Assembly: GCF_002355635.1 (NCBI RefSeq)
Contig: NZ_AP017558.1
Coordinates: 2,170,001-2,234,000, forward strand
Length of the DNA: 64,000 nt
From: Halopenitus persicus
GTDB lineage: Archaea; Halobacteriota; Halobacteria; Halobacteriales; Haloferacaceae
Direction of reading: 5' to 3'
Made by a program: the position numbers and the translations under genes. Shown here in pieces: positions 1 through 64,000 of this stretch. Under the pieces are notes generated by a model. That model was not told where the DNA came from and did not search any database. It was given only the letters and a program-made list of their open reading frames with translations. How positions within the stretch are numbered: position 1 is the first letter of the stretch; each line of letters opens with the position of its first letter.

Positions 1-1123
1 CGAAGAATCCCCACGAGAGCGCGATGACGCGGAGGAACACGACGCCCTCGGCGATCACGGCGGGCTCGTCGATGAACACGCCGATCGCGGCGTCCGGGAG
101 CAGCCACACGGCGCCCCCGGCCGCAGTCAGGAGGGCCATCGTCGCCGCCGTGGCGACCATCGTCACTCGGTGAGCGCGGTCGGGCATCTCCGCGCCGAGG
201 TTCTGTCCGACGCCGGTCGCGGTCGCCTGTCCGACCGCGCCCGAGACGGTCCAGGAGACGGACATCAGCCGGACGCCGATGCCGTAGGCCGCGGTGGCGA
301 CGGGGCCGAACCGGGCGACGAGCGCGGCCATCGCCACCGCGGCGAACGACCGCGCCCAGCCGTCCAGCGTCGCCGGGTAGCCGACGTCGACGAGCCGCCG
401 CAGGATCGCGGGATCCGGCCTGAGGTCACGGGGATGCAGCTGGACGCCCCAGTCGCCACGAACGAGGACGTAGATCCCGATCGCGGCGGCGAAGAGCCGG
501 GAAACGAACGTCGCCACCGCGGCCCCTCGCGTTCCCATTGCCGGGGCGGGCCCCCAGCCGAGCACGAGGAACGGGTCGATCACGATGTTGAGGCCGGCGG
601 AGGCCGCCACGAGCCACATCGCGGTCTTGGTGTCGCCGGCGCCCTGCAGCGACGCGCGGAACGCGAAGAACAGGAACGTCAGGGGGAGCGCCGCGAGGAT
701 CACCTCGATGTACGCGAGCGACTCGACGAGCACCTGCCCGCGGGCGCCGATCCAGTAGAGCAGCCAGTGACGGCCGAGGAATCCGGCGACCGCGAGGACC
801 GCCGAGACGACCGTCGCGAGCAGACACGTCTGGGCGACGATCCGGTCAGCCTGCCGGTCGTTGCCGGCCCCGACGTGCTGGGACACCAGTGCGATCGTCG
901 CCGCGGTGACGCCCATCGCGGTCGAGACGAACATCCACGACAGCGGAAACATCAGCGAGACCGCCGCGACCGCCTCCGGGCTCACCCGGCCGACCCAGAA
1001 CATGTCCGCGAGGTTGTACAGCGTCTGCAGCAGGTTCCCGAGCACGAGCGGCCAGGCCAGGGTGAACAGCCTGGGCGCGATCGGGCCCGACGTCATGTCC
1101 ACGCGCGCGTCCTGGTTGGCCAC
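1..1123 (-). CDS. MATE family multidrug/drug:cation exporter, 3' end outside window
   Basis: The reading frame enters from the left edge on the minus strand, so only the N-terminal ~374 residues are present. The translation is strongly hydrophobic. It begins (GTG at 1123, or ATG at 1096) with a short polar segment and then a typical MATE opening, LFTLAWPLVLGNLLQTLYN followed by DMFWVGR. NorM-like MATE proteins of the inner membrane export cationic drugs or metabolites against Na+ or H+. I prefer GTG 1123, but ATG 1096 leaves the transmembrane start intact, so either is possible. Substrate cannot be inferred. A second MATE gene lies at 54756. Confidence 0.85.
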   Translation of the reverse strand, partial: MANQDARVDMTSGPIAPRLFTLAWPLVLGNLLQTLYNLADMFWVGRVSPEAVAAVSLMFPLSWMFVSTAMGVTAATIALVSQHVGAGNDRQADRIVAQTCLLATVVSAVLAVAGFLGRHWLLYWIGARGQVLVESLAYIEVILAALPLTFLFFAFRASLQGAGDTKTAMWLVAASAGLNIVIDPFLVLGWGPAPAMGTRGAAVATFVSRLFAAAIGIYVLVRGDWGVQLHPRDLRPDPAILRRLVDVGYPATLDGWARSFAAVAMAALVARFGPVATAAYGIGVRLMSVSWTVSGAVGQATATGVGQNLGAEMPDRAHRVTMVATAATMALLTAAGGAVWLLPDAAIGVFIDEPAVIAEGVVFLRVIALSWGFF

Positions 1124-1246
1124 GGGTCTCGCTCCGTCGATCGGATCGATCGGCGACCGTGTAGGTCTTGTGACTTGGTGGCGTGGTTTGATTCGGAACC
1201 GGCCGCGGACAACGCGCTTTTACTCGCCCCGATCCTGGGATCGGAC

Positions 1247-1996
1247 ATGGACTGTCGGCGGTGTGGCACGCCACTGGAGAAACCGGGGGACTACTGTCTC
1301 ACCTGCAACACCGCCAACTGCGACGGCGTGGTCATCGAGTTCCGGCCCGATCGCGCCGAGGTGACGATGCTCGATGCGGACGACGTCGTCGGCCGGACGA
1401 CGGTCACCACGACGCCCGAGCGCGAGGATCCCGGCGAGCGCGGCGTCGTACAGATCCGGAACTTCGCGGGGCGCGTCGCCGACGAGGTGCGTCGAAAGCG
1501 CCCCGAGACCGTCTACGCCGCCGGCGAGCGCGATCCCCTCCGGGAGGCGCGCGCGCAGCTTCACTACGAGTTCTACCGCGTCCCGGCGGCGGGACGCCGC
1601 GACGGCGACGGCCTCGTCGAGTGGGTCCGCGACCGGCGCGGGGAGCGCTCGCTCGCGGTCGTCGACGCCGCCCCCGGCGAGAAGATCGGCGGCACCCACT
1701 CGACGCTCATCGGCGGGCGGACCGGCCGGACCGCGATCCGGACGGTGGCCGAACACCCGCACGTCAAGAAGATCGTTCCCGGACCGATCGACGCCGGCGG
1801 CACGGGCTCGCGGACCGGCCTCCGCGCGAAGGCGACCCGCGCGGATACGAACGGGAACGTTCGGCTCCTCCTCCGCGACGGTTCGAGCGTCCAGGAGAAC
1901 CGCGTCGTGACGACCGCGATGGACCGGGAGACCGGTGAGCGCGTCCGAGAGGACCTGAACGAGGCGCTCGTCGAGGCCGAACTCCGCGAGGCGTGA
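1247..1996 (+). CDS. DUF2103 family predicted metal-binding protein
   Basis: A 249-residue soluble protein. It opens with a zinc-ribbon-like cluster (CRRCG, then CLTCNTANC within the first 28 residues). The body has conserved segments such as EKIGGTHSTLIGG and HPHVKKIVPGPI, which I recognise from the archaeal DUF2103 family. Function is unknown; a nucleic-acid or metal-binding role is a family-level guess. The start was chosen at the ATG immediately before the first CxxC, because the longer upstream frame is antisense to the MATE gene. It is divergent from that gene and is followed after 45 bp by the convergent end of the aminotransferase gene. Confidence 0.75.
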   Translation: MDCRRCGTPLEKPGDYCLTCNTANCDGVVIEFRPDRAEVTMLDADDVVGRTTVTTTPEREDPGERGVVQIRNFAGRVADEVRRKRPETVYAAGERDPLREARAQLHYEFYRVPAAGRRDGDGLVEWVRDRRGERSLAVVDAAPGEKIGGTHSTLIGGRTGRTAIRTVAEHPHVKKIVPGPIDAGGTGSRTGLRAKATRADTNGNVRLLLRDGSSVQENRVVTTAMDRETGERVREDLNEALVEAELREA

Positions 1997-2041
1997 GCGC
2001 GGGGTCGCCCCCGGCGGTATCGGCGCTGCTCCCGAACCGGT

Positions 2042-3142
2042 TCACTCGAAGTAATCCGCGAGCCGCTCGGCCGCCTCCGTCGCCCGGGGCGTCACGAGCG
2101 CGAACCGGATCCACTCCTCGCGGGCGGTCCCGAACGTCTCGCCGGGCATCCCGGCCACGCCCGCCTCGTCGATCAGCCGTTTGACGTTCGCCATCGTCCC
2201 GGGGAAGCCGTCGAACCGCGCGAGCACGTAGAAGCCGCCGTCCGGCGTCGTGTACTCGGCGCCGGCGGCCTCCAGGGCGTCGGTGAACGCGTCGATCCGG
2301 TCGGCAAGCAGCTCGCGCGACGCCTCGAAGTACTCCCGACCCGTCGACTGCAACGCGTGGTGGACCGCGTACTGTGAGGGCGCGGGGCCGGTGACGTTGA
2401 CGAGCATGTGGCGCGCCCGGAGGGAGTCGGCGTGTTCCGGCGGCGTGATCGCGTAGCCGACCCGGAAGCCGGTGATCGCCAGCGACTTCGAGAAGCCCCC
2501 GGTGACGATCCGGTTCGGGGAGTCGATCGCGAGGGCGCTCTCGAAGCGCCCGGAGTGGTCGAACCGGTCGTAGACCTCGTCGACGACGACGAGCGCGTCG
2601 TGTGCCTCGGCCAGCCGGACGACCTCGGCGACCGCCTCAGGATCGTAGACCGCGCCGGTCGGATTGTTCGGCGTGTTCACCATCACGAGCGCGGTCCGGT
2701 CGCTCATCGCCTCCCGGATCGCCGCGAGGTCGATGCCGCCGTCGCGGGCGGTCGGGACGAGCCGCTGGGTCCCGCCGAGCAGCTCGACCTTGCCGGGGTA
2801 GTACGGGTAGACCGGGTCGAGCAGGATCGCCTCGTCGCCCGCGTCGCGCTCGAACGCGCGCGCCATCGCGAGGTAGTTCGCCTCGCCGGTGCCGACCGTG
2901 ACGACGACCTGGTCCGGGTCGACCCCTCGCCGCTCCGCGATCGCCTCCCGAAGCTCGGGGAGCCCGTCGCTGGCCGGGTACTGAAACGCCGCCGGATCGA
3001 GGCCGGCGTACTCCCGGAGCGCATCCCGGAGCGCCTGCGGAGGCTCCCAGTCCGGGTTCCCGCTCACCATATCGATGACGTCCCGGTCCGCGGTCGCCGC
3101 GTACTGCATCACGCGAAAGAATTGCGGCTCCTCGTAGTCCAT
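2042..3142 (-). CDS. pyridoxal-phosphate-dependent class I/II aminotransferase
   Basis: A 366-residue fold-type I aminotransferase. Visible signatures are VSGNPDWEPP near the N-terminus, the NNPTGAVYDPEAV segment that contacts substrate and cofactor, the VVVDEVYDRF cofactor-ring motif, and the Schiff-base lysine in GGFSKSLAITGFRVGY. Cytosolic enzymes of this group transfer amino groups between 2-oxoglutarate/glutamate and aspartate, aromatic or related amino acids. The exact substrate cannot be read from sequence. Length is near-typical, perhaps slightly short at the N-terminus. It is transcribed alone; the CaCA exchanger follows downstream on the opposite side of its start, on the same strand but with its own start at 4207. 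Confidence 0.85.
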   Translation of the reverse strand: MDYEEPQFFRVMQYAATADRDVIDMVSGNPDWEPPQALRDALREYAGLDPAAFQYPASDGLPELREAIAERRGVDPDQVVVTVGTGEANYLAMARAFERDAGDEAILLDPVYPYYPGKVELLGGTQRLVPTARDGGIDLAAIREAMSDRTALVMVNTPNNPTGAVYDPEAVAEVVRLAEAHDALVVVDEVYDRFDHSGRFESALAIDSPNRIVTGGFSKSLAITGFRVGYAITPPEHADSLRARHMLVNVTGPAPSQYAVHHALQSTGREYFEASRELLADRIDAFTDALEAAGAEYTTPDGGFYVLARFDGFPGTMANVKRLIDEAGVAGMPGETFGTAREEWIRFALVTPRATEAAERLADYFE

Positions 3143-3229
3143 GGGTGGCGATCGTCGCGGATCCCCGTGTGTGTTTCGTGATCGGTCGACGTGGACGGCA
3201 GCGTCCCTCTCTGCCGCCGGGAGTCGATC

Positions 3230-4207
3230 CTAGGGAAACAGCAGGTAGACGAACGCAACGTAGGCGCCGAGGAGGATCGCGCCGTCCGCTCGGGAGATCC
3301 ATCGGCCGCGAAGCATCAAGGCGACGACCAGGAGGGTGAACGCGACGAGCGCGGGGAACTCGAAGGACCGTACCCCGACCGAGATCTCGACGGGCGTGAT
3401 CACGGCGAGGACGCCGATCACGGCGAGGACGTTGTAGATGTTCGATCCGACGACGTTGCCCACGCTGAACTCGGCCTCCCCGCGGACCGCGGAGACGGCC
3501 GAGGCGGCGAGCTCGGGCAGCGAGGTGCCCAGCGCTAACACGGTGAGCCCGATGAACAGCTCGGAGAAGCCCGCAGCGATCAACAACCCCCGTCCACCGT
3601 CGATGAGCCAGCTGGAGCCGGCAAGCAGCGCGATCAACCCACCGACGATGTAGCCGACGTCGAGGAGAGCCGGGTCCGGCATCCGGTCACGCTCGGCCGC
3701 TGAGATGGACGCCTGGGTCCGTTGAATGCGCCGCAGGACGACCCAGGTGAACGCGACCAGCGCCGCGAGCAGCACGACGCCGTCGACCACACCCAGCCGT
3801 CCGTCGAGTCCGAGTCCCACGAGCAGGAGCGCGGCGAGGATCATGAAGGGGACGTGGCTTTTTAAGACGGTCTCGGTCACGTCCAGCGGCCGGATGAGCG
3901 CGGAGACGCCGAGCACGAGGCCGATGTTGGCCACGTTCGACCCGAGGATCGCGCCGAGGCCGATGTCCGTCGAGACGGTGACCGCTCCCACGAGCGTGAC
4001 GAACAGCTCCGGGGTCGTCGTCGCGAACGCGACCACCGTCACGCCGACGGTCGAGGCGCGCAGGCCGAAGCCCAACGCGAGCTCGGCGGCACCCTTCACC
4101 AGCAGCTCCGCGCCGGCGTACAGCAGGGCGATCCCGGCCGCCAACAGCAACACGTCGACGATCGGCGCGGCGAGTGGCACGCCCGTCCCTTCCGGCACGG
4201 GCGGCAA
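3230..4207 (-). CDS. CaCA-superfamily sodium/calcium (cation) antiporter
   Basis: A 325-residue membrane protein with about ten hydrophobic helices and the two inverted alpha-repeats of the Ca2+/cation antiporter superfamily. Repeat 1 carries [11 protein letters not shown] and [12 protein letters not shown]; repeat 2 carries [10 protein letters not shown] and [12 protein letters not shown]. The acidic residues in both TPEL/LPEL motifs are the ion ligands in this family. The protein resembles the YrbG/MaX group, which exchanges Na+ for Ca2+ at the cytoplasmic membrane. The short central hydrophilic loop ([15 protein letters not shown]) is typical of prokaryotic members. It is divergent from aroE, with 76 bp between starts. 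Confidence 0.88.
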
Positions 4208-4283
4208 AACGGCGTCGGTCCGGGCTGCGCGGTCGGCACCGACCGAACCGCGGCTTTTTGCTCCCCGCGCCGCCCATCCCGGT

Positions 4284-5150
4284 ATGGACGTCTACGGACT
4301 GATCGGCAACCCGGTCGAGCACTCGCTGTCGCCGCCGCTGCACGAGGCGGCCTACGAGGAGCTGGGGATCGACGCGCGGTACGTCACCTTCGAACCCGCC
4401 CCCGATGCGGTGGGGAAGGCGATCGACGGCGCGGCCGCACTCGGCGTCAGCGGGCTCAACGTCACGATCCCGTTTAAACGGGACGTCGTCGAGCACGTGC
4501 GGACCGACGACCTCGCCGAGCGCATCGGCGCGGTGAACACGATCGACTTCGACCCCGGAACGAACGGCGGAAACGACGCGACGTCCGACGACGCCCGGTC
4601 CCGATCCGACGACACACGGCCCCGACCGCGGGGCTACAACACCGACGCGGCCGGCGTCCAGCGCGCCTTCGCCCACCACGACGTGGCGCTCGCGGACACG
4701 GACGCCCTCGTGGTCGGCGCCGGCGGGGCGGGCCGCGCCGCCGCGTTCGCGCTCGCCGACGCCGGCGCACGCGTCCATATCGCGAACCGGACCGCCGAGC
4801 GCGCGCGTTCGCTCGCCGAGGCGGTTCCGGACGCCACCGGGGGCGGGCTCGACACCCTTCCCGACCGCGTTCCGGCGGCGGACGTGCTCGTCAACGCGAC
4901 CAGCGTCGGGATGGAATCGGACGAGACGCCGGTCGGCGCGGACCTGCTGCACGCCGACCTCGCCGTCCTCGACGCCGTCTACTCGCCGATCGAGACGCGG
5001 TTGCTCCGGGAGGCGGCCGCTGCCGGCGCGACGACGATCGACGGCGCGTGGATGCTGCTGTTCCAGGGCGTCGAGGCGTTCGAGATCTGGACCGGCCGGG
5101 ACGCGCCGGTCGACGCGATGAACGAGGCGCTTCGGGCCGAGCTGGAGTGA
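4284..5150 (+). CDS. aroE: shikimate dehydrogenase
   Basis: A 288-residue enzyme that reduces 3-dehydroshikimate to shikimate with NADPH in aromatic amino-acid synthesis. The N-terminal substrate domain has [20 protein letters not shown] (the two serines bind shikimate) and [14 protein letters not shown] with the catalytic lysine. The C-terminal Rossmann domain has [13 protein letters not shown]. An acidic/polar insertion of about 25 residues ([15 protein letters not shown] and beyond) lies after the NTIDF segment, a common haloarchaeal elaboration. The ATG at 4284 directly precedes the conserved opening. It is convergent with the MFS gene. Confidence 0.93.
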
Positions 5151-5156
5151 GGACGA

Positions 5157-5209
5157 CGGGCTTCCGCCCGCTACCTGATTCAAGGAGAAAGTCCCGCCGT
5201 TCACGGCGG
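5157..5209. terminator. two adjacent hairpins between convergent aroE and MFS genes
   Basis: Two compact inverted repeats fill the convergent gap. The first is CGGGC-TTCC-GCCCG (5157-5170); the second is CCGCCG-TTCA-CGGCGG (5194-5209). They could terminate transcription from both sides. The second hairpin and its surroundings (a preceding caaggagaaagt) also resemble the right-end hairpin often left by haloarchaeal IS200/IS605 (tnpB) elements, but no tnpB gene remains, so that reading is only a suggestion. Confidence 0.4.
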
Positions 5210-5251
5210 ACGTGAATCCGACAACTGGGGAACAACGTGTCACGTTTCCCG

Positions 5252-6541
5252 TTACTCAACGGTCAGCCGCGTCCGGTGGATCCACAGCGCACACGCGAGG
5301 GCCGCGAGGCCGGCAGCCGTGGCGATCCCGAACGCGACGCGGTAGCCCACGAAGGAGTAGACGGGCGTGCCGCCGACCGTCTTCCCGGTCCAGAACACGT
5401 CGAGCGCCGCACCCATCACCGCAGGCACCACGGCGGCCCCGAAGTAACCGATGCTGTTTATCGCCCCGCTCACCGTTCCGCTCACCTCGTCGAGGTGCCG
5501 CCGACGCCCGACGGGGAACACGAGCGAGGTCCCGCCGCTGACGAACATGGCCGCAAAGAAGAGGACGCCGACGAGACCGAGCGGCGGCGTCCCGAGGGCC
5601 GTGATGGTGCCGTAGACGAGACAGAACACGAGCGACGAGCACAACACCAGCATGGTGTCCGCGGCGACCTGGTCCGCGACCCACCCGAACAGCGGTGACC
5701 CAACCAGGAGGCCGACGTTCCCTGCAAGGACGTACAGTGAGGCGCGTGCGACCGAGAGGTCGTAGAGATGAACGAGGTACGGGACGCCCCACAGGCCGAT
5801 GACGGTGAAGTTGACGCCGAGGATCAGAAAGTGGAGCACGCCGAGAACCCACACGTTCGGGCCCTCGAGGACGGACCGTAAATCGGCACGGAGTGACGTG
5901 GCTGCGTCGTCGGCCGGTTCCGCCGAGGCATCGGTCGACTCCGGTGATTCGCCGACGGGGCTGGCCGGTCGGTCGCGCACCACCAGGAAGATGCCGAGGG
6001 CGCTGACGACACAGCACGCCCCGACGAAGATCATCGATGCTCGCCATCCGACGACGGACGCCGCGAGGGCGAGCGGCGTCGTCGCGACGATGCCGCCGAG
6101 CGCCGAGACGCCGATGGTCATTCCGGTCACGGTGGCGTACTCGTCCGCACGGAACCACGTCACGGCGAATCTGAGGATGGCAAGAAAGATGACGCTCCCG
6201 CCGAGGCCAACGAGTGCACGGGCGAGAAAGCCGACGAGGAACGAGTCGCTCGTCGCGAACGTGACGGCACCGAGGCCCATCACGAACGTACCCGCCCCCG
6301 CCACGCGGCGCGGACCGTATCGGTCCGCGAGCAGTCCGGCGGGCAACTGCATGGCGGCGTAGAGGTAGAAGAACGACGAGTGGAGCAGCCCGAGTTCCGT
6401 CGCCGTGACGTCGAACGCGAGCGTCAGCGACTCCGCCAGCACCGCCGTCGAGACGCGGGTGAAACTCATCAGCACGTACCCGAACGCGAGAACGCCCCAC
6501 ATCAGCCACCGGACGCGCCGCGTGTCGAGTCGCGTCAACAT
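5252..6541 (-). CDS. major facilitator superfamily permease
   Basis: A 429-residue, 12-helix MFS transporter. The first half carries the loop 2-3 signature as GLLADRYGPRR, and the second half has FGWVADQVAADT. A charged cytoplasmic loop (about residues 195-220, rich in D/E/S) separates the two six-helix bundles. Overall it looks like the organophosphate/anion or sugar-phosphate permease branch, but the substrate cannot be fixed. The ATG at 6541 lies 25 bp from a TATA box (6563-6569), predicting a leaderless message. It sits next to the ThiR-type regulator gene across an AT-rich gap, so a thiamine-related substrate is conceivable but unproven. Confidence 0.85.
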   Translation of the reverse strand: MLTRLDTRRVRWLMWGVLAFGYVLMSFTRVSTAVLAESLTLAFDVTATELGLLHSSFFYLYAAMQLPAGLLADRYGPRRVAGAGTFVMGLGAVTFATSDSFLVGFLARALVGLGGSVIFLAILRFAVTWFRADEYATVTGMTIGVSALGGIVATTPLALAASVVGWRASMIFVGACCVVSALGIFLVVRDRPASPVGESPESTDASAEPADDAATSLRADLRSVLEGPNVWVLGVLHFLILGVNFTVIGLWGVPYLVHLYDLSVARASLYVLAGNVGLLVGSPLFGWVADQVAADTMLVLCSSLVFCLVYGTITALGTPPLGLVGVLFFAAMFVSGGTSLVFPVGRRRHLDEVSGTVSGAINSIGYFGAAVVPAVMGAALDVFWTGKTVGGTPVYSFVGYRVAFGIATAAGLAALACALWIHRTRLTVE

Positions 6542-6723
6542 CTTCGCGATCTCTTCACGTTCATATATACTGGCTATTGTCCTATTATAAATACTCTACC
6601 CGGATTCTGTCCGTTTCAGAGACATTGTATTGGATATTATTCTATTTTTATAGATAATAGTGAATTAAACACAACACGACATCACACTTCTTATAAAATC
6701 CCGCGCCCGCCTTTCCCGGTGAC
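6542..6723. promoter_or_regulatory. AT-rich spacer with promoter of the MFS gene
   Basis: This 182 bp gap is far richer in A/T than its surroundings. It holds a TATA box for the MFS gene on the minus strand (6563-6569). It also holds several A/T-only palindromic segments, including TCTAT-TTT-ATAGA around 6640-6655, and the downstream flank of the thiR gene. No reading frame worth calling was seen. The high A/T content may mark an operator region or simply relaxed intergenic sequence. Confidence 0.5.
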
Positions 6724-7623
6724 TTATAAATACTCCCGGACGATCCGGGCGGCCTCGACGGCGTCGCCGGCGAGGACGTAGACGATCGGCTCGACGCCGA
6801 CCGCGCCCGTCTGGTAGATCACGACCGGCGTCTCGCCGGTCCAGCCATCGAGGGCGTCCCGGATCGCCTCGGTGGAGGGAGCCTCGGCGTCGAACTCCAC
6901 GGTCGGATGGTCCTCGCCGAGCTCCGCGAGGAGGTCCGGGTCGTACCGGAGGTTGACCGCGCCGCGGACGGGGGCGCCGGCCGCCCGCGCTGCGAGCAGG
7001 ACGGTGGCGACGTGTTCGCTCACGCCGAACTCGGGGTCGCCGGGGACCATCGTGGAGCCCTTGACGTCGACGAGCCGGCCCGGGATCGCGGCGACGTCGT
7101 CGATCGTCTCCGCGTCCGGGAGGGCCTCCGCGACGTTCGCGCCGACGTTCGGGATGAGCGCCGCGAAGCCGGAGGCGTTTCGCAGCGTCCGGAGCCCGCG
7201 CCGGACCGACGCGATCACGCGCTCGCGCTCCCGGAGCGCGTTGTCGGGGTCGTGGACCGCGAACTCGACGTCCGCGTCCGCAAGCGCCGGCATCGCCTCC
7301 TCGTGGAGCTCCGCGAGCAGGTCGCCCGCCTCCAGCCGGCGGATCAGGATCTCGATCTCCACGAGCGCCGCGACGCGGCTCATGTCGCCGGTCGCGAGCC
7401 CTTCACCCACTCGGTCCACGAGCTCCCGGACGCGCTCGTCGGCGACGATCCGGTCGTGGCGGGCGACCTCGCCGTGGGCGTACTTCGAGACCGCCGACTG
7501 GGAGATGCCCAGCGCCTCGGCGACCTCGTGCTGAGTCAGGCCGCGGTCGCGGAGGTCCGCGGCGAGCATCGATCGGACGGTCGGGAGGAACTCCTCGACC
7601 ACCACCTCCTCGATGAAGCGCAT
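6724..7623 (-). CDS. thiR: ThiR-type thiamine regulator: HTH domain plus ThiN domain
   Basis: A 299-residue protein. Residues ~27-52 form a Cro/XRE-like helix-turn-helix (LTQHEVAEALGISQSAVSKY). The C-terminal ~170 residues look like a ThiN (thiamine-phosphate synthase-like) domain, with LIPNVGANVAEALP, PGRLVDVKGSTMVPGDPEFG and VVIYQTGAVGVEPIVYV. In haloarchaea this architecture is known as ThiR, a repressor of thiamine biosynthesis and transport genes that senses thiamine phosphate. The start was set at ATG 7623 because the upstream extension is a low-complexity shadow of the dcd tail. It lies 4 bp after dcd and is probably cotranscribed. Whether the ThiN domain keeps any synthase activity is not decided here. 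Confidence 0.8.
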   Translation of the reverse strand: MRFIEEVVVEEFLPTVRSMLAADLRDRGLTQHEVAEALGISQSAVSKYAHGEVARHDRIVADERVRELVDRVGEGLATGDMSRVAALVEIEILIRRLEAGDLLAELHEEAMPALADADVEFAVHDPDNALRERERVIASVRRGLRTLRNASGFAALIPNVGANVAEALPDAETIDDVAAIPGRLVDVKGSTMVPGDPEFGVSEHVATVLLAARAAGAPVRGAVNLRYDPDLLAELGEDHPTVEFDAEAPSTEAIRDALDGWTGETPVVIYQTGAVGVEPIVYVLAGDAVEAARIVREYL

Positions 7624-7627
7624 GGCG

Positions 7628-8344
7628 TTACGCCTCCCCGACACCGCCGCTCTCGTTGACGTCCGCGTCCTCGGCGTCGCTTTCGTCGGCGTTCGCGTCC
7701 TCGGCGTCGCTTTCGTCGGCGTTCGATCCCTCGGCATCGCCGCTCCCATCGCCGTCCGCATCATCGTCGTCGAACTCCGGATCGCTGCCGATCCGGGAGG
7801 CCTGGGGACCGTCCTGGTTCTGGTATTTCGACCCGCGCTCCTCGCCGTAGGGGCGGTCGGCCGGCGTGGTCAGCTCGGTGAAGGTAAGCTGTGAGACGCG
7901 CATCCCCGGCGAGAGCGCGACCGGCGCGGTCCCGAGGTTCGACAGCTCGAGGGTGATCTGGCCCTCGTAGCCCGGGTCCGCCAACCCGGCCGTCGCGTGC
8001 ACGACGATCGCCAGCCGGCCGAGCGAGGACCGTCCCTCGACGTGCGCGACGAGGTCGTCGGGGATCGCCACGCGCTCCTTGGTCGTCCCGAGGACGAAGT
8101 CGCCGGGATGGAGGACGAACTCCTCGCCCTCCTCGACGAAGGTCTCGGTGACGTATTCGCCAACCTCGTCGGCGCTGGCCGGATGGATGCAGGGGATGTT
8201 CGCGCGCTGGAACTCCAGGAACCGCTCGCCGAGCCGGAGGTCGACGCTGGCGGGCTGGACCTGCTGGTCGAGGTCGTCGATCGGCTCGATGGCGAGGTCG
8301 CCGTCCTCGAGGCGGCGGAGGATGTCGACGTCCGAGAGTATCAT
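7628..8344 (-). CDS. dcd: dCTP deaminase with acidic repeat tail
   Basis: A 238-residue enzyme that deaminates dCTP to dUTP for thymidylate synthesis. The core (~residues 1-190) has the dCTP-deaminase/dUTPase trimeric fold signatures: [37 protein letters not shown] (the active-site SSLGR and catalytic E of the family) and ELSNLG. The last ~45 residues are an acidic, non-globular tail built from a ten-residue unit ([10 protein letters not shown]-like) in tandem, encoded by an in-frame 30 bp DNA repeat at about 7664-7723. It probably forms an operon with thiR, 4 bp downstream. Confidence 0.93.
7664..7723. repeat. in-frame 30 bp tandem repeat in dcd tail
   Basis: Two consecutive, essentially identical 30 bp units (7664-7693 and 7694-7723) encode a ten-residue acidic motif containing ADESDAEDA. 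The unit length is a multiple of three, so copy-number change would alter only tail length. Confidence 0.85.
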
Positions 8345-8395
8345 ACCGGTACCACGGATCGCCGTAACCTTAATGCTCGGAAATCACGCGAGCGT

Positions 8396-9205
8396 TCAGG
8401 CCGCGATCAGCAGCGCGACGATGGCCACGACGCCCGCCACGGTCCCGGCCGCGAGCGTGGAGACGTCGTGTCGCTCGGTTATCCCGCCACGAAGGATCCA
8501 CCACTGCCAGGCGATCGTGACGAGGGAGGCCGCGAGCAGCGGCGTCTCGATCCCGGCGAATGCGGCGAGCAGCTCGTCACGAAAGGCCTCGGGGGAGGCG
8601 GCGTCGATCGTCGCGGTCTCGATCGCGTGGTAGATCGACGCGATCCCCACGACCAGCCGGAGTAGCTCGGGGACCAACGCCCACGCCGCCACCGTCAGCG
8701 AGTCGCCGACCGTTCCCCCGCCGCCGGCGACGCGGGCACCGACGTGAACGGCACCGGCGGCAAGCAGCCACCAGATCCCGACGCCGAGGAGTCCGTAGTG
8801 GAGGACCCCTGACGTCGCCTCCCGGAGCATCGACCCGAGGTCGCGTTCGATCTGCGCCGGCTCCTGGCAGGTCTCGTACATCGGCGAGTCGGCGTCGTCA
8901 CCCAGCTGTTCGCAGACCCAGTCGTCGGGGCGGTCGGGGTTGTCCATCGTGACCGTCGCGTCGATGGTCGCGTCGAAGACCACGCCGAGCGCGAGGATGC
9001 CGGCGGTGAGCGCGAGCGCGACCAGGAGGACGACGACCAGTCCGACCGCGAGGGAGTCGCCGTACGGGGACGAACTGAAGAACCGACGCGGCCTGACAAG
9101 GGCGGTGCGAACCGTTCCGAGACCGGAGCGCACCGTCGTGAGAACCGTGGTGAGAGCGGAGCGGGCGCTGGCGAGCAGCGCGCGCACGTCGCGTTGGAGG
9201 GACAC
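8396..9205 (-). CDS. YIP1-family-like integral membrane protein
   Basis: A 269-residue membrane protein with a basic, Arg-rich cytoplasmic N-terminus and about five hydrophobic segments. Between segments 1 and 2 lies a polar loop with two cysteines (WVCEQL and YETCQE), which may form a disulfide outside the membrane. The fold pattern matches haloarchaeal proteins usually labelled YIP1 family; no enzymatic motif is visible. GTG 9205 was chosen because a TATA box sits ~25 bp upstream and a longer start would lie across that box. It shares its promoter region with divergent pth2. Confidence 0.6.
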   Translation of the reverse strand: MSLQRDVRALLASARSALTTVLTTVRSGLGTVRTALVRPRRFFSSSPYGDSLAVGLVVVLLVALALTAGILALGVVFDATIDATVTMDNPDRPDDWVCEQLGDDADSPMYETCQEPAQIERDLGSMLREATSGVLHYGLLGVGIWWLLAAGAVHVGARVAGGGGTVGDSLTVAAWALVPELLRLVVGIASIYHAIETATIDAASPEAFRDELLAAFAGIETPLLAASLVTIAWQWWILRGGITERHDVSTLAAGTVAGVVAIVALLIAA

Positions 9206-9220
9206 GGATCGTGTTTTCCA

Positions 9221-9240
9221 AAGCGGGTATATAAACCCGT
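9221..9240. promoter_or_regulatory. shared near-palindromic TATA box for YIP1-like gene and pth2
   Basis: The sequence GGGTATATAAACCC (9225-9238) is close to a palindrome and reads as a good archaeal TATA element on either strand. Its centre is about 27 bp from the GTG at 9205 and about 28 bp from the ATG at 9259. Both genes are therefore predicted to give leaderless transcripts from the one box. Confidence 0.7.
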
Positions 9241-9258
9241 GGCCGCGAAGGGAGGAGT

Positions 9259-9597
9259 ATGAAACAGGCAATCGTCGCGCGGGCGGACCTCAAGATGGGC
9301 GAGGGGAAGTTGGCTGCACAGGTCGCACACGCCTCGCTGTCCGCCTACGAGGACACGGGTCGCAAGGCGCGCAAGCGGTGGAAGGGCAGCGGCCAGAAGA
9401 AGGTCGTTCTCCGAGGCGACTCCGAGAGTCAACTCTTCGAGCTGGCGGACAAGGCCAAGCGCGAGGGACTTCCGTACGCGATCGTCCGCGACGCCGGCCA
9501 CACCCAGCTCGAACCCGGCACGGTCAGCGCGCTCGCGGTCGGCCCGGGCTCGGAGGAGCTGGTCGATCGGGTCACCGGCGACCTTCCCTTATATTGA
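9259..9597 (+). CDS. pth2: peptidyl-tRNA hydrolase, Pth2 type
   Basis: A 112-residue archaeal/eukaryotic Pth2 enzyme that frees tRNA from stalled peptidyl-tRNA. Family signatures include the N-terminal [27 protein letters not shown], and the C-terminal [11 protein letters not shown] and ALAVGPG. Length is normal and the protein appears complete. It is followed 3 bp later by truD, so the two RNA-related enzymes form a short operon. The predicted message is leaderless. Confidence 0.95.
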
Positions 9598-9600
9598 CCG

Positions 9601-11082
9601 ATGCGCGAGGCACATCCCCTCGAGCGGGCGGTCGGGATCGACCACTACGTCTCGGAGACGGACGGGATCGGCGGCCGACTCCGCGTCTCGCCCGAGGACT
9701 TTCGCGTTCGCGAGATCGAGGCCTTCGACGCCGAGCCGATCGGCGACGGGAACGACGCGGACGGAACCGCCGATGGGTCACCCGACCGGGGCGCGTATCC
9801 CGAGCTGGTGATCCGCGTCCGGCTGTTCGACTGGGACACGAACGACTTCGCCCGCCGGCTCTCGGACGCCCTCGGGATCAGCCGCGAGCGCGTCTCCTGG
9901 GCCGGCACGAAGGACAAGCGCGCCGTGACGACCCAGCTGATGACCGTCCGTGACGTGGACCCCGATGCGGTCCGCGAGGTCGCCAACGGGATCGACGGCG
10001 CCTCGATCGAGGTCCTCGGCGTCGCCGGCCGACCGATATCCTTCGGCGATCTTGCCGGCAACGCCTTCGAGATCCGGGTGCGGGACCCGGACGCCGGCGA
10101 TGGGGAGCAGGCCAGTGCGACGCAAGCCGGTGCAGCTCCGCCCGAGGAGCGGGCCGCGGTGATCGCCGACGAGCTGCGCGCGTTCGCGACCGGCACGTCG
10201 AACCCGGCGGCGGTCGATCCGGACGACCCCGCCGCGGTCCCGAACTACTTCGGCCAGCAGCGCTTCGGGAGCGTCCGGCCGGTCACTCACCGGGTCGGCC
10301 TCGCGATCGTCCGCGGCGAGTGGCGCGAGGCCGTTCGGGTCTACGTCGGGAATCCCGACGATGCGGAGCCTGCGGACACCCGCGAGGCGCGGACGATCGT
10401 CGACGAGCAGTTCGCGAGCGAGTCGCCCGACTGGGAGGCCTGCCTCGACCGGATGCCCGGCCGGCTGCGGTTCGAGCGCGCGATGTTACACCGGCTGGCG
10501 GAGCCGACGCCCGAGGACTATGCCGATTCGGAACCGGACGGCGGCCGCTGGCGACACGCGCTCGAGGCGGTTCCGTCGAACCTCCAGCGGCTGTTCGTCA
10601 ACGCCGCTCAGTCAGCGCTGTTCAACCGGATCCTGAGCGAGCGGCTCGATCGCGGGATCCCCTTCCACGAGCCGGTCGCGGGCGACGTGGTCTGCTTCGC
10701 GGACGACGAGGCGCCCGGGGAGCTGTACGCGCCGGACGTCGACCGGCTCCAGCGCGTCACCGCGGACCGCGTGCCCGTGTTGCGGCGCCACTGTGCCAGA
10801 CGCCGGGCGTTCGTCACCGCGCCCCTGATCGGGACCGAGACGGAGCTGGCCGACGGTGAGCCCGGGGAAATCGAACGCGAGGTGCTCGCGGACGCCGGCA
10901 TCGAGCCGGCGGACTTCTCGCTGCCCGACGAGTTCGACTCGACCGGGACCCGCCGGGCGATCCTCGTGACGACGGATCTGTCGGTCGACGACGACCTCGA
11001 GTTCGCGTTCGCGCTGCCCAGCGGGAGCTACGCGACCGTCCTGCTGCGGGAGTTTCTGAAGGCCAGGCCGCTCGACCTCTGA
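9601..11082 (+). CDS. truD: tRNA pseudouridine(13) synthase TruD
   Basis: A 493-residue enzyme that isomerises U13 in tRNA. The catalytic motif [11 protein letters not shown] (about residue 100; the aspartate is the family nucleophile) and RVSWAG upstream identify TruD. The insertion domain typical of the archaeal/eukaryotic TruD/Pus7 group lies between roughly residues 180 and 330, and [16 protein letters not shown] is well conserved. Acidic insertions ([31 protein letters not shown]) make it longer than bacterial TruD. It is cotranscribed with pth2. Confidence 0.93.
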
Positions 11083-11127
11083 GGCCGACCCGAGTGCCGG
11101 GGACGGTCCGTCGAGACGGGTGAACGG

Positions 11128-11134
11128 TATTTAA
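11128..11134 (+). promoter_or_regulatory. TATA box of CopD-like membrane gene
   Basis: TATTTAA at 11128-11134 lies 25 bp before the ATG at 11159, predicting a leaderless transcript separate from truD. Confidence 0.6.
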
Positions 11135-11158
11135 GGATCCGGCGATCGTACCGCGGTT

Positions 11159-11617
11159 ATGGAGATCATTCCTGCGGCGGTGTGGACGCTTCACGTCGCC
11201 TTCGCGGCCCTGTGGACCGGCAGCGTACTGTTCGTGTCGGCGACGGTGGTGCCCGCGGCGTCCGACGCGACGATCGGGACGGAGGCGATCGCGTCGATCA
11301 TCGGTCGGCTGCAGTTGGTGACGCGCCTCTCGGCGGTCGTGCTGTTCGCGACCGGCGGCCACATGGCCGGGACGACGTACACGATCGAGCGGCTCACCGG
11401 CACCGGAAGCGGCCATCTCGTGTTGACGATGCTTGGCCTCTGGTTCGTGCTCGCGGCGCTCGTCGAGATCGGGTCGAAAAAACTGTTGTCGGGCGTGTCG
11501 ACCGACAAGCTGCGCGAACCGGCTCGTGACGCCCGGCCCTTCTTCCTGGGCGCGGCGGCCGTCTCCGTCCTCCTGCTCGTCACGGGCGGGCTGCTCGCGA
11601 GCAACGTCGTCGCCTGA
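11159..11617 (+). CDS. CopD-like four-helix integral membrane protein
   Basis: A 152-residue protein with four hydrophobic segments: about residues 5-30, 55-80, 87-107 and 128-150. The first helix contains WTLHVAFAALWTGSVLFV, a pattern seen in CopD/YetF-like copper-resistance or haem-transport-like membrane domains. A histidine in helix 1 and another (GGHMAG) near helix 2 could bind metal or haem, but this is inference. It is a single gene ending 43 bp before the convergent thi4 end. Confidence 0.6.
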   Translation: MEIIPAAVWTLHVAFAALWTGSVLFVSATVVPAASDATIGTEAIASIIGRLQLVTRLSAVVLFATGGHMAGTTYTIERLTGTGSGHLVLTMLGLWFVLAALVEIGSKKLLSGVSTDKLREPARDARPFFLGAAAVSVLLLVTGGLLASNVVA

Positions 11618-11659
11618 CGTTCGGATGCGTCGGTGACGTTCGAACCGCGTTGACCCGCC

Positions 11660-12586
11660 TCAGTCGTCGGCCGGCGCGGGCGAGGAGAAGCTGACGTCCG
11701 CGGCGTCGACGCCGAGCTCGTCGATGGCGGACTGGGCCGCGCGCTTGCCGGAGACCAGCATCGCGCCGAAGGTCGGCCCCATCCGCGGGAGCCCGTAGGC
11801 CGTCGCGACCGACATCCCGGTGGCGATCAGGCCGTCGTGGACGACGCCGGTGTGGTCGACGACGGCGTCCTCGCTCTCGGAGACCCACATCGAGTCGTGG
11901 CCGGGCGAGTCGTGGCCGGGCGCGCCGTACTGGTCGTCGCCGGTCGCGTCCATCCCGGTGTTGTGCTCCTTGGCGTGCTCGATGCCGGGCGCCTCGAAGA
12001 CGCCGCGCTCGTCGAGCTTGCTGATCGCGACCGCCTCGTGGCCCGTCGCGTCGATGACGAGGTCGGACTCGACCGCGATCGGGTCGACGCAGGTGATCTC
12101 GCGGGGGAGGGCGTGGACCGGCGTCCAGTTCATCACGATGCCGCCGACGCGGTGGTCGTCGCGGACCACGATGTCGGTGAACTCCGTCATGTTCTGGATC
12201 TTCGCGCCGGCGTCACAGGCCGCCTTGATGAGTCCGGAACAGGCCTCGGGGCCGTTCGAGACGTAGAGTCCCTCGGCCTCCTCGGTCGGCTCGTAGTCGA
12301 CGTCGAGTTCGTCGAGGACCTCCTGGGCCGGATCCCGGACGGTGACCTTGTTCATCAGGAAGCCGCCGAGCCAGAAGCCGCCGCCGAGGTAGTTGTTCTT
12401 CTCGACGACCATCACCTTCACGCCGCGCTCGGCCAGCTCCTTGGCCGCCATCAGCCCGGAGGGGCCGCCGCCGACGATGATCACCTCGGACTCGGTGAAC
12501 TCCTGGAACTCCTCGCTCCAGGCGTTGCCGATCGCCTTGGTCACGTTTGCCTCGCTCACGTCGCTGAACGAATCGAAGTCGCTCAT
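11660..12586 (-). CDS. thi4: thiazole synthase Thi4
   Basis: A 308-residue enzyme making the ADP-thiazole precursor of thiamine from NAD and glycine. A dinucleotide-binding Rossmann motif ([13 protein letters not shown], residues 36-48) is followed by the acidic VVEKNN. Further family segments are [21 protein letters not shown] and [20 protein letters not shown]. Residue 166 is a cysteine (REITCVDPI), corresponding to the active-site cysteine that donates sulfur in the yeast enzyme and is present in Haloferax Thi4. Methanogen homologues that use free sulfide lack it. The promoter region carries an inverted ACAACC/GGTTGT pair. Confidence 0.93.
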
Positions 12587-12624
12587 ACAACCAATGAATA
12601 TTCTCGAGTTGTATTAGTGGTTGT
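12587..12624. promoter_or_regulatory. inverted repeat ACAACC-N26-GGTTGT flanking the thi4 promoter
   Basis: ACAACC (12587-12592) directly abuts the thi4 start codon, and GGTTGT (12619-12624) lies just beyond the A/T-rich presumed TATA region (~12609-12616). The half-sites bracket the promoter, a suitable arrangement for repressor binding. ThiR, encoded 5 kb away, is the natural candidate; this is inference. Confidence 0.4.
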
Positions 12625-12706
12625 GGTGTGGATTCACCGGCCGTTGGGCAAGACAGTTCAACCGCGGGGGAAACGCTTGAGTCGGTCCCCCGCCGAGCAT
12701 CCGGCG

Positions 12707-13198
12707 ATGAACAAACGCGGTCACGTGCTCAACGCGCTGTTGCTCGCGGTCGGCGTCGGATTCGTGCTGGAGCCGGCCGTCGACCGGGACACGGCGATCA
12801 AGGTCGCTCAGGTCACCGTTCCCATCGTCCTCGGGGCGCTGTTTCCGGACGTCGACACCGCCTTCGGAAAACACCGGAAGACGCTGCACAGCCTCACCGT
12901 GCTCGGGATCGTGGCGGCCTACCCGATCGTCTTCGGCAACCTGCAGTACGTCTGGGTCGGCGTTCTCACGCACTACATCCTCGATCTCGTCGGGAGTCGG
13001 CGCGGGATCGCGCTGTTCCACCCGCTGTCGAGTTCGGAGTACTCGCTACCGTTCGGCGTCACGACCTCCAGCGACTACGCGGACCTCGTCACGGTGATCA
13101 TCACCGCCCTCGAGATCGCCGCGTTCTGGGCGGTCCACACCTACGTCGTCGACCTGAACGTCGACGTCACGGCCGTCTCGCAGGCGATCGGCATCTGA
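12707..13198 (+). CDS. YdjM/DUF457-type membrane-bound metal-dependent hydrolase-like protein
   Basis: A 163-residue membrane protein with about four hydrophobic segments. The motifs match the YdjM (DUF457) group: MNKRGHVLNALLL at the start, LGALFPDVDTAFGKHRKTLHSL with an Asp-x-Asp and the R-x-x-x-H-S element, then LTHYILDLVGSRRG. The conserved His and Asp residues are thought to form a metal site facing the cytoplasm. The substrate is unknown. The ATG at 12707 is the only start placing the conserved opening at residue 1. Divergent from thi4. Confidence 0.75.
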   Translation: MNKRGHVLNALLLAVGVGFVLEPAVDRDTAIKVAQVTVPIVLGALFPDVDTAFGKHRKTLHSLTVLGIVAAYPIVFGNLQYVWVGVLTHYILDLVGSRRGIALFHPLSSSEYSLPFGVTTSSDYADLVTVIITALEIAAFWAVHTYVVDLNVDVTAVSQAIGI

Positions 13199-13249
13199 CG
13201 CTTGACTCGTCCGCGGGACGTACGCGTGGTGACGTGCTCTGACGCCGGA

Positions 13250-14020
13250 TCAGTACACGGCGACGTCGTCGAACCGGCCCTCGTAGAAGACGCTACGTGG
13301 GTTCGTCGGGTCGTCGCCCGAAAGGAACAGTCGGTCGAGCCGCTTCCAGGTGTTCTCGTAGGCCAGGTGGCCGTATTCGATCGTCCCCCGAACGCGATGG
13401 TCGAGACCGGCGCGGTGGACGATTCGACGGGGTGCGTCCGTCTTGAATGCCTCGACGACGTCCGCCGCCGTCTCCAGCTCGTCCGTGAAGGCGGTCCAGG
13501 CTTCCCCGACCGTGGCTCGGAGGTGGGCGTAGGAACTCCCGAACGCCGGCAGCTCGAGAGCTCCGGCGACGCGGCCCGCCCGTCGGTTCTGGTGGGGCAA
13601 CAGCTTCGCGTTGTACGTCTCGATCGCGTCGATCCGGTCGCGGTGGGCGTCGAGCTCCGGTCGGGTGAGCGAGACGGTCGCGAACGTCGGATGGGGAACG
13701 AGGATGGCCGCGTCCTGGCGTTCGAGCTCGGCCATCGCCCCCTCGAAGGTGATGAAATCCGGAATCGGCTCCGAGAGCCCGAGCGCGAGGAGATGCCGGC
13801 GGTTCCGCCAGTCGCCGGTGAAGACCTCGCGGGCGGGCACGACGAGCAGGTCGTCGTCGGAGAACCGCTTGGCCCGCTCGCGGATCGTCGGGAGCCGCTC
13901 GAAGTGTGGCGCGTAGACGAGCGCGTCGAGCCCGCGCGCCGTCGCGCGCTCGACGACGGTCTCGTCGAGTACCTTCACGTGGGCGTCGACCCGGGTCCCG
14001 GTGTGTGGCACGTTCGGCAC
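13250..14020 (-). CDS. PHP-domain-like protein with altered metal motif
   Basis: A 256-residue soluble protein resembling PHP-type metallophosphoesterases: ARGLDALVYAPHFERLPTI, LLVVPAREVFTG, AAILVPHPTF, and IETYNAKLLPHQN. In classical PHP proteins the N-terminal motif is D-x-H-x-H; here it reads VDAHVKVL, so the second histidine is a lysine. Two other histidines (APHF, VPHP) are kept. It may still bind metal or may be a divergent family. The start at 14020 is the first ATG in frame. It is convergent with the YdjM-like gene and divergent from the zinc-finger gene. Confidence 0.65.
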   Translation of the reverse strand: MPNVPHTGTRVDAHVKVLDETVVERATARGLDALVYAPHFERLPTIRERAKRFSDDDLLVVPAREVFTGDWRNRRHLLALGLSEPIPDFITFEGAMAELERQDAAILVPHPTFATVSLTRPELDAHRDRIDAIETYNAKLLPHQNRRAGRVAGALELPAFGSSYAHLRATVGEAWTAFTDELETAADVVEAFKTDAPRRIVHRAGLDHRVRGTIEYGHLAYENTWKRLDRLFLSGDDPTNPRSVFYEGRFDDVAVY

Positions 14021-14142
14021 GTCGGGCGCCCCACAGCAAATGCGTGTCGTTCCCCGCCGACACCGACCGCGAGGATGCGGCCGGGGCGACCGGGCGGCTG
14101 CGGGGGAAAACGGTTAATGCAGCCCGGGCCGTCGGACCACGT

Positions 14143-14433
14143 ATGCCCGGCTGGACGTGTGGGATCAGCGGATGTCGCGCCGCCTTCGACGACGTCGAGT
14201 CGGCGATCGTTCACCAGACGACCGAGCACCAGCGACACGAGTGTAAGGTCTGCGGGACCGTCATCCCGGACGGCTACTTCGCGATCCGCCACGCGTTCGA
14301 CGAACACACCCGCGCCGAGTACGTCCGCGCATACGATGCCGACTCCGAGGACGTCCGCGAGCGCGAGCGGATCAAGGAGACGGTCGAGTCGACCGCCGAC
14401 CTCCAGTCGGTCGTCGAGCGGATCAACGGCTGA
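14143..14433 (+). CDS. small C2H2/C2C2-type zinc-finger protein
   Basis: A 96-residue haloarchaeal protein. The N-terminal ~60 residues have cysteine and histidine pairs suitable for two zinc sites: CGISGC with HQTTEHQRH, then CKVCG with HAFDEH. The C-terminus is an acidic amphipathic helix (RERIKETVESTADLQSVVERI). Small zinc-finger proteins are abundant in haloarchaea, and their targets are mostly unknown. ATG 14143 was chosen because it lies directly before the first CxxxxC and follows a TATA-like TTAAT about 27 bp upstream. Confidence 0.7.
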   Translation: MPGWTCGISGCRAAFDDVESAIVHQTTEHQRHECKVCGTVIPDGYFAIRHAFDEHTRAEYVRAYDADSEDVRERERIKETVESTADLQSVVERING

Positions 14434-14461
14434 GTCGCGGCCGCTTTCCGCCCCGTTTCGG

Positions 14462-14530
14462 CCGGCTCCGGCGTCCGGTATCGTCCGGCTCCGGCGTCCG
14501 GTATCGTCCGGTTCCGGCGTCCGGTATCGT
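14462..14530. repeat. three 23 bp tandem repeats upstream of dtdA
   Basis: Units at 14462-14484, 14485-14507 and 14508-14530 are identical except for one C/T change in the third. They end 45 bp before the dtdA start codon and begin 28 bp after the zinc-finger gene. The unit length is not a multiple of three and no frame is preserved. Confidence 0.9.
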
Positions 14531-14575
14531 CCCGGATCGACGCCTATTCAGTCACGACCGCCTGATCGTCCGTTA

Positions 14576-16141
14576 GTGATCGCGATCGTCGTCAGCCGTG
14601 CGGACCGCGCTTCCGAACACATCGGCACCCAGCTCCTGGAGATCGACGAGTGGGACGCGTTCGTCGACGAGACTCGCTCCGACGCCGAGGGGGGCGGAAC
14701 CGTCCACCGCCGTCCGGGTGCGGAGCTGCGAACGTTCGAGGACCTCCACATTTACCTCGACGATCCGACGCCGGCGTTCGGGACCGTCACGTCGCCAGTC
14801 GATGACGTCGAAGCGCCGGACGCCCATCGACTTTCGGACCGCGCGCCCGACCTCCTCGTCTTCGTGTCCCGGCACGCCGGCGAGACGGGACCGCTGTTGA
14901 CGGCCCACTTCACCGGGAACTTCGGGCCCGCCGAGTACGGCGGCGAGGACGGCGCGTTCGCCCGCGCCGCGCCGGCCGCCCAGAAGCGGCTGGTCGCCGG
15001 GTTCGACGCGTACGCTCCGGCCGAGTACGACGTGGGGATCGAGTGCACCCACCACGGCCCAAGCGGGACCGCCGTTCCCTCGCTGTTCGCGGAGCTGGGA
15101 TCCGGCGACGAGCAGTGGGACGACCCGGAGGGTGCCCGCGCCGTCGCGCGCGCCGTTTCGGATCTGATCGATGACCACCTCGACGTGAGCGATGACACCG
15201 TCGCTGCCACCTCGACCGAGTCGACCGAACCCACCGAGTCGACCGAACCCACCGAGTTGACCGAGCCCACCGAGTTGACCGAACCCACCGAGCCGGTAGA
15301 TTCCGCCACCCCGGCTGATATCGTCGGGGAAGACGGAAACACCCGTCACGTGGTCGGATTCGGCGGGGGTCACTACGCGCCGCGGTTCACCCGCATCGTC
15401 GAGGAGACGGCGTGGGGCGTCGGTCACATCGGTTCCGACTGGCAGCTCGCGGAGCTGGGATCGCCCACCGAGAACGTCGACGTCATCGACCGCGCCTTCG
15501 CGGCCAGCGCCGCCGAGTACGCCGTCATCGAGGGCGATCGGCCGGCTCTCCGGGAGACGATCGACGAGCTTGGCTACCGCGTGGTCGGCGAGACGTGGGT
15601 TCGGGAGGTCGGTGACCGGCCGCTGGCGCTCGTCGAACGCCTCGAGGCGGACGTCGCGACCGTCGAGGACGGACTGCGGTTCGGCGACGTCGTTCCGGCG
15701 TCACCGGCGGCGGTCACGGTCAGGGAGCTCCCCCCGGACCTGCTCTCGCGAGCACAGGGAATCGACCACGAGGCGACTCGGGAGGTCGTCGAGCGACACA
15801 CGGTCGCCTTCGAGACCGAGGAGTCGGGGACGCGAGCCGTCGGTCGGGCGGCGTTTGCGCCCGACGCCGTCGACGCCGGCACCGACGCTGCCGATGGATA
15901 CGACGCCCTCGTCCGAGCGCTCGCGAACGTCCTCCGCGAACGATTCGGCGACGTGACCGTCACCGCGGACGCGGTCATCGCGAGCGAGCGGGCGTTCGAT
16001 CCGGACCTGGCGGCCGAACACGGCGTCCCCGAGGGGCCGAAATTCGGGCGTCTCACCGCAGGAGACGCCGTCGAGGTCGGTGATCGGACCGTCACGCCCG
16101 AGGACGTCACGCGTGACCGGGACGTCCGGTTCCCACGGTGA
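14576..16141 (+). CDS. dtdA: D-aminoacyl-tRNA deacylase DtdA (GEK1-like) with repeat linker
   Basis: A 521-residue archaeal/plant-type deacylase that hydrolyses D-amino acids from mischarged tRNAs. The GTG at 14576 gives the expected opening IAIVVSRADRASEHIG. Family segments are LLVFVSRHAGETGPLLTAHFTGNFGPA, GIECTHHGPS and VVGFGGGHYAPRF, which contain the conserved histidines of the zinc-dependent site. A Thr/Glu/Pro/Ser linker (residues ~214-241) made of a tandem six-residue unit is inserted between the first and second conserved blocks, making the protein longer than usual. The ~200-residue C-terminal part is typical of haloarchaeal forms. Confidence 0.88.
   Translation: MIAIVVSRADRASEHIGTQLLEIDEWDAFVDETRSDAEGGGTVHRRPGAELRTFEDLHIYLDDPTPAFGTVTSPVDDVEAPDAHRLSDRAPDLLVFVSRHAGETGPLLTAHFTGNFGPAEYGGEDGAFARAAPAAQKRLVAGFDAYAPAEYDVGIECTHHGPSGTAVPSLFAELGSGDEQWDDPEGARAVARAVSDLIDDHLDVSDDTVAATSTESTEPTESTEPTELTEPTELTEPTEPVDSATPADIVGEDGNTRHVVGFGGGHYAPRFTRIVEETAWGVGHIGSDWQLAELGSPTENVDVIDRAFAASAAEYAVIEGDRPALRETIDELGYRVVGETWVREVGDRPLALVERLEADVATVEDGLRFGDVVPASPAAVTVRELPPDLLSRAQGIDHEATREVVERHTVAFETEESGTRAVGRAAFAPDAVDAGTDAADGYDALVRALANVLRERFGDVTVTADAVIASERAFDPDLAAEHGVPEGPKFGRLTAGDAVEVGDRTVTPEDVTRDRDVRFPR
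15221..15292. repeat. in-frame 18 bp tandem repeat in dtdA
   Basis: Four 18 bp units (15221, 15239, 15257 and 15275 onward) encode STEPTE, STEPTE, LTEPTE, LTEPTE. Units 1 and 2 are identical; units 3 and 4 differ by one base from each other. Confidence 0.9.
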
Positions 16142-16281
16142 CGGATCGCGCACGTTCCGGCAGCCACCCACCTCGAAACCGTTCGGGCCCGTCGAACGCC
16201 GAGAACACCCGTCTCGGCGTCTGACGGGAGTCTGACGAATGGGGAAAGGTAATTAACCTCGCTGTATAACCCTTCGCCAAG

Positions 16282-17496
16282 ATGGACTCTATCGTTGAGG
16301 ACGCGATCGACGAGGCCGAGGAGTCCGGATCCGCGGGGTCCGGCGAGATCGGCGAAGCCGACGCGAGCGGGGGACCGAACGCCGGCGGCGGATCGAACGC
16401 CGGCGGAGCGCCACAGACCGGAATGATGACCGACGACGAGCTGCAGGACGTCCTCCAGGACCTGCAGACGAACATCACCGTGGTCGGCTGCGGCGGCGCG
16501 GGCGGCAACACCGTCAACCGGATGACCGAGGAGGGGATCCACGGCGCGAAGCTCGTCGCGGCCAACACCGACGTCCAGCACCTCGTGAACATCGAGGCGG
16601 ACACGAAGATCCTGATGGGCCAACAGAAGACCCAGGGTCGCGGCGCCGGGTCGCTCCCGCAGGTCGGCGAGGAGGCCGCCATCGAGTCCCAGGAGGAGAT
16701 CTACGACGCGATCGAGGGCTCGGACATGGTCTTTGTCACCGCCGGCCTCGGCGGCGGAACCGGAACCGGATCCGCCCCGGTGGTCGCGAAGGCCGCCCGC
16801 GAGTCGGGCGCGCTCACGATCGCGATCGTGACGACGCCCTTTACCGCCGAGGGCGAGGTCCGCCGAACCAACGCCGAGGCCGGACTCGAGCGCCTCCGGG
16901 ACGTCGCCGACACCGTCATCGTCGTCCCCAACGACCGGCTGCTCGACGCCGTCGGGAAGCTCCCCGTCCGCCAGGCGTTCAAGGTCTCCGACGAGGTCCT
17001 GATGCGCTCCGTGAAGGGGATCACGGAGCTCATCACCAAGCCCGGGCTCGTCAACCTCGACTTCGCCGACGTTCGCACCGTGATGGAGAAGGGCGGGGTC
17101 GCGATGATCGGCCTGGGCGAGTCCGACTCCGATTCGAAGGCACAGGACTCGGTGAAGTCCGCCCTGCGGTCGCCGCTGCTCGACGTCGACATCTCGGGCG
17201 CCAACTCCGCGCTCGTGAACGTCACCGGCGGCTCGGACATGAGCATCGAGGAGGCGGAGGGCGTCGTCGAGGAGATATACGACCGGATCGATCCCGATGC
17301 ACGGATCATCTGGGGGACCTCGGTCGACGAGGAGATCGACGGCCAGATGCGGACGATGATCGTCGTTACCGGCGTCGACTCGCCCCAGATCTACGGCCGG
17401 AACGGCGAGGAAGCACCCCAGCCGCAGGGTGTCGACCAGCCGGCGGAGGGCGCCCCGGTCGAGGACCCGACCGACGACATCGACTACGTCGAGTAA
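16282..17496 (+). CDS. ftsZ1: cell-division tubulin homologue FtsZ1
   Basis: A 404-residue GTPase that polymerises into the division ring. After a ~65-residue acidic and Gly/Ala-rich N-terminal arm come [15 protein letters not shown], the tubulin signature [12 protein letters not shown] (about residues 154-165), and the T7-loop region [12 protein letters not shown], whose aspartate drives GTP hydrolysis across subunits. The C-terminus is a short acidic tail. Opening residues [13 protein letters not shown] and the following secE-spt5 pair match the FtsZ1 locus of haloarchaea, where FtsZ1 scaffolds division with FtsZ2. A TATA-like TAATTAAC (16250-16257) lies ~28 bp upstream. Confidence 0.93.
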
Positions 17497-17540
17497 CGCC
17501 GCTCCCCGGCCGCTCCCGATACGGGGCTGGGACCATCTTC

Positions 17541-17654
17541 CCCTCTTCTCCATCACCTTCCCCTCTTCTCCATCACCTTCCCCTCTTCTCCATCACCTTC
17601 CGCAGCTTGCCCGTCTCCACATCCTTCCGCAGCTTGCCCGTCTCCACATCCTTC
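17541..17654. repeat. compound tandem repeats between ftsZ1 and secE
   Basis: Three perfect 20 bp units (17541-17560, 17561-17580, 17581-17600) are followed directly by two perfect 27 bp units (17601-17627, 17628-17654) and a partial third (cgcagctcg). On the minus strand the 27 bp unit reads in frame as a nine-residue motif (LRKDVETGK), whereas the 20 bp unit shifts frame. The block fills much of the 302 bp gap. Confidence 0.92.
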
Positions 17655-17758
17655 CGCAGCTCGTCCTCCGTCAGACCATCCGGTTCGAACTCGGCCGGGT
17701 TCGCCCGATATCGCCCGACACCACGGGGCTGTCGTACGTCTCCCGCCGGGGGACACAT
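17573..17758 (-). CDS. possible small protein with repeated LRKDVETGK motif
   Basis: A 61-codon minus-strand frame, divergent from secE, starts at ATG 17758. It reads through a plausible globular stretch (RYRANPAEFEPDGLTEDEL) into two copies of LRKDVETGK and ends within the 20 bp repeats. Codon third positions of the EFEPDGLTEDEL part look haloarchaeal, but there is no recognised family. It may be the relic 5' end of a longer gene destroyed by repeat expansion. Evidence is weak. Confidence 0.25.
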   Translation of the reverse strand: MCPPAGDVRQPRGVGRYRANPAEFEPDGLTEDELRKDVETGKLRKDVETGKLRKVMEKRGR

Positions 17759-17798
17759 CACAAGGTAAAAAACGCCCCGTCGTGTACGCTCTCCCAAT

Positions 17799-17975
17799 AT
17801 GGACGTTCCCTACGACCTCAACAGCTACATTCGGGTGCTGAAGCTGGCGAGTACCCCCTCCACCGAGGAGTTCCTGCAGGTGTCGAAGATCGCCGGCGCC
17901 GGCATTCTCCTCATCGGGTTCCTCGGCTTCCTGATCTACATGATCATGAGCCTGCTGCCGGGGGTCGGCGTCTGA
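17799..17975 (+). CDS. secE: preprotein translocase subunit SecE (Sss1/Sec61-gamma homologue)
   Basis: A 58-residue single-span membrane protein of the Sec translocon. A cytoplasmic amphipathic segment ([21 protein letters not shown]) precedes [27 protein letters not shown], the single transmembrane helix, as in archaeal SecE/Sec61-gamma. The stop codon overlaps the start of spt5 (TGATG), so the two are translationally coupled. This secE-spt5 pairing is widely conserved in archaea and supports the call despite the small size. Confidence 0.92.
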
Positions 17976-18430
17976 TGTCGTCGATCTTCGCGGTCAAGAC
18001 GACCGCGAGCCAGGAGCGGACGGTCGCGGACATGCTCGCGGAAAAGGAGATGCCGGAGATCCACGCCGTTCTCGCGCCCGACCAGCTCACCAGCTACGTG
18101 ATGGTCGAGGCCGACGACGGCAGCGTCTTCGCCCGCGTCCTCGACGAGATCCCCCACGCCCGCGGCGTCATTTCCGGATCCGACGGCCCGGCCGAGAGCG
18201 GCTTCTCGGAGGTCGAACACTTCCTCTCGCCGACCCCCGACGTGGAGGGGATCGCCGAGGGCGACATCGTCGAGCTCATCGCCGGCCCGTTCAAGGGCGA
18301 GAAGGCCCGCGTCCAGCGGATCGACGAGGGGAAGGACCAGGTGACCGTCGAGCTCTACGAGGCGACCGTCCCCATCCCGGTGACGGTCCGGGGCGACCAG
18401 ATCCGCGTGCTCGACAGCGACGAGCGATAG
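17975..18430 (+). CDS. spt5: transcription elongation factor Spt5 (NusG-type)
   Basis: A 151-residue elongation factor that binds the RNA polymerase clamp and closes the DNA channel. Residues 1-~90 form the NGN domain (FAVKTTASQERTVADML and FARVLDEIPHARGVI). Residues ~95-150 are a KOW domain (GDIVELIAGPFKGEKARVQRID). The ATG overlaps the secE stop, and the length is normal for archaeal Spt5. Confidence 0.95.
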   Translation: MSSIFAVKTTASQERTVADMLAEKEMPEIHAVLAPDQLTSYVMVEADDGSVFARVLDEIPHARGVISGSDGPAESGFSEVEHFLSPTPDVEGIAEGDIVELIAGPFKGEKARVQRIDEGKDQVTVELYEATVPIPVTVRGDQIRVLDSDER

Positions 18431-18532
18431 CGGCCGCCCGCCGCTTGCCGACGGTCGGTTGCCGCCCGCCGGGCCGTTCGAGCGACGATCCGTCGGTGCC
18501 TTTTAACTGTTCACCGTGCATATCGAGCCACA

Positions 18533-19114
18533 ATGGCACTCCTACAGAAACTCAAAGAGAAGCTCGGGATCGGCACCGGGTCGAGCTCGGAGCGAACCGA
18601 CACCGAAGTGACGGTCGAGCACGACCCCGACGGCACTGCGACGGACGCCGACCAGGGTGCCGCGACCGAAACGGACGCGGCCGCCTCGACGGAGACGCTC
18701 GTCGACGAGGACGCCGCCACGGACCCCGAGGAGGCGGCCGAGCCGGCCGAGGCCGCCGGCCCGGACGCGCAGGATCGCGAGCCGGAGGACGAGGACGCCC
18801 CGGACGAGGGCGAGGCTGTTGACGAGGATGCCCCGGACGAGGGCGAGGCTGTTGACGAGGACGCCCCGGACGTGGACGCCCCGGACGAGAGTATGGCGGA
18901 CGAGCGCACACCGACCGAGGACGCCGAAGGCACCTCCGGAACGCCGGTGGAGACCATCAAGGGCATCGGACCCGCCTACGCCGAGCGGCTCGCCGATATC
19001 GGGATCCATTCCGTCGCGGATCTCGCCGCCGCCGACGCCGCGGAGGTCGGCGAGAAGGCCAACGTCGGGGAGTCCCGAGCGGCGACCTGGATCGAGCGCG
19101 CGAACGACGCCTGA
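18533..19114 (+). CDS. acidic protein with C-terminal helix-hairpin-helix domain
   Basis: A 193-residue protein in three parts. First is a short basic amphipathic helix (MALLQKLKEKLGIG). Then comes a ~115-residue acidic, Ala-rich, non-globular region containing tandem copies of an 11-residue motif (DEDAPDEGEAV). Last is a C-terminal helix-hairpin-helix unit (ETIKGIGPAYAERLADIGIHSVADLAAAD, then NVGESRAATWIERA). Such HhH units bind DNA non-specifically or mediate protein contacts. The acidic centre may be a halophilic solubility spacer. TTTTAACTGT upstream (~18500) is a likely TATA element. Confidence 0.7.
   Translation: MALLQKLKEKLGIGTGSSSERTDTEVTVEHDPDGTATDADQGAATETDAAASTETLVDEDAATDPEEAAEPAEAAGPDAQDREPEDEDAPDEGEAVDEDAPDEGEAVDEDAPDVDAPDESMADERTPTEDAEGTSGTPVETIKGIGPAYAERLADIGIHSVADLAAADAAEVGEKANVGESRAATWIERANDA
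18797..18862. repeat. in-frame 33 bp tandem repeat in HhH protein gene
   Basis: Two near-identical 33 bp units, with a partial third, encode DEDAPDEGEAV twice and then DEDAPDVDAPDE. The unit is in frame and falls in the acidic spacer. Confidence 0.8.
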
Positions 19115-19205
19115 TACCCGGACCCGTGGCCTCGATCGGCCACGGATATGACGCCACGCGTGCGCGTCTCGCAACGTTCAAACCGCCCGCCTAACACCGG
19201 ATCGT

Positions 19206-19661
19206 ATGGACGAGGATCGCCGGATGCTCCCCGCCACGGACGTGCCCACGGACGGGACGGTGCTGGTGACGCTGCGGCCGGTCGGCGACGTGACCGTCGA
19301 GACCGGCGACCGCGGCGCCGACGGCGACGAACTGGAGGCGATGCTCATCACGCTGGCGGACGAGGTCGCCTGCTACCGCAACTACTGTCAACACTGGACC
19401 GACGTCCGGATCGACTCCGGCGACGGCGCCGCCGTTCGCAACGGGGAGATCCTGTGTGAGAAACACGGCGCCTACTTCGAGTCCGGGACCGGCGTCTGTA
19501 CCTTCGGCCCGTGTGAGGGCGCGGTCCTGGATGCGGTCGAGGTGGCGGTCCGGGAGGGCGACGTCGTGTTGACCGACCCCGACTACGCCTTCGTTCGTCT
19601 CGGCCCCGCCGAGCGGCCGGACGTCGAGGGCGGCTCCCGGATCGACTTCACCGGTTCGTAG
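19206..19661 (+). CDS. Rieske [2Fe-2S] ferredoxin-like protein
   Basis: A 151-residue soluble protein with a Rieske cluster site: the first ligand pair lies in CYRNYCQHW (Cys-x-His) and the second in CEKHGAYF (Cys-x-x-His). Proteins of this size act as electron carriers to oxygenases or as free Rieske ferredoxins. Extra cysteines (CTFGPCEG) follow the second ligand pair. No signal peptide is visible, so it is probably cytoplasmic. Neighbours give no clear pathway; the next gene starts 97 bp downstream. Confidence 0.85.
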   Translation: MDEDRRMLPATDVPTDGTVLVTLRPVGDVTVETGDRGADGDELEAMLITLADEVACYRNYCQHWTDVRIDSGDGAAVRNGEILCEKHGAYFESGTGVCTFGPCEGAVLDAVEVAVREGDVVLTDPDYAFVRLGPAERPDVEGGSRIDFTGS

Positions 19662-19757
19662 CTTGGTTCCTCCCGACGCGTCCGTGCCGGCGGCGTTCTC
19701 GTCCCTCCCTCGTCGCCCGGAGTAACATTCAGGTGCCGGTGTCGAGAACGTAGGGGT

Positions 19758-20054
19758 ATGTCATCCGAGACCGGCGACGAGGACCGTGCCGATGGGACGG
19801 ACGGCGGACTGACCGAGGACGAACTCCGGGAGCTCACCGACGGGCTGGTGAAGCACTCCTCCGGCGGCGGCACGACGGTGTACAAGAACGCGGCCGGCGT
19901 CGGCTGCCCGAACCCGAACTGCGACCGCGGGATCTTCCGGACGCTGTTCGTCAGCGACACCGGATGGCAGGAGCTCGGCGCGACCCGGGAGGGCGTGCAC
20001 CTCTGTTTAACCGCGACCGACGAGAAGCGTCTCGTCTTCATCCACGAGGAGTGA
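19758..20054 (+). CDS. small conserved haloarchaeal protein with CxxxxC motif
   Basis: A 98-residue protein of unknown function. An acidic N-terminus is followed by LTEDELRELTDGLVKHSSGG, then GVGCPNPNCDRGIF, a potential zinc or metal half-site, and a C-terminal strand region ending [10 protein letters not shown] do not recognise a named family with certainty. Its stop codon overlaps the GTG start of cobA (GTGA), so it is probably translated with the cobalamin genes and may serve that pathway; this is inference from position only. Confidence 0.55.
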   Translation: MSSETGDEDRADGTDGGLTEDELRELTDGLVKHSSGGGTTVYKNAAGVGCPNPNCDRGIFRTLFVSDTGWQELGATREGVHLCLTATDEKRLVFIHEE

Positions 20055-20854
20055 TCCCGGTGGACGGCACGCCCGATCACGACGCGGATGCCGCCGATCG
20101 CGACGCCGACGCCCCCGACCGCGACGCCGAGGGTGCCGGCCGCGATGGCACCGACCGCGATGTGGATTCCCCTGACAACGACGCTGACACCACCGATCGC
20201 GACACGCCCGGCGCCGGCGTCACGCCCGCGGCCCGGGAGATCACGCCGGCCGCACCCGAGGAGTTCGGCCTCGTCCAGGTCTGGTGGGGCGACGGCAAGG
20301 GCAAGACCACCGCCGCGCTCGGGATGGGGATCAGGGCGGCCGGCCACGGCTACCGGGTCCACCTCCTGCAGTTTATGAAGGGCGGGGCCGACTCCGTCGA
20401 ACCGGACCGCGGCGAGTACAACGCGATCGCCGCGCTGCCCGGCCTGTCCTACGAGAACACGGGCCATTACGGCTGGCACGGGTTCCGCGACGGCTCGGCC
20501 GACGACGACCACGCCGCGAAGGCGGCCGGCGGGCTCGATCGGGCACGGGAGCTGATCGACGCGGCGGGCGACGCCGACCTGACCGAGCCGCTCCCCCTAT
20601 CGGGCGACCCTGAAGCGGGGGTTCACCTGCTGATCCTCGACGAGGTGCTGTACGCCGCCGACAGGGGACTCATCGATCCCGACGACGTCCGCGGGCTGAT
20701 CGAGGCGAAGCCGGACGCCCTCGAGCTCGTGTTGACCGGGAGCCATACGCACCCCGACTACCTCGCGGACGACGCCGACCTGATCACCCGCGTCGCGAAG
20801 GAGAAACACCCGATCGACGCCGGCCAGCGGGCGCGCAAGGGAACCGAGTTCTGA
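20051..20854 (+). CDS. cobA: cob(I)yrinic acid a,c-diamide adenosyltransferase
   Basis: A 267-residue enzyme that attaches the 5'-deoxyadenosyl group of ATP to the corrinoid cobalt. The core starts at ~residue 75 with [17 protein letters not shown], the P-loop of the CobA/BtuR/CobO class, followed by [10 protein letters not shown], the Walker-B-like [10 protein letters not shown] and [12 protein letters not shown]. The first ~65 residues are an unusual Asp/Arg/Thr-rich spacer built from DxDAxDRDA-like units. GTG 20051 (overlapping the upstream stop) or GTG 20060 may be the start. cobQ follows after 25 bp, consistent with a corrinoid operon. Confidence 0.9.
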
Positions 20855-20879
20855 CCTCGATGACGCGAGTTCCGATCCG

Positions 20880-22574
20880 ATGACGGGGGATCCCCGCGAC
20901 GCGCGCACGCTGCTGGTCGCCGGCACCGCGAGCCACGTCGGCAAGAGCACGGTCGCCGCCGGGCTGTGCCGGTTGCTCGCCGATCGGGGCGTCGCGGTCG
21001 CGCCGTTCAAGGCGCAGAACATGTCGAACAACGCCCGTGCGGTTCCGCGCGCGCCCGGATCCGGATTCGGCGAGATCGGCGTCTCACAGTACACACAGGC
21101 GCGCGCAGCCCGCATCCGGCCGACGACGGACCACAACCCCGTGTTGCTCAAGCCCCGCGGCGACGGCGAGTCGCAGGTCGTCGTGAACGGGACCGCGGTC
21201 GCCGACGCACCACCCCGTGAGTACTACGCGGACCACTGGGACGACGCCCGAGCGGCGGTCGCGGAGGCCCACGCGCGTCTCGCGGCCGATTCGGACGTGA
21301 TCGTCGCCGAGGGAGCGGGCTCGATCGCGGAGATCAACCTCCACGATCGCGACCTGGCGAACGTCGAGACGGCCCGTCTCGCCGACGCGGACGTCCTCCT
21401 CGTGGCCGACATCGAACGCGGCGGCGTCTTCGCCTCGCTCGTGGGAACCCTCGAACTGCTGCCGGCGGACCTCCGCGACCGGGTCGTCGGCGCCGTGATA
21501 ACCAAGTTCCGCGGGGATCGCTCCCTGCTCGATCCCGGAATCGAGGCGTTCGAGGACCGGACGGGCGTCCCGGTCCGCGGCGTCATCCCCTTCGACGATC
21601 CGGGGCTGCCGGCGGAGGACAGCGTCGACCTCCCGGCCCCGGACGCCCGGCAGCCGACGGTCCGCGGGGCCGACGACGGCGTTTCCTCGGCCGACGCCGT
21701 CACGATCGCCGTCCCGCGGCTACCGCGGATCTCCAATTTCACCGATCTGGAACCGCTCGCAGCCGAACCGGGCGTTCGCGTCCGGTATCTCCCGGTCGCG
21801 GACCGACGGGATGACGCCCGCGAAGCGGCCACGCCGCTCGCGGATGCCGATGCGGTCGTGCTTCCGGGGACGAAGAACACCGTCGACGACCTGATCGCCC
21901 TCCGGGAGTCCGGACTCGCCGCCGCGATCCGCGAGTTCGAGGGGCCGATCGTCGGCCTCTGTGGCGGGTACCAGCTGCTCGGCGAGCGGATCCTGAACGC
22001 CGGGATCGAGGGGACCGACGCCGAATCGACCCTCGAGGGACTCAGCCTGTTACCGGTCGAGACGGTCTTCTCCCGCGAGAAGCGCGTCGTCGAGACGGAA
22101 CTCCGGATCGATGGCGTCGGGCCGCTTACGGGCGTGAGCGGGACGGTCGGCGGGTACGAGATCCATATGGGTGAGACGCGCCCTGCGTCACGTGCCGCGA
22201 CAGTGACGGCTAACTCCATCGCGACCGACCGGCAGACGACGGCCGATCCCGACTCGACTCCCGACGGTGATCCGCGGCTTCGAACGCCGTTCTCCCCGTC
22301 CGACGAGGGGGCGGCTGAACCCGGCGACGGCCGCTCGGGCGTCGAGCTCGGCGCCGCGTTCGGCGGGCGGTCGGGCGTCGTCGGAACCTATCTCCACGGG
22401 ATCTTCGAGGATCCCGGCGTACGGCGGGCGTTCCTCCGCAACGTCGCGGCGTACGCGAACGTTCCAACCGATCGATTCGACCGGGACCCCGCCGGGGAAT
22501 CGTCGCCGTACGATGCCGCCGCGGACCTCCTTCGCGAGCACGTCTCCGTCGACGGGCTGGTCACGGATCGGTGA
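20880..22574 (+). CDS. cobQ: cobyric acid synthase (glutamine-hydrolysing)
   Basis: A 564-residue amidotransferase that amidates four carboxylates of adenosylcobyrinic acid a,c-diamide. The N-terminal ATPase half has [23 protein letters not shown] and [10 protein letters not shown]. The C-terminal triad-type glutaminase half has [10 protein letters not shown] with the nucleophile cysteine and a final [10 protein letters not shown] histidine segment. An unstructured ~60-residue insertion (rich in T/D/S/P) separates [11 protein letters not shown] from the last block. The ATG at 20880 fits the conserved opening. Confidence 0.93.
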
Positions 22575-22590
22575 CGACCGTCCGGCTATC

Positions 22591-22625
22591 GGACCGAGCC
22601 ACGCCGGACCGGCGTGGCTCGGTCC
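22591..22625. terminator. perfect 16 bp inverted repeat downstream of cobQ
   Basis: GGACCGAGCCACGCCG (22591-22606) and its exact complement (22610-22625) are separated by GAC, forming a very stable GC-rich hairpin 17 bp after the cobQ stop. A run of five Ts (in gtttttac) follows about 23 bp later and doubles as the TATA region of the next gene. A terminator or RNA-stabilising 3' end is most likely. Confidence 0.6.
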
Positions 22626-22679
22626 GCCGGCGGGTCGGATGACGTGGGTTTTTACCGTCCCGCGACGACGCGTCCACGT

Positions 22680-23738
22680 ATGCGCGTCGCGTTCGTCTCG
22701 CTTTTCACCCCCCACCACGGCGACACGTCGCCGCGGCGCCGAACGCGACGGATCGCCCGTCAGCTCGCCGACCGCGGCCACGACGTCACGTGGCTCTGTG
22801 CCCAGTGGTGGGGCGGCGACCACGGGACGTTCACCGAGGATGGGATCGACTATCGGCGGGTCGTCGCCGACCCCGACCCGGCCGGATTCGCGGCGCGGCT
22901 TCCGGCGGCGCTTCGGCGGGGTGATCCCGACGTCGTCCACGCCGTCAACAGCCCGCCCGGCGGCGCGCTCGCGGCCGCCACGAGCCGCCCGATCCACCGG
23001 GCGCCGGTGGTCGTCGACTGGTGGCGCGACCGCTCCGAGGACGGACCGATCGCGTACCGGCTGCTCGCCCGACGCGCCGACGCGCTCGTGGCGCCGGCAC
23101 GGACGGTGGCGACGCGGGTCCGCGAACACGGTGCACCCGACGATGCCGTCGAGACGATCCCGGAGAGCGTCGACCTCGATCTCGTCGAGTCCGCGCCCGT
23201 CGACGACCGCTTCGACGTCGTCTACTCGCGGCGGCTCGACCGGCACGCCAACGTCGAGTCGTTCCTGCTCGGGCTCGCCGAACTGCGCGAAGCCGACTGG
23301 AGCGCGGCGGTCATCGGCGACGGCCCCGAGCGGTCGGCGGCCGAGGCGACTGCGGCTGAGCTCCGGATCGCCGACCGCGTTCGGTTCCTCGGCGACCTGC
23401 CGGTGGCGGAGCGCGTCGAGGTCTTCAAGGGCGCCCACGTGTTCGCTCAGACCGCCTTGCAGGAGGCCTTCGCGTCCGATCTCCTCTGGGCGCTGGCGTG
23501 TGGCTGCGTCGGCCTCGTCGAGTATCAGGCCGGATCGAGTGCCCACGAGCTCGTGGAGGGCGACGACCGTGCGACCCTCGTGACGAGTCCACAGGAGCTC
23601 GCCACGGCGTTTCGGGACGCCGCGGCCCGCCCGCGCCGGACGGTGGGCGAGGGGTTCGAGACGTATGGCCGCCGTCCGATCCTCGAGCGGTATCTCGAGC
23701 GGTATCGATCGCTGCTCGCGGAGCGCGGGCGACTGTAA
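22680..23738 (+). CDS. GT-B glycosyltransferase (GT4-like)
   Basis: A 352-residue cytosolic glycosyltransferase. The N-terminal half begins RVAFVSLFTPHHGDTSPRRRTRRIA and GHDVTWLC, an acceptor-binding Rossmann fold. The C-terminal half has AAVIGDGPERSAAEA, VRFLGDLPVAERVEVFKGAHVFAQTALQEAFASDLLWALACG, the GT4-type nucleotide-sugar site with the E-A-F element. Sugar donor and acceptor cannot be assigned. ATG 22680 lies ~28 bp after TTTTTACC. It may add to glycans of surface proteins such as the one at 49852, but no linkage is shown. Confidence 0.8.
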   Translation: MRVAFVSLFTPHHGDTSPRRRTRRIARQLADRGHDVTWLCAQWWGGDHGTFTEDGIDYRRVVADPDPAGFAARLPAALRRGDPDVVHAVNSPPGGALAAATSRPIHRAPVVVDWWRDRSEDGPIAYRLLARRADALVAPARTVATRVREHGAPDDAVETIPESVDLDLVESAPVDDRFDVVYSRRLDRHANVESFLLGLAELREADWSAAVIGDGPERSAAEATAAELRIADRVRFLGDLPVAERVEVFKGAHVFAQTALQEAFASDLLWALACGCVGLVEYQAGSSAHELVEGDDRATLVTSPQELATAFRDAAARPRRTVGEGFETYGRRPILERYLERYRSLLAERGRL

Positions 23739-23776
23739 CTCGCCTTCGGAACGCGGCGGAACGGGTCGATCGAGGG

Positions 23777-24394
23777 TTACTCGTCGCCGCCCTCGCCGCC
23801 GTACCGGAGGAAGAAGAACGCCATTCCGAGCGTCGCGACCATCGCGATGAACGTGGCGACGCTGAGCGCCTTCGCGCCCTCGGGGACGAAGACGACGCCG
23901 GACCCGCCGCCGCCGCCCGTCGATTCGGTTTCGATGTCCTCGCCGACGGCGATGCCGCCGTGCATGCCGACCTGTGCGTGGGGGTCACACTGGTAGTGGG
24001 TGATGCCGGCGTCCTCCTCGGAGGTCTCGTACTCGAAGGTGAAGCCCTCTTCGCCGGTGATCTGGCTCTCGAAGGAGGCGGGGCCCTCGACCGCGTGGAC
24101 GTTGTGGTCGCCCCCGTTGCCCGTCCACTCCCAGACGATCGTCGTGCCGGGGTCGACCCACACTTTCGTCGGGTCGAACGCGAGGCCGTCACCCGCGCCG
24201 ACCGAGATCGTCACCTCGTCCTGTCCGCGGGCGTCCGTGTAGCTGTTCACGTTTCCCTCGACCGCCGACGGCCACACCGGAACTTCCTCCTGTGCCGACG
24301 CGGATCCGGCGGCGCCGGCGGCGACCCCAGCCGCGGCGGCGGTGCCGCCGGCCGTGCGAAGCAGCGCCCGTCGCGAGACGTCCTCCGTGCTCAT
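23777..24394 (-). CDS. halocyanin (blue copper protein) with Tat signal and C-terminal membrane anchor
   Basis: A 205-residue electron carrier facing the outside. The N-terminus has a twin-arginine signal (SRRALLRTAGG, residues 7-17). The cupredoxin domain (~45-150) contains ligands His97 (GGDHNVHAV), Cys136, His139 and Met144 (HYQCDPHAQVGMHGG). A Gly/Ser/Thr linker (158-166) leads to a transmembrane helix at ~174-197. Haloarchaeal halocyanins donate electrons to the terminal oxidase, such as that encoded at 59-63 kb. The upstream extension of the frame was rejected because the Tat signal starts at ATG 24394. Confidence 0.92.
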   Translation of the reverse strand: MSTEDVSRRALLRTAGGTAAAAGVAAGAAGSASAQEEVPVWPSAVEGNVNSYTDARGQDEVTISVGAGDGLAFDPTKVWVDPGTTIVWEWTGNGGDHNVHAVEGPASFESQITGEEGFTFEYETSEEDAGITHYQCDPHAQVGMHGGIAVGEDIETESTGGGGGSGVVFVPEGAKALSVATFIAMVATLGMAFFFLRYGGEGGDE

Positions 24395-24763
24395 GTCCCT
24401 GGCTTGGAGACCCCCTGTAGTGAATACTTTGGTTCGCGGCCCGCCTATCGTGGTGACGAATACCACGGATACGCGCCGGAGCGATGCACGTTTGCCCGGA
24501 CGATGCGTCGCACACCACAAACTGTTAAGAGACTCGCGGGTCACCCCCTGAACAGTGATCCGGATGGGTGGCCGTGGTCCGGTCGGAATCGCCGATCGAA
24601 GCGCAACCGACTCGGACGGACCGATCGGTCGGACTCGATCGCTCGACAGGACTGTCCGCAGGATTCGACCGATCGGCCGGACTGTTCGCAGGATTCGACC
24701 GATCGGCTCCATCGAGGTGTGGGACGTGACGAGTCGGGTTCCCGGATACGGTGGTCGCTGACG
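24395..24763. other. intergenic region between divergent halocyanin and DUF5305 genes
   Basis: This 369 bp stretch holds no credible gene. Near the halocyanin start there is a TATA-like AAAGTATT (minus strand, ~24423-24430). A small hairpin CGTGGT-N7-ACCACG lies at 24449-24467. A 30 bp direct repeat (24651-24680 and 24681-24710, four mismatches) is rich in cgatcgg. Further short cgatcgg copies surround it. Confidence 0.6.
24651..24710. repeat. 30 bp direct repeat upstream of DUF5305 gene
   Basis: Two adjacent units starting actgt(c/t)cgca share 26 of 30 bases and end ~54 bp before the start codon. Both contain GACCGATCGG. Could be an operator array or a decaying minisatellite. Confidence 0.7.
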
Positions 24764-25825
24764 ATGTCCACGAGCGCCCGGGTCAAACGTGAGCTCGCGG
24801 TCTACGGCGGGATTCTCGGTGCTGCCCTCGTTCTCGCCGGGCTGCTCGCCATCGGCGGCGCGGGGTACGTGTATACCAACCCGCCCGTGGAGGATCTCCC
24901 GCCGGAGGAGTACGACGTTCAGGAGTTCGGCGTGACGGTCTCCCACAGCGCGACGGTCACCGGGGAGACGCCGCTGTACGCCGAGGGGCAGACGGTCGAG
25001 AACAAACCGGTGTACTTCACCAACTCGACGCCGGAGCTCGATCTCACGGTCGAGACGAGCGTGCCGGAGGGACGCGACGTCGAGATCACTCATCGGCTCG
25101 TGGTCTACCACCAGGGGACGTTCAACGACGCCCAGGTGTGGGAACGGCAACGAACGCTGATCGCCGAGGAGACGGTCGTCTCGGACGGCACTCACGAGTC
25201 GACGGCCTCGGTCGACGTCCCCGATCTGGTCGAGGAAGTGAACGGCTACGAGAGCGCGATGGCCGGGGTCGGCAGCGTCTCGACCCAGCTCCGGCTCGAG
25301 ACGACCTACGTCTCCGACGCCGAGGGCGGCGGCACCTACGAGGGGACGCTTTCCGGAACGGTCCCGTTCGAGCTGGGCAACGACGCCTACTGGCTCGATG
25401 GCGACCTCTCGGCGAGCACGACGGAGAGCCAGACGCGACGGCGGGGCACGCGCCAGCTCCCGCCGGACATGACGACGGTCTACGGCGGCCTCGGGACCGG
25501 GATCGTCCTGATCCTGCTCGGCACCGGGCTGATCGCCTGGAACGTCCGTGGCCAGGACGTCCACGAACTGGAGATGGAGGTCATCCGATCGAAGTACGAC
25601 GAGTGGATCTCGACCGGGGAGTTCCCGGCGGACTCGGACAAGCAGTACATCTACATCACGACCCTCGAGGACCTCGTCGACGTCGCCATCGACACGAACA
25701 AGCGCGTCATCTACGATCCCGATCTGGAGACGTACAGCGTCGTCGACGACGACCTGATCTACTATCACGCCGCTGACCCCACCCAGATCGACTCGTGGGT
25801 CGGGCTCTCGGGCGGACAGGGGTGA
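24764..25825 (+). CDS. DUF5305-type membrane protein
   Basis: A 353-residue haloarchaeal protein. It has an N-terminal transmembrane helix (~13-37), an extracellular beta-rich domain (~45-235) with YDVQEFGVTVSHSATVTGETPLY and TYEGTLSGTVPFEL, a second transmembrane helix (~245-268), and a cytoplasmic C-terminal domain (YDEWISTGEFP, TLEDLVDVAIDTNKRVIYDP). The arrangement matches DUF5305 proteins, which in haloarchaea often accompany SipW-type signal peptidases and secreted TasA-like proteins; two of the latter occur at 43-46 kb. Function is unknown. Confidence 0.75.
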   Translation: MSTSARVKRELAVYGGILGAALVLAGLLAIGGAGYVYTNPPVEDLPPEEYDVQEFGVTVSHSATVTGETPLYAEGQTVENKPVYFTNSTPELDLTVETSVPEGRDVEITHRLVVYHQGTFNDAQVWERQRTLIAEETVVSDGTHESTASVDVPDLVEEVNGYESAMAGVGSVSTQLRLETTYVSDAEGGGTYEGTLSGTVPFELGNDAYWLDGDLSASTTESQTRRRGTRQLPPDMTTVYGGLGTGIVLILLGTGLIAWNVRGQDVHELEMEVIRSKYDEWISTGEFPADSDKQYIYITTLEDLVDVAIDTNKRVIYDPDLETYSVVDDDLIYYHAADPTQIDSWVGLSGGQG

Positions 25826-25947
25826 CGCCCCCCGCGACCCGAGCCGATCGCACTTTGTGGACGGATGGAGACGCGACTCGCCACGCTCGACTCGTCCGCG
25901 GAAACCGGGCCCCGTCGGCAGCGACCGCGAGCGGCCAGCACCGACTG

Positions 25948-27027
25948 CTAGAGGAATCCAGCGATCCCGAGCGCCTCGAGGAGCGGGATGCCTGCGGCGA
26001 GCGATCCGAGGACGTACCCCCCGATCGCGCCGCCGTTCAGCAGCGGGAGCCCGGCGTGGGCCCGCCCGCGGAGCACCCATCGAAGCAACACGAGCAGGCC
26101 GACGAAGATCCCGCCCATTGCGGCCAGCGCGGGGAGGTTGAGGCCGAGGATCGGCACTCCGAGGTCGGGCGCCGACGAGAAGGTGGCCGCGCTCGCGACC
26201 AACACGGCAGGGATGACGGCGTCGCCCAGCCCGATGAAGAACGCGTCGCGGTCGCCGTCAGTCGCCTCACGGTCGTCGTCAGTCGCCTCACGGTCGTCGT
26301 CAGTTTCGTCCGCAGCCTCGCCGTCAGTTTCGTCCGCAGCCTCGCCGTCAGTTTCGTCCGCAGCCTCGCCAGCCGCTGCGTCCTCGTGTCCGTCCATCGC
26401 GGCATCCTCCGTTTCGTCGTCCTCGTGGACGCCCGCGGCCCCGGCGAAGTCGTCGGCCAGCAGCGAGTAGGAGACCGACAGCGGGATGACGAGCACCACG
26501 GGGATCCGCAGGTCCATCACGCCCTCGGCCAGCGAGAGCATATGCTCGGTCCCGTAGACCGATATCGCGTCGTAGACCGCCAGCGCACTCAGCAGCAGCA
26601 GGGCGGGGAGGATCCCGAAGGAGATGCCGAACAGCCCCGCCGCGCCGGCGCCCATCAGCACGCCGGCGGCGTCGATCACGTACCACTCGGGGTGGACGAG
26701 CAGCGCGATCGACACCGCCGCCGAGGGAAGGATCGCGAGCGTCGGGTCCAGCAGGGCGGCGAAGACGTACCAGGACAGGAGCCCGGCGGTCCCGACGATC
26801 ACGTACCGGACCAGCTGGTCGAGCTCGAAGCGGAACGCGGCCAGCATCAGCCCGGTCGCGACCAGGATCGCGGCCATATACGCGAGGCTGTTCGTCGGAT
26901 CCTGGGGGTCTTCGACCGGCTGATACCCCTGTTCGACGAACTCGGGCACGAGCGCGAGCGCCCCGAGCTGCACGAGCAGGAACAGGACGACCGCGACCGC
27001 CATCCCGCGATGCTCACGGGCGATCAT
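25948..27027 (-). CDS. presenilin/signal-peptide-peptidase family (A22) intramembrane aspartyl protease
   Basis: A 359-residue, roughly nine-helix membrane protease. Catalytic aspartates are Asp153 in the YD motif (LAVYDAISVYG) and Asp269 in the GLGD motif (FFIGLGDAVIPA). A C-terminal GLPLLNGGAIGG may take the place of the PAL motif. Between the catalytic helices a cytoplasmic loop (~200-260) is extremely acidic and contains tandem (ETDGEAAD) and (DDREATD) units. Family members cleave single-span membrane proteins or remnant signal peptides. The gene overlaps gar1 by 4 bp, in an operon srp19-gar1-presenilin. Confidence 0.88.
   Translation of the reverse strand: MIAREHRGMAVAVVLFLLVQLGALALVPEFVEQGYQPVEDPQDPTNSLAYMAAILVATGLMLAAFRFELDQLVRYVIVGTAGLLSWYVFAALLDPTLAILPSAAVSIALLVHPEWYVIDAAGVLMGAGAAGLFGISFGILPALLLLSALAVYDAISVYGTEHMLSLAEGVMDLRIPVVLVIPLSVSYSLLADDFAGAAGVHEDDETEDAAMDGHEDAAAGEAADETDGEAADETDGEAADETDDDREATDDDREATDGDRDAFFIGLGDAVIPAVLVASAATFSSAPDLGVPILGLNLPALAAMGGIFVGLLVLLRWVLRGRAHAGLPLLNGGAIGGYVLGSLAAGIPLLEALGIAGFL
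26260..26369. repeat. two in-frame tandem repeats in presenilin gene loop
   Basis: Two identical 21 bp units (26260-26280, 26281-26301) adjoin three identical 24 bp units (26298-26321, 26322-26345, 26346-26369). They encode DDREATD-type and ETDGEAAD-type acidic repeats between the catalytic aspartates. Confidence 0.9.
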
Positions 27028-27254
27028 CGGGTATACAGCGTCCCCCCGACGAGCCCGGCCAGCGTGATCCCGTCGTTCGGCGTCACCGCCACGTAGGGCC
27101 GATCGACCGGCCCGAAGACGTCCACGACGCGCCCGACCGTCGACAGCGAGTCGTCGACCACGACCGCGCCGATCGACGGCGGATCCTCGCCATCACCGCC
27201 GCGGGCGATCGCCAGTCCCTGCGCCGTTCGCACGACGCCGCCGACGCGTTTCAC
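27024..27254 (-). CDS. gar1: H/ACA ribonucleoprotein component Gar1
   Basis: A 76-residue Gar1 homologue that binds Cbf5 and promotes rRNA pseudouridylation guided by H/ACA RNAs. The beta-barrel signatures are visible: [30 protein letters not shown]. Length matches archaeal Gar1, which lacks the eukaryotic glycine-rich tails. It overlaps srp19 upstream and the presenilin gene downstream by 4 bp each, indicating tight translational coupling. Confidence 0.9.
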
Positions 27255-27535
27255 GAGTCGTCCCGGAGGAGGCCGACGTAGGCGGCGACGGCCTGCACGA
27301 GGTCGTTCTTCGTCGTGTCCTCCGTGCCCTGCGCGAGGACCCGCCCGCGCGGTTCGTACTCGCGGGCGTAGGTGACGTCGCGTTCGATCACCGCGTCGTA
27401 GCCGATCTGCTGGACCGCCTGGGCGATCTCGTCGACGGTCGGGTCCGACAGCGCCTCCTCGATGGCGACGCGGCGGCCCTCCGACCGGGACAGCTCCGCG
27501 TCGAGATAGGCGGGATAGATGACGTTCTCGACCAT
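27251..27535 (-). CDS. srp19: signal recognition particle protein SRP19
   Basis: A 94-residue RNA-binding protein that organises SRP RNA for SRP54 binding. Typical features are [24 protein letters not shown] near the N-terminus and the segment EPRGRVLAQ that contacts RNA. Length is normal. It is the first gene of the srp19-gar1-presenilin operon, linking membrane targeting, RNA modification and membrane proteolysis in one transcript. Confidence 0.93.
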
Positions 27536-27617
27536 ATCGATCCGCCGGGCCCGGCCCGTAAGGTCGTTTCGACTGCCGGGACGGAGTGTGGGCCGATCGC
27601 TCCGTGCCTCCGATAAT

Positions 27618-27648
27618 GATACTCTAAAGTACCATACTTTGAAGTATC
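27618..27648. promoter_or_regulatory. palindromic site with two TACT-N4-AGTA boxes
   Basis: TACTCTAAAGTA (27620-27631) and TACTTTGAAGTA (27635-27646) lie in direct order 15 bp apart, and the whole span is an imperfect palindrome starting GATACT and ending AGTATC. It stands in the 208 bp gap between the srp19 start (downstream on the minus strand) and the btuF end. It may be an operator for a dimeric HTH regulator; the regulator is unknown. Confidence 0.5.
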
Positions 27649-27743
27649 ATCTTTGGTCCGGGCGGCAACGCCGATCGGCGTGTCACGATACGGCGATGCA
27701 CGATCAGCCGACGTCCCGTCACCGGTCCCGTCGACGCGATCGG

Positions 27744-28871
27744 CTACTCACGCCCGCCGACGCGAGCACGGGCTATGAGCGCCGTCGCGATCAGCGCGAT
27801 CACAGCGACGACCGGTCCGAATCCGGGCGTCTCGTCGCTCGTGGCCGTCCCGTTGCTGCCGTCGTCACCGCCTTCGGTCGCGGAGGCCGTGGTGGTTGGA
27901 GTCGCGGTCGCGGCGTCCTCGGTCGTTCGGTCTGCGTGGAGCTGCGCCGAGACGTTCTCGACGGTGTAGACCACGCTGCGCGGAGCGGGCTGGTTCACCC
28001 ACTGGACGGCGACGTGGATCGTGTTGTTCTCGCGACCCGCCGTCGTGAGTGAGTACGGCTCCTCGTCGACGATGTCGGTGTCCCGGTCGGTGATCAGGAG
28101 ATACTCGGGGTCCAGTTGAAGAACCACCTCATCGGAGAGCTGGGGATACCCCGTGTGGTTCCGTGCGGCGACGTTCTCGGCGCCCGCCACCGAGAGCATC
28201 TCGTCGATGAAGGTGTCGCCCGCGGCGACGTACCCACTGCCGAGGGGATAGAGGATCGTCGGCCGATCGTCGTCATCGGTCGAGAGCCGTGACTCCTCGA
28301 CGCGTTCGTTCATCCATTCGTTCGTCTCCGCGGCGCCCTCGCAGTTCCCGGTGAGTCTGCCGATCGTCGTCGTCTTGTCGGCGATGTCCTCGATGGTATG
28401 GGCTCGCGGCAGGTGGAAGACCGGGAGTCCAACTCGTCGGAGATCAGCGAGCTGTTCGCTGTCAGTCGAGTTCGGGACCAACACGAGGTCGGGCTGAGTT
28501 CCCTGAACCTCCTCGATCGAGACGCCGAACTCGGCGGAGACGTCGGTCCGCGACTCGGCGCCCTCGAGATACGAGGCGTACCGCGTGACGCCAACGACCT
28601 GCTCGCGGCCGCCGATCTCCCACATCGTCTGGGCGGCCGAGGGGTTCGTCGTCGTCACGCGCTCGGGACGCTCCTCGAGCCGGAGCGTCTCGCCCGAGGC
28701 GTCCGTCAGCTCGACGGGGAACCCGCAGGCGTCGTCGGTCGCGGCCGCGGTGGACGTCTGTCGTTGCGTCCCGTCCACGGTCGACGTTCCCTGTGCCGCG
28801 ACGGGCGCCGCAACCCCGGCACACAGGAGGACGGCGACGAGGCTCGCGACGAGTATCGATCGTGGTCGCAT
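27744..28871 (-). CDS. btuF: PGF-CTERM-anchored ABC importer substrate-binding protein (cobalamin/Fe-siderophore type)
   Basis: A 375-residue extracellular binding protein. It has a signal peptide ending ~27 (VAAPVAAQ) and a class III periplasmic-binding fold (ERPERVTTTNPSAAQTMWEIG, YLEGAESRTDVSAEFGVSIEEVQGTQPDLVLVP). A Thr/Ala/Ser/Gly linker follows, then a tripartite sorting signal of PGF-CTERM type: TPGFG, a hydrophobic stretch, and basic RARVGGRE. Archaeosortase A (48769) is expected to process such a tail and attach lipid. It is divergent from btuC-btuD. Cobalamin versus Fe-siderophore is not settled by sequence. Confidence 0.85.
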   Translation of the reverse strand: MRPRSILVASLVAVLLCAGVAAPVAAQGTSTVDGTQRQTSTAAATDDACGFPVELTDASGETLRLEERPERVTTTNPSAAQTMWEIGGREQVVGVTRYASYLEGAESRTDVSAEFGVSIEEVQGTQPDLVLVPNSTDSEQLADLRRVGLPVFHLPRAHTIEDIADKTTTIGRLTGNCEGAAETNEWMNERVEESRLSTDDDDRPTILYPLGSGYVAAGDTFIDEMLSVAGAENVAARNHTGYPQLSDEVVLQLDPEYLLITDRDTDIVDEEPYSLTTAGRENNTIHVAVQWVNQPAPRSVVYTVENVSAQLHADRTTEDAATATPTTTASATEGGDDGSNGTATSDETPGFGPVVAVIALIATALIARARVGGRE

Positions 28872-28890
28872 GGCGGTCCTCGGCCACAGC

Positions 28891-28905
28891 CCAATAAATA
28901 TTTAT
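28891..28905. promoter_or_regulatory. shared palindromic TATA box for btuF and btuC
   Basis: ATAAATATTTAT (28894-28905) is a perfect palindrome and a fair archaeal TATA element on both strands. It ends 23 bp from the btuF ATG (28871) on one side and 26 bp from the btuC ATG (28931) on the other, so leaderless divergent transcripts are expected. Confidence 0.65.
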
Positions 28906-28930
28906 CTACTGCAAGCCGGTTTGCGAACGA

Positions 28931-30037
28931 ATGAGGACCTCGGCGCGGACCGCGGGCTGGTGTCTGGGCCTGTCTGGGGTCCTGGCCGTTGCCGTCACCG
29001 TGAGCGCCGCGCTCGGGCCGGTCCGCGTGCCGGCCGTCGAGGTCACGAAGGTGCTGTTGAACGCGATCGCCGTGCCGGTCGGCGCGGAGTTCGGGACGCG
29101 CTCGATGCCCGGCCCCCTGTTCGTGCCGGCCGTCGAGCTGCGGTACGTCTCGCCGTTCGCGTATCCCGTCGCGGACCTCCACCGGCAGATCGTCGTCGCG
29201 ATCCGGCTGCCCCGGATCCTGCTCGCCGCGCTCGTCGGCTTCGCGCTCGCGGCCGCGGGGACGGTGATGCAGGGCTTCTTCCGAAACCCGATGGCCGACC
29301 CGTCGATCATCGGCGTCTCATCGGGAGCCGCCGTCGGTGCGGTCGCGTTCATCGTCGCGCCGGCGATGCTCCCCGCGTGGCTGCACTGGCTTGGACTGCA
29401 GGGGATGGCCTTCCTCGGCGCGTTGGCGGCCGCCTTCGGCGTCTACGCGATCGCGACCCGAAACGGCCGCACGCCGGTCGCGACCCTCCTGCTTGCGGGC
29501 GTGGCCGTCCAGACGTTCCTCGGAGCGGTCGTCTCCTACCTCCAGCTGCAGGCCGAGGACAGCCTCCGGCAGGTCGTCGGCTGGCTGATGGGTCACCTCG
29601 CGGGCGCGGGCTGGGCCGAGGTGCGCGTGACGGCCGTCATCGTGCCGGTTCTGTTCGCCGTCCTGCTCGTGTACGCCCGCGACCTCAACGTCCTCCTGCT
29701 CGGCGAGGAGGAGGCGCGCGGGCTCGGGATCGAGGTCGAACGCACGAAGCGGATCCTGCTCGGCGTCTCCTCGCTGATCACGGCCGCCGGCGTCGCCGTC
29801 ACGGGCGTGATCGGCTTCGTCGGCCTGATCATTCCCCATATGCTCCGGCTCGTCGTCGGCCCCGACCACCGGATCCTCCTCCCGACCGCCGCGCTCGCCG
29901 GGGCCTCCTTCCTCGTGGCCGCCGACACGGTCGCCCGACTCGGCAGCGCCGAGCTCCCGGTCGGCGTGGTGACCGCCGCGGTGGGCGCGCCCTTCTTCCT
30001 GTACCTGCTCCGGAAGCGCGAGGTGCACGAGCTGTGA
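28931..30037 (+). CDS. btuC: FecCD/BtuC-family ABC importer permease
   Basis: A 368-residue permease with ~10 hydrophobic helices. Family signatures include RLPRILLAALVGFALAAAGTVMQGFFRNPMADPSIIGVSSGAA, LLLAGVAVQTF, and the cytoplasmic coupling region ARGLGIEVERTK followed by GFVGLIIPHMLRLVVGPDHR. An extracellular insertion after helix 1 (VPVGAEFGTRSMPGPLFVPAVELRYVS in part) is longer than in bacterial BtuC. Its stop overlaps the btuD start. Imports cobalamin or an iron chelate. Confidence 0.92.
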   Translation: MRTSARTAGWCLGLSGVLAVAVTVSAALGPVRVPAVEVTKVLLNAIAVPVGAEFGTRSMPGPLFVPAVELRYVSPFAYPVADLHRQIVVAIRLPRILLAALVGFALAAAGTVMQGFFRNPMADPSIIGVSSGAAVGAVAFIVAPAMLPAWLHWLGLQGMAFLGALAAAFGVYAIATRNGRTPVATLLLAGVAVQTFLGAVVSYLQLQAEDSLRQVVGWLMGHLAGAGWAEVRVTAVIVPVLFAVLLVYARDLNVLLLGEEEARGLGIEVERTKRILLGVSSLITAAGVAVTGVIGFVGLIIPHMLRLVVGPDHRILLPTAALAGASFLVAADTVARLGSAELPVGVVTAAVGAPFFLYLLRKREVHEL

Positions 30038-31362
30038 GCCGGCCGCACAACTCCCATGCCGAGTTGGGCGACGAACCGGGGTCCGGGACCGACGACCCCG
30101 ACGCCGACCCCGATGACCTACAACCGCACCTCGAGGCGGCCGACCTGACCGTCTCGATCGGCGACGCGACGGTGTTGGCGGACGTCGAGCTCGCGGTCGA
30201 AGCGGGGTCGTTCCTCGGCGTCGTCGGCCCGAACGGCGCCGGCAAGACCACGCTGCTGCGCGCACTCCGGGACAGCTTGACGCCGGACCGGGGTCGCGTC
30301 CGCGTCGGCGGCGAGGATCTCACGGCCCTCTCCGCCGGCGCCGTCGCCAGGCGCGTGGCGTCGGTTCCACAGGACACCGTCCTCTCGTTCGACTTCACCG
30401 TCGAGCAGGTGGTCGAGATGGGCCGAACGCCGCACCGCTCGCGGTTCGCGACCCCGAAGGCCGCCGACCGCGAGGCGGTCGACGACGCGATGGCGACCAC
30501 CGACACCGCGCGCTTCGCGGACCGTTCCGTCGGGACGCTCTCGGGGGGCGAACGGCAGCGCGTCCTGCTGGCTCGCGCGCTCGCCCAGGAGACCCCCGTG
30601 CTCGTCCTCGACGAGCCGACCGGAAGTCTCGACGTCAATCACGCGGTCGAGACCCTGGAGCTCGTCCGCGAGCTCGTCGAGGCGGGGAAGACGGTCGTCG
30701 CCGCGATCCACGACCTCAACCTCGCGGCGCGGTACTGCGACGAGCTCCTGCTGCTCGCTGACGGACGCGTTCGGTCGGTCGGCTCCCCCGACGCCGTCCT
30801 CTCCGAGTCCGCCCTGCGGGACGCCTTCGACGCCCGGACGTTCGTCACCGAACAGCCGGGATCCACCGCACCGCTCGTCACCGCGCTGCCCGAGGCGTTC
30901 GGCCACGGCCGCGCCGCGTCCGACGACGCTCCGGGTCCCGATCACCCACCCATCCACGTGGTCGGGACCGGGCGGCGCGCCGCGACCGCGGTCTCGATCC
31001 TCGTCGCCGCCGGCTTCGACGTGAGCGTCGGCGTGGTCCCGACCGGCGACGCGGCCGCCGAACGCGCTCGCGAGATCGGCGCCGACCCGGTCTGCGTCCC
31101 GGCCTTTTCCGACATCACGGACGCCGCCGCCGCGACCGCCCGAGAACGCGCCGGCAACGCGGCCGCGCTCGTCCTCGTCGACGAAACCGTCGCCGGAAAC
31201 CGGCCGGTCGTCGAGGCGACACCTCCCGACTGCCGCGTCGTGGTCGGCGAGCCGGCCGACGAGGGAGACGTCGCGCTCACGGCGAACACGAGAATCGAAC
31301 GTCTCGACGAGGTCGCGGACGCGGTCCGGACGGTGCTGGCTGGGGATATCGACCGCTGCTGA
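30034..31362 (+). CDS. btuD: ABC importer ATPase (BtuD type) with C-terminal extension
   Basis: A 442-residue protein. Residues ~33-285 form the ATPase: Walker A GPNGAGKTT (65-73), Q-loop SVPQDT, signature LSGGERQRVLLARAL, Walker B VLVLDEPTGSLD, and the H-loop AIHDLN. An acidic 30-residue leader precedes it. After the ATPase comes a ~135-residue Rossmann-like extension (PPIHVVGTGRRAATAVSILVAAG through AANTRIERLDEVADAV-type text), not part of classical BtuD but seen in haloarchaeal versions; it may bind a nucleotide or corrinoid. GTG 30034 overlaps the btuC stop. Confidence 0.9.
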   Translation: MSRPHNSHAELGDEPGSGTDDPDADPDDLQPHLEAADLTVSIGDATVLADVELAVEAGSFLGVVGPNGAGKTTLLRALRDSLTPDRGRVRVGGEDLTALSAGAVARRVASVPQDTVLSFDFTVEQVVEMGRTPHRSRFATPKAADREAVDDAMATTDTARFADRSVGTLSGGERQRVLLARALAQETPVLVLDEPTGSLDVNHAVETLELVRELVEAGKTVVAAIHDLNLAARYCDELLLLADGRVRSVGSPDAVLSESALRDAFDARTFVTEQPGSTAPLVTALPEAFGHGRAASDDAPGPDHPPIHVVGTGRRAATAVSILVAAGFDVSVGVVPTGDAAAERAREIGADPVCVPAFSDITDAAAATARERAGNAAALVLVDETVAGNRPVVEATPPDCRVVVGEPADEGDVALTANTRIERLDEVADAVRTVLAGDIDRC

Positions 31363-31376
31363 ACGGTCGCACTCGC

Positions 31377-31392
31377 CGGGCGGCGCCGCCCG
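31377..31392. terminator. GC palindrome between convergent btuD and dtxR-type genes
   Basis: CGGGCGGCGCCGCCCG is a perfect 16 bp palindrome 14 bp after the btuD stop, followed by an A/T-rich run containing TTATTTAA (around 31398). It may end transcription of btuCD, and possibly of the opposing gene. Confidence 0.5.
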
Positions 31393-31434
31393 AACGCTTA
31401 TTTAAGTACTCACTACCGCCCCGGTGAATTACTT

Positions 31435-32088
31435 TTAAACCCGGCGCACGCGGATCGACTCCGCGACGGACTCCGGGAGGCTCTGCTCGCCGTCCGGCGT
31501 CCGTACCGTCACCATCCCGAAGGGGGCGACGTCGACCACCTCGAGCTCGGTGTCGGGCGTGATACCGGCGTCGGCGAGGTAGTCGAGCTCCTCCTCGTCG
31601 CGGTCGGACACGCGCGCGACGCGGACCGTCTCGCCGGCCTCGCAGTCGGCGAGCCGGACGGAGTCGTCGGTGACGGGCTGGAGGTCGGCGCCGGGGATGG
31701 GGTCGCCGTGGGGATCGACCTCGGGGTCGTCGAGGGCCGCGGCCACCCGGCGCTCGAAGGCCTCGGAGATGTGGTGTTCGAGCCGGTCGGCCTCCTCGTG
31801 GACCTCGCTCCAGTCGTAATCGAGCTGCTGGGCGAGAAACGCCTCGATCAGGCGGTGATGGCGGATCACCTCGAGCGCGACCGCCTCGCCCTCCGGAGTG
31901 AGTTCGACGCCGGTGTACGGCTCCCGCTCTAAGAGCCCGCGCTCGGCGAGTTTGCCGAGCATATCGGTGACCGTCGGCGGAGTCTTTCCCACCTCCTCGG
32001 CGATCGCCGAGGTGGACACCGGCGGACCGTCCTCGGTCTGGAGGACGTAGATCGCCTTGAGGTAATCCTCCATCACGTCGCTGAGCAT
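31435..32088 (-). CDS. DtxR/MntR-family metal-dependent transcriptional regulator
   Basis: A 217-residue regulator. Residues ~1-65 form the winged HTH (LSDVMEDYLKAIYVLQ, VSTSAIAEEVGKTPPTVTDMLGKLAERGLL). Residues ~66-130 are the dimerisation/metal domain with VIRHHRLIEAFL, EVHEEADRLEHHISE, which carry the usual His/Glu ligands. The C-terminal ~70 residues form an FeoA/SH3-like domain. It is the SirR/IdeR/MntR type that represses metal uptake when Fe2+ or Mn2+ is bound. It is convergent with the btuC-btuD importer, which could be a target if that importer carries iron. Confidence 0.88.
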   Translation of the reverse strand: MLSDVMEDYLKAIYVLQTEDGPPVSTSAIAEEVGKTPPTVTDMLGKLAERGLLEREPYTGVELTPEGEAVALEVIRHHRLIEAFLAQQLDYDWSEVHEEADRLEHHISEAFERRVAAALDDPEVDPHGDPIPGADLQPVTDDSVRLADCEAGETVRVARVSDRDEEELDYLADAGITPDTELEVVDVAPFGMVTVRTPDGEQSLPESVAESIRVRRV

Positions 32089-32192
32089 CGATCCTGTGTT
32101 GCGGATCGGCCGGGAAATAGCTACGGATCCGTCGAACCGGACGGGATGCGTCCGCCCTCACGCCGCGGTGACCGCCCTCACAAGCCCCCGAT

Positions 32193-32918
32193 TCAGCGGT
32201 GGGTGGGTGACTCCGCGTTCGCGTCGCGAGCACCCTCGACGGTCTCCCGGACGGCCTCACAGCCCTCCTCGTGGAGCAGGTCGCCGACGACGACGACGTC
32301 GGCGTGGGTGCCCATCTCGCGGGCGGTCTCGTAGTCGTGCACCCCGCCGCCGTAAAAGAGCGTGGCCGAATCGAGCGCGTCGGCGGCGGCCGCGACGATC
32401 TCCGGGTCCCCGAAGGTGCCGGAGTACTCGAGGTAGACGATCTCCTGGCCGAACATCCGCTCGGCGATGCGGGCGTAGGCGGTCACGTCGTCGACCGAGA
32501 GGTCACAGTCCGCGTTCGTGTACTCGGCGACGGAGGCGTCCGGGTTCAACACGATGTACGCCTCGGTGGTGGTGCGGTCCCAGTCGAGGCCGTCCTCGAT
32601 CCGCACCCACTCGGCGTGCGCGCCGACGATCCAGAAGGGGTCGGCGGCGTTGAACACCGTCGGGATGAGGTAGCCGTCCAGCGCCGGCGAGTCGACGACC
32701 ACCGCCGGATTCGATGGTTCCTGATAGAGGGCGACGTCGTGGTCCGCACAGGCGTCGATCACGCGTTGCATCTTCTCCTCGGTCATCCCGAGCGTCCCCC
32801 CGATCTCGATCGCGTCCGTCCCGGTGTCGACCACGTCCTCGAACGTCTCGTCCCCGTACAGCTCCTTGTCGGGATCGACCTTCAGGACGTGATCCCACTC
32901 CGCCCACGGGTTCGTCAT
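32193..32918 (-). CDS. geranylgeranylglyceryl phosphate synthase
   Basis: A 241-residue TIM-barrel enzyme that joins sn-glycerol-1-phosphate and geranylgeranyl diphosphate, the first committed step of archaeal membrane lipids. Family segments are [48 protein letters not shown], and [29 protein letters not shown]; the last contains the phosphate-binding loops. Length matches haloarchaeal forms. It is transcribed alone. Confidence 0.92.
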
Positions 32919-33022
32919 TACACGGGACTGTGCCGTGGGGGGCTAAAAAGGGTACGATAGCTGGTATGGGCTTGCTGTGACCGGTCGGCCGAATTCCGGC
33001 TGCCGTCCGGTATCCGTCCGTC

Positions 33023-33577
33023 TTACGGCAGCTGCGGTCGGTTCGCGTCCGGAACCACCTCGAGGGCGTTCAGCACGCAGGCGAGCATCGCGTAGTAGCC
33101 GATTGTCCCGGTGAGCTCGGTGACGCCCGACTCCCCGTACCGATCGCGTGCCGCCTCGAAGGTCGCATCCGAGACCGCGTGCTCGTCGATGAGTTCGCGG
33201 ACGTACGAGACGAGACACGCCTCGCGTTTCGGGAGCTCATCGACCGGACCCGAGTCGGCGACGTGGTCGATCGTCGCCCCGCTCACGCCCGCCTCGCGGG
33301 CGATCGGTTCGTGGGCCGCCCACTCGAAGGCGCAGTCGAACGTTCGGGCGGTCGCGAGGATCGTCAGCTCCCGGTCGGGGTCCGGGAGTTCGCTTTCGAA
33401 CCGCACGTATGCACCGAGGTGCCCGACCCGTCCCGCGAGCTCGGGACTGTTTAATAGAACCGAGAAGGGCCCCCGCACGCCGCCGCGGCTCTCCGCGATG
33501 GCGTCGTAGTGGTGGCGATGCTCCTCCGGAACCGTCTCCCGCGAGGTGTGGTATCGAACGCGGTCCGAATCAGCCAT
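33023..33577 (-). CDS. carboxymuconolactone decarboxylase-like (AhpD-fold) protein
   Basis: A 184-residue all-helical protein of the CMD/AhpD fold. It shows RGPFSVLLNSPELAGRVGHLGAYVRFES, LTILATARTFDCAFEWAAHEPIAREAGV and ELTGTIGYYAMLACVLNALEV. The peroxidase-type CxxC of AhpD is absent; only a single cysteine (TFDCAF) sits in that region with nearby E and H residues. This points to the decarboxylase-like branch rather than a peroxidase. Natural substrate unknown. Confidence 0.8.
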   Translation of the reverse strand: MADSDRVRYHTSRETVPEEHRHHYDAIAESRGGVRGPFSVLLNSPELAGRVGHLGAYVRFESELPDPDRELTILATARTFDCAFEWAAHEPIAREAGVSGATIDHVADSGPVDELPKREACLVSYVRELIDEHAVSDATFEAARDRYGESGVTELTGTIGYYAMLACVLNALEVVPDANRPQLP

Positions 33578-33667
33578 ACGACCAGCACCGCGAGCGCGCT
33601 ATTCAGTCTTATTGGTCCGCGCGATCGTGGATGTTCATAGGGACGTATCAGCAACGAACCGTCGCCG

Positions 33668-36265
33668 CTACTGCGCCTTCGCCTGCCAGTCGCGAACCCG
33701 GTCCGCGCCGACGCCGTCGACGCGCTCGGCCAGGTCGTCGGGGTCCGCCTCGGTCAGCGCCGAGACGCCCTCGACGCCGGCGTCGGCCAGCTTCTCGGCG
33801 GTCTTCTCGCCGATCCCGTCGATCGCCTCGAGCTCCGAGCCGTTCTCGCGGGCCTGGAACTCCCGGTAGTTGCAGATCGGACAGCCAAGCTCCCAGGGTT
33901 CGTCGCCGGAGTGCACCCGGAGGTGCGGCAGGTCGTGTTCCTCGCAGGTCTCGTCGGTGATCTCGATCTCGCCGCGGCGGGGCAGCGGCAGCGAGTACTC
34001 GCAGTCGGGATAGCGCGTACAGCCGACCAGCCGGGAGCCCGTGCGGAGCTGCTTGATCGCGAGATCCCCGCCCTCCGTCTCGCCACACTCCGGACAGTCG
34101 CCGATGACCGTGTCCTCGGTCGCGTCGGCCTCGTCGGCCTGACACTGCGGGCAGCCGTGGACGAACGTCTTCCGCCCCGCGAGCATCTTCACGTGGTGGA
34201 GGTCGTGGTTCTCACAGACGTCATCCAGGATGAGCGGCTTTCCGGTGGAGGGCAACGGAAGGGTGTACTCGCAGTCGGGGTAGCCGTCACAGCCCACGAA
34301 GTAGGAGCCGTACCGGGACTTCCTGACCAGCAAGTCGGAGCCGCACTCCGGACAGGGACCGAGCCGCTTGTCCGCCTTGAGCGACGTCCGCAGGTGGTCG
34401 CCGACCTCCTCACGGGAGTCGGCGAGCGCCTCGAAGACGGCCGACAGCACCTCCCGGGACTCGGCGGTCACGTCCTCGTAGTCGGCCTCGCCGGCCGCGA
34501 TCGCCTGCATATCCGCCTCGAGCTGTGCGGTCATCTCCTCGGAGACGATCCGGTCGGCGAACTCCTCGGCGGCCTCGACGACCGCCTCCGCGAGTTTGGT
34601 GGGACGCGGCGGGTCGTTCTCGATGTAGCCGCGGTCGTAGAGCTTCTCGATCGTGTTGTGCCGGGTCGCCTTCGTCCCCACGCCGCGCGACTCCATCTCC
34701 TCGATGAGCCGGGACTGCCCGTACCGCCGCGGGGGCTGGGTCTCCTTGCCCTCGAGCTGCCGCTCGGTCAGCGCCAGCTCCTCGCCGACCTCGACGTCGG
34801 GAACGATCGTCTCGCTCGAGGACCGGTAGGGATAGACGTCGTGGTAGCCGGCCGAAAGCAGCCGCTTCCCGTTCGCCTTCAGCCGAAGCCCGCCGTCGGC
34901 AGCCAGGGAGGGTTCCTGGCCCGACTCGGCCGCCTCGGGGTCCCGAAGCGCTGCCCGGGGATCGGCCTCGGCGGCGATCGCGGTGGCCTCGTCGTTCGCG
35001 AGCGCGACCACGCGCAGGTGCTCCCAGGTGGCCGCGGGCGCGCAGGTGGCGAAGAAGCGGCGGACGACCAGCTCGTAGACCTCCCACTCGTCCTCGGAGA
35101 GGTCCGAGGCGGCGGGGATCTCGCCGGTCGGGTGGATCGGCGGGTGGTCGGTCGTCTCCTCGTCGCCCTCGGTCGGCTCGATCGCCTCCCGGTCGAGCAG
35201 CGTCTCGGCGTCCTCGCCGAAGCCGGTGTCGAGGAAGGCCTCGAGCAGCTCTCGGGGGTCCAGGTCGTCGGGATAGACGGTGTTGTCGGTTCGGGGATAG
35301 GTGATGTATCCCGCCGTGTACAGGTCCTCGGCGATCGACATCGCGCGCTGGGCGCCGTAGCCGAGCGACCCCGCGGCGCGGATGAACTGCGTCGTGTTGA
35401 ACGGCGCCGGGGGGTCGTCGGTGCGGGTTCGGCGCCGGACGTCGTCGACGGTCGCGCCGTCGGCCGCATCGAGGGCACGGGAAAGGGTCTCCGCGACGGT
35501 CTCGTCCCAGACCCGGTCCGCCTCGTTGCCGTCCGCGTCCAGCAGGAAGTAGCTCGCCTCGAAGGGGTCGCCGCCCGACTTGGTGAGGGCACCCGACAGC
35601 TCCCAGTAGGACTCGGGGTCGAACGCCTGGATCTCGCGTTCCCGGTCGACGATTAGCTTGAGCGTCGGACCCTGCACTCGGCCGACCGAAATGAAGTCGT
35701 CGCCAAGCTGGCCTGCCGACAGCGAGAGGAACCGGGTGAGCGCGGCGCCCCACATCAGGTCGATGACCTGTCGGGCCTCGCCGGCTGCCGCCAGGTCGAA
35801 ATCCAGGTCGTCGGGGTTCGCGAAGGCGTTTTGCACCTCGTTTTCGGTGATCGAGGAGAACCGGACGCGGTCGATGGGGACGTCCTCGTTCACCTCGCGG
35901 ACGAGCTCGTAGGCCTCCTTGCCGATCAGCTCGCCCTCCCGGTCGTAGTCGGTCGCGATGACCACGCGTGAGGCGTTGCGCGCGAGCCGCCGCAGGGCCA
36001 CGACGATGCCCTCCTGGGTCGGCTGCTTGCTGACCGGGGCGTCGATCAGCTCGACGGGCTCGACGTCGCGCCAGTCGTCGTACTCCGCCGGGAAGTCGAC
36101 CCCGACGACGTGGCCCGACAGGCCGATGCACCGCTTTCCGCCCCACTTGTAGACGTTCACGCCGTTCACCCGGTCGGACTCGGCGGACTCCCCGCTGAGG
36201 ACGTCCGCGATCCGCCGGGCGGCGTTGTCCTTCTCCGTGATGATCAGTTCGGGGCCGCGACTCAT
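33668..36265 (-). CDS. topA: DNA topoisomerase I (type IA) with zinc fingers and HhH tail
   Basis: An 865-residue enzyme that relaxes negative supercoils. The Toprim domain opens LIITEKDNAARRIADVLSG. The catalytic tyrosine lies in GYITYPRTDNTVYP (~residue 320). GTKATRHNTIEKLYDRGYI follows in the gate domain. Three C4-type zinc modules (CPECGSDLL with CDGYPDCEY; CPQCQ with CPECGET; CTRYPDCEY with CPICNYR) lie between ~640 and 810. A C-terminal HhH pair (LEAIDGIGEKTAEKLADAGV) ends the protein. Acidic insertions are typical of halophiles. Confidence 0.95.
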   Translation of the reverse strand: MSRGPELIITEKDNAARRIADVLSGESAESDRVNGVNVYKWGGKRCIGLSGHVVGVDFPAEYDDWRDVEPVELIDAPVSKQPTQEGIVVALRRLARNASRVVIATDYDREGELIGKEAYELVREVNEDVPIDRVRFSSITENEVQNAFANPDDLDFDLAAAGEARQVIDLMWGAALTRFLSLSAGQLGDDFISVGRVQGPTLKLIVDREREIQAFDPESYWELSGALTKSGGDPFEASYFLLDADGNEADRVWDETVAETLSRALDAADGATVDDVRRRTRTDDPPAPFNTTQFIRAAGSLGYGAQRAMSIAEDLYTAGYITYPRTDNTVYPDDLDPRELLEAFLDTGFGEDAETLLDREAIEPTEGDEETTDHPPIHPTGEIPAASDLSEDEWEVYELVVRRFFATCAPAATWEHLRVVALANDEATAIAAEADPRAALRDPEAAESGQEPSLAADGGLRLKANGKRLLSAGYHDVYPYRSSSETIVPDVEVGEELALTERQLEGKETQPPRRYGQSRLIEEMESRGVGTKATRHNTIEKLYDRGYIENDPPRPTKLAEAVVEAAEEFADRIVSEEMTAQLEADMQAIAAGEADYEDVTAESREVLSAVFEALADSREEVGDHLRTSLKADKRLGPCPECGSDLLVRKSRYGSYFVGCDGYPDCEYTLPLPSTGKPLILDDVCENHDLHHVKMLAGRKTFVHGCPQCQADEADATEDTVIGDCPECGETEGGDLAIKQLRTGSRLVGCTRYPDCEYSLPLPRRGEIEITDETCEEHDLPHLRVHSGDEPWELGCPICNYREFQARENGSELEAIDGIGEKTAEKLADAGVEGVSALTEADPDDLAERVDGVGADRVRDWQAKAQ

Positions 36266-36353
36266 TGCCGCGAGGTAGGCAACTGGCTCGCGTAAACCTT
36301 TCGTGCCGGCGACCGTGTTCCGTTCCGGTCGTCGCGATCCGGTGGGCCTCCTC

Positions 36354-37592
36354 TCAGATCCCCTGTCCCATCAGGTGGCTGCGCAGCACGTCCGGCGTCT
36401 TGAGTCCGGCCTCGGTGTTGAGCAGGACCACGGTCTCGTCGCCCTCGAAGAATCCGTCCTCGGCCAGCTCCCAGGCGCCCGCCGGCGCGGCGCCCCCGGC
36501 GGCGCCCATCTCGAGGATCTCGTGTTGGGCGACCGTCACGGCGCTCTCGAGGATCTCGTCGTCGCCGGCGGTGACGCCGCGCCCGCCGCTCTCGCGGACC
36601 GCCTCGACCGCCCACGCGCCGCCGGCGGGATCGGCGATCTCCAGCTCGCCGCAGATCGTGTCGGGGGTATCCCACGGCTCCGGCTCGTCGATCCCACGTT
36701 CGAGCGCGGCGGCGATCGGGGCACAGCCCTCGGCCTGGGCCGCGACGAGCCGCGGCCGGGCGTCGATCAGTCCGAGGGTTTCGAGCTCCCGGAAGCCCTT
36801 GGCGATCCCCACGACGAACTCCCCGCTGCCGGTCGGGACGACGACCACGTCCGGTGCGGTCCACCCGAGATCGGCGGCGAGCTCGTAGGCGACCGTCTTC
36901 GCGCCCTCGTGTCGGAACGGCGTCGCGAACTCCGTCAGGTCGGTGTAGTCGGTCGCGAGCTGCTCGTCGACCGCCGCGACCGCGTCCGGGTGTCGTCCCC
37001 CGACGACGCGCATCTCGCCACCGTGGACGTTCGTCATCGCCTTGTTCGAGAACGCACACCGGGAGGGGACGAACGCGTACGACCGCAGCCCCGTCCGCCC
37101 CGCGTAGGCGGCCATCGACTGGCCCGCGTTTCCGGGGGAGGCGCAGACGAGCGGTTCGACGACGCCGGGGTCGTCCGCGTCCTCGTCGGAGTCCGTGTCC
37201 GCGTCCAGTTCCGAAACGGCCGTCATCGTCACCGACAGGCCGCGGTCGAGGGCGGTCCCGGTCGGATTGCGCGCCTCGTCCTTTATAAACACCTCCGCGA
37301 CGTCGAGCTCGTCCGTCAGCCGGTCGGCCGCGACCAGCGGCGTGCCGCCCTCCCGCGCCGACAGCGCCGACGCGGCCGGAAACGGAAGGAGCGCGTCGAA
37401 CCGCCACATCCCGTCCGTGGCGGTCCCTTCAACGGTGGCAGCCTCCTCGATCGCGGTCGGATCCACGGCGTCGTAGTCGTAGGTCGGGTCGAGCGGTCCG
37501 CCGCAGTCTGGACAGCGGGCCGCGGCCGCGAGGTCGTGGGCGGCCCCGCAGTCGTGACACGCGAGTCCGATAAAGGCGTCAGTCGTCTCCAT
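36354..37592 (-). CDS. threonine-synthase homologue lacking the PLP lysine
   Basis: A 412-residue fold-type II PLP-enzyme homologue. It starts with a zinc ribbon (Cys12, Cys15, Cys27, Cys30), as in haloarchaeal threonine synthases. The cofactor-lysine region normally reads N-P-T-G-S-F-K-D-R-G; here residues 109-118 are NPTGTALDRG, with Leu115 at the lysine position. Other parts are kept: SPGNAGQSMAAYAGR, VVVPTGSGEFVVGIAKGFREL and VVLLNTEAGLKTPDVL. Schiff-base chemistry is therefore unlikely, so the protein may bind a ligand, regulate, or act differently. A genuine threonine synthase is expected elsewhere in the genome. Confidence 0.8.
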   Translation of the reverse strand: METTDAFIGLACHDCGAAHDLAAAARCPDCGGPLDPTYDYDAVDPTAIEEAATVEGTATDGMWRFDALLPFPAASALSAREGGTPLVAADRLTDELDVAEVFIKDEARNPTGTALDRGLSVTMTAVSELDADTDSDEDADDPGVVEPLVCASPGNAGQSMAAYAGRTGLRSYAFVPSRCAFSNKAMTNVHGGEMRVVGGRHPDAVAAVDEQLATDYTDLTEFATPFRHEGAKTVAYELAADLGWTAPDVVVVPTGSGEFVVGIAKGFRELETLGLIDARPRLVAAQAEGCAPIAAALERGIDEPEPWDTPDTICGELEIADPAGGAWAVEAVRESGGRGVTAGDDEILESAVTVAQHEILEMGAAGGAAPAGAWELAEDGFFEGDETVVLLNTEAGLKTPDVLRSHLMGQGI

Positions 37593-37664
37593 AGGCGCAC
37601 TTTCCGACGGGACGACTAATCGCTTCCCGTCCGCGCCGACGATTCAGAAGCGACCGAGTACGCC

Positions 37665-38459
37665 TCACGGCAACAGGTCGGCCGGCGCCCCGGCGAGGCC
37701 GGCCAGCGCGTCGGCCTCGACGTGGTGGAGGTCGCCGGGGATCACCAGCAGGTGGAGGGGATCGCCGAACGATCGGTCGGCCAGCGCGGAGAGGCGGTCG
37801 GCGGCCACCACCGCGTCCGGGCTGCCGGCACGAGCGACGACGACGCCGAGGACGTCCGCCCAGTCGTCGGCGAGCAGAGCGGCGGCGTGATCGGCGGTCA
37901 TATACTCCTCGTGGTCCGGATCGGCGCCGCGGGGGCCAGTACCGACCTTGATGTCGAGGTAGACGATGGTGTGAAGTCCGCGCTCGCGGTTGGCCTCGAT
38001 GGTCTCGATCACGCTGTCGGGAACCCCCTCCCCGCCGTGGGCGTACGGAAACGGCAGGGTGGCCGCCTTGCCGAACCGGTAGTTCTGCAGTCCGGTCAGC
38101 GAGGAGGCGGCCGATTGGGCGGTCACTCCGTGGATCACGCGCGTATCGATCCCCCGATCCTCGGCACGGAGCCGGAGGTCGGTGTGGGTCGTCGAGACCA
38201 TCGTGTCGCCGGCGGTCAGGAACGCGACGTCGCCGGACGCGGCCGCCGTGAGGATCGGTTCGGGGTCCTGCTCGACGCCGGCCCGGTCCCGAACCTCGAT
38301 CGCCGTCCCGTGGTACGCCTCGAGGTCCGCGAGGTCGGCCCCGACGAGCCGGCTCGTGTAGAACTCCGCGAACGCACGGTCGGCCGCCCGTAACGCGTCC
38401 CGTCCCTCGACGGTGATCGATCGCTCGTCGTGGAGTCCGAGCCCGATGAAGGTGAGCAT
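37665..38459 (-). CDS. dph5: diphthine synthase
   Basis: A 264-residue SAM-dependent methyltransferase acting on elongation factor 2 in diphthamide synthesis. It opens MLTFIGLGLHDERSITVEG and contains GDVAFLTAGDTMVSTTHTDLRLRA, VIHGVTAQSAASSLTGLQNYRFGKAATLPFPY and YLDIKVG, all typical of Dph5. ATG 38459 was chosen over the upstream in-frame start because a TATA box (38485-38492) lies 26 bp away, predicting a leaderless mRNA. Confidence 0.94.
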   Translation of the reverse strand: MLTFIGLGLHDERSITVEGRDALRAADRAFAEFYTSRLVGADLADLEAYHGTAIEVRDRAGVEQDPEPILTAAASGDVAFLTAGDTMVSTTHTDLRLRAEDRGIDTRVIHGVTAQSAASSLTGLQNYRFGKAATLPFPYAHGGEGVPDSVIETIEANRERGLHTIVYLDIKVGTGPRGADPDHEEYMTADHAAALLADDWADVLGVVVARAGSPDAVVAADRLSALADRSFGDPLHLLVIPGDLHHVEADALAGLAGAPADLLP

Positions 38460-38646
38460 ACCGACCCCTCGGCGTCGCGATCGCTTATAAATCCCGCACT
38501 CGGACTGCGGCGGCGGCGCGAGCCCGACCCCGTCCGACGGACGCAACACGCCGACGGGAGACCGCCGAGGTAGCGGAGGTTTTCCCCGATACCTTTATTC
38601 AGCCGTGGTCTAACATTCAGACGAACGACACGAGTCGCTTGAGACG
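38460..38646. promoter_or_regulatory. divergent promoter region of dph5 and the coiled-coil protein gene
   Basis: ATTTATAA on the minus strand (38485-38492) is the dph5 TATA box. On the plus strand CCTTTATTC (38592-38600) is a weaker TATA candidate for the gene at 38647, leaving a leader of ~20 nt. Nothing else recognisable is present. Confidence 0.55.
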
Positions 38647-39858
38647 ATGGCATCAGACCCTGACCGTATGACCGATTCCCCGTCCGACACCGAGCTGTTC
38701 GCCGAGTGGGTCTCCGAGACAGCGGAGTCCCGCGGCGTCACCGAGCAGGAGCTGCTGAACCAGCTCATCTCCTCGTTTTGGGTGCTCGACGAGCTCGACG
38801 GGATCCGCGGTGAGGGTGGGACCCTCGGGGAGGTCGGGAGACCGGAGGAATCCGACCCGACCGAATCCGACGTCCTGGGATTCGCCGACCCGACGCACGA
38901 TCCCGAATCCGGGACTGACGAGGCCGACGGGACCGGCGAGAACGGCGAGACCGACGGGACCGGCGAGAACGGCGAGACCGACCGGACCGGCGAGAACGGC
39001 GAGACCGACCGGACCGGCGAGACTGGTGACGCTGTCGCGCCCGACGACGCCGCCGGCGATGGCAGCGCCGCCCCCGGCGAAGTCGACGTCGACCTCCAGA
39101 ACGTCCTCCACGGGCTCCTGGAAACGCTCCGTGCCGATTCACCCGAGACGGACGGCTCGAACGACCTGCGCCGGCAGATCCACGACCTCTCGCTCGACGT
39201 CGAGGACCAGCGCCGACGTCACGAGCGCTACACCGACCGGATCTCCGACGACCTCACCCGCATCAACGGGCGCCTGACCACGCTCGAGGAGGACGCAGAC
39301 GACTTCGTCACCGAGGCGGACCTCGCGCGGTACGCCACCGAGGACGCCCTCGATCGCGAGATCGAGGGGCTCGAAGACGAGGTCAACGGCGGGTTCGACG
39401 AGCTGGAGGGCTGGATCGACGAGGAGTTCGACGAGATCGAGGCACTGTTCGAACACCTCCTCGACCGGATCGACGACCTCGATGGCCGGATCGACGCGGT
39501 CGACGATCGGGTCGACGACGTCGGGGCGACGGTCGAATCGACGGTCGAATCCGAGCTCGAGTCGATTCGATCCAAGCTCGCCGAGAACGAGCGACTCGCC
39601 GCACTCAGGCGTGACGCGATCGCCGACGGGATCCGGTCGGCCGACTGCGCGGGTTGCGGCGAAACGGTCGATCTCGCGATGCTCGACGCACCCCAGTGTC
39701 CGAACTGTACCGCGACGTTCCGGGACGTGGAGCCGGCTGGATGGAACCCCTTCGGGTCCCCGACGCTGCAGACGGGAACGCCGGATCCCCCCTTCGACGC
39801 GGCCGACGGCGCTCGCGTCGAGGAACCACACGACGACCCTTCCGACGGTGACCGCTGA
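38647..39858 (+). CDS. acidic coiled-coil protein with C-terminal zinc ribbon
   Basis: A 403-residue protein not assigned to a named family. The N-terminal ~55 residues are helical (ELFAEWVSETAESRGVTEQELLNQLISSFWVLDEL). A low-complexity spacer with tandem nine-residue GTGENGETD units follows (~94-130). Residues ~165-325 form a long coiled coil (DVEDQRRRHERYTDRISDDL, RIDDLDGRIDAVDDRVDDVG). A zinc ribbon closes the fold (CAGCGE and CPNCTA, ~333-356). ATG 38647 or 38668 could be the start. The next gene begins 81 bp later on the same strand and has a similar acidic-linker style, so they may act together. Confidence 0.6.
   Translation: MASDPDRMTDSPSDTELFAEWVSETAESRGVTEQELLNQLISSFWVLDELDGIRGEGGTLGEVGRPEESDPTESDVLGFADPTHDPESGTDEADGTGENGETDGTGENGETDRTGENGETDRTGETGDAVAPDDAAGDGSAAPGEVDVDLQNVLHGLLETLRADSPETDGSNDLRRQIHDLSLDVEDQRRRHERYTDRISDDLTRINGRLTTLEEDADDFVTEADLARYATEDALDREIEGLEDEVNGGFDELEGWIDEEFDEIEALFEHLLDRIDDLDGRIDAVDDRVDDVGATVESTVESELESIRSKLAENERLAALRRDAIADGIRSADCAGCGETVDLAMLDAPQCPNCTATFRDVEPAGWNPFGSPTLQTGTPDPPFDAADGARVEEPHDDPSDGDR
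38932..39030. repeat. in-frame 27 bp tandem repeat in coiled-coil protein gene
   Basis: About three and a half 27 bp units encode GTGENGETD, GTGENGETD, then RTGENGETD and RTGETGD. Differences between units are few, showing recent or homogenised duplication. Confidence 0.85.
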
Positions 39859-39939
39859 GGCGGCCTGGACGGGACGTCGGCCGCCGAACCCGGTTCCCGT
39901 TTCGGAGTCGGGTCACGAACCGATCCGGGAGGACCCGCG

Positions 39940-41721
39940 ATGAGCGACGACTCGAACGGAACGGACGACCCGGATCACGACGGGACCTCCGACTCGACGA
40001 GCGACGGGAGCACTGCCCGCGAGGACGACGCCGGGCGACGCGGGAGCCGGTTCCGCGATCTCCGAACGAAAGTGCAGAACGGTGAATCGGTGACGGACGA
40101 ACCGACGTCGGCCGAACCGACGTCCGGGGCTGAACGAACGACGGAGTCCGAATCCACCGCAGCGTCCGAATCCACGATCGAAAGCGATCCGGAACGACGC
40201 GTCGACGACCCCGCGACGGACGCCGATGCCGGTCGAGGCGCTGACGACGAGGAGGAGTGGGAGTGGTTTCAGGGTGACGCACCCCCCGAGGAGGAACGAC
40301 TGACGGGAGGCGGTCACACCGCGGGGACCGCCGGGAAGGGCCCCGGTGCGGACTCACCCGTCGACGACGAGGACGACGCTGCGACTGGATCGGGAGCCCC
40401 GGAACCGCAACGGGAGTCGGAAGCGGACGTGGCTGGCCCCGAAACCGACGATCGGCTCTGGAACGCGGCCGATTCGAACACCGACGACGATCACGCCACT
40501 GGAACCGATCTGGGAGTCGCTTCCGAGGCCGACGCACCCGATGCCGAGTCCGACCCACCCGATGCCGAGTCCGACCCACCCGATGCCGAGTCCGACCCAC
40601 CCGATGCCGAATCGACGACCGACTCGGCGTCGGCGGTCGACGCGGCGGAATCCGAACCGTCGAGCCGCGACGGCATCACGATCGATCCGGTCGAGGAGGA
40701 CACGGCCGAACCGAGCGACACGGCCGAACCGACGACCGGATCCAACGAGCACGACCGAACCGACGATGCTCCGGACGCGGGCACACCGGATGAGCGTGCC
40801 GGATCGTCGAAGCGATCGGGACGGCTTTGGAGCGATCCGACGGCGGTGGCCGGGCGGTCCACGTCCGATCGGGAGTCACCGGCAGACGCACCGTCAGATC
40901 GGAACTCGGCCGAGTCGGGAGCCGCGAACGCCGGGACGCCGTCCGATCCCACAGCTTCCGACGGCGTCGACTCGGGCGAGGAACTCGAATCGACGACCGG
41001 GACTCCCTCCTCGGGCGACCCGGAGGTATGGGACGGCACCGACCACGAGGCCGACGCCGGACCGGCGGCGCCCGAGTCGGACGCCGAGGCGGCTGACCTG
41101 CCCGCGTTCGACGTGCTCGATCCGGGGTCGAACGCGCTGGTGCTCGATTCGCTCTCGGGGCCCGTCTCGGAGACGGCCTGCGGACGGCTGCTCGACGCCG
41201 GCGATGCTGGTACCCCGGCGGGCGCCTCCGACGCCCGAAACGTCCTGATCGTGGCCATCGAGGAGCCGGCGGCGGAGCGGATCGACGTGTGTCACCGGGC
41301 CGGCATCGACGCCGGCGAGATCGCCGCGATCGAGGTGGGCAGCCACGGCGGCCCCCGGTCGGTCGCCTCCGAGACGACCGGCGGCGGGCAGTCGGTCTCG
41401 CTCACGCGCGTCTCGAAGCCATCGAATCTCTCGAAGCTCGGCATTCTGATCACCAAACAGCTCTCGGAGTGGGAGACCGACGACCGGCCGGTCGTCTTCT
41501 GTCTCCACTCGCTGACCGCGCTCCAGCAGTACGTGTCCGACGAGAAGCTGTTCCGGTTCCTCCACGTGTTGACCCGACGGCTCTCCGCAAGCGGAGGCCG
41601 TGCGCACTTTCATATGGACCCGGATGCCCACCACGAGATGGTCGTCGGCACCCTCCGGCCCATCTTCGACGTCATCGTTCGGATCGGTCCGGATGGAACG
41701 GTCGACGTGGAACACGAGTGA
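39940..41721 (+). CDS. long acidic protein with C-terminal RecA/KaiC-like (DUF7504-type) domain
   Basis: A 593-residue protein. The first ~385 residues are disordered, Asp/Glu/Ser/Thr-rich, with four tandem copies of a seven-residue unit (PPDAESD). The C-terminal ~205 residues are globular: NALVLDSLSGPVSETACGRLLDAG, RNVLIVAIEEPAAERIDVCHRAG, VSLTRVSKPSNLSKLGILITKQL, RPVVFCLHSLTALQQYVSDEKLFRFLHVLTRRL and AHFHMDPDAHHEMVVGTLRPIFDV. This matches haloarchaeal RecA/KaiC-fold domains labelled DUF7504, in which a Walker A lysine is absent. Found near signalling genes; role unknown. Confidence 0.65.
   Translation: MSDDSNGTDDPDHDGTSDSTSDGSTAREDDAGRRGSRFRDLRTKVQNGESVTDEPTSAEPTSGAERTTESESTAASESTIESDPERRVDDPATDADAGRGADDEEEWEWFQGDAPPEEERLTGGGHTAGTAGKGPGADSPVDDEDDAATGSGAPEPQRESEADVAGPETDDRLWNAADSNTDDDHATGTDLGVASEADAPDAESDPPDAESDPPDAESDPPDAESTTDSASAVDAAESEPSSRDGITIDPVEEDTAEPSDTAEPTTGSNEHDRTDDAPDAGTPDERAGSSKRSGRLWSDPTAVAGRSTSDRESPADAPSDRNSAESGAANAGTPSDPTASDGVDSGEELESTTGTPSSGDPEVWDGTDHEADAGPAAPESDAEAADLPAFDVLDPGSNALVLDSLSGPVSETACGRLLDAGDAGTPAGASDARNVLIVAIEEPAAERIDVCHRAGIDAGEIAAIEVGSHGGPRSVASETTGGGQSVSLTRVSKPSNLSKLGILITKQLSEWETDDRPVVFCLHSLTALQQYVSDEKLFRFLHVLTRRLSASGGRAHFHMDPDAHHEMVVGTLRPIFDVIVRIGPDGTVDVEHE
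40531..40614. repeat. four in-frame 21 bp tandem repeats
   Basis: Units start at 40531, 40552, 40573 and 40594; the second and third are identical and the outer ones differ by a few bases. They encode D(A/P)PDAES repeats in the disordered part of the protein. Confidence 0.9.
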
Positions 41722-41769
41722 CGCCGCAACCGCGGCGCTGGACCGGCTCCCGGCGTGTCGACGTGGTCG

Positions 41770-42414
41770 CTACGCCGACCGGAGCTCCGGGGGCGGCCCC
41801 TCGTCGCCCAGCCGGATTCGGCCGTCACGAAGCGTCTGGACGATCGCCGAGATCGCGAACGTGGTGAGGACGACGACCGCGATCGTGAGCGCACCGACCT
41901 CCGCAAACAGGCCTACCTCGAGCCACGTCAGTCCGATCAGCAGCGCGTTGGCGGCGCTGAGCCCGAGGTAGAACTGTCCCCAGGGGATGTCCCGCGGGTC
42001 GACGACCTCGAGGTAGACGTCGGCGTTCCGGACCGCGTCACACAGCACCACCGTACCGCGGTCCTCGTCGTAGTCGACGAGCCCGCGGTCGTCCATCGAC
42101 GAGAGGTGGCCCTGGTACAGCGAGATGTAGACGCGCTTGCGCTCCTGGGACGTGAGATCATCGATCGGCTTGTCGTTCTCCCAGGCGGCCACCTGCTCGG
42201 CGAGGTCGCGAACGGCCACCCGATCGTCCACCTGCTTGAGGTAGTGGATCGCGTACCGGCGACGCTTGTTCGAGAGGATGTCGTAGACGTCGTCCTGCGT
42301 GAGTCGATCGCCGCCTCCGTCGCCCTCGCTGCCCGAGGATAGAGACAGTCCGAGGGAGGTCCGAACCGACGACCGAAGCGTGGAGAGAATCGATGATGGC
42401 GATGGAGAGGCCAT
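41770..42414 (-). CDS. membrane-anchored HTH protein (DUF7344 type)
   Basis: A 214-residue protein with a winged-helix domain (~30-130: LTQDDVYDILSNKRRRYAIHYLKQVDDRVAVRDLAEQVAAWEN, YISLYQGHLSSMDDRGLVDYD), followed by two transmembrane helices (~150-195: FYLGLSAANALLIGLTWLEVGLF and VGALTIAVVVLTTFAISAIV). This architecture is common in haloarchaea (DUF7344). It could be a DNA-binding regulator tethered to the membrane. It lies between the KaiC-like gene and the receiver gene but on the other strand, divergent from the receiver. Confidence 0.75.
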   Translation of the reverse strand: MASPSPSSILSTLRSSVRTSLGLSLSSGSEGDGGGDRLTQDDVYDILSNKRRRYAIHYLKQVDDRVAVRDLAEQVAAWENDKPIDDLTSQERKRVYISLYQGHLSSMDDRGLVDYDEDRGTVVLCDAVRNADVYLEVVDPRDIPWGQFYLGLSAANALLIGLTWLEVGLFAEVGALTIAVVVLTTFAISAIVQTLRDGRIRLGDEGPPPELRSA

Positions 42415-42559
42415 GGCAGCGATGGTGGTCGTATAACCCGAACGGATTCCTGTAAGTGTTCCTATCCGTTCGATCGAGCGACGTTTTCAAACACGACGGA
42501 CGTTTTTAAACGGGAGACTGCGAGCCGATCGTCACGAACGGCCGACCGAAGTAGTTGGG

Positions 42560-42567
42560 TATTTAAC
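42560..42567 (+). promoter_or_regulatory. TATA box of the receiver gene
   Basis: TATTTAAC at 42560-42567 is 33 bp from the ATG at 42600, allowing a leader of only a few nucleotides. Confidence 0.6.
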
Positions 42568-42599
42568 TATTCGTCGACAGTATCCTATGGTTCTCCCGA

Positions 42600-42959
42600 A
42601 TGGTCGACGTCCTCCTCGTGGAAGACACCGACATGCAGCGCGCGCTCCTACGGGGGTTTCTCACCCCACGACACACGGTCGTGGGGGTCGCAACGACCGG
42701 CGAGGAGGCGATCCGTGGGGCGGAGCGCACCGCCCCCGACGTGGTCGTGATGGACGTCAACCTCCCCGGCACCGACGGGATCGAGGCCACCCGGGCGATC
42801 AAACGCGCCAACCCCGACGTCGCGGTCGTGATGAGCACCGCGATGGTGACCGACGAGTCCCGCGACCGCGCCGCCGGCGCCGGCGCGGACGCCTACCTCA
42901 CGAAGCCCTTCAGCAAGCAGGACCTCCTCGACACGATCGACGAGGCACGGTCACCCTGA
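42600..42959 (+). CDS. stand-alone CheY-like response regulator receiver
   Basis: A 119-residue single receiver domain. The phospho-acceptor is Asp52 (VVVMDVNLPGTDG). The acidic pocket is Glu8/Asp9 (LLVEDTD), the switch threonine/serine is in MSTAM, and the conserved lysine is in LTKPFS. No output domain is attached, so it must signal by protein contact. No histidine kinase gene lies in the window. Neighbours are the membrane HTH gene (divergent) and secreted beta-proteins downstream. Confidence 0.9.
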   Translation: MVDVLLVEDTDMQRALLRGFLTPRHTVVGVATTGEEAIRGAERTAPDVVVMDVNLPGTDGIEATRAIKRANPDVAVVMSTAMVTDESRDRAAGAGADAYLTKPFSKQDLLDTIDEARSP

Positions 42960-43028
42960 TCGTGGTGCGTGCTAACTTCCCAACATACCACGTCACACGA
43001 CAACACACCAAACGCATCAAACCCCCGA

Positions 43029-43061
43029 ATTCGGCATATTAGGGTGCCCTAACTGCCGAAT
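43029..43061. promoter_or_regulatory. nested palindrome with DtxR-like TTAGGG-TG-CCCTAA core
   Basis: Outer arms ATTCGGCA (43029-43036) and TGCCGAAT (43054-43061) enclose inner arms TTAGGG (43039-43044) and CCCTAA (43047-43052). The inner part resembles TTAGG...CCTAA half-sites of DtxR/IdeR-type regulators. The element stands 68 bp after the receiver gene and ~59 bp before the TATA of the next gene, so it may be an operator or a terminator hairpin. Confidence 0.5.
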
Positions 43062-43119
43062 CCGGATCGTTAGATGACCATAACTCCCGAGTAGGCCGGG
43101 CTTACAAAGAGGGTAGGGG

Positions 43120-43185
43120 TATATTTATTCAATAGAGACGCCGGCCGGGGGCACCCGCCCGCCGCGCCGATGCGTACACAAGGAG
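43120..43185 (+). promoter_or_regulatory. promoter, leader and Shine-Dalgarno of TasA/DUF1102-like gene
   Basis: TATATTTATT (43120-43129) is a strong TATA box, ~66 bp before the ATG. The predicted ~40 nt leader ends with AGGAG (43181-43185), 9 bp before the start codon. This gene therefore differs from most of the window, where leaderless starts prevail. Confidence 0.6.
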
Positions 43186-43194
43186 ACAACAACT

Positions 43195-43725
43195 ATGGCA
43201 CGACCCAAAGGAAAGCTGCTCGCGCTGGTATTGGTCTTCGGAGCGATCACCGTCGTCACGGCCACGGGCGCGTTCACCACGGTGGAGGCGGAACGGACAG
43301 CTGACGTGAACGTTTCCGGTGATGCATCCGCACTGCTCGCGTTGGAACCTGGTCCCGAGAACGGAGAGTATGTAACGACCGATGGCGGAGAAGTCCAGAT
43401 TCAGCTCGGAGGCCCACAGGGTGCTGAGGGGGTCAACGTGAACTCATACACCGCCATAAATGGGATGATGAATGTCACGAACAATGGCCAGAATGAGATC
43501 AATCTACACGTGAACACGAACGGATCGCACCCGGAGTATGTCAACATCTATAACGGATCGGCTGGGTCGGGAACGAACATCACTGACGGCGAAAATTCCG
43601 TCACCCTCTCACCCGGTGATACGGTTCAGATCTCGATGGAGATCGACACTCGCGATTCCGGGCTCGACGATGGTGCTGACCTCATCGACAGCATCGAGTT
43701 CGTCGCCGAGAGCACGGATAACTAA
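43195..43725 (+). CDS. secreted TasA/DUF1102-like beta-protein
   Basis: A 176-residue secreted protein. It has an N-terminal signal or anchor segment (GKLLALVLVFGAITVVTATGAFTTVEAER) followed by a beta-rich domain with NVSGDASALLALEPGPENGEYV, GVNVNSYTAINGMMNVTNNGQNEINLHV and VTLSPGDTVQISMEIDTRDS. The pattern is that of haloarchaeal DUF1102/SipW-associated proteins related in style to TasA/camelysin. Six or more N-x-S/T sequons suggest glycosylation. Codons are slightly richer in A/T than the neighbours. The same domain opens the next gene's product, 117 bp downstream. Confidence 0.7.
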   Translation: MARPKGKLLALVLVFGAITVVTATGAFTTVEAERTADVNVSGDASALLALEPGPENGEYVTTDGGEVQIQLGGPQGAEGVNVNSYTAINGMMNVTNNGQNEINLHVNTNGSHPEYVNIYNGSAGSGTNITDGENSVTLSPGDTVQISMEIDTRDSGLDDGADLIDSIEFVAESTDN

Positions 43726-43842
43726 CCCAGTCACCCTCCCCTCACAACGATTCGGACCGCGCTAACTAGGCGACGTTCGATCCCACGTTCCTCCTGACGG
43801 AGGACGGCTCGGCACACCACCACGACTAGCCACCACTCCACG

Positions 43843-46044
43843 ATGAACCCACGCTCCATCACCGCTGCCCTCGCCGTCATACTCGCGATCGGCGCGGTAG
43901 TGGCGACCGGAGCGGTGCTGGGGACGGCCGGGTCGCCGACGGAGACCCTTTTTAACGGCGAGCCGGACGTCGCGTTCGGCGCCACCAACGGAACGAACGG
44001 GAACTACGTGGTGAGCGACGACGACGGCGAGCTCCGGATCGACCTCACGGATCCGGGCGTGAACGCGGAGTCGTACACGACCGTCGACCGGATCTTCTAC
44101 CTGCACAATCAGGACACCCAAAACGTCAGCGTGTGGGTGACCCACGACGGCGGCGAGCGAGTGTCGATGACGAGCGACGAGGGCGGAACGCCGATCGAGG
44201 GCGAGGGGAACGCCGTCACGCTCGCGCCGGGCGAGCGCGTGGTCGTGAACGTCGGCCTCGACAGCCGGGGCATCGAGGAAGGTGACCGGCTCCTCACGAG
44301 CGTGACGATCCACACCGGCTACGAGCTCGAGGAGGAGGTCGGTGACGGTAACGACACCGACGAGAACGCGTCCGACGGTGGCCCCGAAACGCCCGGATCC
44401 GGCGGCGGGGGCGTCGGCGGTGGTGGGGGCGTCGGCGGAGGCGGGGTGGGCGTGCCGGGCGAGGAGACCCCCGGAACGACGCCCGGCGAGGAGGGTGCGG
44501 AGGGCGGTGCGCCCGGCGAGGACGTGATCGACTCCGAGACCGGCGTGGAGGTCGAGTTCGAGGGCGATCCGGGCGAGGACGGGACGTCCGACGCGGACGG
44601 CGGCGAGGGGTCGGCGGGCGATACGGGGGTCACCGTCCGGGAACTCTCGAACGAGGACCTCGAGGCGATCGACACCACCGCCGCCGACCAGGACCCACGC
44701 GCGGTGATCTCGACGGCGGAAGACGAGGACGGCGACGGGGTCGATGACGACGGTGACGGCGCAGGAAGTGCGGGCGCAGCTGGCGGCGCCGAGGGGGACG
44801 CGATCGACCTCGCGAAGGGCACCATCGTGACGACCGTCGGGGAGCCCGCCCGACTCTCGGGCGAGCGGTCGACGATCAGCGTCTCGAGCGGGATCACGAA
44901 GCAGGACCGGATCGTGCGCGCGGTGGACATCGAGCCGTCCGACGGTCGCCGGGATCGCCCGGCCACGGTGCGGCTGCGCGTCGACCGCGACCAGTTTGGC
45001 GACGCCGACCCCTCGGGCGCGACCCTCGGCCACCGGACCGAGAACGGCTGGGAGCTGCTCGACACTCGGGTGACGGAGACGACCGAGGACTACGTGGTCG
45101 TTTCCGCACGCACGCGCAGCTTCTCGCCGTTCGCGGTCTTCGTCGACCCGGACGTCACCTACCAGTGGACGCTGCCGGACGGGACCACCCGGAACGGCCG
45201 GACGCTCGAGTACACCTTCGCGGAGCCGGGCCAGTACGAGGTCGGGCTCACCGTCCGCGACGCTCTCGGCCGCGAGAACACGGTCCGCCGGACGGTCATC
45301 GCCAACGACGTGCCGACCGCCGAGGTCTCCGCGGAGTACGACCGGGCGGCCGAGACGGCGACCCTCACCGCGGACGTCACGAACGAGGTCGGCGACGCGA
45401 CGGTGACCTGGACGTTCGCCGACGGCACCACGAAGACCGGCGAGACGGTCACCCACCCCCTCGAACCCGGCGAGCACGTGGTGGACGTGCGCGTGGCCGA
45501 CGAGTACGGGGCCGCCACCGAGACCACCGAGCGGATCGCGGTCGCGACCGGCTGGTCGGTCGCCTCCCGACTCTCGGCGCTGGGTAGCGGCAGCACGGTC
45601 CTCTGGCAGACGCTCCTGTCGCTGACCGCCCTCGGACTCATCCTCGCCGCCTATCGCTACCTCCCGTGGGGGCGCATCGTCCCGGAGGGTCGCGGCCCCC
45701 GAATCACGGTCTTCGAGGACCCCCGCGTGAGCCTCGAGACCAACCGCTTCGAGATCGGCGCACTGACGGTCGTCGATCCCCAGGTCGCGCTCGATACGAT
45801 CTCCATCGAGATCGTCGACGCGGAGGGCACCGAAATCGTCCGCAAGCGCCTCGAGATCGTCGGCGACCGGGAGTACGCAGCTAAAAACGAGGCGATCGTC
45901 GTACCGCCGGGGACCGACCTCGACCCCGAGGGGAACTACCGGATCCGGGTGACCGCCCGCAACGTGCGCGACCGAACCGGGTCGCTCGAGGGGACGTCGG
46001 TTCGCATCGTCTCCACGCTCACGGAGCCGGTTCCGGCGGTTTGA
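43843..46044 (+). CDS. surface protein: DUF1102-like, PKD-like domains, transmembrane helix and inner beta-domain
   Basis: A 733-residue protein. Order: signal segment (1-30), a beta-domain like that of the preceding gene (~40-165), a Gly/Val hinge (~186-206), an acidic region, and a domain with RLRVDRDQFGDADPSG and FSPFAVF that resembles the PGF-pre-PGF domain. Then come two PKD-like repeats (YQWTLPDGTTRNGRTLEYTF; VTWTFADGTTKTGETVTHPL), a transmembrane helix (~588-606) and a ~125-residue C-terminal beta-domain with ISIEIVDAEGTEIVRKRLEI. The last domain lies after the membrane span, hence probably inside the cell. Function unknown; probably a partner of the smaller secreted protein. Confidence 0.7.
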   Translation: MNPRSITAALAVILAIGAVVATGAVLGTAGSPTETLFNGEPDVAFGATNGTNGNYVVSDDDGELRIDLTDPGVNAESYTTVDRIFYLHNQDTQNVSVWVTHDGGERVSMTSDEGGTPIEGEGNAVTLAPGERVVVNVGLDSRGIEEGDRLLTSVTIHTGYELEEEVGDGNDTDENASDGGPETPGSGGGGVGGGGGVGGGGVGVPGEETPGTTPGEEGAEGGAPGEDVIDSETGVEVEFEGDPGEDGTSDADGGEGSAGDTGVTVRELSNEDLEAIDTTAADQDPRAVISTAEDEDGDGVDDDGDGAGSAGAAGGAEGDAIDLAKGTIVTTVGEPARLSGERSTISVSSGITKQDRIVRAVDIEPSDGRRDRPATVRLRVDRDQFGDADPSGATLGHRTENGWELLDTRVTETTEDYVVVSARTRSFSPFAVFVDPDVTYQWTLPDGTTRNGRTLEYTFAEPGQYEVGLTVRDALGRENTVRRTVIANDVPTAEVSAEYDRAAETATLTADVTNEVGDATVTWTFADGTTKTGETVTHPLEPGEHVVDVRVADEYGAATETTERIAVATGWSVASRLSALGSGSTVLWQTLLSLTALGLILAAYRYLPWGRIVPEGRGPRITVFEDPRVSLETNRFEIGALTVVDPQVALDTISIEIVDAEGTEIVRKRLEIVGDREYAAKNEAIVVPPGTDLDPEGNYRIRVTARNVRDRTGSLEGTSVRIVSTLTEPVPAV

Positions 46045-46123
46045 TTCGGCGGTTTTGATCTCCGGTCTGACCGGCCGATCGCCGTTCCACAACGCTTTTT
46101 GGTTCGCTCCGAAACCTCCGCCT

Positions 46124-46381
46124 ATGACTGACGTCGAATCCGAGCTTCGCGCACAGTTCACCGAGGCCTTCGAGGGCGCGGAGTTCCCCGTCGAGAACCA
46201 GATGGATCTCGTTCCCGCGCTGCCGAACGGCCCGGGCACGACCTTCGAGGCCGGGGACGTGCGCTTCACCGCGATGGAACTGGCCACCAAGCTCGGCGGC
46301 GAGCAGGAGTTCCCGTACGAGTCGGTCGAGGAGTTCGTCGACGACATCATCGCCGGGCTCAAGAAAAATGATATGATCTGA
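46124..46381 (+). CDS. MTH865-family small protein
   Basis: An 85-residue acidic helical protein. It has FTEAFEGAEFPVENQMDLVPALPNGPGTTFEAGDVRFTAMELATKL and a final EEFVDDIIAGLKKND helix, matching the archaeal MTH865 family, an EF-hand-like helical fold of unknown function. The reading frame ends inside a decamer tandem repeat that begins at 46371, so the last residues (MI) and the stop derive from repeat DNA. Confidence 0.8.
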   Translation: MTDVESELRAQFTEAFEGAEFPVENQMDLVPALPNGPGTTFEAGDVRFTAMELATKLGGEQEFPYESVEEFVDDIIAGLKKNDMI

Positions 46382-46420
46382 TATGATCTGATCTGGTCTG
46401 ATCTGGTCTGATCTGATCGA
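46371..46420. repeat. 10 bp tandem repeat spanning the MTH865 stop codon
   Basis: Five consecutive decamers (atatgatctg twice, atctggtctg twice, then atctgatcga) start nine bases before the stop codon's last base region and continue into the spacer. Every other base step keeps GATCTG-like content. Confidence 0.88.
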
Positions 46421-46511
46421 CGCCGCCGTCCGGTGCCGATCCCAACGTGGAGACGTCGACAGCTCCCGTCGAGCGGTTCTTACGCGTGGGCGCACTAGAC
46501 GGTGACAACCC

Positions 46512-47258
46512 GTGGTCGTCGATACGCTTCCCCCGTTGCCGGCGTGGCTCCTGATCGGGATCGGGGTCGGAACGCTCGCGACGGGGGGCGTCGTCGTCCT
46601 CTTTTATTTCGGCGACCGGCTGCTGCCGGCCGGCGGCGCACCAGCAGCGGGTGCCTCGGTCGACGGCGACGCCAGACGCCGGACGGAGATCCGGTCGTAC
46701 CTGTCGGCGATCGACGAGCGGTTCCGCGAGGACCATCCCGTCGCCGGCGACCCCGTCGACTTCTATCTCCCGGACCGGGAGGTCGCCATCACGTTCGACG
46801 CCCAGCAGTTCTTCCGGCTTGAGCGCGCCGGCATCGCCGCCGTCCTCTGTGAACACGAGCTGCCCGGCCGCGGGCTCGGCGACCGGCTCCCGTTCGACAC
46901 GCCGGATGCGAGTTCGATCGACGACCCGACTCGCGGCCCGGGCAGTGGCGGATTCGGAACCGCGGGCGATCCCGGCTCGGATCCGGTCGCGACGGCCTTC
47001 GCGGAGCTGGAGCTTCCTCGATCGACCGACGAGGAGGCCGTGAAACGCGCCTACCGCGAGCGCGTCAAGGACGTCCATCCGGACCAGGGGGGCGACGAGG
47101 AGGCGTTCCGCCGGGTTCGGGAGGCGTACGCCACGGCGACCGAGTACTGCCGACGTGCGGACGGGACCGTCGAACCCGCGCCGCGGCCGGCGGCCGACCG
47201 GTCGCGGGCTGCCACCGCGACCGCCAGAGCGCGGCGATCGAGGCGGGAGCGACGCTGA
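46512..47258 (+). CDS. membrane-anchored J-domain protein
   Basis: A 248-residue protein starting with GTG. An N-terminal transmembrane helix (~10-34, PAWLLIGIGVGTLATGGVVVLFYF) is followed by a small folded domain (FYLPDREVAITFDAQQFFRLERAGIAAVLCEH). A C-terminal J-domain (~160-215) carries VKRAYRERVKDVHPDQGGDEEAF with the HPD tripeptide at ~188-190 that stimulates Hsp70 ATPase. The tail is Arg-rich. It could recruit DnaK to the membrane. No close chaperone genes in the window. Confidence 0.8.
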   Translation: MVVDTLPPLPAWLLIGIGVGTLATGGVVVLFYFGDRLLPAGGAPAAGASVDGDARRRTEIRSYLSAIDERFREDHPVAGDPVDFYLPDREVAITFDAQQFFRLERAGIAAVLCEHELPGRGLGDRLPFDTPDASSIDDPTRGPGSGGFGTAGDPGSDPVATAFAELELPRSTDEEAVKRAYRERVKDVHPDQGGDEEAFRRVREAYATATEYCRRADGTVEPAPRPAADRSRAATATARARRSRRERR

Positions 47259-47310
47259 TCACCGTGGAATCCCGCGGTGTGGACGGTGCGGCCACGGCAG
47301 CGACCGGGCC

Positions 47311-48678
47311 TCACGACCCCGACTCGAGCACGATCTCGCTCGCCCGCCGGCCGCTGGCGAGCGCCCCTTGAATGGACGACCACTCGGTGTACTCGCCCGC
47401 GAGCACGACCGGTCCCGCGGGCGCGGTCGGGTCCGGTAACGTCTCCCGAAACCCGGGCGGCTGGGCGAACTGCGCGAACGGGGTTCGGTCGGTCGCGAGG
47501 GTTCGCAGCCCGTCGAGCGAGCGCTCCGGGAACCACGAGGCGAGCGCGTGCTCGGTCTCGGCCGCGAGCGTCTCGTCATCACGATCGAACGCTTCGTCGC
47601 CGACGAAGGTGGCCGCAAGCAGCGTTCGGTCGTCCGGGGCGTACTCCGGGGCGACCGCGCCGAGCGGGACGACCGTGTTCGGGCGCTCGCCGCCCGCGTT
47701 CAACAGGATTCGGGGACCGGTTCCGAGCGAACGGCCGGGCGGAAGCGTGTACCACTGCGTGATGCAGCCGACGCCGTCCGTCGGGATCGACTCGACGCCC
47801 GTGAGCCGGCGCGCCTCCGGCGGCGACGTCGCGACGACCGCCACGTCGGCGACCGTCTCGGAACCGCCCGCGGTATGCAGTCGAACGCCGCCAGTGCTCG
47901 CGTCCGCGTCATCGACCTCGAGTTCCTCGACCGGCGTTTCGAGGCGGATCGTGCAGCCGGCGTCCCGCGCTCGCTCGGCGAGCTGGCGGGTGATCGCACC
48001 CATTCCCGTCGCCGGTACGACCGTCCGGCCGTCGCTCATCGCGCGGAAGGTCTCGACGAAGACGCTCGCGGACGTCGACAGCGATCGATCGAGGGTGATG
48101 CCACCGTAAAAAGGGGCGATGAACCGGTCCAGATATGCCTCCGAGAAGCCCCGGTCCCGGAGGAACGACCGGATGGATTCGTCCGGTCCGGCTGTCGGTG
48201 TCGATCCGGCCGATGACGTGGAGCCTGCTGCCGAGCCGGAGCGCAGGCCGCCGACCGGACCTGCGCCCGCCGCCGCCCCGCGCAGCAGCTCGCGTTTCAG
48301 CCGGAGGGTTCGGAGCTTGTCTCCGAGCGTGATCTCCCGCGAGAACGCAGCTTCGAGGGCCGCGCTCGGGTCACGGAGGGGATCGGCGATCGTCGATCGG
48401 GATCCGGGGCGGCAGATCACGGCCCCGGGGGCGAACGCCCGGAGGTCGAGCGCCTCGAGGTCGAGCTCGGCGCGGGCGGCCGGATACGAGTCGAAGAGCA
48501 CCTGAAACCCGCGGTCGATCGTGAAGCCGTCGACGGTTCGGCTTCGAACGCGTCCGCCAACCGCGTCCTCGCGTTCCAGAACCGTCACGTCGGCGCCCGC
48601 CTCCCCGAGCCGTGCCGCCGCCACGAGCCCCGCGGGGCCGGCGCCGACGACGGCGACCACCCTCTCGGTGTCGTTCAT
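47311..48678 (-). CDS. FAD-dependent amine-oxidase/desaturase-like oxidoreductase
   Basis: A 455-residue flavoprotein with an N-terminal ADP-binding motif (VVGAGPAGLVAAARLGEAGADVTVLERE) followed by GGRVRSRTVDGFTIDRGFQV, the pattern of the protoporphyrinogen-oxidase/phytoene-desaturase superfamily. The central MGAITRQLAERARDAGCTI and C-terminal AGEYTEWSSIQGALASGRRASE complete the FAD site. Substrate is uncertain: a carotenoid, polyprenyl or amine compound is possible. Insert GGLRSGSAAGSTSSAG is a flexible loop. Divergent from nothing; it ends 52 bp after the J-domain gene on the opposite strand. Confidence 0.82.
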   Translation of the reverse strand: MNDTERVVAVVGAGPAGLVAAARLGEAGADVTVLEREDAVGGRVRSRTVDGFTIDRGFQVLFDSYPAARAELDLEALDLRAFAPGAVICRPGSRSTIADPLRDPSAALEAAFSREITLGDKLRTLRLKRELLRGAAAGAGPVGGLRSGSAAGSTSSAGSTPTAGPDESIRSFLRDRGFSEAYLDRFIAPFYGGITLDRSLSTSASVFVETFRAMSDGRTVVPATGMGAITRQLAERARDAGCTIRLETPVEELEVDDADASTGGVRLHTAGGSETVADVAVVATSPPEARRLTGVESIPTDGVGCITQWYTLPPGRSLGTGPRILLNAGGERPNTVVPLGAVAPEYAPDDRTLLAATFVGDEAFDRDDETLAAETEHALASWFPERSLDGLRTLATDRTPFAQFAQPPGFRETLPDPTAPAGPVVLAGEYTEWSSIQGALASGRRASEIVLESGS

Positions 48679-48733
48679 ACGCGGGATTCACGGTCGAGCC
48701 ACAAAAGCGTCCCCAGGGACGGCCGCGAGGATC

Positions 48734-48784
48734 CTCACCGGTCGACGTTCCTCACCGGTCGACGTTCCTCACCGGTCGACGTTC
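48734..48784. repeat. 17 bp tandem repeat at the artA 3' end
   Basis: Three exact 17 bp units (48734-48750, 48751-48767, 48768-48784) overlap the last codons and stop of artA, whose C-terminus NVDR comes from the innermost unit. Because 17 is not a multiple of three, each unit offers a stop codon in a different frame. Confidence 0.92.
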
Positions 48785-49740
48785 GTCGGCTCCCGCGGGA
48801 GCTCGAGCGCCTCGAGCAGGTCGTGTTCCTCCCCGGTCAGCACGTAGAGGACGTCCTCGAGGACGACCACGAGCTCCGGAAGCTGCCGGGCCACGAGGTA
48901 GGTGATCCCGATGAGGGCGACGACGGCGAGCAGCTGGCTGAGGATCCGGTCGGAGACGAAAAAGGAGACGCGGTAGGGGTCGCTCGCGCCGAACATCGCC
49001 AGGACGAGCTCCGGCTGCCAGTGCATGTACTGGTTGCCCGTGACGATCGTGATGAACGTGGTCCGGGCGATGTTCAGAACGTAGATGAGCGGGATCGAGA
49101 CGGCGAGTCCGCGGAGCTTCCGGGAGACGGGGGCGTCGACGGCGGCGATGAGGCCGCCGAAGATCGCCATGCTCCCGATGCCGGTACACGCGAGCACGAC
49201 CGACACGAGGATGACGTGCTCCTCGGGACCGTAGACCCACCGGAAGGTAGCCCAGTAGCCCTCCGAGCTCTCGATCATCGTCGGCGCGTACCCGAGGAGG
49301 TCGATGAGGGTCGCGGTCTGGGCGGCGACGATCTCGATGAGCACTCGCTTGGGTTCCGGCAACGTCACCCCGCCGACGGTCATCGCCGGGATCGTCTCGA
49401 ACGGGAGATAGATCAACAGCATCGCCGCGACCGCGCGCGTCAGGACGAACAGGGATTCCCGGCCGCGGTGGAGGAGGTATCCGGCGTAGGTACACGCGGG
49501 AACGGCGACCAGCGAGAGGACGCTCTCGACGTAGCTCTGGTGTTCGAAGGCGAAGTACGGCACCATCGTGAGCCAGAAGAGACCGAACAGTACCCACGCA
49601 CCCGCCGCAAGCGACCGGCCGGCTGGAAGCCCGCGGCGGTCGAGGAGGGCGCCGATCGCGAACAGGATCGCGACGAGCCACGCGAACGTGAACGTATCGG
49701 GCAGCGCGGTGAGCACCGACTGTCCGAGCACGTCAAGCAT
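48769..49740 (-). CDS. artA: archaeosortase A
   Basis: A 323-residue, ~8-helix membrane enzyme that processes PGF-CTERM tails and couples them to lipid anchoring. The catalytic residues are present: Cys185 (LACTGIGSM), Arg226 (NIARTTFI) and Arg265 (SDRILSQ). Their spacings, 41 and 39 residues, equal those of Haloferax volcanii ArtA (Cys173, Arg214, Arg253). Substrates in this window include the btuF product. It lies directly downstream of the large surface-protein gene on the same strand, with 111 bp between them. Confidence 0.93.
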   Translation of the reverse strand: MLDVLGQSVLTALPDTFTFAWLVAILFAIGALLDRRGLPAGRSLAAGAWVLFGLFWLTMVPYFAFEHQSYVESVLSLVAVPACTYAGYLLHRGRESLFVLTRAVAAMLLIYLPFETIPAMTVGGVTLPEPKRVLIEIVAAQTATLIDLLGYAPTMIESSEGYWATFRWVYGPEEHVILVSVVLACTGIGSMAIFGGLIAAVDAPVSRKLRGLAVSIPLIYVLNIARTTFITIVTGNQYMHWQPELVLAMFGASDPYRVSFFVSDRILSQLLAVVALIGITYLVARQLPELVVVLEDVLYVLTGEEHDLLEALELPREPTNVDR

Positions 49741-49851
49741 ACACCACGAGTGACGGGAGCGCCGAATAAAGCCCTTGTCGTTGGAAACCGGATTACGGCG
49801 ACGTCGTCGTCAACGATCGCGTCTCGACGTCGAACCGCCCGGTCGAGTCGA

Positions 49852-52800
49852 CTATCGAACGCGACGATACGTCGCGAAAGCGAACAGCACTATGCTGATC
49901 CCCGACGCGATCGATTCGACGTCGATCCGATCCCGAATCGCCTCGAACGCTGCGAGGAGGCTACCGGTCGGATCCGCAGCGAGCGTGCCGACGACCGATT
50001 CCACGTTCCTACCGACCACCTCGACGACACCGTGGCCATCACCGACGGTGCCCGCTTCGCCACTCGCATCCCCGGATCCATCGGCCGGCCGGTCGACCTC
50101 GTCAGCCCCCGAACTTCCACCACCGGCACCGCTACCGGCACCGCTCGTCCGTCCCTCGCCAGCGGCGGGGCTGTCGACCGCGGCCGGCGGCGTCCCGGTC
50201 ATCGCCTCAGTGGCCGGATCGGCAGCCCGGATCCGGCCCTCAACGGACGGCCGCGATTCGACCCCGTCGAGGCCGTGGACGGACACGCGATACCGATCCC
50301 CGACGGTCAGCGCGGAGAGATCGACGGTTGCCGACCACGTCCCGTCGGCGGCGACCCGAACCGACTCGTTGCGGCCACGAAACTCCGACTCCGACGCGGC
50401 GATCGGCCGAATTCGAACCGTGAACTCGGTTCCCGGCGCGAGCGTGGTCGAGCCGGCGAACGACTGGTCCGGCGCGGCGTGAGCGTCGTACGGGTCTGCC
50501 GCGAACCGGACGTCGCGTTCGACCACGGTGAATCCGGTCGTTGCCTCGGAGCCGCCCGAGAGCGGCGTGATCTCGAGGGCCGATGGCGGCGTCTCGATCC
50601 CGGACGGGACCGTTGAGAGGCCGTACGAGGGGTGGCGTTCCAGGGACACGAGAGGACGAAGGTGGCCGGGACGGTCGGCGGCGGTCCCGACACGATGCCC
50701 CTGGCGGCGCGGCTCGACGATCCGGGGCCAGCCGACCGGGTCGGTCCCGCGGTCGGCCGCTCGCTGGATCCGCGGATCGGTGACGGAGAAGCCGAGGGAG
50801 ATCGCCGGTTCGGCGGCCGGATCGAGGATGGAGCCGTCCTGGAACCGGAGTTCGGCGGTGTCCACGAGCAGCGTGACGCGGTCGCGGTCGTGATCGGGAA
50901 CCACCTCGATCGTGCTCGCGCCGGGAGCGATCGTCCGGGGCGAACGGTTCACGCCGTCGTCGTCGAGCGTCTCGGTCAGATCGAGGTCGATCGGCGGGCT
51001 CTCACCCGCGTCGTCGTGGAGATCGCCGGTCCCGGTACTGGTTGTAACGTCGGTCCCGGTCCCGTCGATCGGCGACCAGTCGGGACCCGTAAGGGCGCGG
51101 AACCGCTCCGTGGCCCCCGCGTCGGGGCGGCGTTCGCCCGCCAACGCCAACAGCCCGGAGACGCTCGCGGAGTCGATCCGAACGACTGCGACGTCGCCGT
51201 ACGCGACCGTCTCGCTCCGCGTGACCGTTCCTTCCGCGCGGGCCGTCGAGAGCGCCGCAACCGGCGAGTCGGCAGCGAGTATCGACCGGGCCGTCCCTGC
51301 CGAGGTGGTCCAGCTGGAGGCGGTTCCGGAGTCCGCGGGCGCAAGCGTGAGCACACCGACGTCGGCCGGGTTGGCGACGGCCGTCCGGGGGTGCTGCGCG
51401 GTCGAGACGGTGACGGGGTACTCGCCGGGAGCTAGCGCGTCGGATCGGAGGCTCTGGTCGGTTTGCGGGTCGAACTCGATCGCTGCACCGGCGGCGGCCG
51501 ACGCCGGATCGAGCACGACCACCGAGCCGGCGGTCGTGCCCGCCGTGTAGGTGTTGAACCGGACCGTCACCGCGTCGGCGTCGCCGAAGGAGGTGATCCG
51601 GGCGGTCGCCTCGTACCCCGTGGTCGTTTCGTTCCCGATCACGAGCGCCCCGCCATCGGCGCGTTCGTCCGCCGTAACCGTGATCTCGACGACGCCGCCG
51701 GTGGTCGCGTCGACGATCGGCTCGGCAAGCGAGACCGATCCGGGACCGACGATCCCGCGGTCAGGACCGGCAACCGTCCCGTTGTCGCTGCCGTTGACAG
51801 TGGCGCCACCGTCATTCACGGGCCCCGCCCAGCCTCCGCTACCGCCTCCGCCACCGCCGCTCCCGCTGCTCCCGCCGCCGGACGTTCCCGTTCCGGTTCC
51901 GCCGTCGGACGCTCCCGAATCGGACTCGTCGGCCGCCGACCCGTCCTCGTCAGTCGATTCCTCGGAGTCCATCCCGTCAGTGTCGTCGGTCGTGTTCGTT
52001 TCATCAGTCGTCTCGGTCGTGTTCGTCCCGTCGTCGGTCACGGTCGTTGCGTCCGCGGTCGAAAGCGAGAGGGTGGCATTCGCAGTTCCGTCGGTGGCTG
52101 ATTCGGTCGTAACGATCGGATGCGTCCCATCGGCAAGCGGCTCGAGCGCGTCGTCATCGAACGTGACCGTGACGGAGCGTGACTCGCCGGCGTCGAGGCC
52201 GTCGACGGTCGCGGTCCGACGCACCGATCCCGACCCGAGATCGACGGTCACGGACACCGGATCGGTCGCGTTCGCGCCGCCGACGTTCGTGATCGTCCCC
52301 GCGATCGGAAGCGATCGGCTCCCGTTGCGCTCGTGGTCGTACGTCGTCTCGTTCAGCGTGAGCGCGTAGTGGGGCGGGTCGACGACCTTGGTCGTCCCGC
52401 TCACTCGGTCGTGGTCGCCGCGCACCGTCACGTCGAGCGTCTCGCCGGCCGACGCGTTCTCGAGATCGTGGGTCAGTTCGACGGTCTCCGTAGCCCCCGG
52501 TGCGACCGTCACCGATCGGGTGTCCGAAACCGACCCATTCACGACGAGTTCGACCGTGTCGTTATACGTCGACTTGCCAGTATTATTTAAATTAATATTA
52601 TATATGCCAAATTCTTGGTTAATGTCGACTGAGTTAGTAATATTTGTATCTAGAGTAGAGCCAACAACTTCAATAACCGATGTTGATTCCATCTCTGATA
52701 TTTTATCTCCAGTAGTAATTCCAGAATCACCAGAAACACCCACAGTATAATTCCTGGTAGATTCATCTAAAATAATGTCGCCACTAGTAGTTCCAAGTGT

Positions 52801-53595
52801 GAATGTAGCAACATTATCGGGAATTGACTTATTTAAATAGGTACGATCAACACTCCCATTATTGGAGTCATCAATACCAAGAGTCGCCTCCGTAGTCGAG
52901 TTACCAGTCTCAGCAACCACCGTCGTTTGAGTGTTATTTGTTAGATCAATCTCGGATGTAGATATATTAGTAATTGTTCGATCACGTATGTTTAATTCAA
53001 GGTTAACTTCATCCCGTCCAGTGAGATCGTTAGTGAGTGAGTTAGCACCAGTCTGTAAAAGGACATCTACACCATATCTGCCCGGATTAGATGGATTCGT
53101 CAGTTTACTTCCGGATTTTTGTTGGTTGGTATAATCACCACCATCATTGAGATATACGATTAATAGTCCGTCATCACGGATCTCAAGTGGTTGGCTAAAG
53201 TTCAGTAAAAGACGGCTGCCGTCTACATCAATGGTGTCAAAATCTTGTTGGGTTGAATAGATAACCTCAGTATAGATATCGTGCTCCGTCATTGTACCTT
53301 CATAATAGACTGTAATATCTGAAGAGGAGATGTTTCTGTCAAACACTGGCTCATTATAATCGAGTACTATGTCGCTTAGGTTAGATGTCTTAGATGATGA
53401 ATTAAAGTCAGTGATAATCTCGTGCTGAGAATCTTTATTTATATTATCACTATATGCAGTAATCGAGCTATTATTCGTGTCGATCGCCGTCGATTTACCG
53501 GCGAACCCACCCGGAACAACGCCCGCCGTAACGATGATCGCGATGAGTAGAACGGTCCGTATCGCCGATCGAGTTGTAAGGGTCTGCCTCGTCAT
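49852..53595 (-). CDS. large surface (S-layer-type) glycoprotein with AT-rich N-terminal coding segment
   Basis: A 1247-residue secreted protein. After a signal peptide (MTRQTLTTRSAIRTVLLI..., cleaved ~33) comes an N-terminal ectodomain (~39-343) dense in N-x-S/T sequons. Two CARDB-like domains follow (~345-500), then a Thr/Asp/Gly/Ser linker. The C-terminal region has domains like those of BGTF-type S-layer glycoproteins (AVTVRFNTYTAG; FAGSTTLAPGTEFTVRIRP; RVAADGTWSATVDL). It ends with a short hydrophobic helix and RRVR, without a PGF motif. ATG 53595 was chosen because the upstream extension needs a TTG. Codons for residues ~39-343 are AT-rich, unlike the rest. Confidence 0.8.
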   Translation of the reverse strand: MTRQTLTTRSAIRTVLLIAIIVTAGVVPGGFAGKSTAIDTNNSSITAYSDNINKDSQHEIITDFNSSSKTSNLSDIVLDYNEPVFDRNISSSDITVYYEGTMTEHDIYTEVIYSTQQDFDTIDVDGSRLLLNFSQPLEIRDDGLLIVYLNDGGDYTNQQKSGSKLTNPSNPGRYGVDVLLQTGANSLTNDLTGRDEVNLELNIRDRTITNISTSEIDLTNNTQTTVVAETGNSTTEATLGIDDSNNGSVDRTYLNKSIPDNVATFTLGTTSGDIILDESTRNYTVGVSGDSGITTGDKISEMESTSVIEVVGSTLDTNITNSVDINQEFGIYNINLNNTGKSTYNDTVELVVNGSVSDTRSVTVAPGATETVELTHDLENASAGETLDVTVRGDHDRVSGTTKVVDPPHYALTLNETTYDHERNGSRSLPIAGTITNVGGANATDPVSVTVDLGSGSVRRTATVDGLDAGESRSVTVTFDDDALEPLADGTHPIVTTESATDGTANATLSLSTADATTVTDDGTNTTETTDETNTTDDTDGMDSEESTDEDGSAADESDSGASDGGTGTGTSGGGSSGSGGGGGGSGGWAGPVNDGGATVNGSDNGTVAGPDRGIVGPGSVSLAEPIVDATTGGVVEITVTADERADGGALVIGNETTTGYEATARITSFGDADAVTVRFNTYTAGTTAGSVVVLDPASAAAGAAIEFDPQTDQSLRSDALAPGEYPVTVSTAQHPRTAVANPADVGVLTLAPADSGTASSWTTSAGTARSILAADSPVAALSTARAEGTVTRSETVAYGDVAVVRIDSASVSGLLALAGERRPDAGATERFRALTGPDWSPIDGTGTDVTTSTGTGDLHDDAGESPPIDLDLTETLDDDGVNRSPRTIAPGASTIEVVPDHDRDRVTLLVDTAELRFQDGSILDPAAEPAISLGFSVTDPRIQRAADRGTDPVGWPRIVEPRRQGHRVGTAADRPGHLRPLVSLERHPSYGLSTVPSGIETPPSALEITPLSGGSEATTGFTVVERDVRFAADPYDAHAAPDQSFAGSTTLAPGTEFTVRIRPIAASESEFRGRNESVRVAADGTWSATVDLSALTVGDRYRVSVHGLDGVESRPSVEGRIRAADPATEAMTGTPPAAVDSPAAGEGRTSGAGSGAGGGSSGADEVDRPADGSGDASGEAGTVGDGHGVVEVVGRNVESVVGTLAADPTGSLLAAFEAIRDRIDVESIASGISIVLFAFATYRRVR

Positions 53596-53859
53596 AGTGG
53601 ACGAACCCACACCGGGGCGCAGCGATATGCGCCGCGACGCCGGCCACCACGTCCGACGAACGTCGCCGATATCACCACTACCTAGGGAGTTCAATTAATA
53701 GCAATAGGGAGTTAATAAAGCATTTATTTAAACAGTCGATTATTGCAAAAAGTGAGCCTGCGGCCGAGCAGTGAATGTCACTCAAATATGTAATCTCAAA
53801 AACTAAATACGGATCGAGGTGAACAAACGAAAACGGGACAGATCGGAAGAACGAGGGCG
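53596..53859. promoter_or_regulatory. promoter region of the surface-glycoprotein gene and VOC downstream flank
   Basis: A likely TATA box TTTATTTAAA (53723-53732) lies ~125 bp before the surface-protein start, implying a leader of ~100 nt, as is known for some S-layer genes. The stretch 53695-53830 is A/T-rich. No extra reading frame is convincing. Confidence 0.5.
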
Positions 53860-54624
53860 CTACTCCCGGTTCAGGATCTCGATCTCGTGGCCGTCCTGGT
53901 CGGTCGTGAACGCGTACCGGTCGTCACAGGACTCGGGGTCGCGGTAGTCGGTCGCCCCCCGCTCCATCAGCGTCTCCCAGTCGTTCTCGAGGTCGTCGGT
54001 ACGGACGCAGAGGTGTCCCCAGGAGTCGCCCAACTCGTAGCTGCGGCCGTCGTAGTTGTAGGTGAGCTCGACCGACATCGCCTCCTCGGCGGCGTCGGCG
54101 GGCTCCATGAAGTAGTTCGCGAACGAGTCGGATTCCCAACGGCCGGCCGGTTCGTACTCGAACTTGCGCGCCCAGAAGCCGATCGCCTCGTCGGCGTCCT
54201 CGACGCGGATCATCGTGTGGTCGAGGCTCCACTTCGCGCCGTGGTCGCGCTTGACGAGCTCGATCTCGTGGCCGTCCGGATCCTTCACGAACGCGTACCG
54301 GTCGTCACAGGACTCGGGGTCGCGGTAGTCCTCGACGCCGTTGGCCAGTAGCTCGTCGTAGGCGTCCTGGAGGCCGTCCTCGGGAACCCGAACCGCGATG
54401 TGACCCCACGCGTCGCCCATCTCGTAGGTCCGGTCGTCGTGGTTGTAGGTGAGCTCCAGGAGCGCGCCGTCCTCGTGGCCGCCCGGGGGCCCGAGATAGA
54501 CGTTCGTGAACGTGTCGGCCTCCCACCGGCCCGTCTCCTCGTAGCCGAAGTTGGTTCGGTACCACTCGAGGCTCTCCTCGAGGTCCTCGACGCGGATCAT
54601 CACGTGATCGAGCAGCGAATTCAT
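53860..54624 (-). CDS. tandem VOC/glyoxalase-fold protein
   Basis: A 254-residue protein of two homologous VOC modules (~1-125 and ~130-254). Each has DH(V/T)MIRVED, ELTYN, GHIAVR/GHLCVR and DGHEIE(L/I), with His and Glu residues placed as in glyoxalase I metal sites. It may be a lactoylglutathione lyase-like enzyme acting on a haloarchaeal thiol adduct (gamma-glutamylcysteine is the usual haloarchaeal thiol) or a dioxygenase-fold relative. The segment DYRDPESCDDRYAF is identical in both modules, down to a 42 bp DNA identity (53908-53949 and 54289-54330). Confidence 0.85.
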   Translation of the reverse strand: MNSLLDHVMIRVEDLEESLEWYRTNFGYEETGRWEADTFTNVYLGPPGGHEDGALLELTYNHDDRTYEMGDAWGHIAVRVPEDGLQDAYDELLANGVEDYRDPESCDDRYAFVKDPDGHEIELVKRDHGAKWSLDHTMIRVEDADEAIGFWARKFEYEPAGRWESDSFANYFMEPADAAEEAMSVELTYNYDGRSYELGDSWGHLCVRTDDLENDWETLMERGATDYRDPESCDDRYAFTTDQDGHEIEILNRE

Positions 54625-54755
54625 ACGGATCGTGATTGGGCGAACCCGTGGAAAAGCATACCGCCCTCGAGTGTCCGTGACGCCGGCGCGGGAACCGGCT
54701 CCCGGAGACGACTGCCGGCGAGCGAAACCCCTTAGGCACGAGCCGGGAACGAAGG

Positions 54756-56207
54756 ATGTCTCACGTGATCCGTCCTCCGAACCCGGTCCGGCTCGTCATT
54801 CGCTGGATCGGGATCGCGCTCGCTCGCCTCGGTCTCATCGACCGCGAGCGCGCGATCCGCACGACCGAGTTGGCGTGGCCGCGCGTCGTGACGGGGATCG
54901 CCCGGATGTCGAAGAACGCCGTCGACGTCGCGATGGTCGGAGTCGCGGTGGGGTCGGCCGCGATCGCCGGGGTCGGGTTCGCCGGCCCCTTTTGGGGGCT
55001 CGCGTTCGCGATCGGCGGCGGCGTCGCCGGGGGAACGATCGCGCTGGTCTCCCAACGATACGGTGCCGACGCCCGCGAGGATCTCGGACGGGCGGTCCGC
55101 GGGAGCGTCACGCTCGTCGTCGCGATCACGCTCCCTGTCGCGGCGACCTTCTGGCTCGTCCCGGCCGAGCTGATCGGGCTGCTCTCGAGCGACGCCCGCG
55201 CGATCGAGCTGGGCGCACGCTACCTCCAGGTGGTCGGGCTCGGGATCCCCTTCGCCGCGCTCAACCTCGTCGGAAGCCGCGTGCTCGTCGGCGCCGACGA
55301 CGCCTACACCGCGATGCAGCTGCGCGCCGGGGGCGCGGTCGCGAACGTCCTCCTCAACGCCGTGTTGATCTTCGGACTCGATCTCGGCGTCGTCGGGGCG
55401 GCGATCGGGACCGTCCTCTCGAACGTCGTGGTGACCGCGGCCTTCGCGGTCGGGCTGGTTCGTGGCGGACTACCCGCAGTCGGGTCGTTTCCGGTCCGGA
55501 TCGATCCGATCGGCACGTACGTCGACCCCGGCACCCTCTCGGATCTCGTCTCGATCGGCGCGCCGGTCGGCGCGCGGAACCTCGTGTGGACGGCCGCCGA
55601 GTTCCCGATGCTTGCGATCCTCGACATCTTCGGCCGGGACGTCGTCGCGGCGTTCGTCATCGCCAGGCGGATCTGGGGAATCATGAACACGCCCGGCTGG
55701 GGCTTCGGACTAGCCGCCTCGAGCCTCGTCGGCCAGGAACTCGGAACCGGTGCGGAGGCGACCGCCGAGCGGTACGGCCGCGACATCATCCGGTTCGCGG
55801 TCGCGACGTACTTCGTCTCGGCGGTTCTGGTTGCCGCCTTCGCCGAACCGATCGTCGGCCTGTTCGTCGACGATCCCGGCGATCCCGCGATCCCGATCGC
55901 GGTCACGCTCGTGTACGCCGCCTGCGTGGCGATCGTGTTTCAGGGAATTGCCGGCGGCGCCGCCGGTCCGCTCGACGCGAGCGGCGACACGACGATCCCG
56001 TTCCTCAGCCAGTTTCTCGGGATGTTCTGCGTCTCGATCCCGTTGGCGTACCTCGGCGCGACGACCGCGCTGGGGTTGTGGGGCGTCTATCTCGGCTTCC
56101 TCGCGGAGACGGGCGTGCCCGCCGCGATCAACTACTGGCGGTTCGACTCCGGGACCTGGAAGTCGGTCAGCCGCGGCTATCGACCCGAGACCGGCGGCAC
56201 CGAGTGA
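54756..56207 (+). CDS. MATE family efflux transporter
   Basis: A 483-residue membrane protein with ~12 helices. Landmarks are RVVTGIARMSKNAVDVAMVGVAVGSAAIAGVGFAGPFWGLAFAIGGGVAGGTIALVSQRYGA near the N-terminus, LIGLLSSDARAIELGARYLQVVGLGIPFAALN in the middle, and GLAASSLVGQELGTG in the second half. It probably exports a cationic compound using Na+ or H+. A basic cytoplasmic N-terminus (~45 residues) precedes helix 1. The promoter is not obvious. It is divergent from the VOC gene. Confidence 0.88.
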   Translation: MSHVIRPPNPVRLVIRWIGIALARLGLIDRERAIRTTELAWPRVVTGIARMSKNAVDVAMVGVAVGSAAIAGVGFAGPFWGLAFAIGGGVAGGTIALVSQRYGADAREDLGRAVRGSVTLVVAITLPVAATFWLVPAELIGLLSSDARAIELGARYLQVVGLGIPFAALNLVGSRVLVGADDAYTAMQLRAGGAVANVLLNAVLIFGLDLGVVGAAIGTVLSNVVVTAAFAVGLVRGGLPAVGSFPVRIDPIGTYVDPGTLSDLVSIGAPVGARNLVWTAAEFPMLAILDIFGRDVVAAFVIARRIWGIMNTPGWGFGLAASSLVGQELGTGAEATAERYGRDIIRFAVATYFVSAVLVAAFAEPIVGLFVDDPGDPAIPIAVTLVYAACVAIVFQGIAGGAAGPLDASGDTTIPFLSQFLGMFCVSIPLAYLGATTALGLWGVYLGFLAETGVPAAINYWRFDSGTWKSVSRGYRPETGGTE

Positions 56208-56272
56208 CCGTCGGGAATGTAAACGACACAGGACAACCGCTTCGCCCGCTCGGCGGAGAGGCCGTCACCCGC

Positions 56273-56824
56273 TTACCGTCCCAGAAGTTCCCGGAGTGCC
56301 GGCCCGTACAACGCGATCGCGCACCCCCACGCACCGATCGCCGCCATCGGAACGACTCTCCAGACGGCACCCAGGGGCCCGAGACCATACCGGGATCCGA
56401 TCCCGACCGCGACCGAAAGGCTCGCGATCCCGGCGAGCACGAGCAGGCCGGCGGTGACACGCCGGTCCTCCCGACCCCACGCGACGCCGGTCGCCGCGCT
56501 CGCGAGGGCAAGCAGATGGAACGCGAGCGCGAGCGGCCACGCCCGTACGGACGTGGGGAGTGCACCGAACGACAGCGGCTGCTCGAGAAGGTATCGCCAG
56601 ATCGGGTAGCCGCTGACGGCGACGTCGCCGCCGGGGGCGATGGCGACGGTAACCAGCCCCCACAGCGAAACGAGCGTGTACGTGCTCTCGCCGGCGATGA
56701 CAGTCACCGGAACGACGAGCAATCCCACGGTGGCGGCGAGCGCCAGCCGGTCGTCGGTCCGGGGTTCGTCGGCCGTGGCCTCCTCAGCGGTCACGTCGTT
56801 CCGATCGCGACGAGCGTCGGTCAC
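56273..56824 (-). CDS. haloarchaeal integral membrane protein (TIGR04206-like)
   Basis: A 183-residue protein with an acidic N-terminal ~28 residues and about five hydrophobic segments. SVSLWGLVT-type helix 2, PIWRYLLEQPLSFGALPTSVRAWPLALAFHLLALASAATG, and LLVLAGIASLSVAVGIGSRYGLGPLGAVWRVVPMAAIGAW resemble the TIGR04206 family of haloarchaeal membrane proteins. No functional residue can be named. It starts 4 bp after the end of the DRG gene on the same strand, so the two are likely cotranscribed. Confidence 0.6.
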   Translation of the reverse strand: MTDARRDRNDVTAEEATADEPRTDDRLALAATVGLLVVPVTVIAGESTYTLVSLWGLVTVAIAPGGDVAVSGYPIWRYLLEQPLSFGALPTSVRAWPLALAFHLLALASAATGVAWGREDRRVTAGLLVLAGIASLSVAVGIGSRYGLGPLGAVWRVVPMAAIGAWGCAIALYGPALRELLGR

Positions 56825-56828
56825 GTGA

Positions 56829-57938
56829 TCATTTCCGAGCGACGATCCTGAGCTCGTCCTCGTCGGCGAGTTCGTGGTCCCGTCCGACCTGCTGTTCGTC
56901 GTGTTTCGCGCTCGGGCCGGAGACGCGGGCGAACTTGAACCGCTCCTCGAACTCGCCGCCGATCTTCCGGCAGGCGTCGCCGACGGTGTCGCCCTCGAAG
57001 AGGACCAACGGTTCCTCGTAGTCGACCCCTCGGCCGGGCTTGTCCATATAGATCCGGATCAGGCCGAGCTCCTCCCAGACGCGTTCCGTGAACCCGTCGA
57101 GGCCGCGCTCCTCCTCCGCGGAGATGAACACGGCCTCCTCGGGGTCGATGTCACGGTCGCGCAGCTCCCGCTCGATCGTGGGTAGGTAGTCCTTGTCGAT
57201 CAGGTCCGCCTTGTTGACCGCGACCATCGAGGGGAGGTAGACGCGGTTGTCCATCACGCCGTCGACGAGCTCGTCGATCGTGACGTCGTGCGGGATGGTC
57301 ACCTGCGCGTTGACGTAGCCGTACTCGCGGAGGACCTGCTTGATCGTCTCCTCCTCGAGACTCACCTCGTCGCTCGTCGTCACCTGGATGCCGTCCTTGT
57401 GCGTCTTGCGGACGTTGATGTTCGGCGGCTCCGTGTCGAGCCGGATGTTGGTGTCGTAGAGCTCCTCGCTCAGGCGGTCGTACTGCTCGATCTCGAAGAC
57501 CGACAGCAGGAAGACGACGAGGTCGGCGGTCCGGACGACCGAGAGGACCTCCTTGCCCCCGCCGCGCCCGCCGGCAGCCCCTTCGATCAACCCCGGAACG
57601 TCGAGTATCTGTATCTGTGCGCCCCGATACTGCAACATTCCGGGGTTGACGTCGAGCGTCGTGAACTCGTAGGAGCCGGTCTCGCTGTCGGCGTTGGTGA
57701 GGGCGTTGATCAGCGTCGACTTGCCGACGCTCGGGAACCCGACGAGCGCGACGGTGGCGTCGCCGTGCTTCTCGACGGCGTAGCCGTGGCCGCCGCCGGC
57801 GGAGGACTGGTTCTCCAGCTTCTCCTTCTTCTCCGCGAGCTTCGCCTTGAGACGACCGATGTGAGCCTCTGTGGACTTGTTGTAGGGCGTCTCGGCGATC
57901 TCCTCGCGGAGGTCCTCGATCTCCTCTTCCAGTCCCAT
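56829..57938 (-). CDS. DRG/Obg-type translation-associated GTPase
   Basis: A 369-residue GTPase of the DRG branch. An N-terminal coiled/helical region (LEEEIEDLREEIAETPYNKSTEAHIGRLKAKLAEKKEKLE) is followed by G1 GFPSVGKSTLINALT, G3 DVPGLIEGAAGGRGGG, G4 VNKADLI and a C-terminal TGS domain (~285-369: IRIYMDKPGRGVDYEEPLVLFEG). DRG proteins associate with ribosomes. The TIGR04206-like gene follows after 4 bp. Confidence 0.94.
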   Translation of the reverse strand: MGLEEEIEDLREEIAETPYNKSTEAHIGRLKAKLAEKKEKLENQSSAGGGHGYAVEKHGDATVALVGFPSVGKSTLINALTNADSETGSYEFTTLDVNPGMLQYRGAQIQILDVPGLIEGAAGGRGGGKEVLSVVRTADLVVFLLSVFEIEQYDRLSEELYDTNIRLDTEPPNINVRKTHKDGIQVTTSDEVSLEEETIKQVLREYGYVNAQVTIPHDVTIDELVDGVMDNRVYLPSMVAVNKADLIDKDYLPTIERELRDRDIDPEEAVFISAEEERGLDGFTERVWEELGLIRIYMDKPGRGVDYEEPLVLFEGDTVGDACRKIGGEFEERFKFARVSGPSAKHDEQQVGRDHELADEDELRIVARK

Positions 57939-58095
57939 CAGGGGCTACTCGGCCGCTCAGTTCGTTAAACCTGTTCCTTCGCGACCTTCGCCGGTCCGAT
58001 GCGCGTTACCGGTCGGTCGGTCCCCGACACGCCGATCTCCGACCCGCGCGTTTCGCCACGGTTATGAGGTCCCTGTGAGAGACTTCGAACGTCGA

Positions 58096-58296
58096 ATGCC
58101 GGATCCGGCGCGCCTCAGAGACAGCACCCAGATCGTCCTTCCCTGTCAGTCGCTCGACGGGATCCGGGACCGTCTGGAGGCGGAGTTCACGGTCACGATC
58201 GTCGAATCCGACGGACGCTGCCGGATCATCGGCAGCCCGGTGGTAATAAAATCGGTCAGCGAGTTCCTTGGTCGATACGGAATCGCGGTCGCCTGA
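58096..58296 (+). CDS. VNG_1110C family small protein
   Basis: A 66-residue haloarchaeal protein: MPDPARLRDSTQIVLPCQSLDGIRDRLEAEFTVTIVESDG, then CRIIGSPVVIKSVSEFLGRYGIAV. It matches the conserved VNG_1110C family, of unknown function, possibly an RNA- or ligand-binding alpha/beta fold. ATG 58096 is preferred over GTG 58075 because family members start at MPDP. Divergent from the DRG operon. Confidence 0.8.
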   Translation: MPDPARLRDSTQIVLPCQSLDGIRDRLEAEFTVTIVESDGRCRIIGSPVVIKSVSEFLGRYGIAVA

Positions 58297-58355
58297 GCCG
58301 GGACCCTCCGGCGTACGAGACGGCGACGTGGCGGCGGCGTACCGCCGCGGCGACG

Positions 58356-58805
58356 TCACCCGGCGAACCCGACGACGAGCTGGATGGCGATGACGAGCAT
58401 CAGGACCATCCCGAGCGCGATCGAGCCGGCGGCGACTCCCTGTGCGTTCCCGAGGCCGTGCTCGCGCGTGGCGGTGTATGCGCCGAAGAAGACGAAGCCG
58501 GCGATCAGGAGCCCGACGAGCCCGTAGACGACGTTCAGCAGGGTCCCGGGGACTCCCTCGGGAAGCCCGAAGCTCCCGACGGCGAGCACGGTCAACAGCC
58601 CCAGTCCGGCAGCGAAGACGACGAACGTGATCGCCCAGACCGTCGGCGAGCTGGCGATCGACCCGAGCCGGGCGACGATCCGATCGTACCGGTCGCCGTC
58701 GCCGGCCACGAGCTCCGGCGTGCGGCTGAACCGGCCGACGGCGACGAAGGTGGCGATCACGAGCAGCCCCATCAGTACCGTACTCAAAAGCGTTAGTGAG
58801 ACCAT
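58356..58805 (-). CDS. small four-helix membrane protein
   Basis: A 149-residue protein with four hydrophobic segments: ~1-27, ~55-80, ~85-110 and ~118-147. A short polar loop (RFSRTPELVAGDGDRYDRIVARLGS) follows helix 1. No residue motif indicates a catalytic role. It lies next to the cytochrome-oxidase cluster but on the opposite strand, so a functional link is only possible. ATG 58805 was chosen; the frame extends upstream to 58853 but without membrane character. Confidence 0.6.
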   Translation of the reverse strand: MVSLTLLSTVLMGLLVIATFVAVGRFSRTPELVAGDGDRYDRIVARLGSIASSPTVWAITFVVFAAGLGLLTVLAVGSFGLPEGVPGTLLNVVYGLVGLLIAGFVFFGAYTATREHGLGNAQGVAAGSIALGMVLMLVIAIQLVVGFAG

Positions 58806-59065
58806 AGCTGTCTGTGTGTCCTCGTTGTTCGGATGGTCCGGTCGTGTATACAAATAGCCTTCGTATATCCCCGGACGCCGCCCGCTGTGTCGTCGCCCGT
58901 GTAGCGCGTTCGGTATCGGCTCTATGCGTTCCGCGTTCTTGACTCGATCGCTCCGGGCTCTCGACCGTCCATGGCTTCGATCTCCGCAGCCAGCCGATGA
59001 CGAACGCGCTACAAAAGAGATAAGTGCGGCATCACCAACTCACAAGCAAGGGCCGAGAAAAGAAC
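58806..59065. promoter_or_regulatory. divergent promoter region upstream of coxB
   Basis: A TATA-like GTATACAAA (around 58846-58854) may serve the small membrane-protein gene on the minus strand (as TTTGTATAC). On the plus strand CTACAAAAGAGATAAG (~59010-59025) is the best candidate promoter core for coxB, giving a leader of ~25-30 nt. No gene is seen in the 260 bp. Confidence 0.45.
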
Positions 59066-59866
59066 ATGATAGCGTCAGTATTACTGCAAGGGACCGATGG
59101 TCTCCGGTCGCAGGCCGAGATCTTCAACGAGATCTTCTCCGTCTTCCTCGGGCTCGGCACGCTCATCGGAGTCATCGTCGTCTCATACATGCTGTGGAAC
59201 GCGTACAAGTATCGGGACGACGGAAGCGAACCGAAAGAGAGCTTCGACCCGCCGGTGCTCGGCGAGCTGCCGACCGGCAAGGGTGGGCCGAAGGCCAAGA
59301 AACTCTTCCTGTCGTTCGGACTCAGCGCGATCGTCGTCATCAGCCTCGTCGTTTACGCGTACGGCCTGCTGTTGGTCGTCGAGCAGGGGCCCGATGCACC
59401 CGACGTCGAGTCGGCGGATATGGAGGTCGAGGTCGTCGGCTACCAGTTCGGCTGGGAGTTCCAGTACCCCAACGGCGTCACCACCCAGAACACGCTGTAC
59501 GTCCCGGAGGACTCGGCGATCGAGTTACGGGTGACGTCACGGGACGTCTGGCACACGTTCGGCGTGACCGATCTCCGGATCAAGTCCGACGCGATCCCGG
59601 GCGACTACTCGGAGACGTGGTTCACGACCGACGGGGAGGACCTCTCGAGCGGTGAGGAACGAACCCACAAGATCGAGTGCTTCGAGCTCTGTGGTTCGGG
59701 GCACTCCTATATGACCGGCGAGATCGTCGTGATGAACGAACAGGACTTCGACACGTGGTACGACGAGCAGGCCGCAGCGCTCGAGAACGAGTCCGCCGGG
59801 TCGGGATCCGCGGGCGAAATGGGGAACACGACGAACGCGGTGACCGCCCAGGGGGTTGAAGCGTAA
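59066..59866 (+). CDS. coxB: cytochrome c oxidase (haem-copper oxidase) subunit II
   Basis: A 266-residue subunit that accepts electrons at the CuA centre. Two transmembrane helices (~20-45 and ~80-104) precede the external cupredoxin domain. CuA ligands are visible: His163 (VWHTF), Cys205, Glu207, Cys209, His213 and Met216 (CFELCGSGHSYM). Trp130 in YQFGWEF is the usual electron-entry region. Donor is probably a halocyanin. Its stop overlaps the coxA start (TAATG). Confidence 0.95.
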   Translation: MIASVLLQGTDGLRSQAEIFNEIFSVFLGLGTLIGVIVVSYMLWNAYKYRDDGSEPKESFDPPVLGELPTGKGGPKAKKLFLSFGLSAIVVISLVVYAYGLLLVVEQGPDAPDVESADMEVEVVGYQFGWEFQYPNGVTTQNTLYVPEDSAIELRVTSRDVWHTFGVTDLRIKSDAIPGDYSETWFTTDGEDLSSGEERTHKIECFELCGSGHSYMTGEIVVMNEQDFDTWYDEQAAALENESAGSGSAGEMGNTTNAVTAQGVEA

Positions 59867-62364
59867 TGTCCGAACTCCCGCCGAAGACGTCACTCCGTCG
59901 CTGGTTGGTCACGACGAACCACAAGGACGTCGGCATCCTCTACACCATCACTGCCCTGTTCTTCCTGATCATGGGCGGGATGCTCGCCCTGCTCATCCGG
60001 TTCCAGCTGTGGGAGCCGGGCGCACAGTTCCTCTCGGAGATTGCCTATAACGAGGCCGTGACGACGCACGGCCTCGTGATGGTCTTCTGGTTCCTCTCGC
60101 CGTTCGGCTTCGGCTTCGCGAACTACTTCGTCCCGCTGCAGATCGGGGCCGACGACCTCGCGTTCCCCCGGTTGAACGCGCTTTCCTATTGGATGTACGC
60201 GCTCTCGGGGATCCTCCTCGGAATCAGCTACTTCCAGGGCGGCACCCTCAGCACGGGCTGGACGATGTACGCCCCGCTGAACGTGCCGATGTACACGCCG
60301 AGCCTCGGGTCGACCGGCGCGATCCTCGCGCTCGCGATGTTCGTCATCGGGATCACGGCGTCGACGGTCAACTTCCTGACGACGATCCATCACTCCCGTG
60401 CGGAGGGTATGGGACTGATGGATATGCCGCTATTCACCTGGTCCATGCTCGCGACCGTCTACATGATGCTGTTCGCGTTCGCGGCGCTGCTCGCGGTCGC
60501 GCTCATCCTGTTGTCCGACCGGATCCTCGGGAGCATCTACTTCTCGGCGACCGAGGGCGGGGCGCTGTTGTGGGGACACCTCTTCTGGTTCTTCGGCCAT
60601 CCGGAGGTGTACATCGTCTTCTTCCCCGCGCTCGGCGTGATGCTGGAGCTGTTCCAGTCGTTCTCGGGTAACCGGCTCGTCGGGCGGAAGTGGGTCATCA
60701 TCGCGATCTGTCTCATCTCGATCCAGTCGTTCCTCGTGTGGACCCACCACATGTTCCTCACGACGATCAACCTGGAAGTCAAGACGCTGATGATGGCGAC
60801 CTCGATCGGGATCTCGTTGCCGTTCGATCTCGTCGTCTTCTCGCTCATCTACACGCTCATCAAGGGGCGTATCAGGTTCACCACGCCGTTCCTGTTCGCC
60901 TTCGGCGCGCTGCTGCTGTTCATCGTCGGCGGCATCACCGGCGTGTTCCTCGGCGCGATCGTGCTCGATTACGAGTTCCGCGGCACCTACTGGGTCGTCG
61001 CCCACTTCCATTACGTCATGTTCGGCGGCGCGACGGCGCTGTTCGGCGGCATCTACTACTGGTTCCCGAAGATGAGCGGGAAGATGTACGACGAGTTCCT
61101 CGGGAAGGTCCACTTCGTGATCTTCTTCATCGGGTTCAACGCGGTGTACTTCTCGATGTTCCTGGCCTGGGAGACGCCGCGGCGCGTCTTCGAATACGAC
61201 CCCGCATTCCAGCCGATGCACCAGTTCGGGACGATCGGCGCGGTCGTCCTCGGGCTGTCCTTCTTCATTATGTTCTACAACTTCGCGAAGTCCTACGTGT
61301 CCGGTCCGGACGCGCCGGACAACCCCTGGGAGTACACGCGAACCGCCGAGTGGGCCGTTTCCTCGCCGCCGCCGCTGGAGAACTGGGGCGGCCGCCCCTC
61401 CTACGCGTCCGGCAAGCTCGAGTTCGTCTCGGAGGCGCTCACGCCGACCGACGACGACCACGACGGTCCGGCAGCGGCGACCGACGGCGGACACGGCGAG
61501 GGTCACGGTGACGACCACCTCGAAAGCTATCCGTACTGGGACAAGCACGCGAGCCACGCCAGCATCTGGCCGTTCGCGCTCTCGCTGGCGACCGGGATAT
61601 TCTTCTTCGGTCTTTCGGGCGTCTCCTCCGCGATCGACATCACGACGGCCGACACGCTGTTCGGCACCGGGATCACGGTTAGTAACCCGATCTACCCGGT
61701 CTTCACCGTCCTTGGCCTCCTCGGGCTCATCTGGACCGCCGTGAAGTGGGGGCTCGAGGACTTCTATGCGCCGCCGATGAAGATCGCGGAACGGTGGCCC
61801 TTCGAGGGCGTCGAGAAGGTGAAGCTCGGGATGTGGTTCTTCCTGGCCTCCGACGTCATCGTCTTCGGTGCGTTCATCTCGGCGGCGGTCTTCATCCGCG
61901 TGGCCGCGGGCTGGTACACCTGGGAGCCGCTGACGGATTCGCTGCCGGGACTCATCAACACCTTCGTGCTGTTGACCTCCTCGTTCACGGTCATCCTCGC
62001 GCTGGTGTACGCCCGCCGGAAGAGCCGGACGGGTCTGATCGCCTACCTGAGCGCGACGATACTGCTCGGGCTCACCTTCCTGTCGATCAAGTTGTGGGAG
62101 TGGCACCACGAGATCTACGACGTCGGCGTCACGCTCACCCAGAACTCCCACGGCGACCCGGTCCAGGCGACGATCTACTACGTGACGACCGGTCTCCACG
62201 GGATCCACGTCGTCATCGGACTACTGATCGCCGGGTTCCTGCTCGTTCGCGCCTGGAACGGCGCCTATCAGGAGGACCAGCGCCCGGTCGAGTACTTCGG
62301 CCTCTACTGGCACTTCGTCGACATCGTCTGGGTCATCCTCTTCCCGCTGTTCTACCTCTTCTGA
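59866..62364 (+). CDS. coxA: fused cytochrome c oxidase subunits I and III
   Basis: An 832-residue fusion. Residues ~1-520 form subunit I: His68 ([11 protein letters not shown]) is a haem ligand. [16 protein letters not shown] holds the CuB histidine-tyrosine crosslink, WTHHMF the other CuB histidines, and [12 protein letters not shown] the remaining haem ligands. After a His/Asp/Gly-rich linker (~531-560), residues ~565-832 form subunit III ([79 protein letters not shown]). It reduces O2 and pumps protons at the membrane. Confidence 0.95.
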
Positions 62365-62537
62365 CGCCCGTCGGTTTCGGGCGGTCCCCGTCTCGGTTGG
62401 GGACGTCGAATTCGTGACGCATACTGAGTCGAATTCGTGTTTCCCACCGGGACGTCGGGTCCCCGTGGCGTATCGCCAACGCCCCGACGACGGCACCGCT
62501 TGCACGGGTATTTACGTCTCGGTGGCGGACTGTCGAT

Positions 62538-62681
62538 ATGGTCACGGACGTGCTCACCGATCCCCGGCTGCTGAAGGGGATCTTTTGGACGCTCGTCGGC
62601 GTCTCCTTTTGGGTCGCCGGCCCGTTCGTCGGGTACTACCTGTGGAAGCGATGGCGTGGTCCCGACGACGAGGATGGATAG
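62538..62681 (+). CDS. 47-residue single-span membrane protein in cox cluster
   Basis: A short frame (ATG 62538 to TAG 62681) between coxA and the subunit IV-like gene. It encodes an N-terminal polar part (VTDVLTDPRLLKGIF), one transmembrane helix (WTLVGVSFWVAGPFVGYYLW) and a basic-then-acidic tail (KRWRGPDDEDG). Codon use is haloarchaeal. TATTTACG upstream (~62508-62515) gives a TATA box ~25 bp before the ATG, predicting leaderless translation. It may be an oxidase accessory subunit; I do not recognise a named family. Confidence 0.65.
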   Translation: MVTDVLTDPRLLKGIFWTLVGVSFWVAGPFVGYYLWKRWRGPDDEDG

Positions 62682-62717
62682 ACATATTAGGCCACACATC
62701 CAGATTTCGCGTGAACA

Positions 62718-62990
62718 ATGGCGTCGGATTCGATCAAACTCTATGCGCTGGTGTACGTCGCGCTCGTGGGGCTGGCGACCTCGAAGTTCGTCTTCTTCGA
62801 GTTCGACCAGTTCTTCACCTACGAGCAGGCGTTCGCCGGCACGATGGGAGCTGCCGCGTTGAAGGGCGCGCTCATCGTCGGCTACTACCAACACCTCAAG
62901 TGGGAGAACCGGTCGCTGACTTACCTGATGGCCGTCGCGCTCGCGTTCGCGCTCCTGCTGATGGCGGCCGCGACCTACTCCATCACGTAG
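62718..62990 (+). CDS. cytochrome c oxidase subunit IV-like protein
   Basis: A 90-residue protein with three transmembrane helices: ~8-26, ~41-57 and ~68-88. It matches the prokaryotic subunit IV/CyoD-like family in pattern, with KFVFFEF after helix 1 and YYQHLKWENRS between helices 2 and 3. It stabilises the oxidase core. It lies 36 bp downstream of the 47-residue protein, with an AT-rich run (gacatatta) that may be a promoter. Confidence 0.8.
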   Translation: MASDSIKLYALVYVALVGLATSKFVFFEFDQFFTYEQAFAGTMGAAALKGALIVGYYQHLKWENRSLTYLMAVALAFALLLMAAATYSIT

Positions 62991-63102
62991 TCGTCGCGGT
63001 CGCGTCGTCGCTTCTTCCCCCGATGCGGTGGCTTGCGTCCTGCCCGCCGTCCGCCGTAACGGGAGGGGAAACTCCAAAACCCCTCCGAACGTAGCGGCGG
63101 GC

Positions 63103-63507
63103 ATGTACCACGTACTGCTGGCCGTGGACGAGGACGAGAGTCGAAGCAGTCGAATCGCCGAGGCGGTCGCCGACCTCCCGAGCGCGAGTACGGACGTGTT
63201 CGTGTCGATCTTCCACTGTTTCGTGGACAATCCCGCGGGCGCCTCGGCGACGCAGGTCGGCAGCGTCCGGACCGTGCAGGACCTGCTCGAGGAGGCGGGG
63301 ATCGACAACCAGGTGCTGGAGGCCAGCGGCGACCCGGCGGACGCGATCCTCGAGGCCGCCGACGAGGAACAGGTCGACGCGATCTACCTCGGCGGACGCA
63401 AGCGATCGCCCGCCGGCAAGGCGCTGTTCGGCAGCGTCACGCAGTCGGTGATCCTGAGCGCTGAGCATCCGGTGACGGTCGCCGGGAAGACGAGAACGGC
63501 GGATTAA
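63103..63507 (+). CDS. universal stress protein (UspA family)
   Basis: A 134-residue USP. It opens MYHVLLAVDEDESRSSRIAEAVADLP, has DAIYLGGRKRSPAGKALFGSVTQSVILSAEHPVTV, the nucleotide-binding G-x2-G-x9-G(S/T)-type loop of ATP-binding USPs. ATG 63103 was chosen; an A/T-rich AAAACCCC lies ~28 bp upstream but no strong TATA box. Function is a stress or nucleotide sensor. It is convergent with the flippase-like gene. Confidence 0.9.
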   Translation: MYHVLLAVDEDESRSSRIAEAVADLPSASTDVFVSIFHCFVDNPAGASATQVGSVRTVQDLLEEAGIDNQVLEASGDPADAILEAADEEQVDAIYLGGRKRSPAGKALFGSVTQSVILSAEHPVTVAGKTRTAD

Positions 63508-63602
63508 TCGGGCGCCGCGGAGCCGCGAGGTCGAGTGCCCGACCAGGGTCGGGCGAACCCACGTTTTCGTCGGCGAAGCGCACCGTCTCGTCGACGTGGG
63601 GA

Positions 63603-64000
63603 TCAATCACGAAGGTCGGGCCCGTCATCGGCGGATCGGCCCTTCACGGCGAACAGCGACAGGTACCCCGCGAGCAGTCCCGGCCAGTAGGTCGTGAGCC
63701 GGAAGAGGACCGCCGCCGTCACGGCCGTGGCGAGTCCGACGGGGTAAAACAGGGTCACGAGTCCGGAGAAGACGACCTCGTACGTCCCCGACCCGCCCGG
63801 GGTCGGCGAGATCGTCGCCACGACCGAGAGGTTGACGATGAAATACAGCGAGACGAGGTCGGGCTCGATCCCGAGCGACAGGAAGACGAAGTATAGCGAG
63901 ACGATCTGTGCCAGTATCGCCAGGTGTGAAACGACCGCGGTCGCGGCCAGAAACGAGGGATCACGGCCCGCGGTCTGAAAGTGCCCCTCGACGCGCACGA
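63603..64000 (-). CDS. flippase-like/lysylphosphatidylglycerol synthase TM-type protein, 5' end outside window
   Basis: The C-terminal ~132 residues of a membrane protein. It has helices FLAATAVVSHLAILAQIVSLYFVFLSLG, SLYFIVNLSVVATISPTPGGSGTYEVVFSG and GLATAVTAAVLFRLTTYWPGLLAGYLSLF. The SPTPGGSGTYE motif and the final helix match the LPG synthase TM/UPF0104 (flippase-like) family. The 5' end runs off the right edge. It may move lipid-linked compounds across the membrane. Confidence 0.8.
   Translation of the reverse strand, partial: VRVEGHFQTAGRDPSFLAATAVVSHLAILAQIVSLYFVFLSLGIEPDLVSLYFIVNLSVVATISPTPGGSGTYEVVFSGLVTLFYPVGLATAVTAAVLFRLTTYWPGLLAGYLSLFAVKGRSADDGPDLRD

Follow-up and report, generated by a model that had tools for sequence, protein, structure and literature searches.

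A threonine-synthase homologue without the PLP lysine is conserved across Haloferacaceae and is probably a pseudoenzyme

What is left of a PLP-dependent enzyme when the lysine that holds the cofactor is gone and the gene is kept? The question is raised by an open reading frame in the window, the 64,000-nucleotide stretch of DNA analysed here. The frame encodes a threonine-synthase homologue with leucine at position 115, where related enzymes carry the PLP lysine; we call homologues with and without this residue lysine-bearing and lysine-less. We consider it fairly probable that the protein is a pseudo-threonine synthase without PLP, retained for its part in binding or regulation. The gene and its relevant sites are:

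36354..37592, minus strand: lysine-less threonine-synthase-like open reading frame with a PALP fold, 412 aa, open from ATG to stop
37503..37559, minus strand: N-terminal zinc-ribbon cysteines 12, 15, 27 and 30, intact here and partly lost in the family
37281..37283, minus strand: codon 104, the lysine of FIKDE
37248..37250, minus strand: codon 115, CTC (Leu), where lysine-bearing homologues have the PLP lysine
37128..37130, minus strand: Asn155, kept here; D, A, E, P or I in some other lysine-less rows
36900..36902, minus strand: codon 231, Ala; Lys in 26/26 lysine-bearing rows and 4/4 bacterial rows
36816..36833, minus strand: former phosphate loop, residues 254-259, TGSGEF instead of TGGGVG; Glu258 does not vary in Haloferacaceae
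36645..36647, minus strand: Glu316 replacing Gly, invariant in Haloferacaceae lysine-less copies
36357..36386, minus strand: C-terminal tail LRSHLMGQGI, common to native-locus lysine-bearing orthologues and absent from bacterial homologues

The protein scores 201 bits with Pfam PALP, whose cut-off is 35. Its best NCBIfam model is the PRK08197-type threonine synthase NF006050, at 271 bits against a cut-off of 303, and it also stays below the cut-off of TIGR00260 (ThrC; 135.1 against 167.1 bits). Threonine synthases are the top Foldseek matches in the PDB (E ~2e-22) of its predicted model (20 sequences, mean pLDDT 78.6, pTM 0.85), in which pLDDT falls below 50 at residues 177-190, 308-320 and 403-412, stretches that include Glu316 and the tail. 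In a HMMER alignment Leu115 falls on the lysine of NPTGSFKDRG in the Mycobacterium tuberculosis threonine synthase 2D1F; the motif reads RNPTGTALDRG where fold-II PLP enzymes have NPTG-SFKD-RG. This alignment and the CTC codon confirm the leucine that a sequence-only reading of the locus had placed at the PLP-lysine site. With PRK08197-type threonine synthases (2D1F, 2ZSJ, 2C2B) the protein shares homology over the whole length, the PALP domain and fold, the NPTG and DRG loops and the N-terminal zinc ribbon, but it has neither the Schiff-base lysine of a fold-type II PLP enzyme (Pfam PALP) nor Lys231, its glycine-rich phosphate loop reads TGSGEFV instead of the TGGGVGL of lysine-bearing proteins, it carries Glu316, and it scores below the cut-off. 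It has ~53-55% identity with lysine-bearing haloarchaeal orthologues (for example L100, L102 and L108) and shares their neighbours and C-terminal tail; they differ from it in a complete PLP site, an invariant GGGVGL loop and Gly316, and L100 passes the PRK08197 cut-off at 387 bits.

The whole active site has changed together, not lysine 115 alone. When 26 lysine-bearing rows were compared with 57 lysine-less rows, alongside four bacterial rows, 94 sites were conserved at 96% or more in the former, and 38 of these were still conserved at 90% or more in the latter, among them Lys104, NPT, DR, Arg227 and CAP. From fold-II structures we take positions 155, 254-259, 316 and 393 to be PLP contacts, Asn155 being presumably the asparagine at PLP O3' and position 316 presumably facing the PLP ring. 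The PLP-site positions that drift in lysine-less copies only are 256, 259, 252, 114, 155 and 393. Lys231 is absent from all 145 lysine-less copies (106 from Haloferacaceae and 39 others) and Gly256 is retained in just one of them, being gone from 106/106 in Haloferacaceae; Lys231, Gly256 and Gly316 are present in 30/30 lysine-bearing copies outside Haloferacaceae, leaving out an odd pair described below. Haloferacaceae have lost Gly256, Gly259 and Gly316 of the lysine-bearing site, and Glu258 and Glu316 are invariant in their 106 lysine-less copies. Outside this family Glu316 occurs in 16 of 39 lysine-less copies, and Glu258 in 4 of 19 other rows and in none of nine in a family labelled f7.

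The window protein itself retains Asn155, Thr393 and NPTG. The sequence-only reading had described the Asn and Gly loops and the zinc ribbon as preserved. Asn155 is indeed there but varies family-wide, and the Gly loop has gone from TGGGVG to TGSGEF; all four zinc-ribbon cysteines are present in the window protein, but Cys27 and Cys30 are retained in just 19 of 29 Haloferacaceae rows. Cysteines of the ribbon (residues 12-30) are gone from about a third of Haloferacaceae rows. Lys104, which had been named as a possible substitute PLP lysine, is conserved in lysine-bearing and lysine-less rows alike; it stood beside the Schiff-base lysine already before the loss and is therefore no replacement. 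Judged from the residues replaced, PLP binding and PLP catalysis would both have been lost. Given Asn155, Thr393 and the 38 of 94 kept sites, the pocket may still bind something PLP-like.

How widespread is the lysine-less form, and is it under selection? Of the Haloferacaceae genomes searched, 170/170 have a match at E <= 1e-60, a level at which the two forms are not told apart. Where site 115 was read, 106 of 107 Haloferacaceae genomes (27 genera) carry a lysine-less copy; the remaining one is G001, 70% complete, in which only a lysine-bearing copy was read. Among 71 genomes of eleven other families, picked by rank and diversity and not randomly, 39 copies are lysine-less and 32 have the lysine. 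The residue at 115 in the Haloferacaceae lysine-less copies is Leu in 78, Tyr in 12, Val in 6, Phe in 4, Ile in 3, His in 2 and Thr in 1. Family-wide, 13 residues other than Lys occur there, so no single substitute has been selected; Haloferacaceae mostly have Leu, other families mostly Thr, Ala, Val or Arg. Nei-Gojobori dN/dS values are 0.01-0.23 for 19 lysine-less pairs and 0.09-0.23 for nine lysine-bearing pairs. Between the window and Halopenitus persicus dN/dS is 0.18 for this gene and 0.08-0.11 for topA, dph5 and a third neighbour; the lysine-less gene evolves somewhat faster than its neighbours, yet is clearly constrained. These are the marks of a pseudoenzyme: the catalytic lysine is lost and the gene is conserved under purifying selection. 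The conserved haloarchaeal group that was to be looked for is thus found, and the frame, read earlier as intact and not decaying, is open over 412 aa and belongs to a constrained gene.

Lysine-bearing and lysine-less genes occupy the same loci, which indicates that the lysine was lost in place from a lysine-bearing orthologue. An ancient duplication would require that reciprocal losses had recurred at a single locus. In trees rooted with bacterial lysine-bearing homologues, built with active-site columns dropped and, for the second tree, with L227 omitted, the lysine is ancestral. The lysine was probably lost more than once. On either tree parsimony requires four changes of the lysine label, of which two f7 rows, L183 and L191, account for one. 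The f7 lysine-less rows nest with f7 lysine-bearing rows in the careful tree (fork 100/98); for the lysine-less rows from outside f7, the quick tree gives a single clade (SH-aLRT 94) that the careful tree does not resolve. A single lysine-less clade is not rejected by an AU test that included L183 (p-AU 0.216). None of 200 bootstrap trees (0%) has a branch that sets the lysine-less rows apart from all others, but L183 was counted as an outsider there and the figure has little weight. A monophyletic lysine-less group, proposed earlier as a check, is compatible with the AU test, though several losses are likely. A first FastTree, rooted on distant paralogues and with lysine-less rows basal, was replaced; its outgroup was too distant.

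The pair L183/L191 is odd in having TSKDRG, with Lys at 115, together with Ala231, Thr or Ala at 256, and Glu316. Both rows fall within the lysine-less group, and their codon 115 is AAG where relatives have ACG or ACC (Thr). Their lysine looks like a base change at a freely varying position, not a restored enzyme.

The C-terminal tail, with the consensus RSHLM[GS][QK]G[IV] and small variations, is found in native-locus copies of both forms. Among 195 distinct sequences it is borne by 120 lysine-less and 30 lysine-bearing ones. The 33 lysine-bearing sequences without it comprise 11 haloarchaeal ones (L135, L140-L144, L154, L166, L196, L229 and L230), 18 ThrC-type outgroup rows and 4 bacterial rows, and no tail was found in the displaced lysine-bearing copies that were read. 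Another 12 sequences were counted as lacking both lysine and tail: 8 outgroup rows whose motif was missed by the expression, the broken copies L130 and L134, L131 with RSHLIGQGK and L171 with RSRLEARPR at this place. By this distribution the tail appears older than the loss of the lysine and persists after it; chiefly for this reason we propose a second function that is not catalytic. A DNA pattern for the tail has its one genomic match in this gene, and a targeting signal shared with other proteins was rejected.

We propose that the ancestor was a haloarchaeal PRK08197-type enzyme with a complete PLP site and the haloarchaeal tail. Lys115 and Lys231 would have been lost and Gly256 of the phosphate loop replaced in Haloferacaceae and in parts of other families, and Haloferacaceae would also have fixed glutamates at 258 and 316. 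Glu316 would fill the cofactor site, since its position is the one we take to face the PLP ring. Fold, tail and both loops, NPTG and DRG, would have been retained throughout, which would make the second, non-catalytic job older than the loss. Most likely the protein would bind a partner with its conserved surface and its tail, and a small ligand sitting in the emptied pocket may gate this binding. Binding or regulation as the function is our guess, and leans on the tail and the constraint; the ligand-binding, regulatory or scaffold role suggested by the sequence-only reading is a reasonable candidate.

The surroundings of the gene are variable. Its neighbours in the window are:

37665..38549, minus strand: dph5 (diphthine synthase), upstream; adjoins only in two Halopenitus loci among those examined
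33668..36265, minus strand: topA (DNA topoisomerase I), downstream; adjoins only in the same two loci
32193..32918, minus strand: PcrB-family protein, found downstream in family f7 too
31435..32088, minus strand: DtxR/MntR-type metal-dependent regulator, often found downstream of the gene elsewhere
47311..48678, minus strand: FAD oxidoreductase; in other genomes its relatives lie immediately upstream

A general operon with dph5 or topA was rejected (2/36 lysine-less loci, both Halopenitus). By their Pfam and NCBIfam names the usual neighbours are an amine-oxidase-like FAD protein, an MntR/DtxR-type regulator, GDT1 and LysE. Near 36 lysine-less loci the FAD oxidoreductase is found 23 times, DtxR 18, LysE 16 and GDT1 11; near 14 lysine-bearing loci the counts are 5, 3, 3 and 3, the 14 including one odd-pair locus (L268) and five displaced Haloferacaceae second copies (L258-L261 and L270) that have none of the four nearby. 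In the window these neighbours are displaced, with the PcrB and DtxR-type genes ~4-5 kb downstream and the FAD oxidoreductase ~11 kb upstream. The four are common to lysine-bearing and lysine-less loci in several families, and in f7 PcrB lies downstream at lysine-bearing (L251, L252) and lysine-less loci (L247, L248, L267). The lysine-less group therefore does not have the gene context of its own that the sequence-only reading had envisaged, and so variable a context (DtxR at 18/36 lysine-less loci) names no pathway.

Several other readings have to be weighed against a PLP-free pseudoenzyme. The boldest is that the pocket has been repurposed: a site that once held anionic PLP and phosphate would now bind a cation (a divalent metal, a basic amino acid or an amine), as a sensor or for a new PLP-independent reaction. 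It rests on the two glutamates, invariant in 106/106 Haloferacaceae lysine-less copies from which Lys115 and Lys231 are gone, and the occurrence of Glu316 in 16/39 copies elsewhere agrees with it, as do frequent neighbours that are a metal-dependent regulator, a divalent-cation antiporter (GDT1) and an exporter (LysE). The same neighbours stand at lysine-bearing orthologues, however, so the context does not track the new acids; Glu258 is scarce outside Haloferacaceae (4/19 rows, 0/9 in f7), and the Glu side chains are placed with low confidence in the model. We regard a cation-binding pocket as possible but rather unlikely. Much the same tentative standing belongs to a wider proposal in which threonine synthases died in place repeatedly across the haloarchaea, their pocket made acidic or their core plugged, with tail-borne regulation tied to the control of metal or amino-acid export. 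Catalysis might also have survived with PLP or PMP bound non-covalently and another residue doing the work; ColD reportedly does so with His. Asn155, Thr393 and NPTG are retained in the window protein and two Haloferacaceae rows have His at 115, but residue 115 shows no chemical trend and Gly256, Gly259 and Gly316 are lost in Haloferacaceae, which makes this very improbable.

The protein could instead join an active threonine-synthase paralogue in a mixed oligomer and contribute the non-catalytic subunit, the part that SPTLC1 plays beside SPTLC2. The fold is kept, and among five other matches in the window genome L002-L004 have intact active sites: L002 (35% identical) is a true ThrC, passing TIGR00260 at 298.6 bits against 167.1, and L003 and L004 also resemble threonine synthases and carry SFKDR. 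The closest active type is the tail-less lysine-bearing copy that several Haloferacaceae genomes have besides the lysine-less gene (L140-L144, L196, L135); the examined tail-less second copies (L258-L261, L270) sit away from the native neighbours. However, no lysine-bearing member of the protein's own subfamily, the tail-less type included, was found in the window genome, so that type cannot be a general partner, and the remaining paralogues are just 33-38% identical. Such an oligomer seems unlikely. A sequencing error at the site or a decaying pseudogene has practically no probability, being refuted by the 106 lysine-less genomes, by purifying selection and by the open frame in the window. 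The few broken copies elsewhere that might speak for it, with stops in L137 (G100) and split frames in L130 (G133) and L134 (G146), are possibly late decay or assembly errors.

A PLP-free pseudo-threonine synthase would have parallels in the eukaryotic SPTLC1, a subunit of serine palmitoyltransferase, and AZIN1, the ODC antizyme inhibitor, which have other PLP fold types and known partners. Passages of one paper describe both as PLP-enzyme homologues that gained a non-enzymic function (PMC2748086). The likeness to the present family would lie in the function gained. A search of CC-licensed PMC text found no report of a lysine-less threonine-synthase family, nor of a binding partner or regulatory effect for it. 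Relatives in public records are named "threonine synthase", and the lysine-less members likely are too; such naming would place false threonine synthases in metabolic models of most Haloferacaceae genomes. Cells have apparently kept this pseudoenzyme for another job after it lost the lysine that holds vitamin B6. Orthologues with and without the lysine at one locus, with a tail older than the loss, make a natural experiment that separates the catalytic from the second job, and it is accessible in Haloferax volcanii. There we infer HVO_0818 to be the orthologue from the names of its neighbours, HVO_0817 being called a flavin-containing amine oxidoreductase in a passage of PMC4300041 and HVO_0819 SirR in a passage of PMC11349517. 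No paper naming HVO_0818 was found in CC-licensed PMC text. PMC4300041 has transposon data for thrC3 (HVO_2969), presumably a different gene.

Two further observations concern the rest of the window. On the plus strand, the proteins encoded at 38647-39858 and 39940-41721 are both acidic and contain short internal repeats (GENGETD- and PPDAESD-like); DUF7504 forms the end of the second. At 52001-54000 the GC content is 0.505 against ~0.69 around it, and this stretch is perhaps acquired DNA.

Follow-up and report, generated by a model that had tools for sequence, protein, structure and literature searches.

An AT-rich segment in a Halopenitus surface-glycoprotein gene is shared by sister species and its low GC content is probably maintained

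When a GC-rich prokaryotic gene contains a sharply bounded AT-rich patch, the patch is routinely taken as the mark of recent transfer. One such patch lies in a reverse-strand gene of Halopenitus, within a stretch of 64,000 nucleotides (the window) from a haloarchaeal genome of 3.1 Mb, and it raises the question of whether the 5′ part of the gene was imported recently or is old and kept AT-rich. The preliminary description of this locus favored the first reading, an exposed ectodomain recently replaced by acquired DNA.

The gene and its AT-rich block

The reading frame at 49852-53595(-) is open throughout, as had been described, and encodes a product of 1247 aa. Its DUF7827 and BGTF domains and its artA neighbor identify it, at the level of sequence, as the gene for an S-layer-type surface glycoprotein of Halopenitus, which bears out its earlier assignment to this type. 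The features of the locus are as follows.

49852..53595, minus strand: whole coding sequence of the 1247-aa S-layer-type surface protein (BGTF/DUF7827), assigned from its domains and its orthologues in H. persicus and H. malekzadehii
53494..53595, minus strand: signal peptide, residues 1-34, recognized by eye and conserved across the three species
52567..53481, minus strand: AT-rich segment, residues 39-343 (best-fit codons 45-339), GC3 ~0.3, genus-restricted sequence
52381..52662, minus strand: predicted Ig-like beta-sandwich, residues ~312-405 (AlphaFold2, pLDDT ~80-92)
51760..52050, minus strand: low-complexity linker, residues 516-612, Gly/Ser/Asp-rich by sequence
51400..51741, minus strand: DUF7827 domain, residues 619-732 (PF25162, 55.6 bits, above the gathering score of 27)
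50269..50496, minus strand: BGTF surface domain, residues 1034-1109 (NF045517, 61.7 bits, above the curated cut-off of 40)
49852..49914, minus strand: C-terminal hydrophobic helix and Arg-rich tail, by sequence (IASGISIVLFAFATYRRVR)
48769..49740, minus strand: artA, archaeosortase A, directly downstream of the surface gene (TIGR04125, 343.9 bits, cut-off 75)
53860..54624, minus strand: upstream glyoxalase-type gene, a marker of the conserved locus (profile match and synteny)

The preliminary description had reported a strikingly A/T-rich stretch at ~52565-53480, and all measures of composition agreed with it. GC drops from ~0.70 to 0.37-0.40 between ~52560 and ~53490, and GC3, taken per 60 codons, is 0.20-0.42 over residues 61-360 compared to 0.67-0.92 downstream; overall, it is ~0.3 for codons 39-343 and ~0.83 for the remainder of the gene. 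A three-segment fit to GC3 placed the block at codons 45-339 (intervals 39-48 and 338-340) with a GC3 of 0.29, preceded by 0.66 and followed by 0.83. Of the flanks that had been reported as GC-rich, the signal-peptide codons are only moderately so. In a genome sample of 0.42 Mb, made up of the window and 18 separate stretches of 19-20 kb, just two of 4060 sliding 900-bp windows fell below 40% GC, and both lie inside the segment. Its codon adaptation, measured against 19 window genes, was 0.134, whereas no 300-codon stretch of the reference genes scored below 0.522. Sliding-window GC and codon adaptation thus confirm that the mosaic composition is real. The many N-x-S/T sequons noted in the segment do exceed the number expected from composition (14 against 8.1), but the GC-rich neighboring residues 344-612 are more strongly enriched, with 11 against 3.4 expected, and sequon density is therefore not special to the AT-rich part.

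AlphaFold2 predicted an Ig-like beta-sandwich at residues ~312-405, followed by a second beta-sandwich. The AT/GC border at codon 339 falls within the first of these, between two strands, which is odd for a clean domain cassette. A Foldseek search with the predicted beta-sandwich region returned proteins built of tandem beta-sandwiches, at low global TM scores, and the AT-rich domain modeled alone reached a pLDDT of 39.6. The linker at residues 516-612 separates the N-terminal beta-sandwiches from DUF7827; two species have a Gly/Ser/Asp-rich version of it, and H. malekzadehii (L032) has a long (TP)n repeat instead.

The general layout of the protein is that of the haloarchaeal BGTF/DUF7827 glycoproteins, with which it shares both domains, a signal peptide, a low-complexity linker, a C-terminal membrane helix, and an artA neighborhood like that in the genome G021 of genus g20. 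It differs from them in its N-terminal 300 residues, which are unrelated to other members, in its divergent signal peptide, and in the lack of a PGF-CTERM. The profile of ArtA-dependent S-layer glycoproteins (NF041335) matched the BGTF region weakly, at 52.5 bits and far under the cut-off of 1100, and a profile search of the genome gave no TIGR04126 match for PGF-CTERM at this gene. All three Halopenitus orthologues end in a plain hydrophobic helix without PGF-CTERM, so that in three species a BGTF gene adjacent to artA lacks the signal that ArtA processes. In G021, the interval between glyoxalase and artA holds two PGF-CTERM S-layer-type genes, and the window genome encodes, at another locus, an 824-aa S-layer-type protein with PGF-CTERM; its gene adjoins, on the same strand, that of a 552-aa DUF7827 protein (L082:8241-12833). 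A likeness by eye between the AT-rich segment and this 552-aa protein was unsupported on sequence comparison. Rfam gave no match in the surface-gene locus and PHROG none for the locus.

Sister species and the search for a donor

The window gene was compared with its orthologues in the two sequenced congeners, H. persicus and H. malekzadehii. The order glyoxalase, surface gene, artA is kept in both, and the AT-rich segment is found at the same place in both with an equally low GC3. Its 3′ end lies at codon 338-339 in the window gene and in H. persicus, and within about ten codons of this position in H. malekzadehii. Protein identity in the segment and in the rest of the gene was 83% versus 78% with H. 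persicus and 50% versus 49% with H. malekzadehii, and the corresponding divergence at fourfold sites was 0.35 versus 0.27 and 0.62 versus 0.48. The N-terminal part is thus as conserved as the C-terminal part and shares its low GC3 with both congeners, which overturns the earlier reading of a recently acquired ectodomain: judged from these alignments, an import since the split of the three species is refuted.

The synonymous sites of the segment are not conserved in sequence. With H. malekzadehii its fourfold sites are near saturation and still AT-rich, and its fourfold bases are nearly balanced between A and T in the congeners (0.34/0.36 in H. persicus, 0.33/0.36 in H. malekzadehii). Since these sites change freely, it is the composition that is kept up and not a particular sequence, and the alignments indicate that no specific DNA or RNA element is preserved in the segment.

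Relatives of the segment were found neither in 170 genomes of the family and 391 of the class nor in genome contigs, viral contigs, phages, or plasmids. The donor search covered 84,980 species genomes, with the genome- and viral-contig scans made by short peptide patterns that may miss distant relatives. Two candidates were rejected: matches of a profile of the segment (A1) to DARPins in the PDB (E 5e-4) were judged a chance resemblance of a short motif, and a weak match in genome G357 (E 0.007) aligned low-complexity beta-rich sequence only. An import or fusion predating the genus is possible, because no relative of the segment turned up in any collection searched and the 3′ border of the segment falls within a predicted beta-sandwich.

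Substitution within the block and base composition along surface genes

A joint four-state maximum-likelihood (ML) model was fitted to fourfold sites in the three species, 63 in the segment and 285 elsewhere in the gene. Branch lengths were common to the two parts, and each part had its own free root composition. The equilibrium GC was 0.29-0.32 for the segment and 0.79-0.80 for the rest. Imposing a single shared equilibrium cost a likelihood ratio (LR) of 24.2, or 26.0 when the segment was allowed its own rate, and in parametric simulations of a common equilibrium none of 60 replicates reached the observed value (maximum 8.1). At fourfold sites where the window gene differs from that of H. 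malekzadehii, GC was 0.35 within the segment compared to 0.71 outside it. Of such sites, 16 of 42 in the segment were A<->T differences compared to 3 of 155 in the GC-rich part (P 8e-10), a comparison that is less sensitive to rate variation than the ML test. A two-state ML analysis of the segment alone, with unlinked branch lengths, gave an LR of 1.1. On the evidence of these sites, substitution within the segment is itself AT-directed, and its low GC is probably maintained and not the fading scar of a transfer. This conclusion depends on the segment having evolved about as fast as the remainder of the gene, and the divergence values favor this.

Base composition along related genes provides a second line of comparison. 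GC3 was profiled in 40 BGTF surface-glycoprotein genes from genomes of the same family. Its mean was 0.707 in the first third and 0.840 in the last, the first third being lower in 39 of the 40 genes, and the difference survived amino-acid standardization (P 9e-12; the P values for this trend are indicative only, given that the genes lack phylogenetic independence and that a simple rule was used to place the start codons). In S-layer-type genes of other haloarchaeal families, the first third was lower in 20 of 20, so that across these other surface-glycoprotein genes combined it lay below the last in 59 of 60. The controls behaved differently: ileS showed a slight reverse trend across 30 genomes, exported peptide-binding transporter proteins showed a dip in the first 100 codons only with no significant difference between thirds, and in the window genome, 62 long genes without an N-terminal hydrophobic stretch showed no significant trend, while 22 long genes with such a stretch showed a weak one. 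We did not find this 5′ low-GC3 trend described in the literature searched, although this does not prove it to be new.

In three genera, the N-terminal half of the surface genes is also the variable half and is lower in GC3. The idea that variable regions turn AT-rich was accordingly favored by simple correlations, but its effect was gone once position was included; by regression, GC3 follows distance from the start codon, and identity or conservation adds nothing.

The Halopenitus gene fits the trend, with a standardized GC3 of -0.216 in its first third and +0.093 in its last, and we infer that its block is an extreme case of the milder pattern seen in surface genes. The largest dip of GC3 below the gene mean was 0.17 in the 40 other BGTF genes and is ~0.36-0.44 in Halopenitus. 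The two may also have different causes, because the general trend is gradual and T-biased (0.235 T versus 0.088 A), whereas the Halopenitus block stays level, ends abruptly on its 3′ side and, in the congeners, has nearly equal A and T; no gradual, T-biased rise was seen in it.

Possible origins and causes of the AT-rich block

If AT-rich DNA acquired horizontally had taken the place of an exposed ectodomain, this would explain the strong contrast in composition, its sharp edges, the unlikeness to the host genome, and the lack of relatives outside the genus, and variation of the haloarchaeal cell surface among strains is well documented (PMC6011602, PMC4535781, PMC3119063). If this exchange were recent, however, both congeners would hardly hold the same segment with near-identical borders and GC3, its identity and synonymous divergence would not match those of the rest of the gene, and no donor was found among phages, plasmids, viral contigs, or species genomes; we regard it as highly improbable. 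An older import or fusion, made before the genus arose and with too little time since then to ameliorate, so that nothing keeps the segment AT-rich, agrees with the orphan sequence, with the step in composition, with a border within the predicted Ig-like domain such as an old breakpoint would leave, and with the LR of 1.1 for the segment with free branch lengths. We nonetheless think it unlikely, if not strongly so, given fourfold sites that are AT-rich near saturation, the rejection of a common equilibrium (LR 24-26) when the rates of the segment are either shared with the remainder of the gene or scaled from it, and changed sites that are themselves AT-rich with many A<->T changes.

If the low GC is upheld, the cause may be sought in selection or in mutation and repair. 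The main rival on this point is an escape from GC-biased gene conversion, whereby an ectodomain too diverse among co-occurring strains for homologous recombination would drift to an AT-biased mutational equilibrium. Recombining genes of bacteria are higher in GC3 (PMC4450053), and the association of variability with lower GC3 in the N-terminal halves of surface genes from three other genera points the same way; against this, identity had no effect in partial regression once distance from the start was included, the AT-rich part of the Halopenitus gene shows no greater divergence between species than its GC-rich part, and in an experiment with Haloferax volcanii the direction of gene conversion did not track GC content (PMC8223754). 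We consider this escape rather unlikely. A local mutational bias tied to transcription, such as cytosine deamination on the exposed strand, is very unlikely. The block does lie at the 5′ end of a gene of S-layer type, and such genes are usually highly expressed; T also exceeds A in the milder trend. Yet A and T are about equal at the fourfold sites of the segment in the congeners, without a strong strand asymmetry, and the block stops sharply inside a transcribed gene.

The account that we prefer, and to which as a whole we give an even chance, joins vertical inheritance to an early gain and subsequent upkeep. The S-layer-type gene at the artA locus would have been inherited vertically in Halopenitus, and an N-terminal ectodomain of ~300 residues, now confined to the genus, would have been gained by acquisition or fusion before the genus radiated. 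Since then, the segment and the remainder of the gene would have diverged equally fast, the segment under local AT-directed substitution. The upkeep of its low GC may exaggerate a preference for AT-ending codons that depends on position and acts over the first few hundred codons of haloarchaeal S-layer-type genes. The most plausible cause would be selection on how a very abundant secreted protein is translated and exported, possibly because decoding is slower or the mRNA less structured as the first ectodomain emerges. The data show the orthology, the synteny, the equal divergence, and the separate equilibrium, as well as the 5′ low-GC3 trend and its dependence on position; we infer the early gain, the tie between the step-like block and the milder trend, and selection, rather than a bias of mutation or repair, as the cause of upkeep. 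The more general proposal, that a position-dependent force keeps the first few hundred codons of surface genes AT-ending independently of their variability and that it or a related force holds the Halopenitus block, is a tentative one that we hold with less confidence.

If maintenance is correct, a 900-bp block at a GC3 of ~0.3 with a sharp edge persists in a genome whose genes are near 0.87, and would amount to an isochore-like step that is maintained within one prokaryotic gene. A patch that looks like a textbook case of transfer is in any case old and, on the present evidence, compositionally stable, and to infer recent transfer from composition alone would have been wrong. The trend seen in 59 of 60 genes and absent from two control families raises a question on the translation and export of S-layer-type glycoproteins or, alternatively, on what determines local base composition in archaea.

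Two kinds of known systems resemble the Halopenitus segment in part. AT-rich accessory genes and ORFans of prokaryotes are lineage-restricted and low in GC, as is the segment. The segment differs from them in being part of a gene that otherwise has host codon usage and in a low GC that appears to be at a local equilibrium; such genes are also treated in PMC2718499 and PMC5303225. In Haloquadratum and Halorubrum, variable S-layer and cell-wall islands likewise sometimes contain a surface gene whose N-terminal part is unrelated between strains (PMC4535781, PMC3119063, PMC6011602). These islands vary between strains of one species, whereas the Halopenitus segment is common to three species and diverges together with the rest of its gene.

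Other departures in composition were noted on the same chromosome. A small secreted ORF at 43195-43725(+) has a GC3 of 0.68, unusually low for the window, and lies immediately upstream of a gene with a PKD domain (43843-46044), which is itself a weak match to the TafF fimbrial family. A further 20-kb stretch (L086) has a GC of 0.566, with patches below 50% GC at 1501-4100 and 12501-14200, and is possibly a genomic island.
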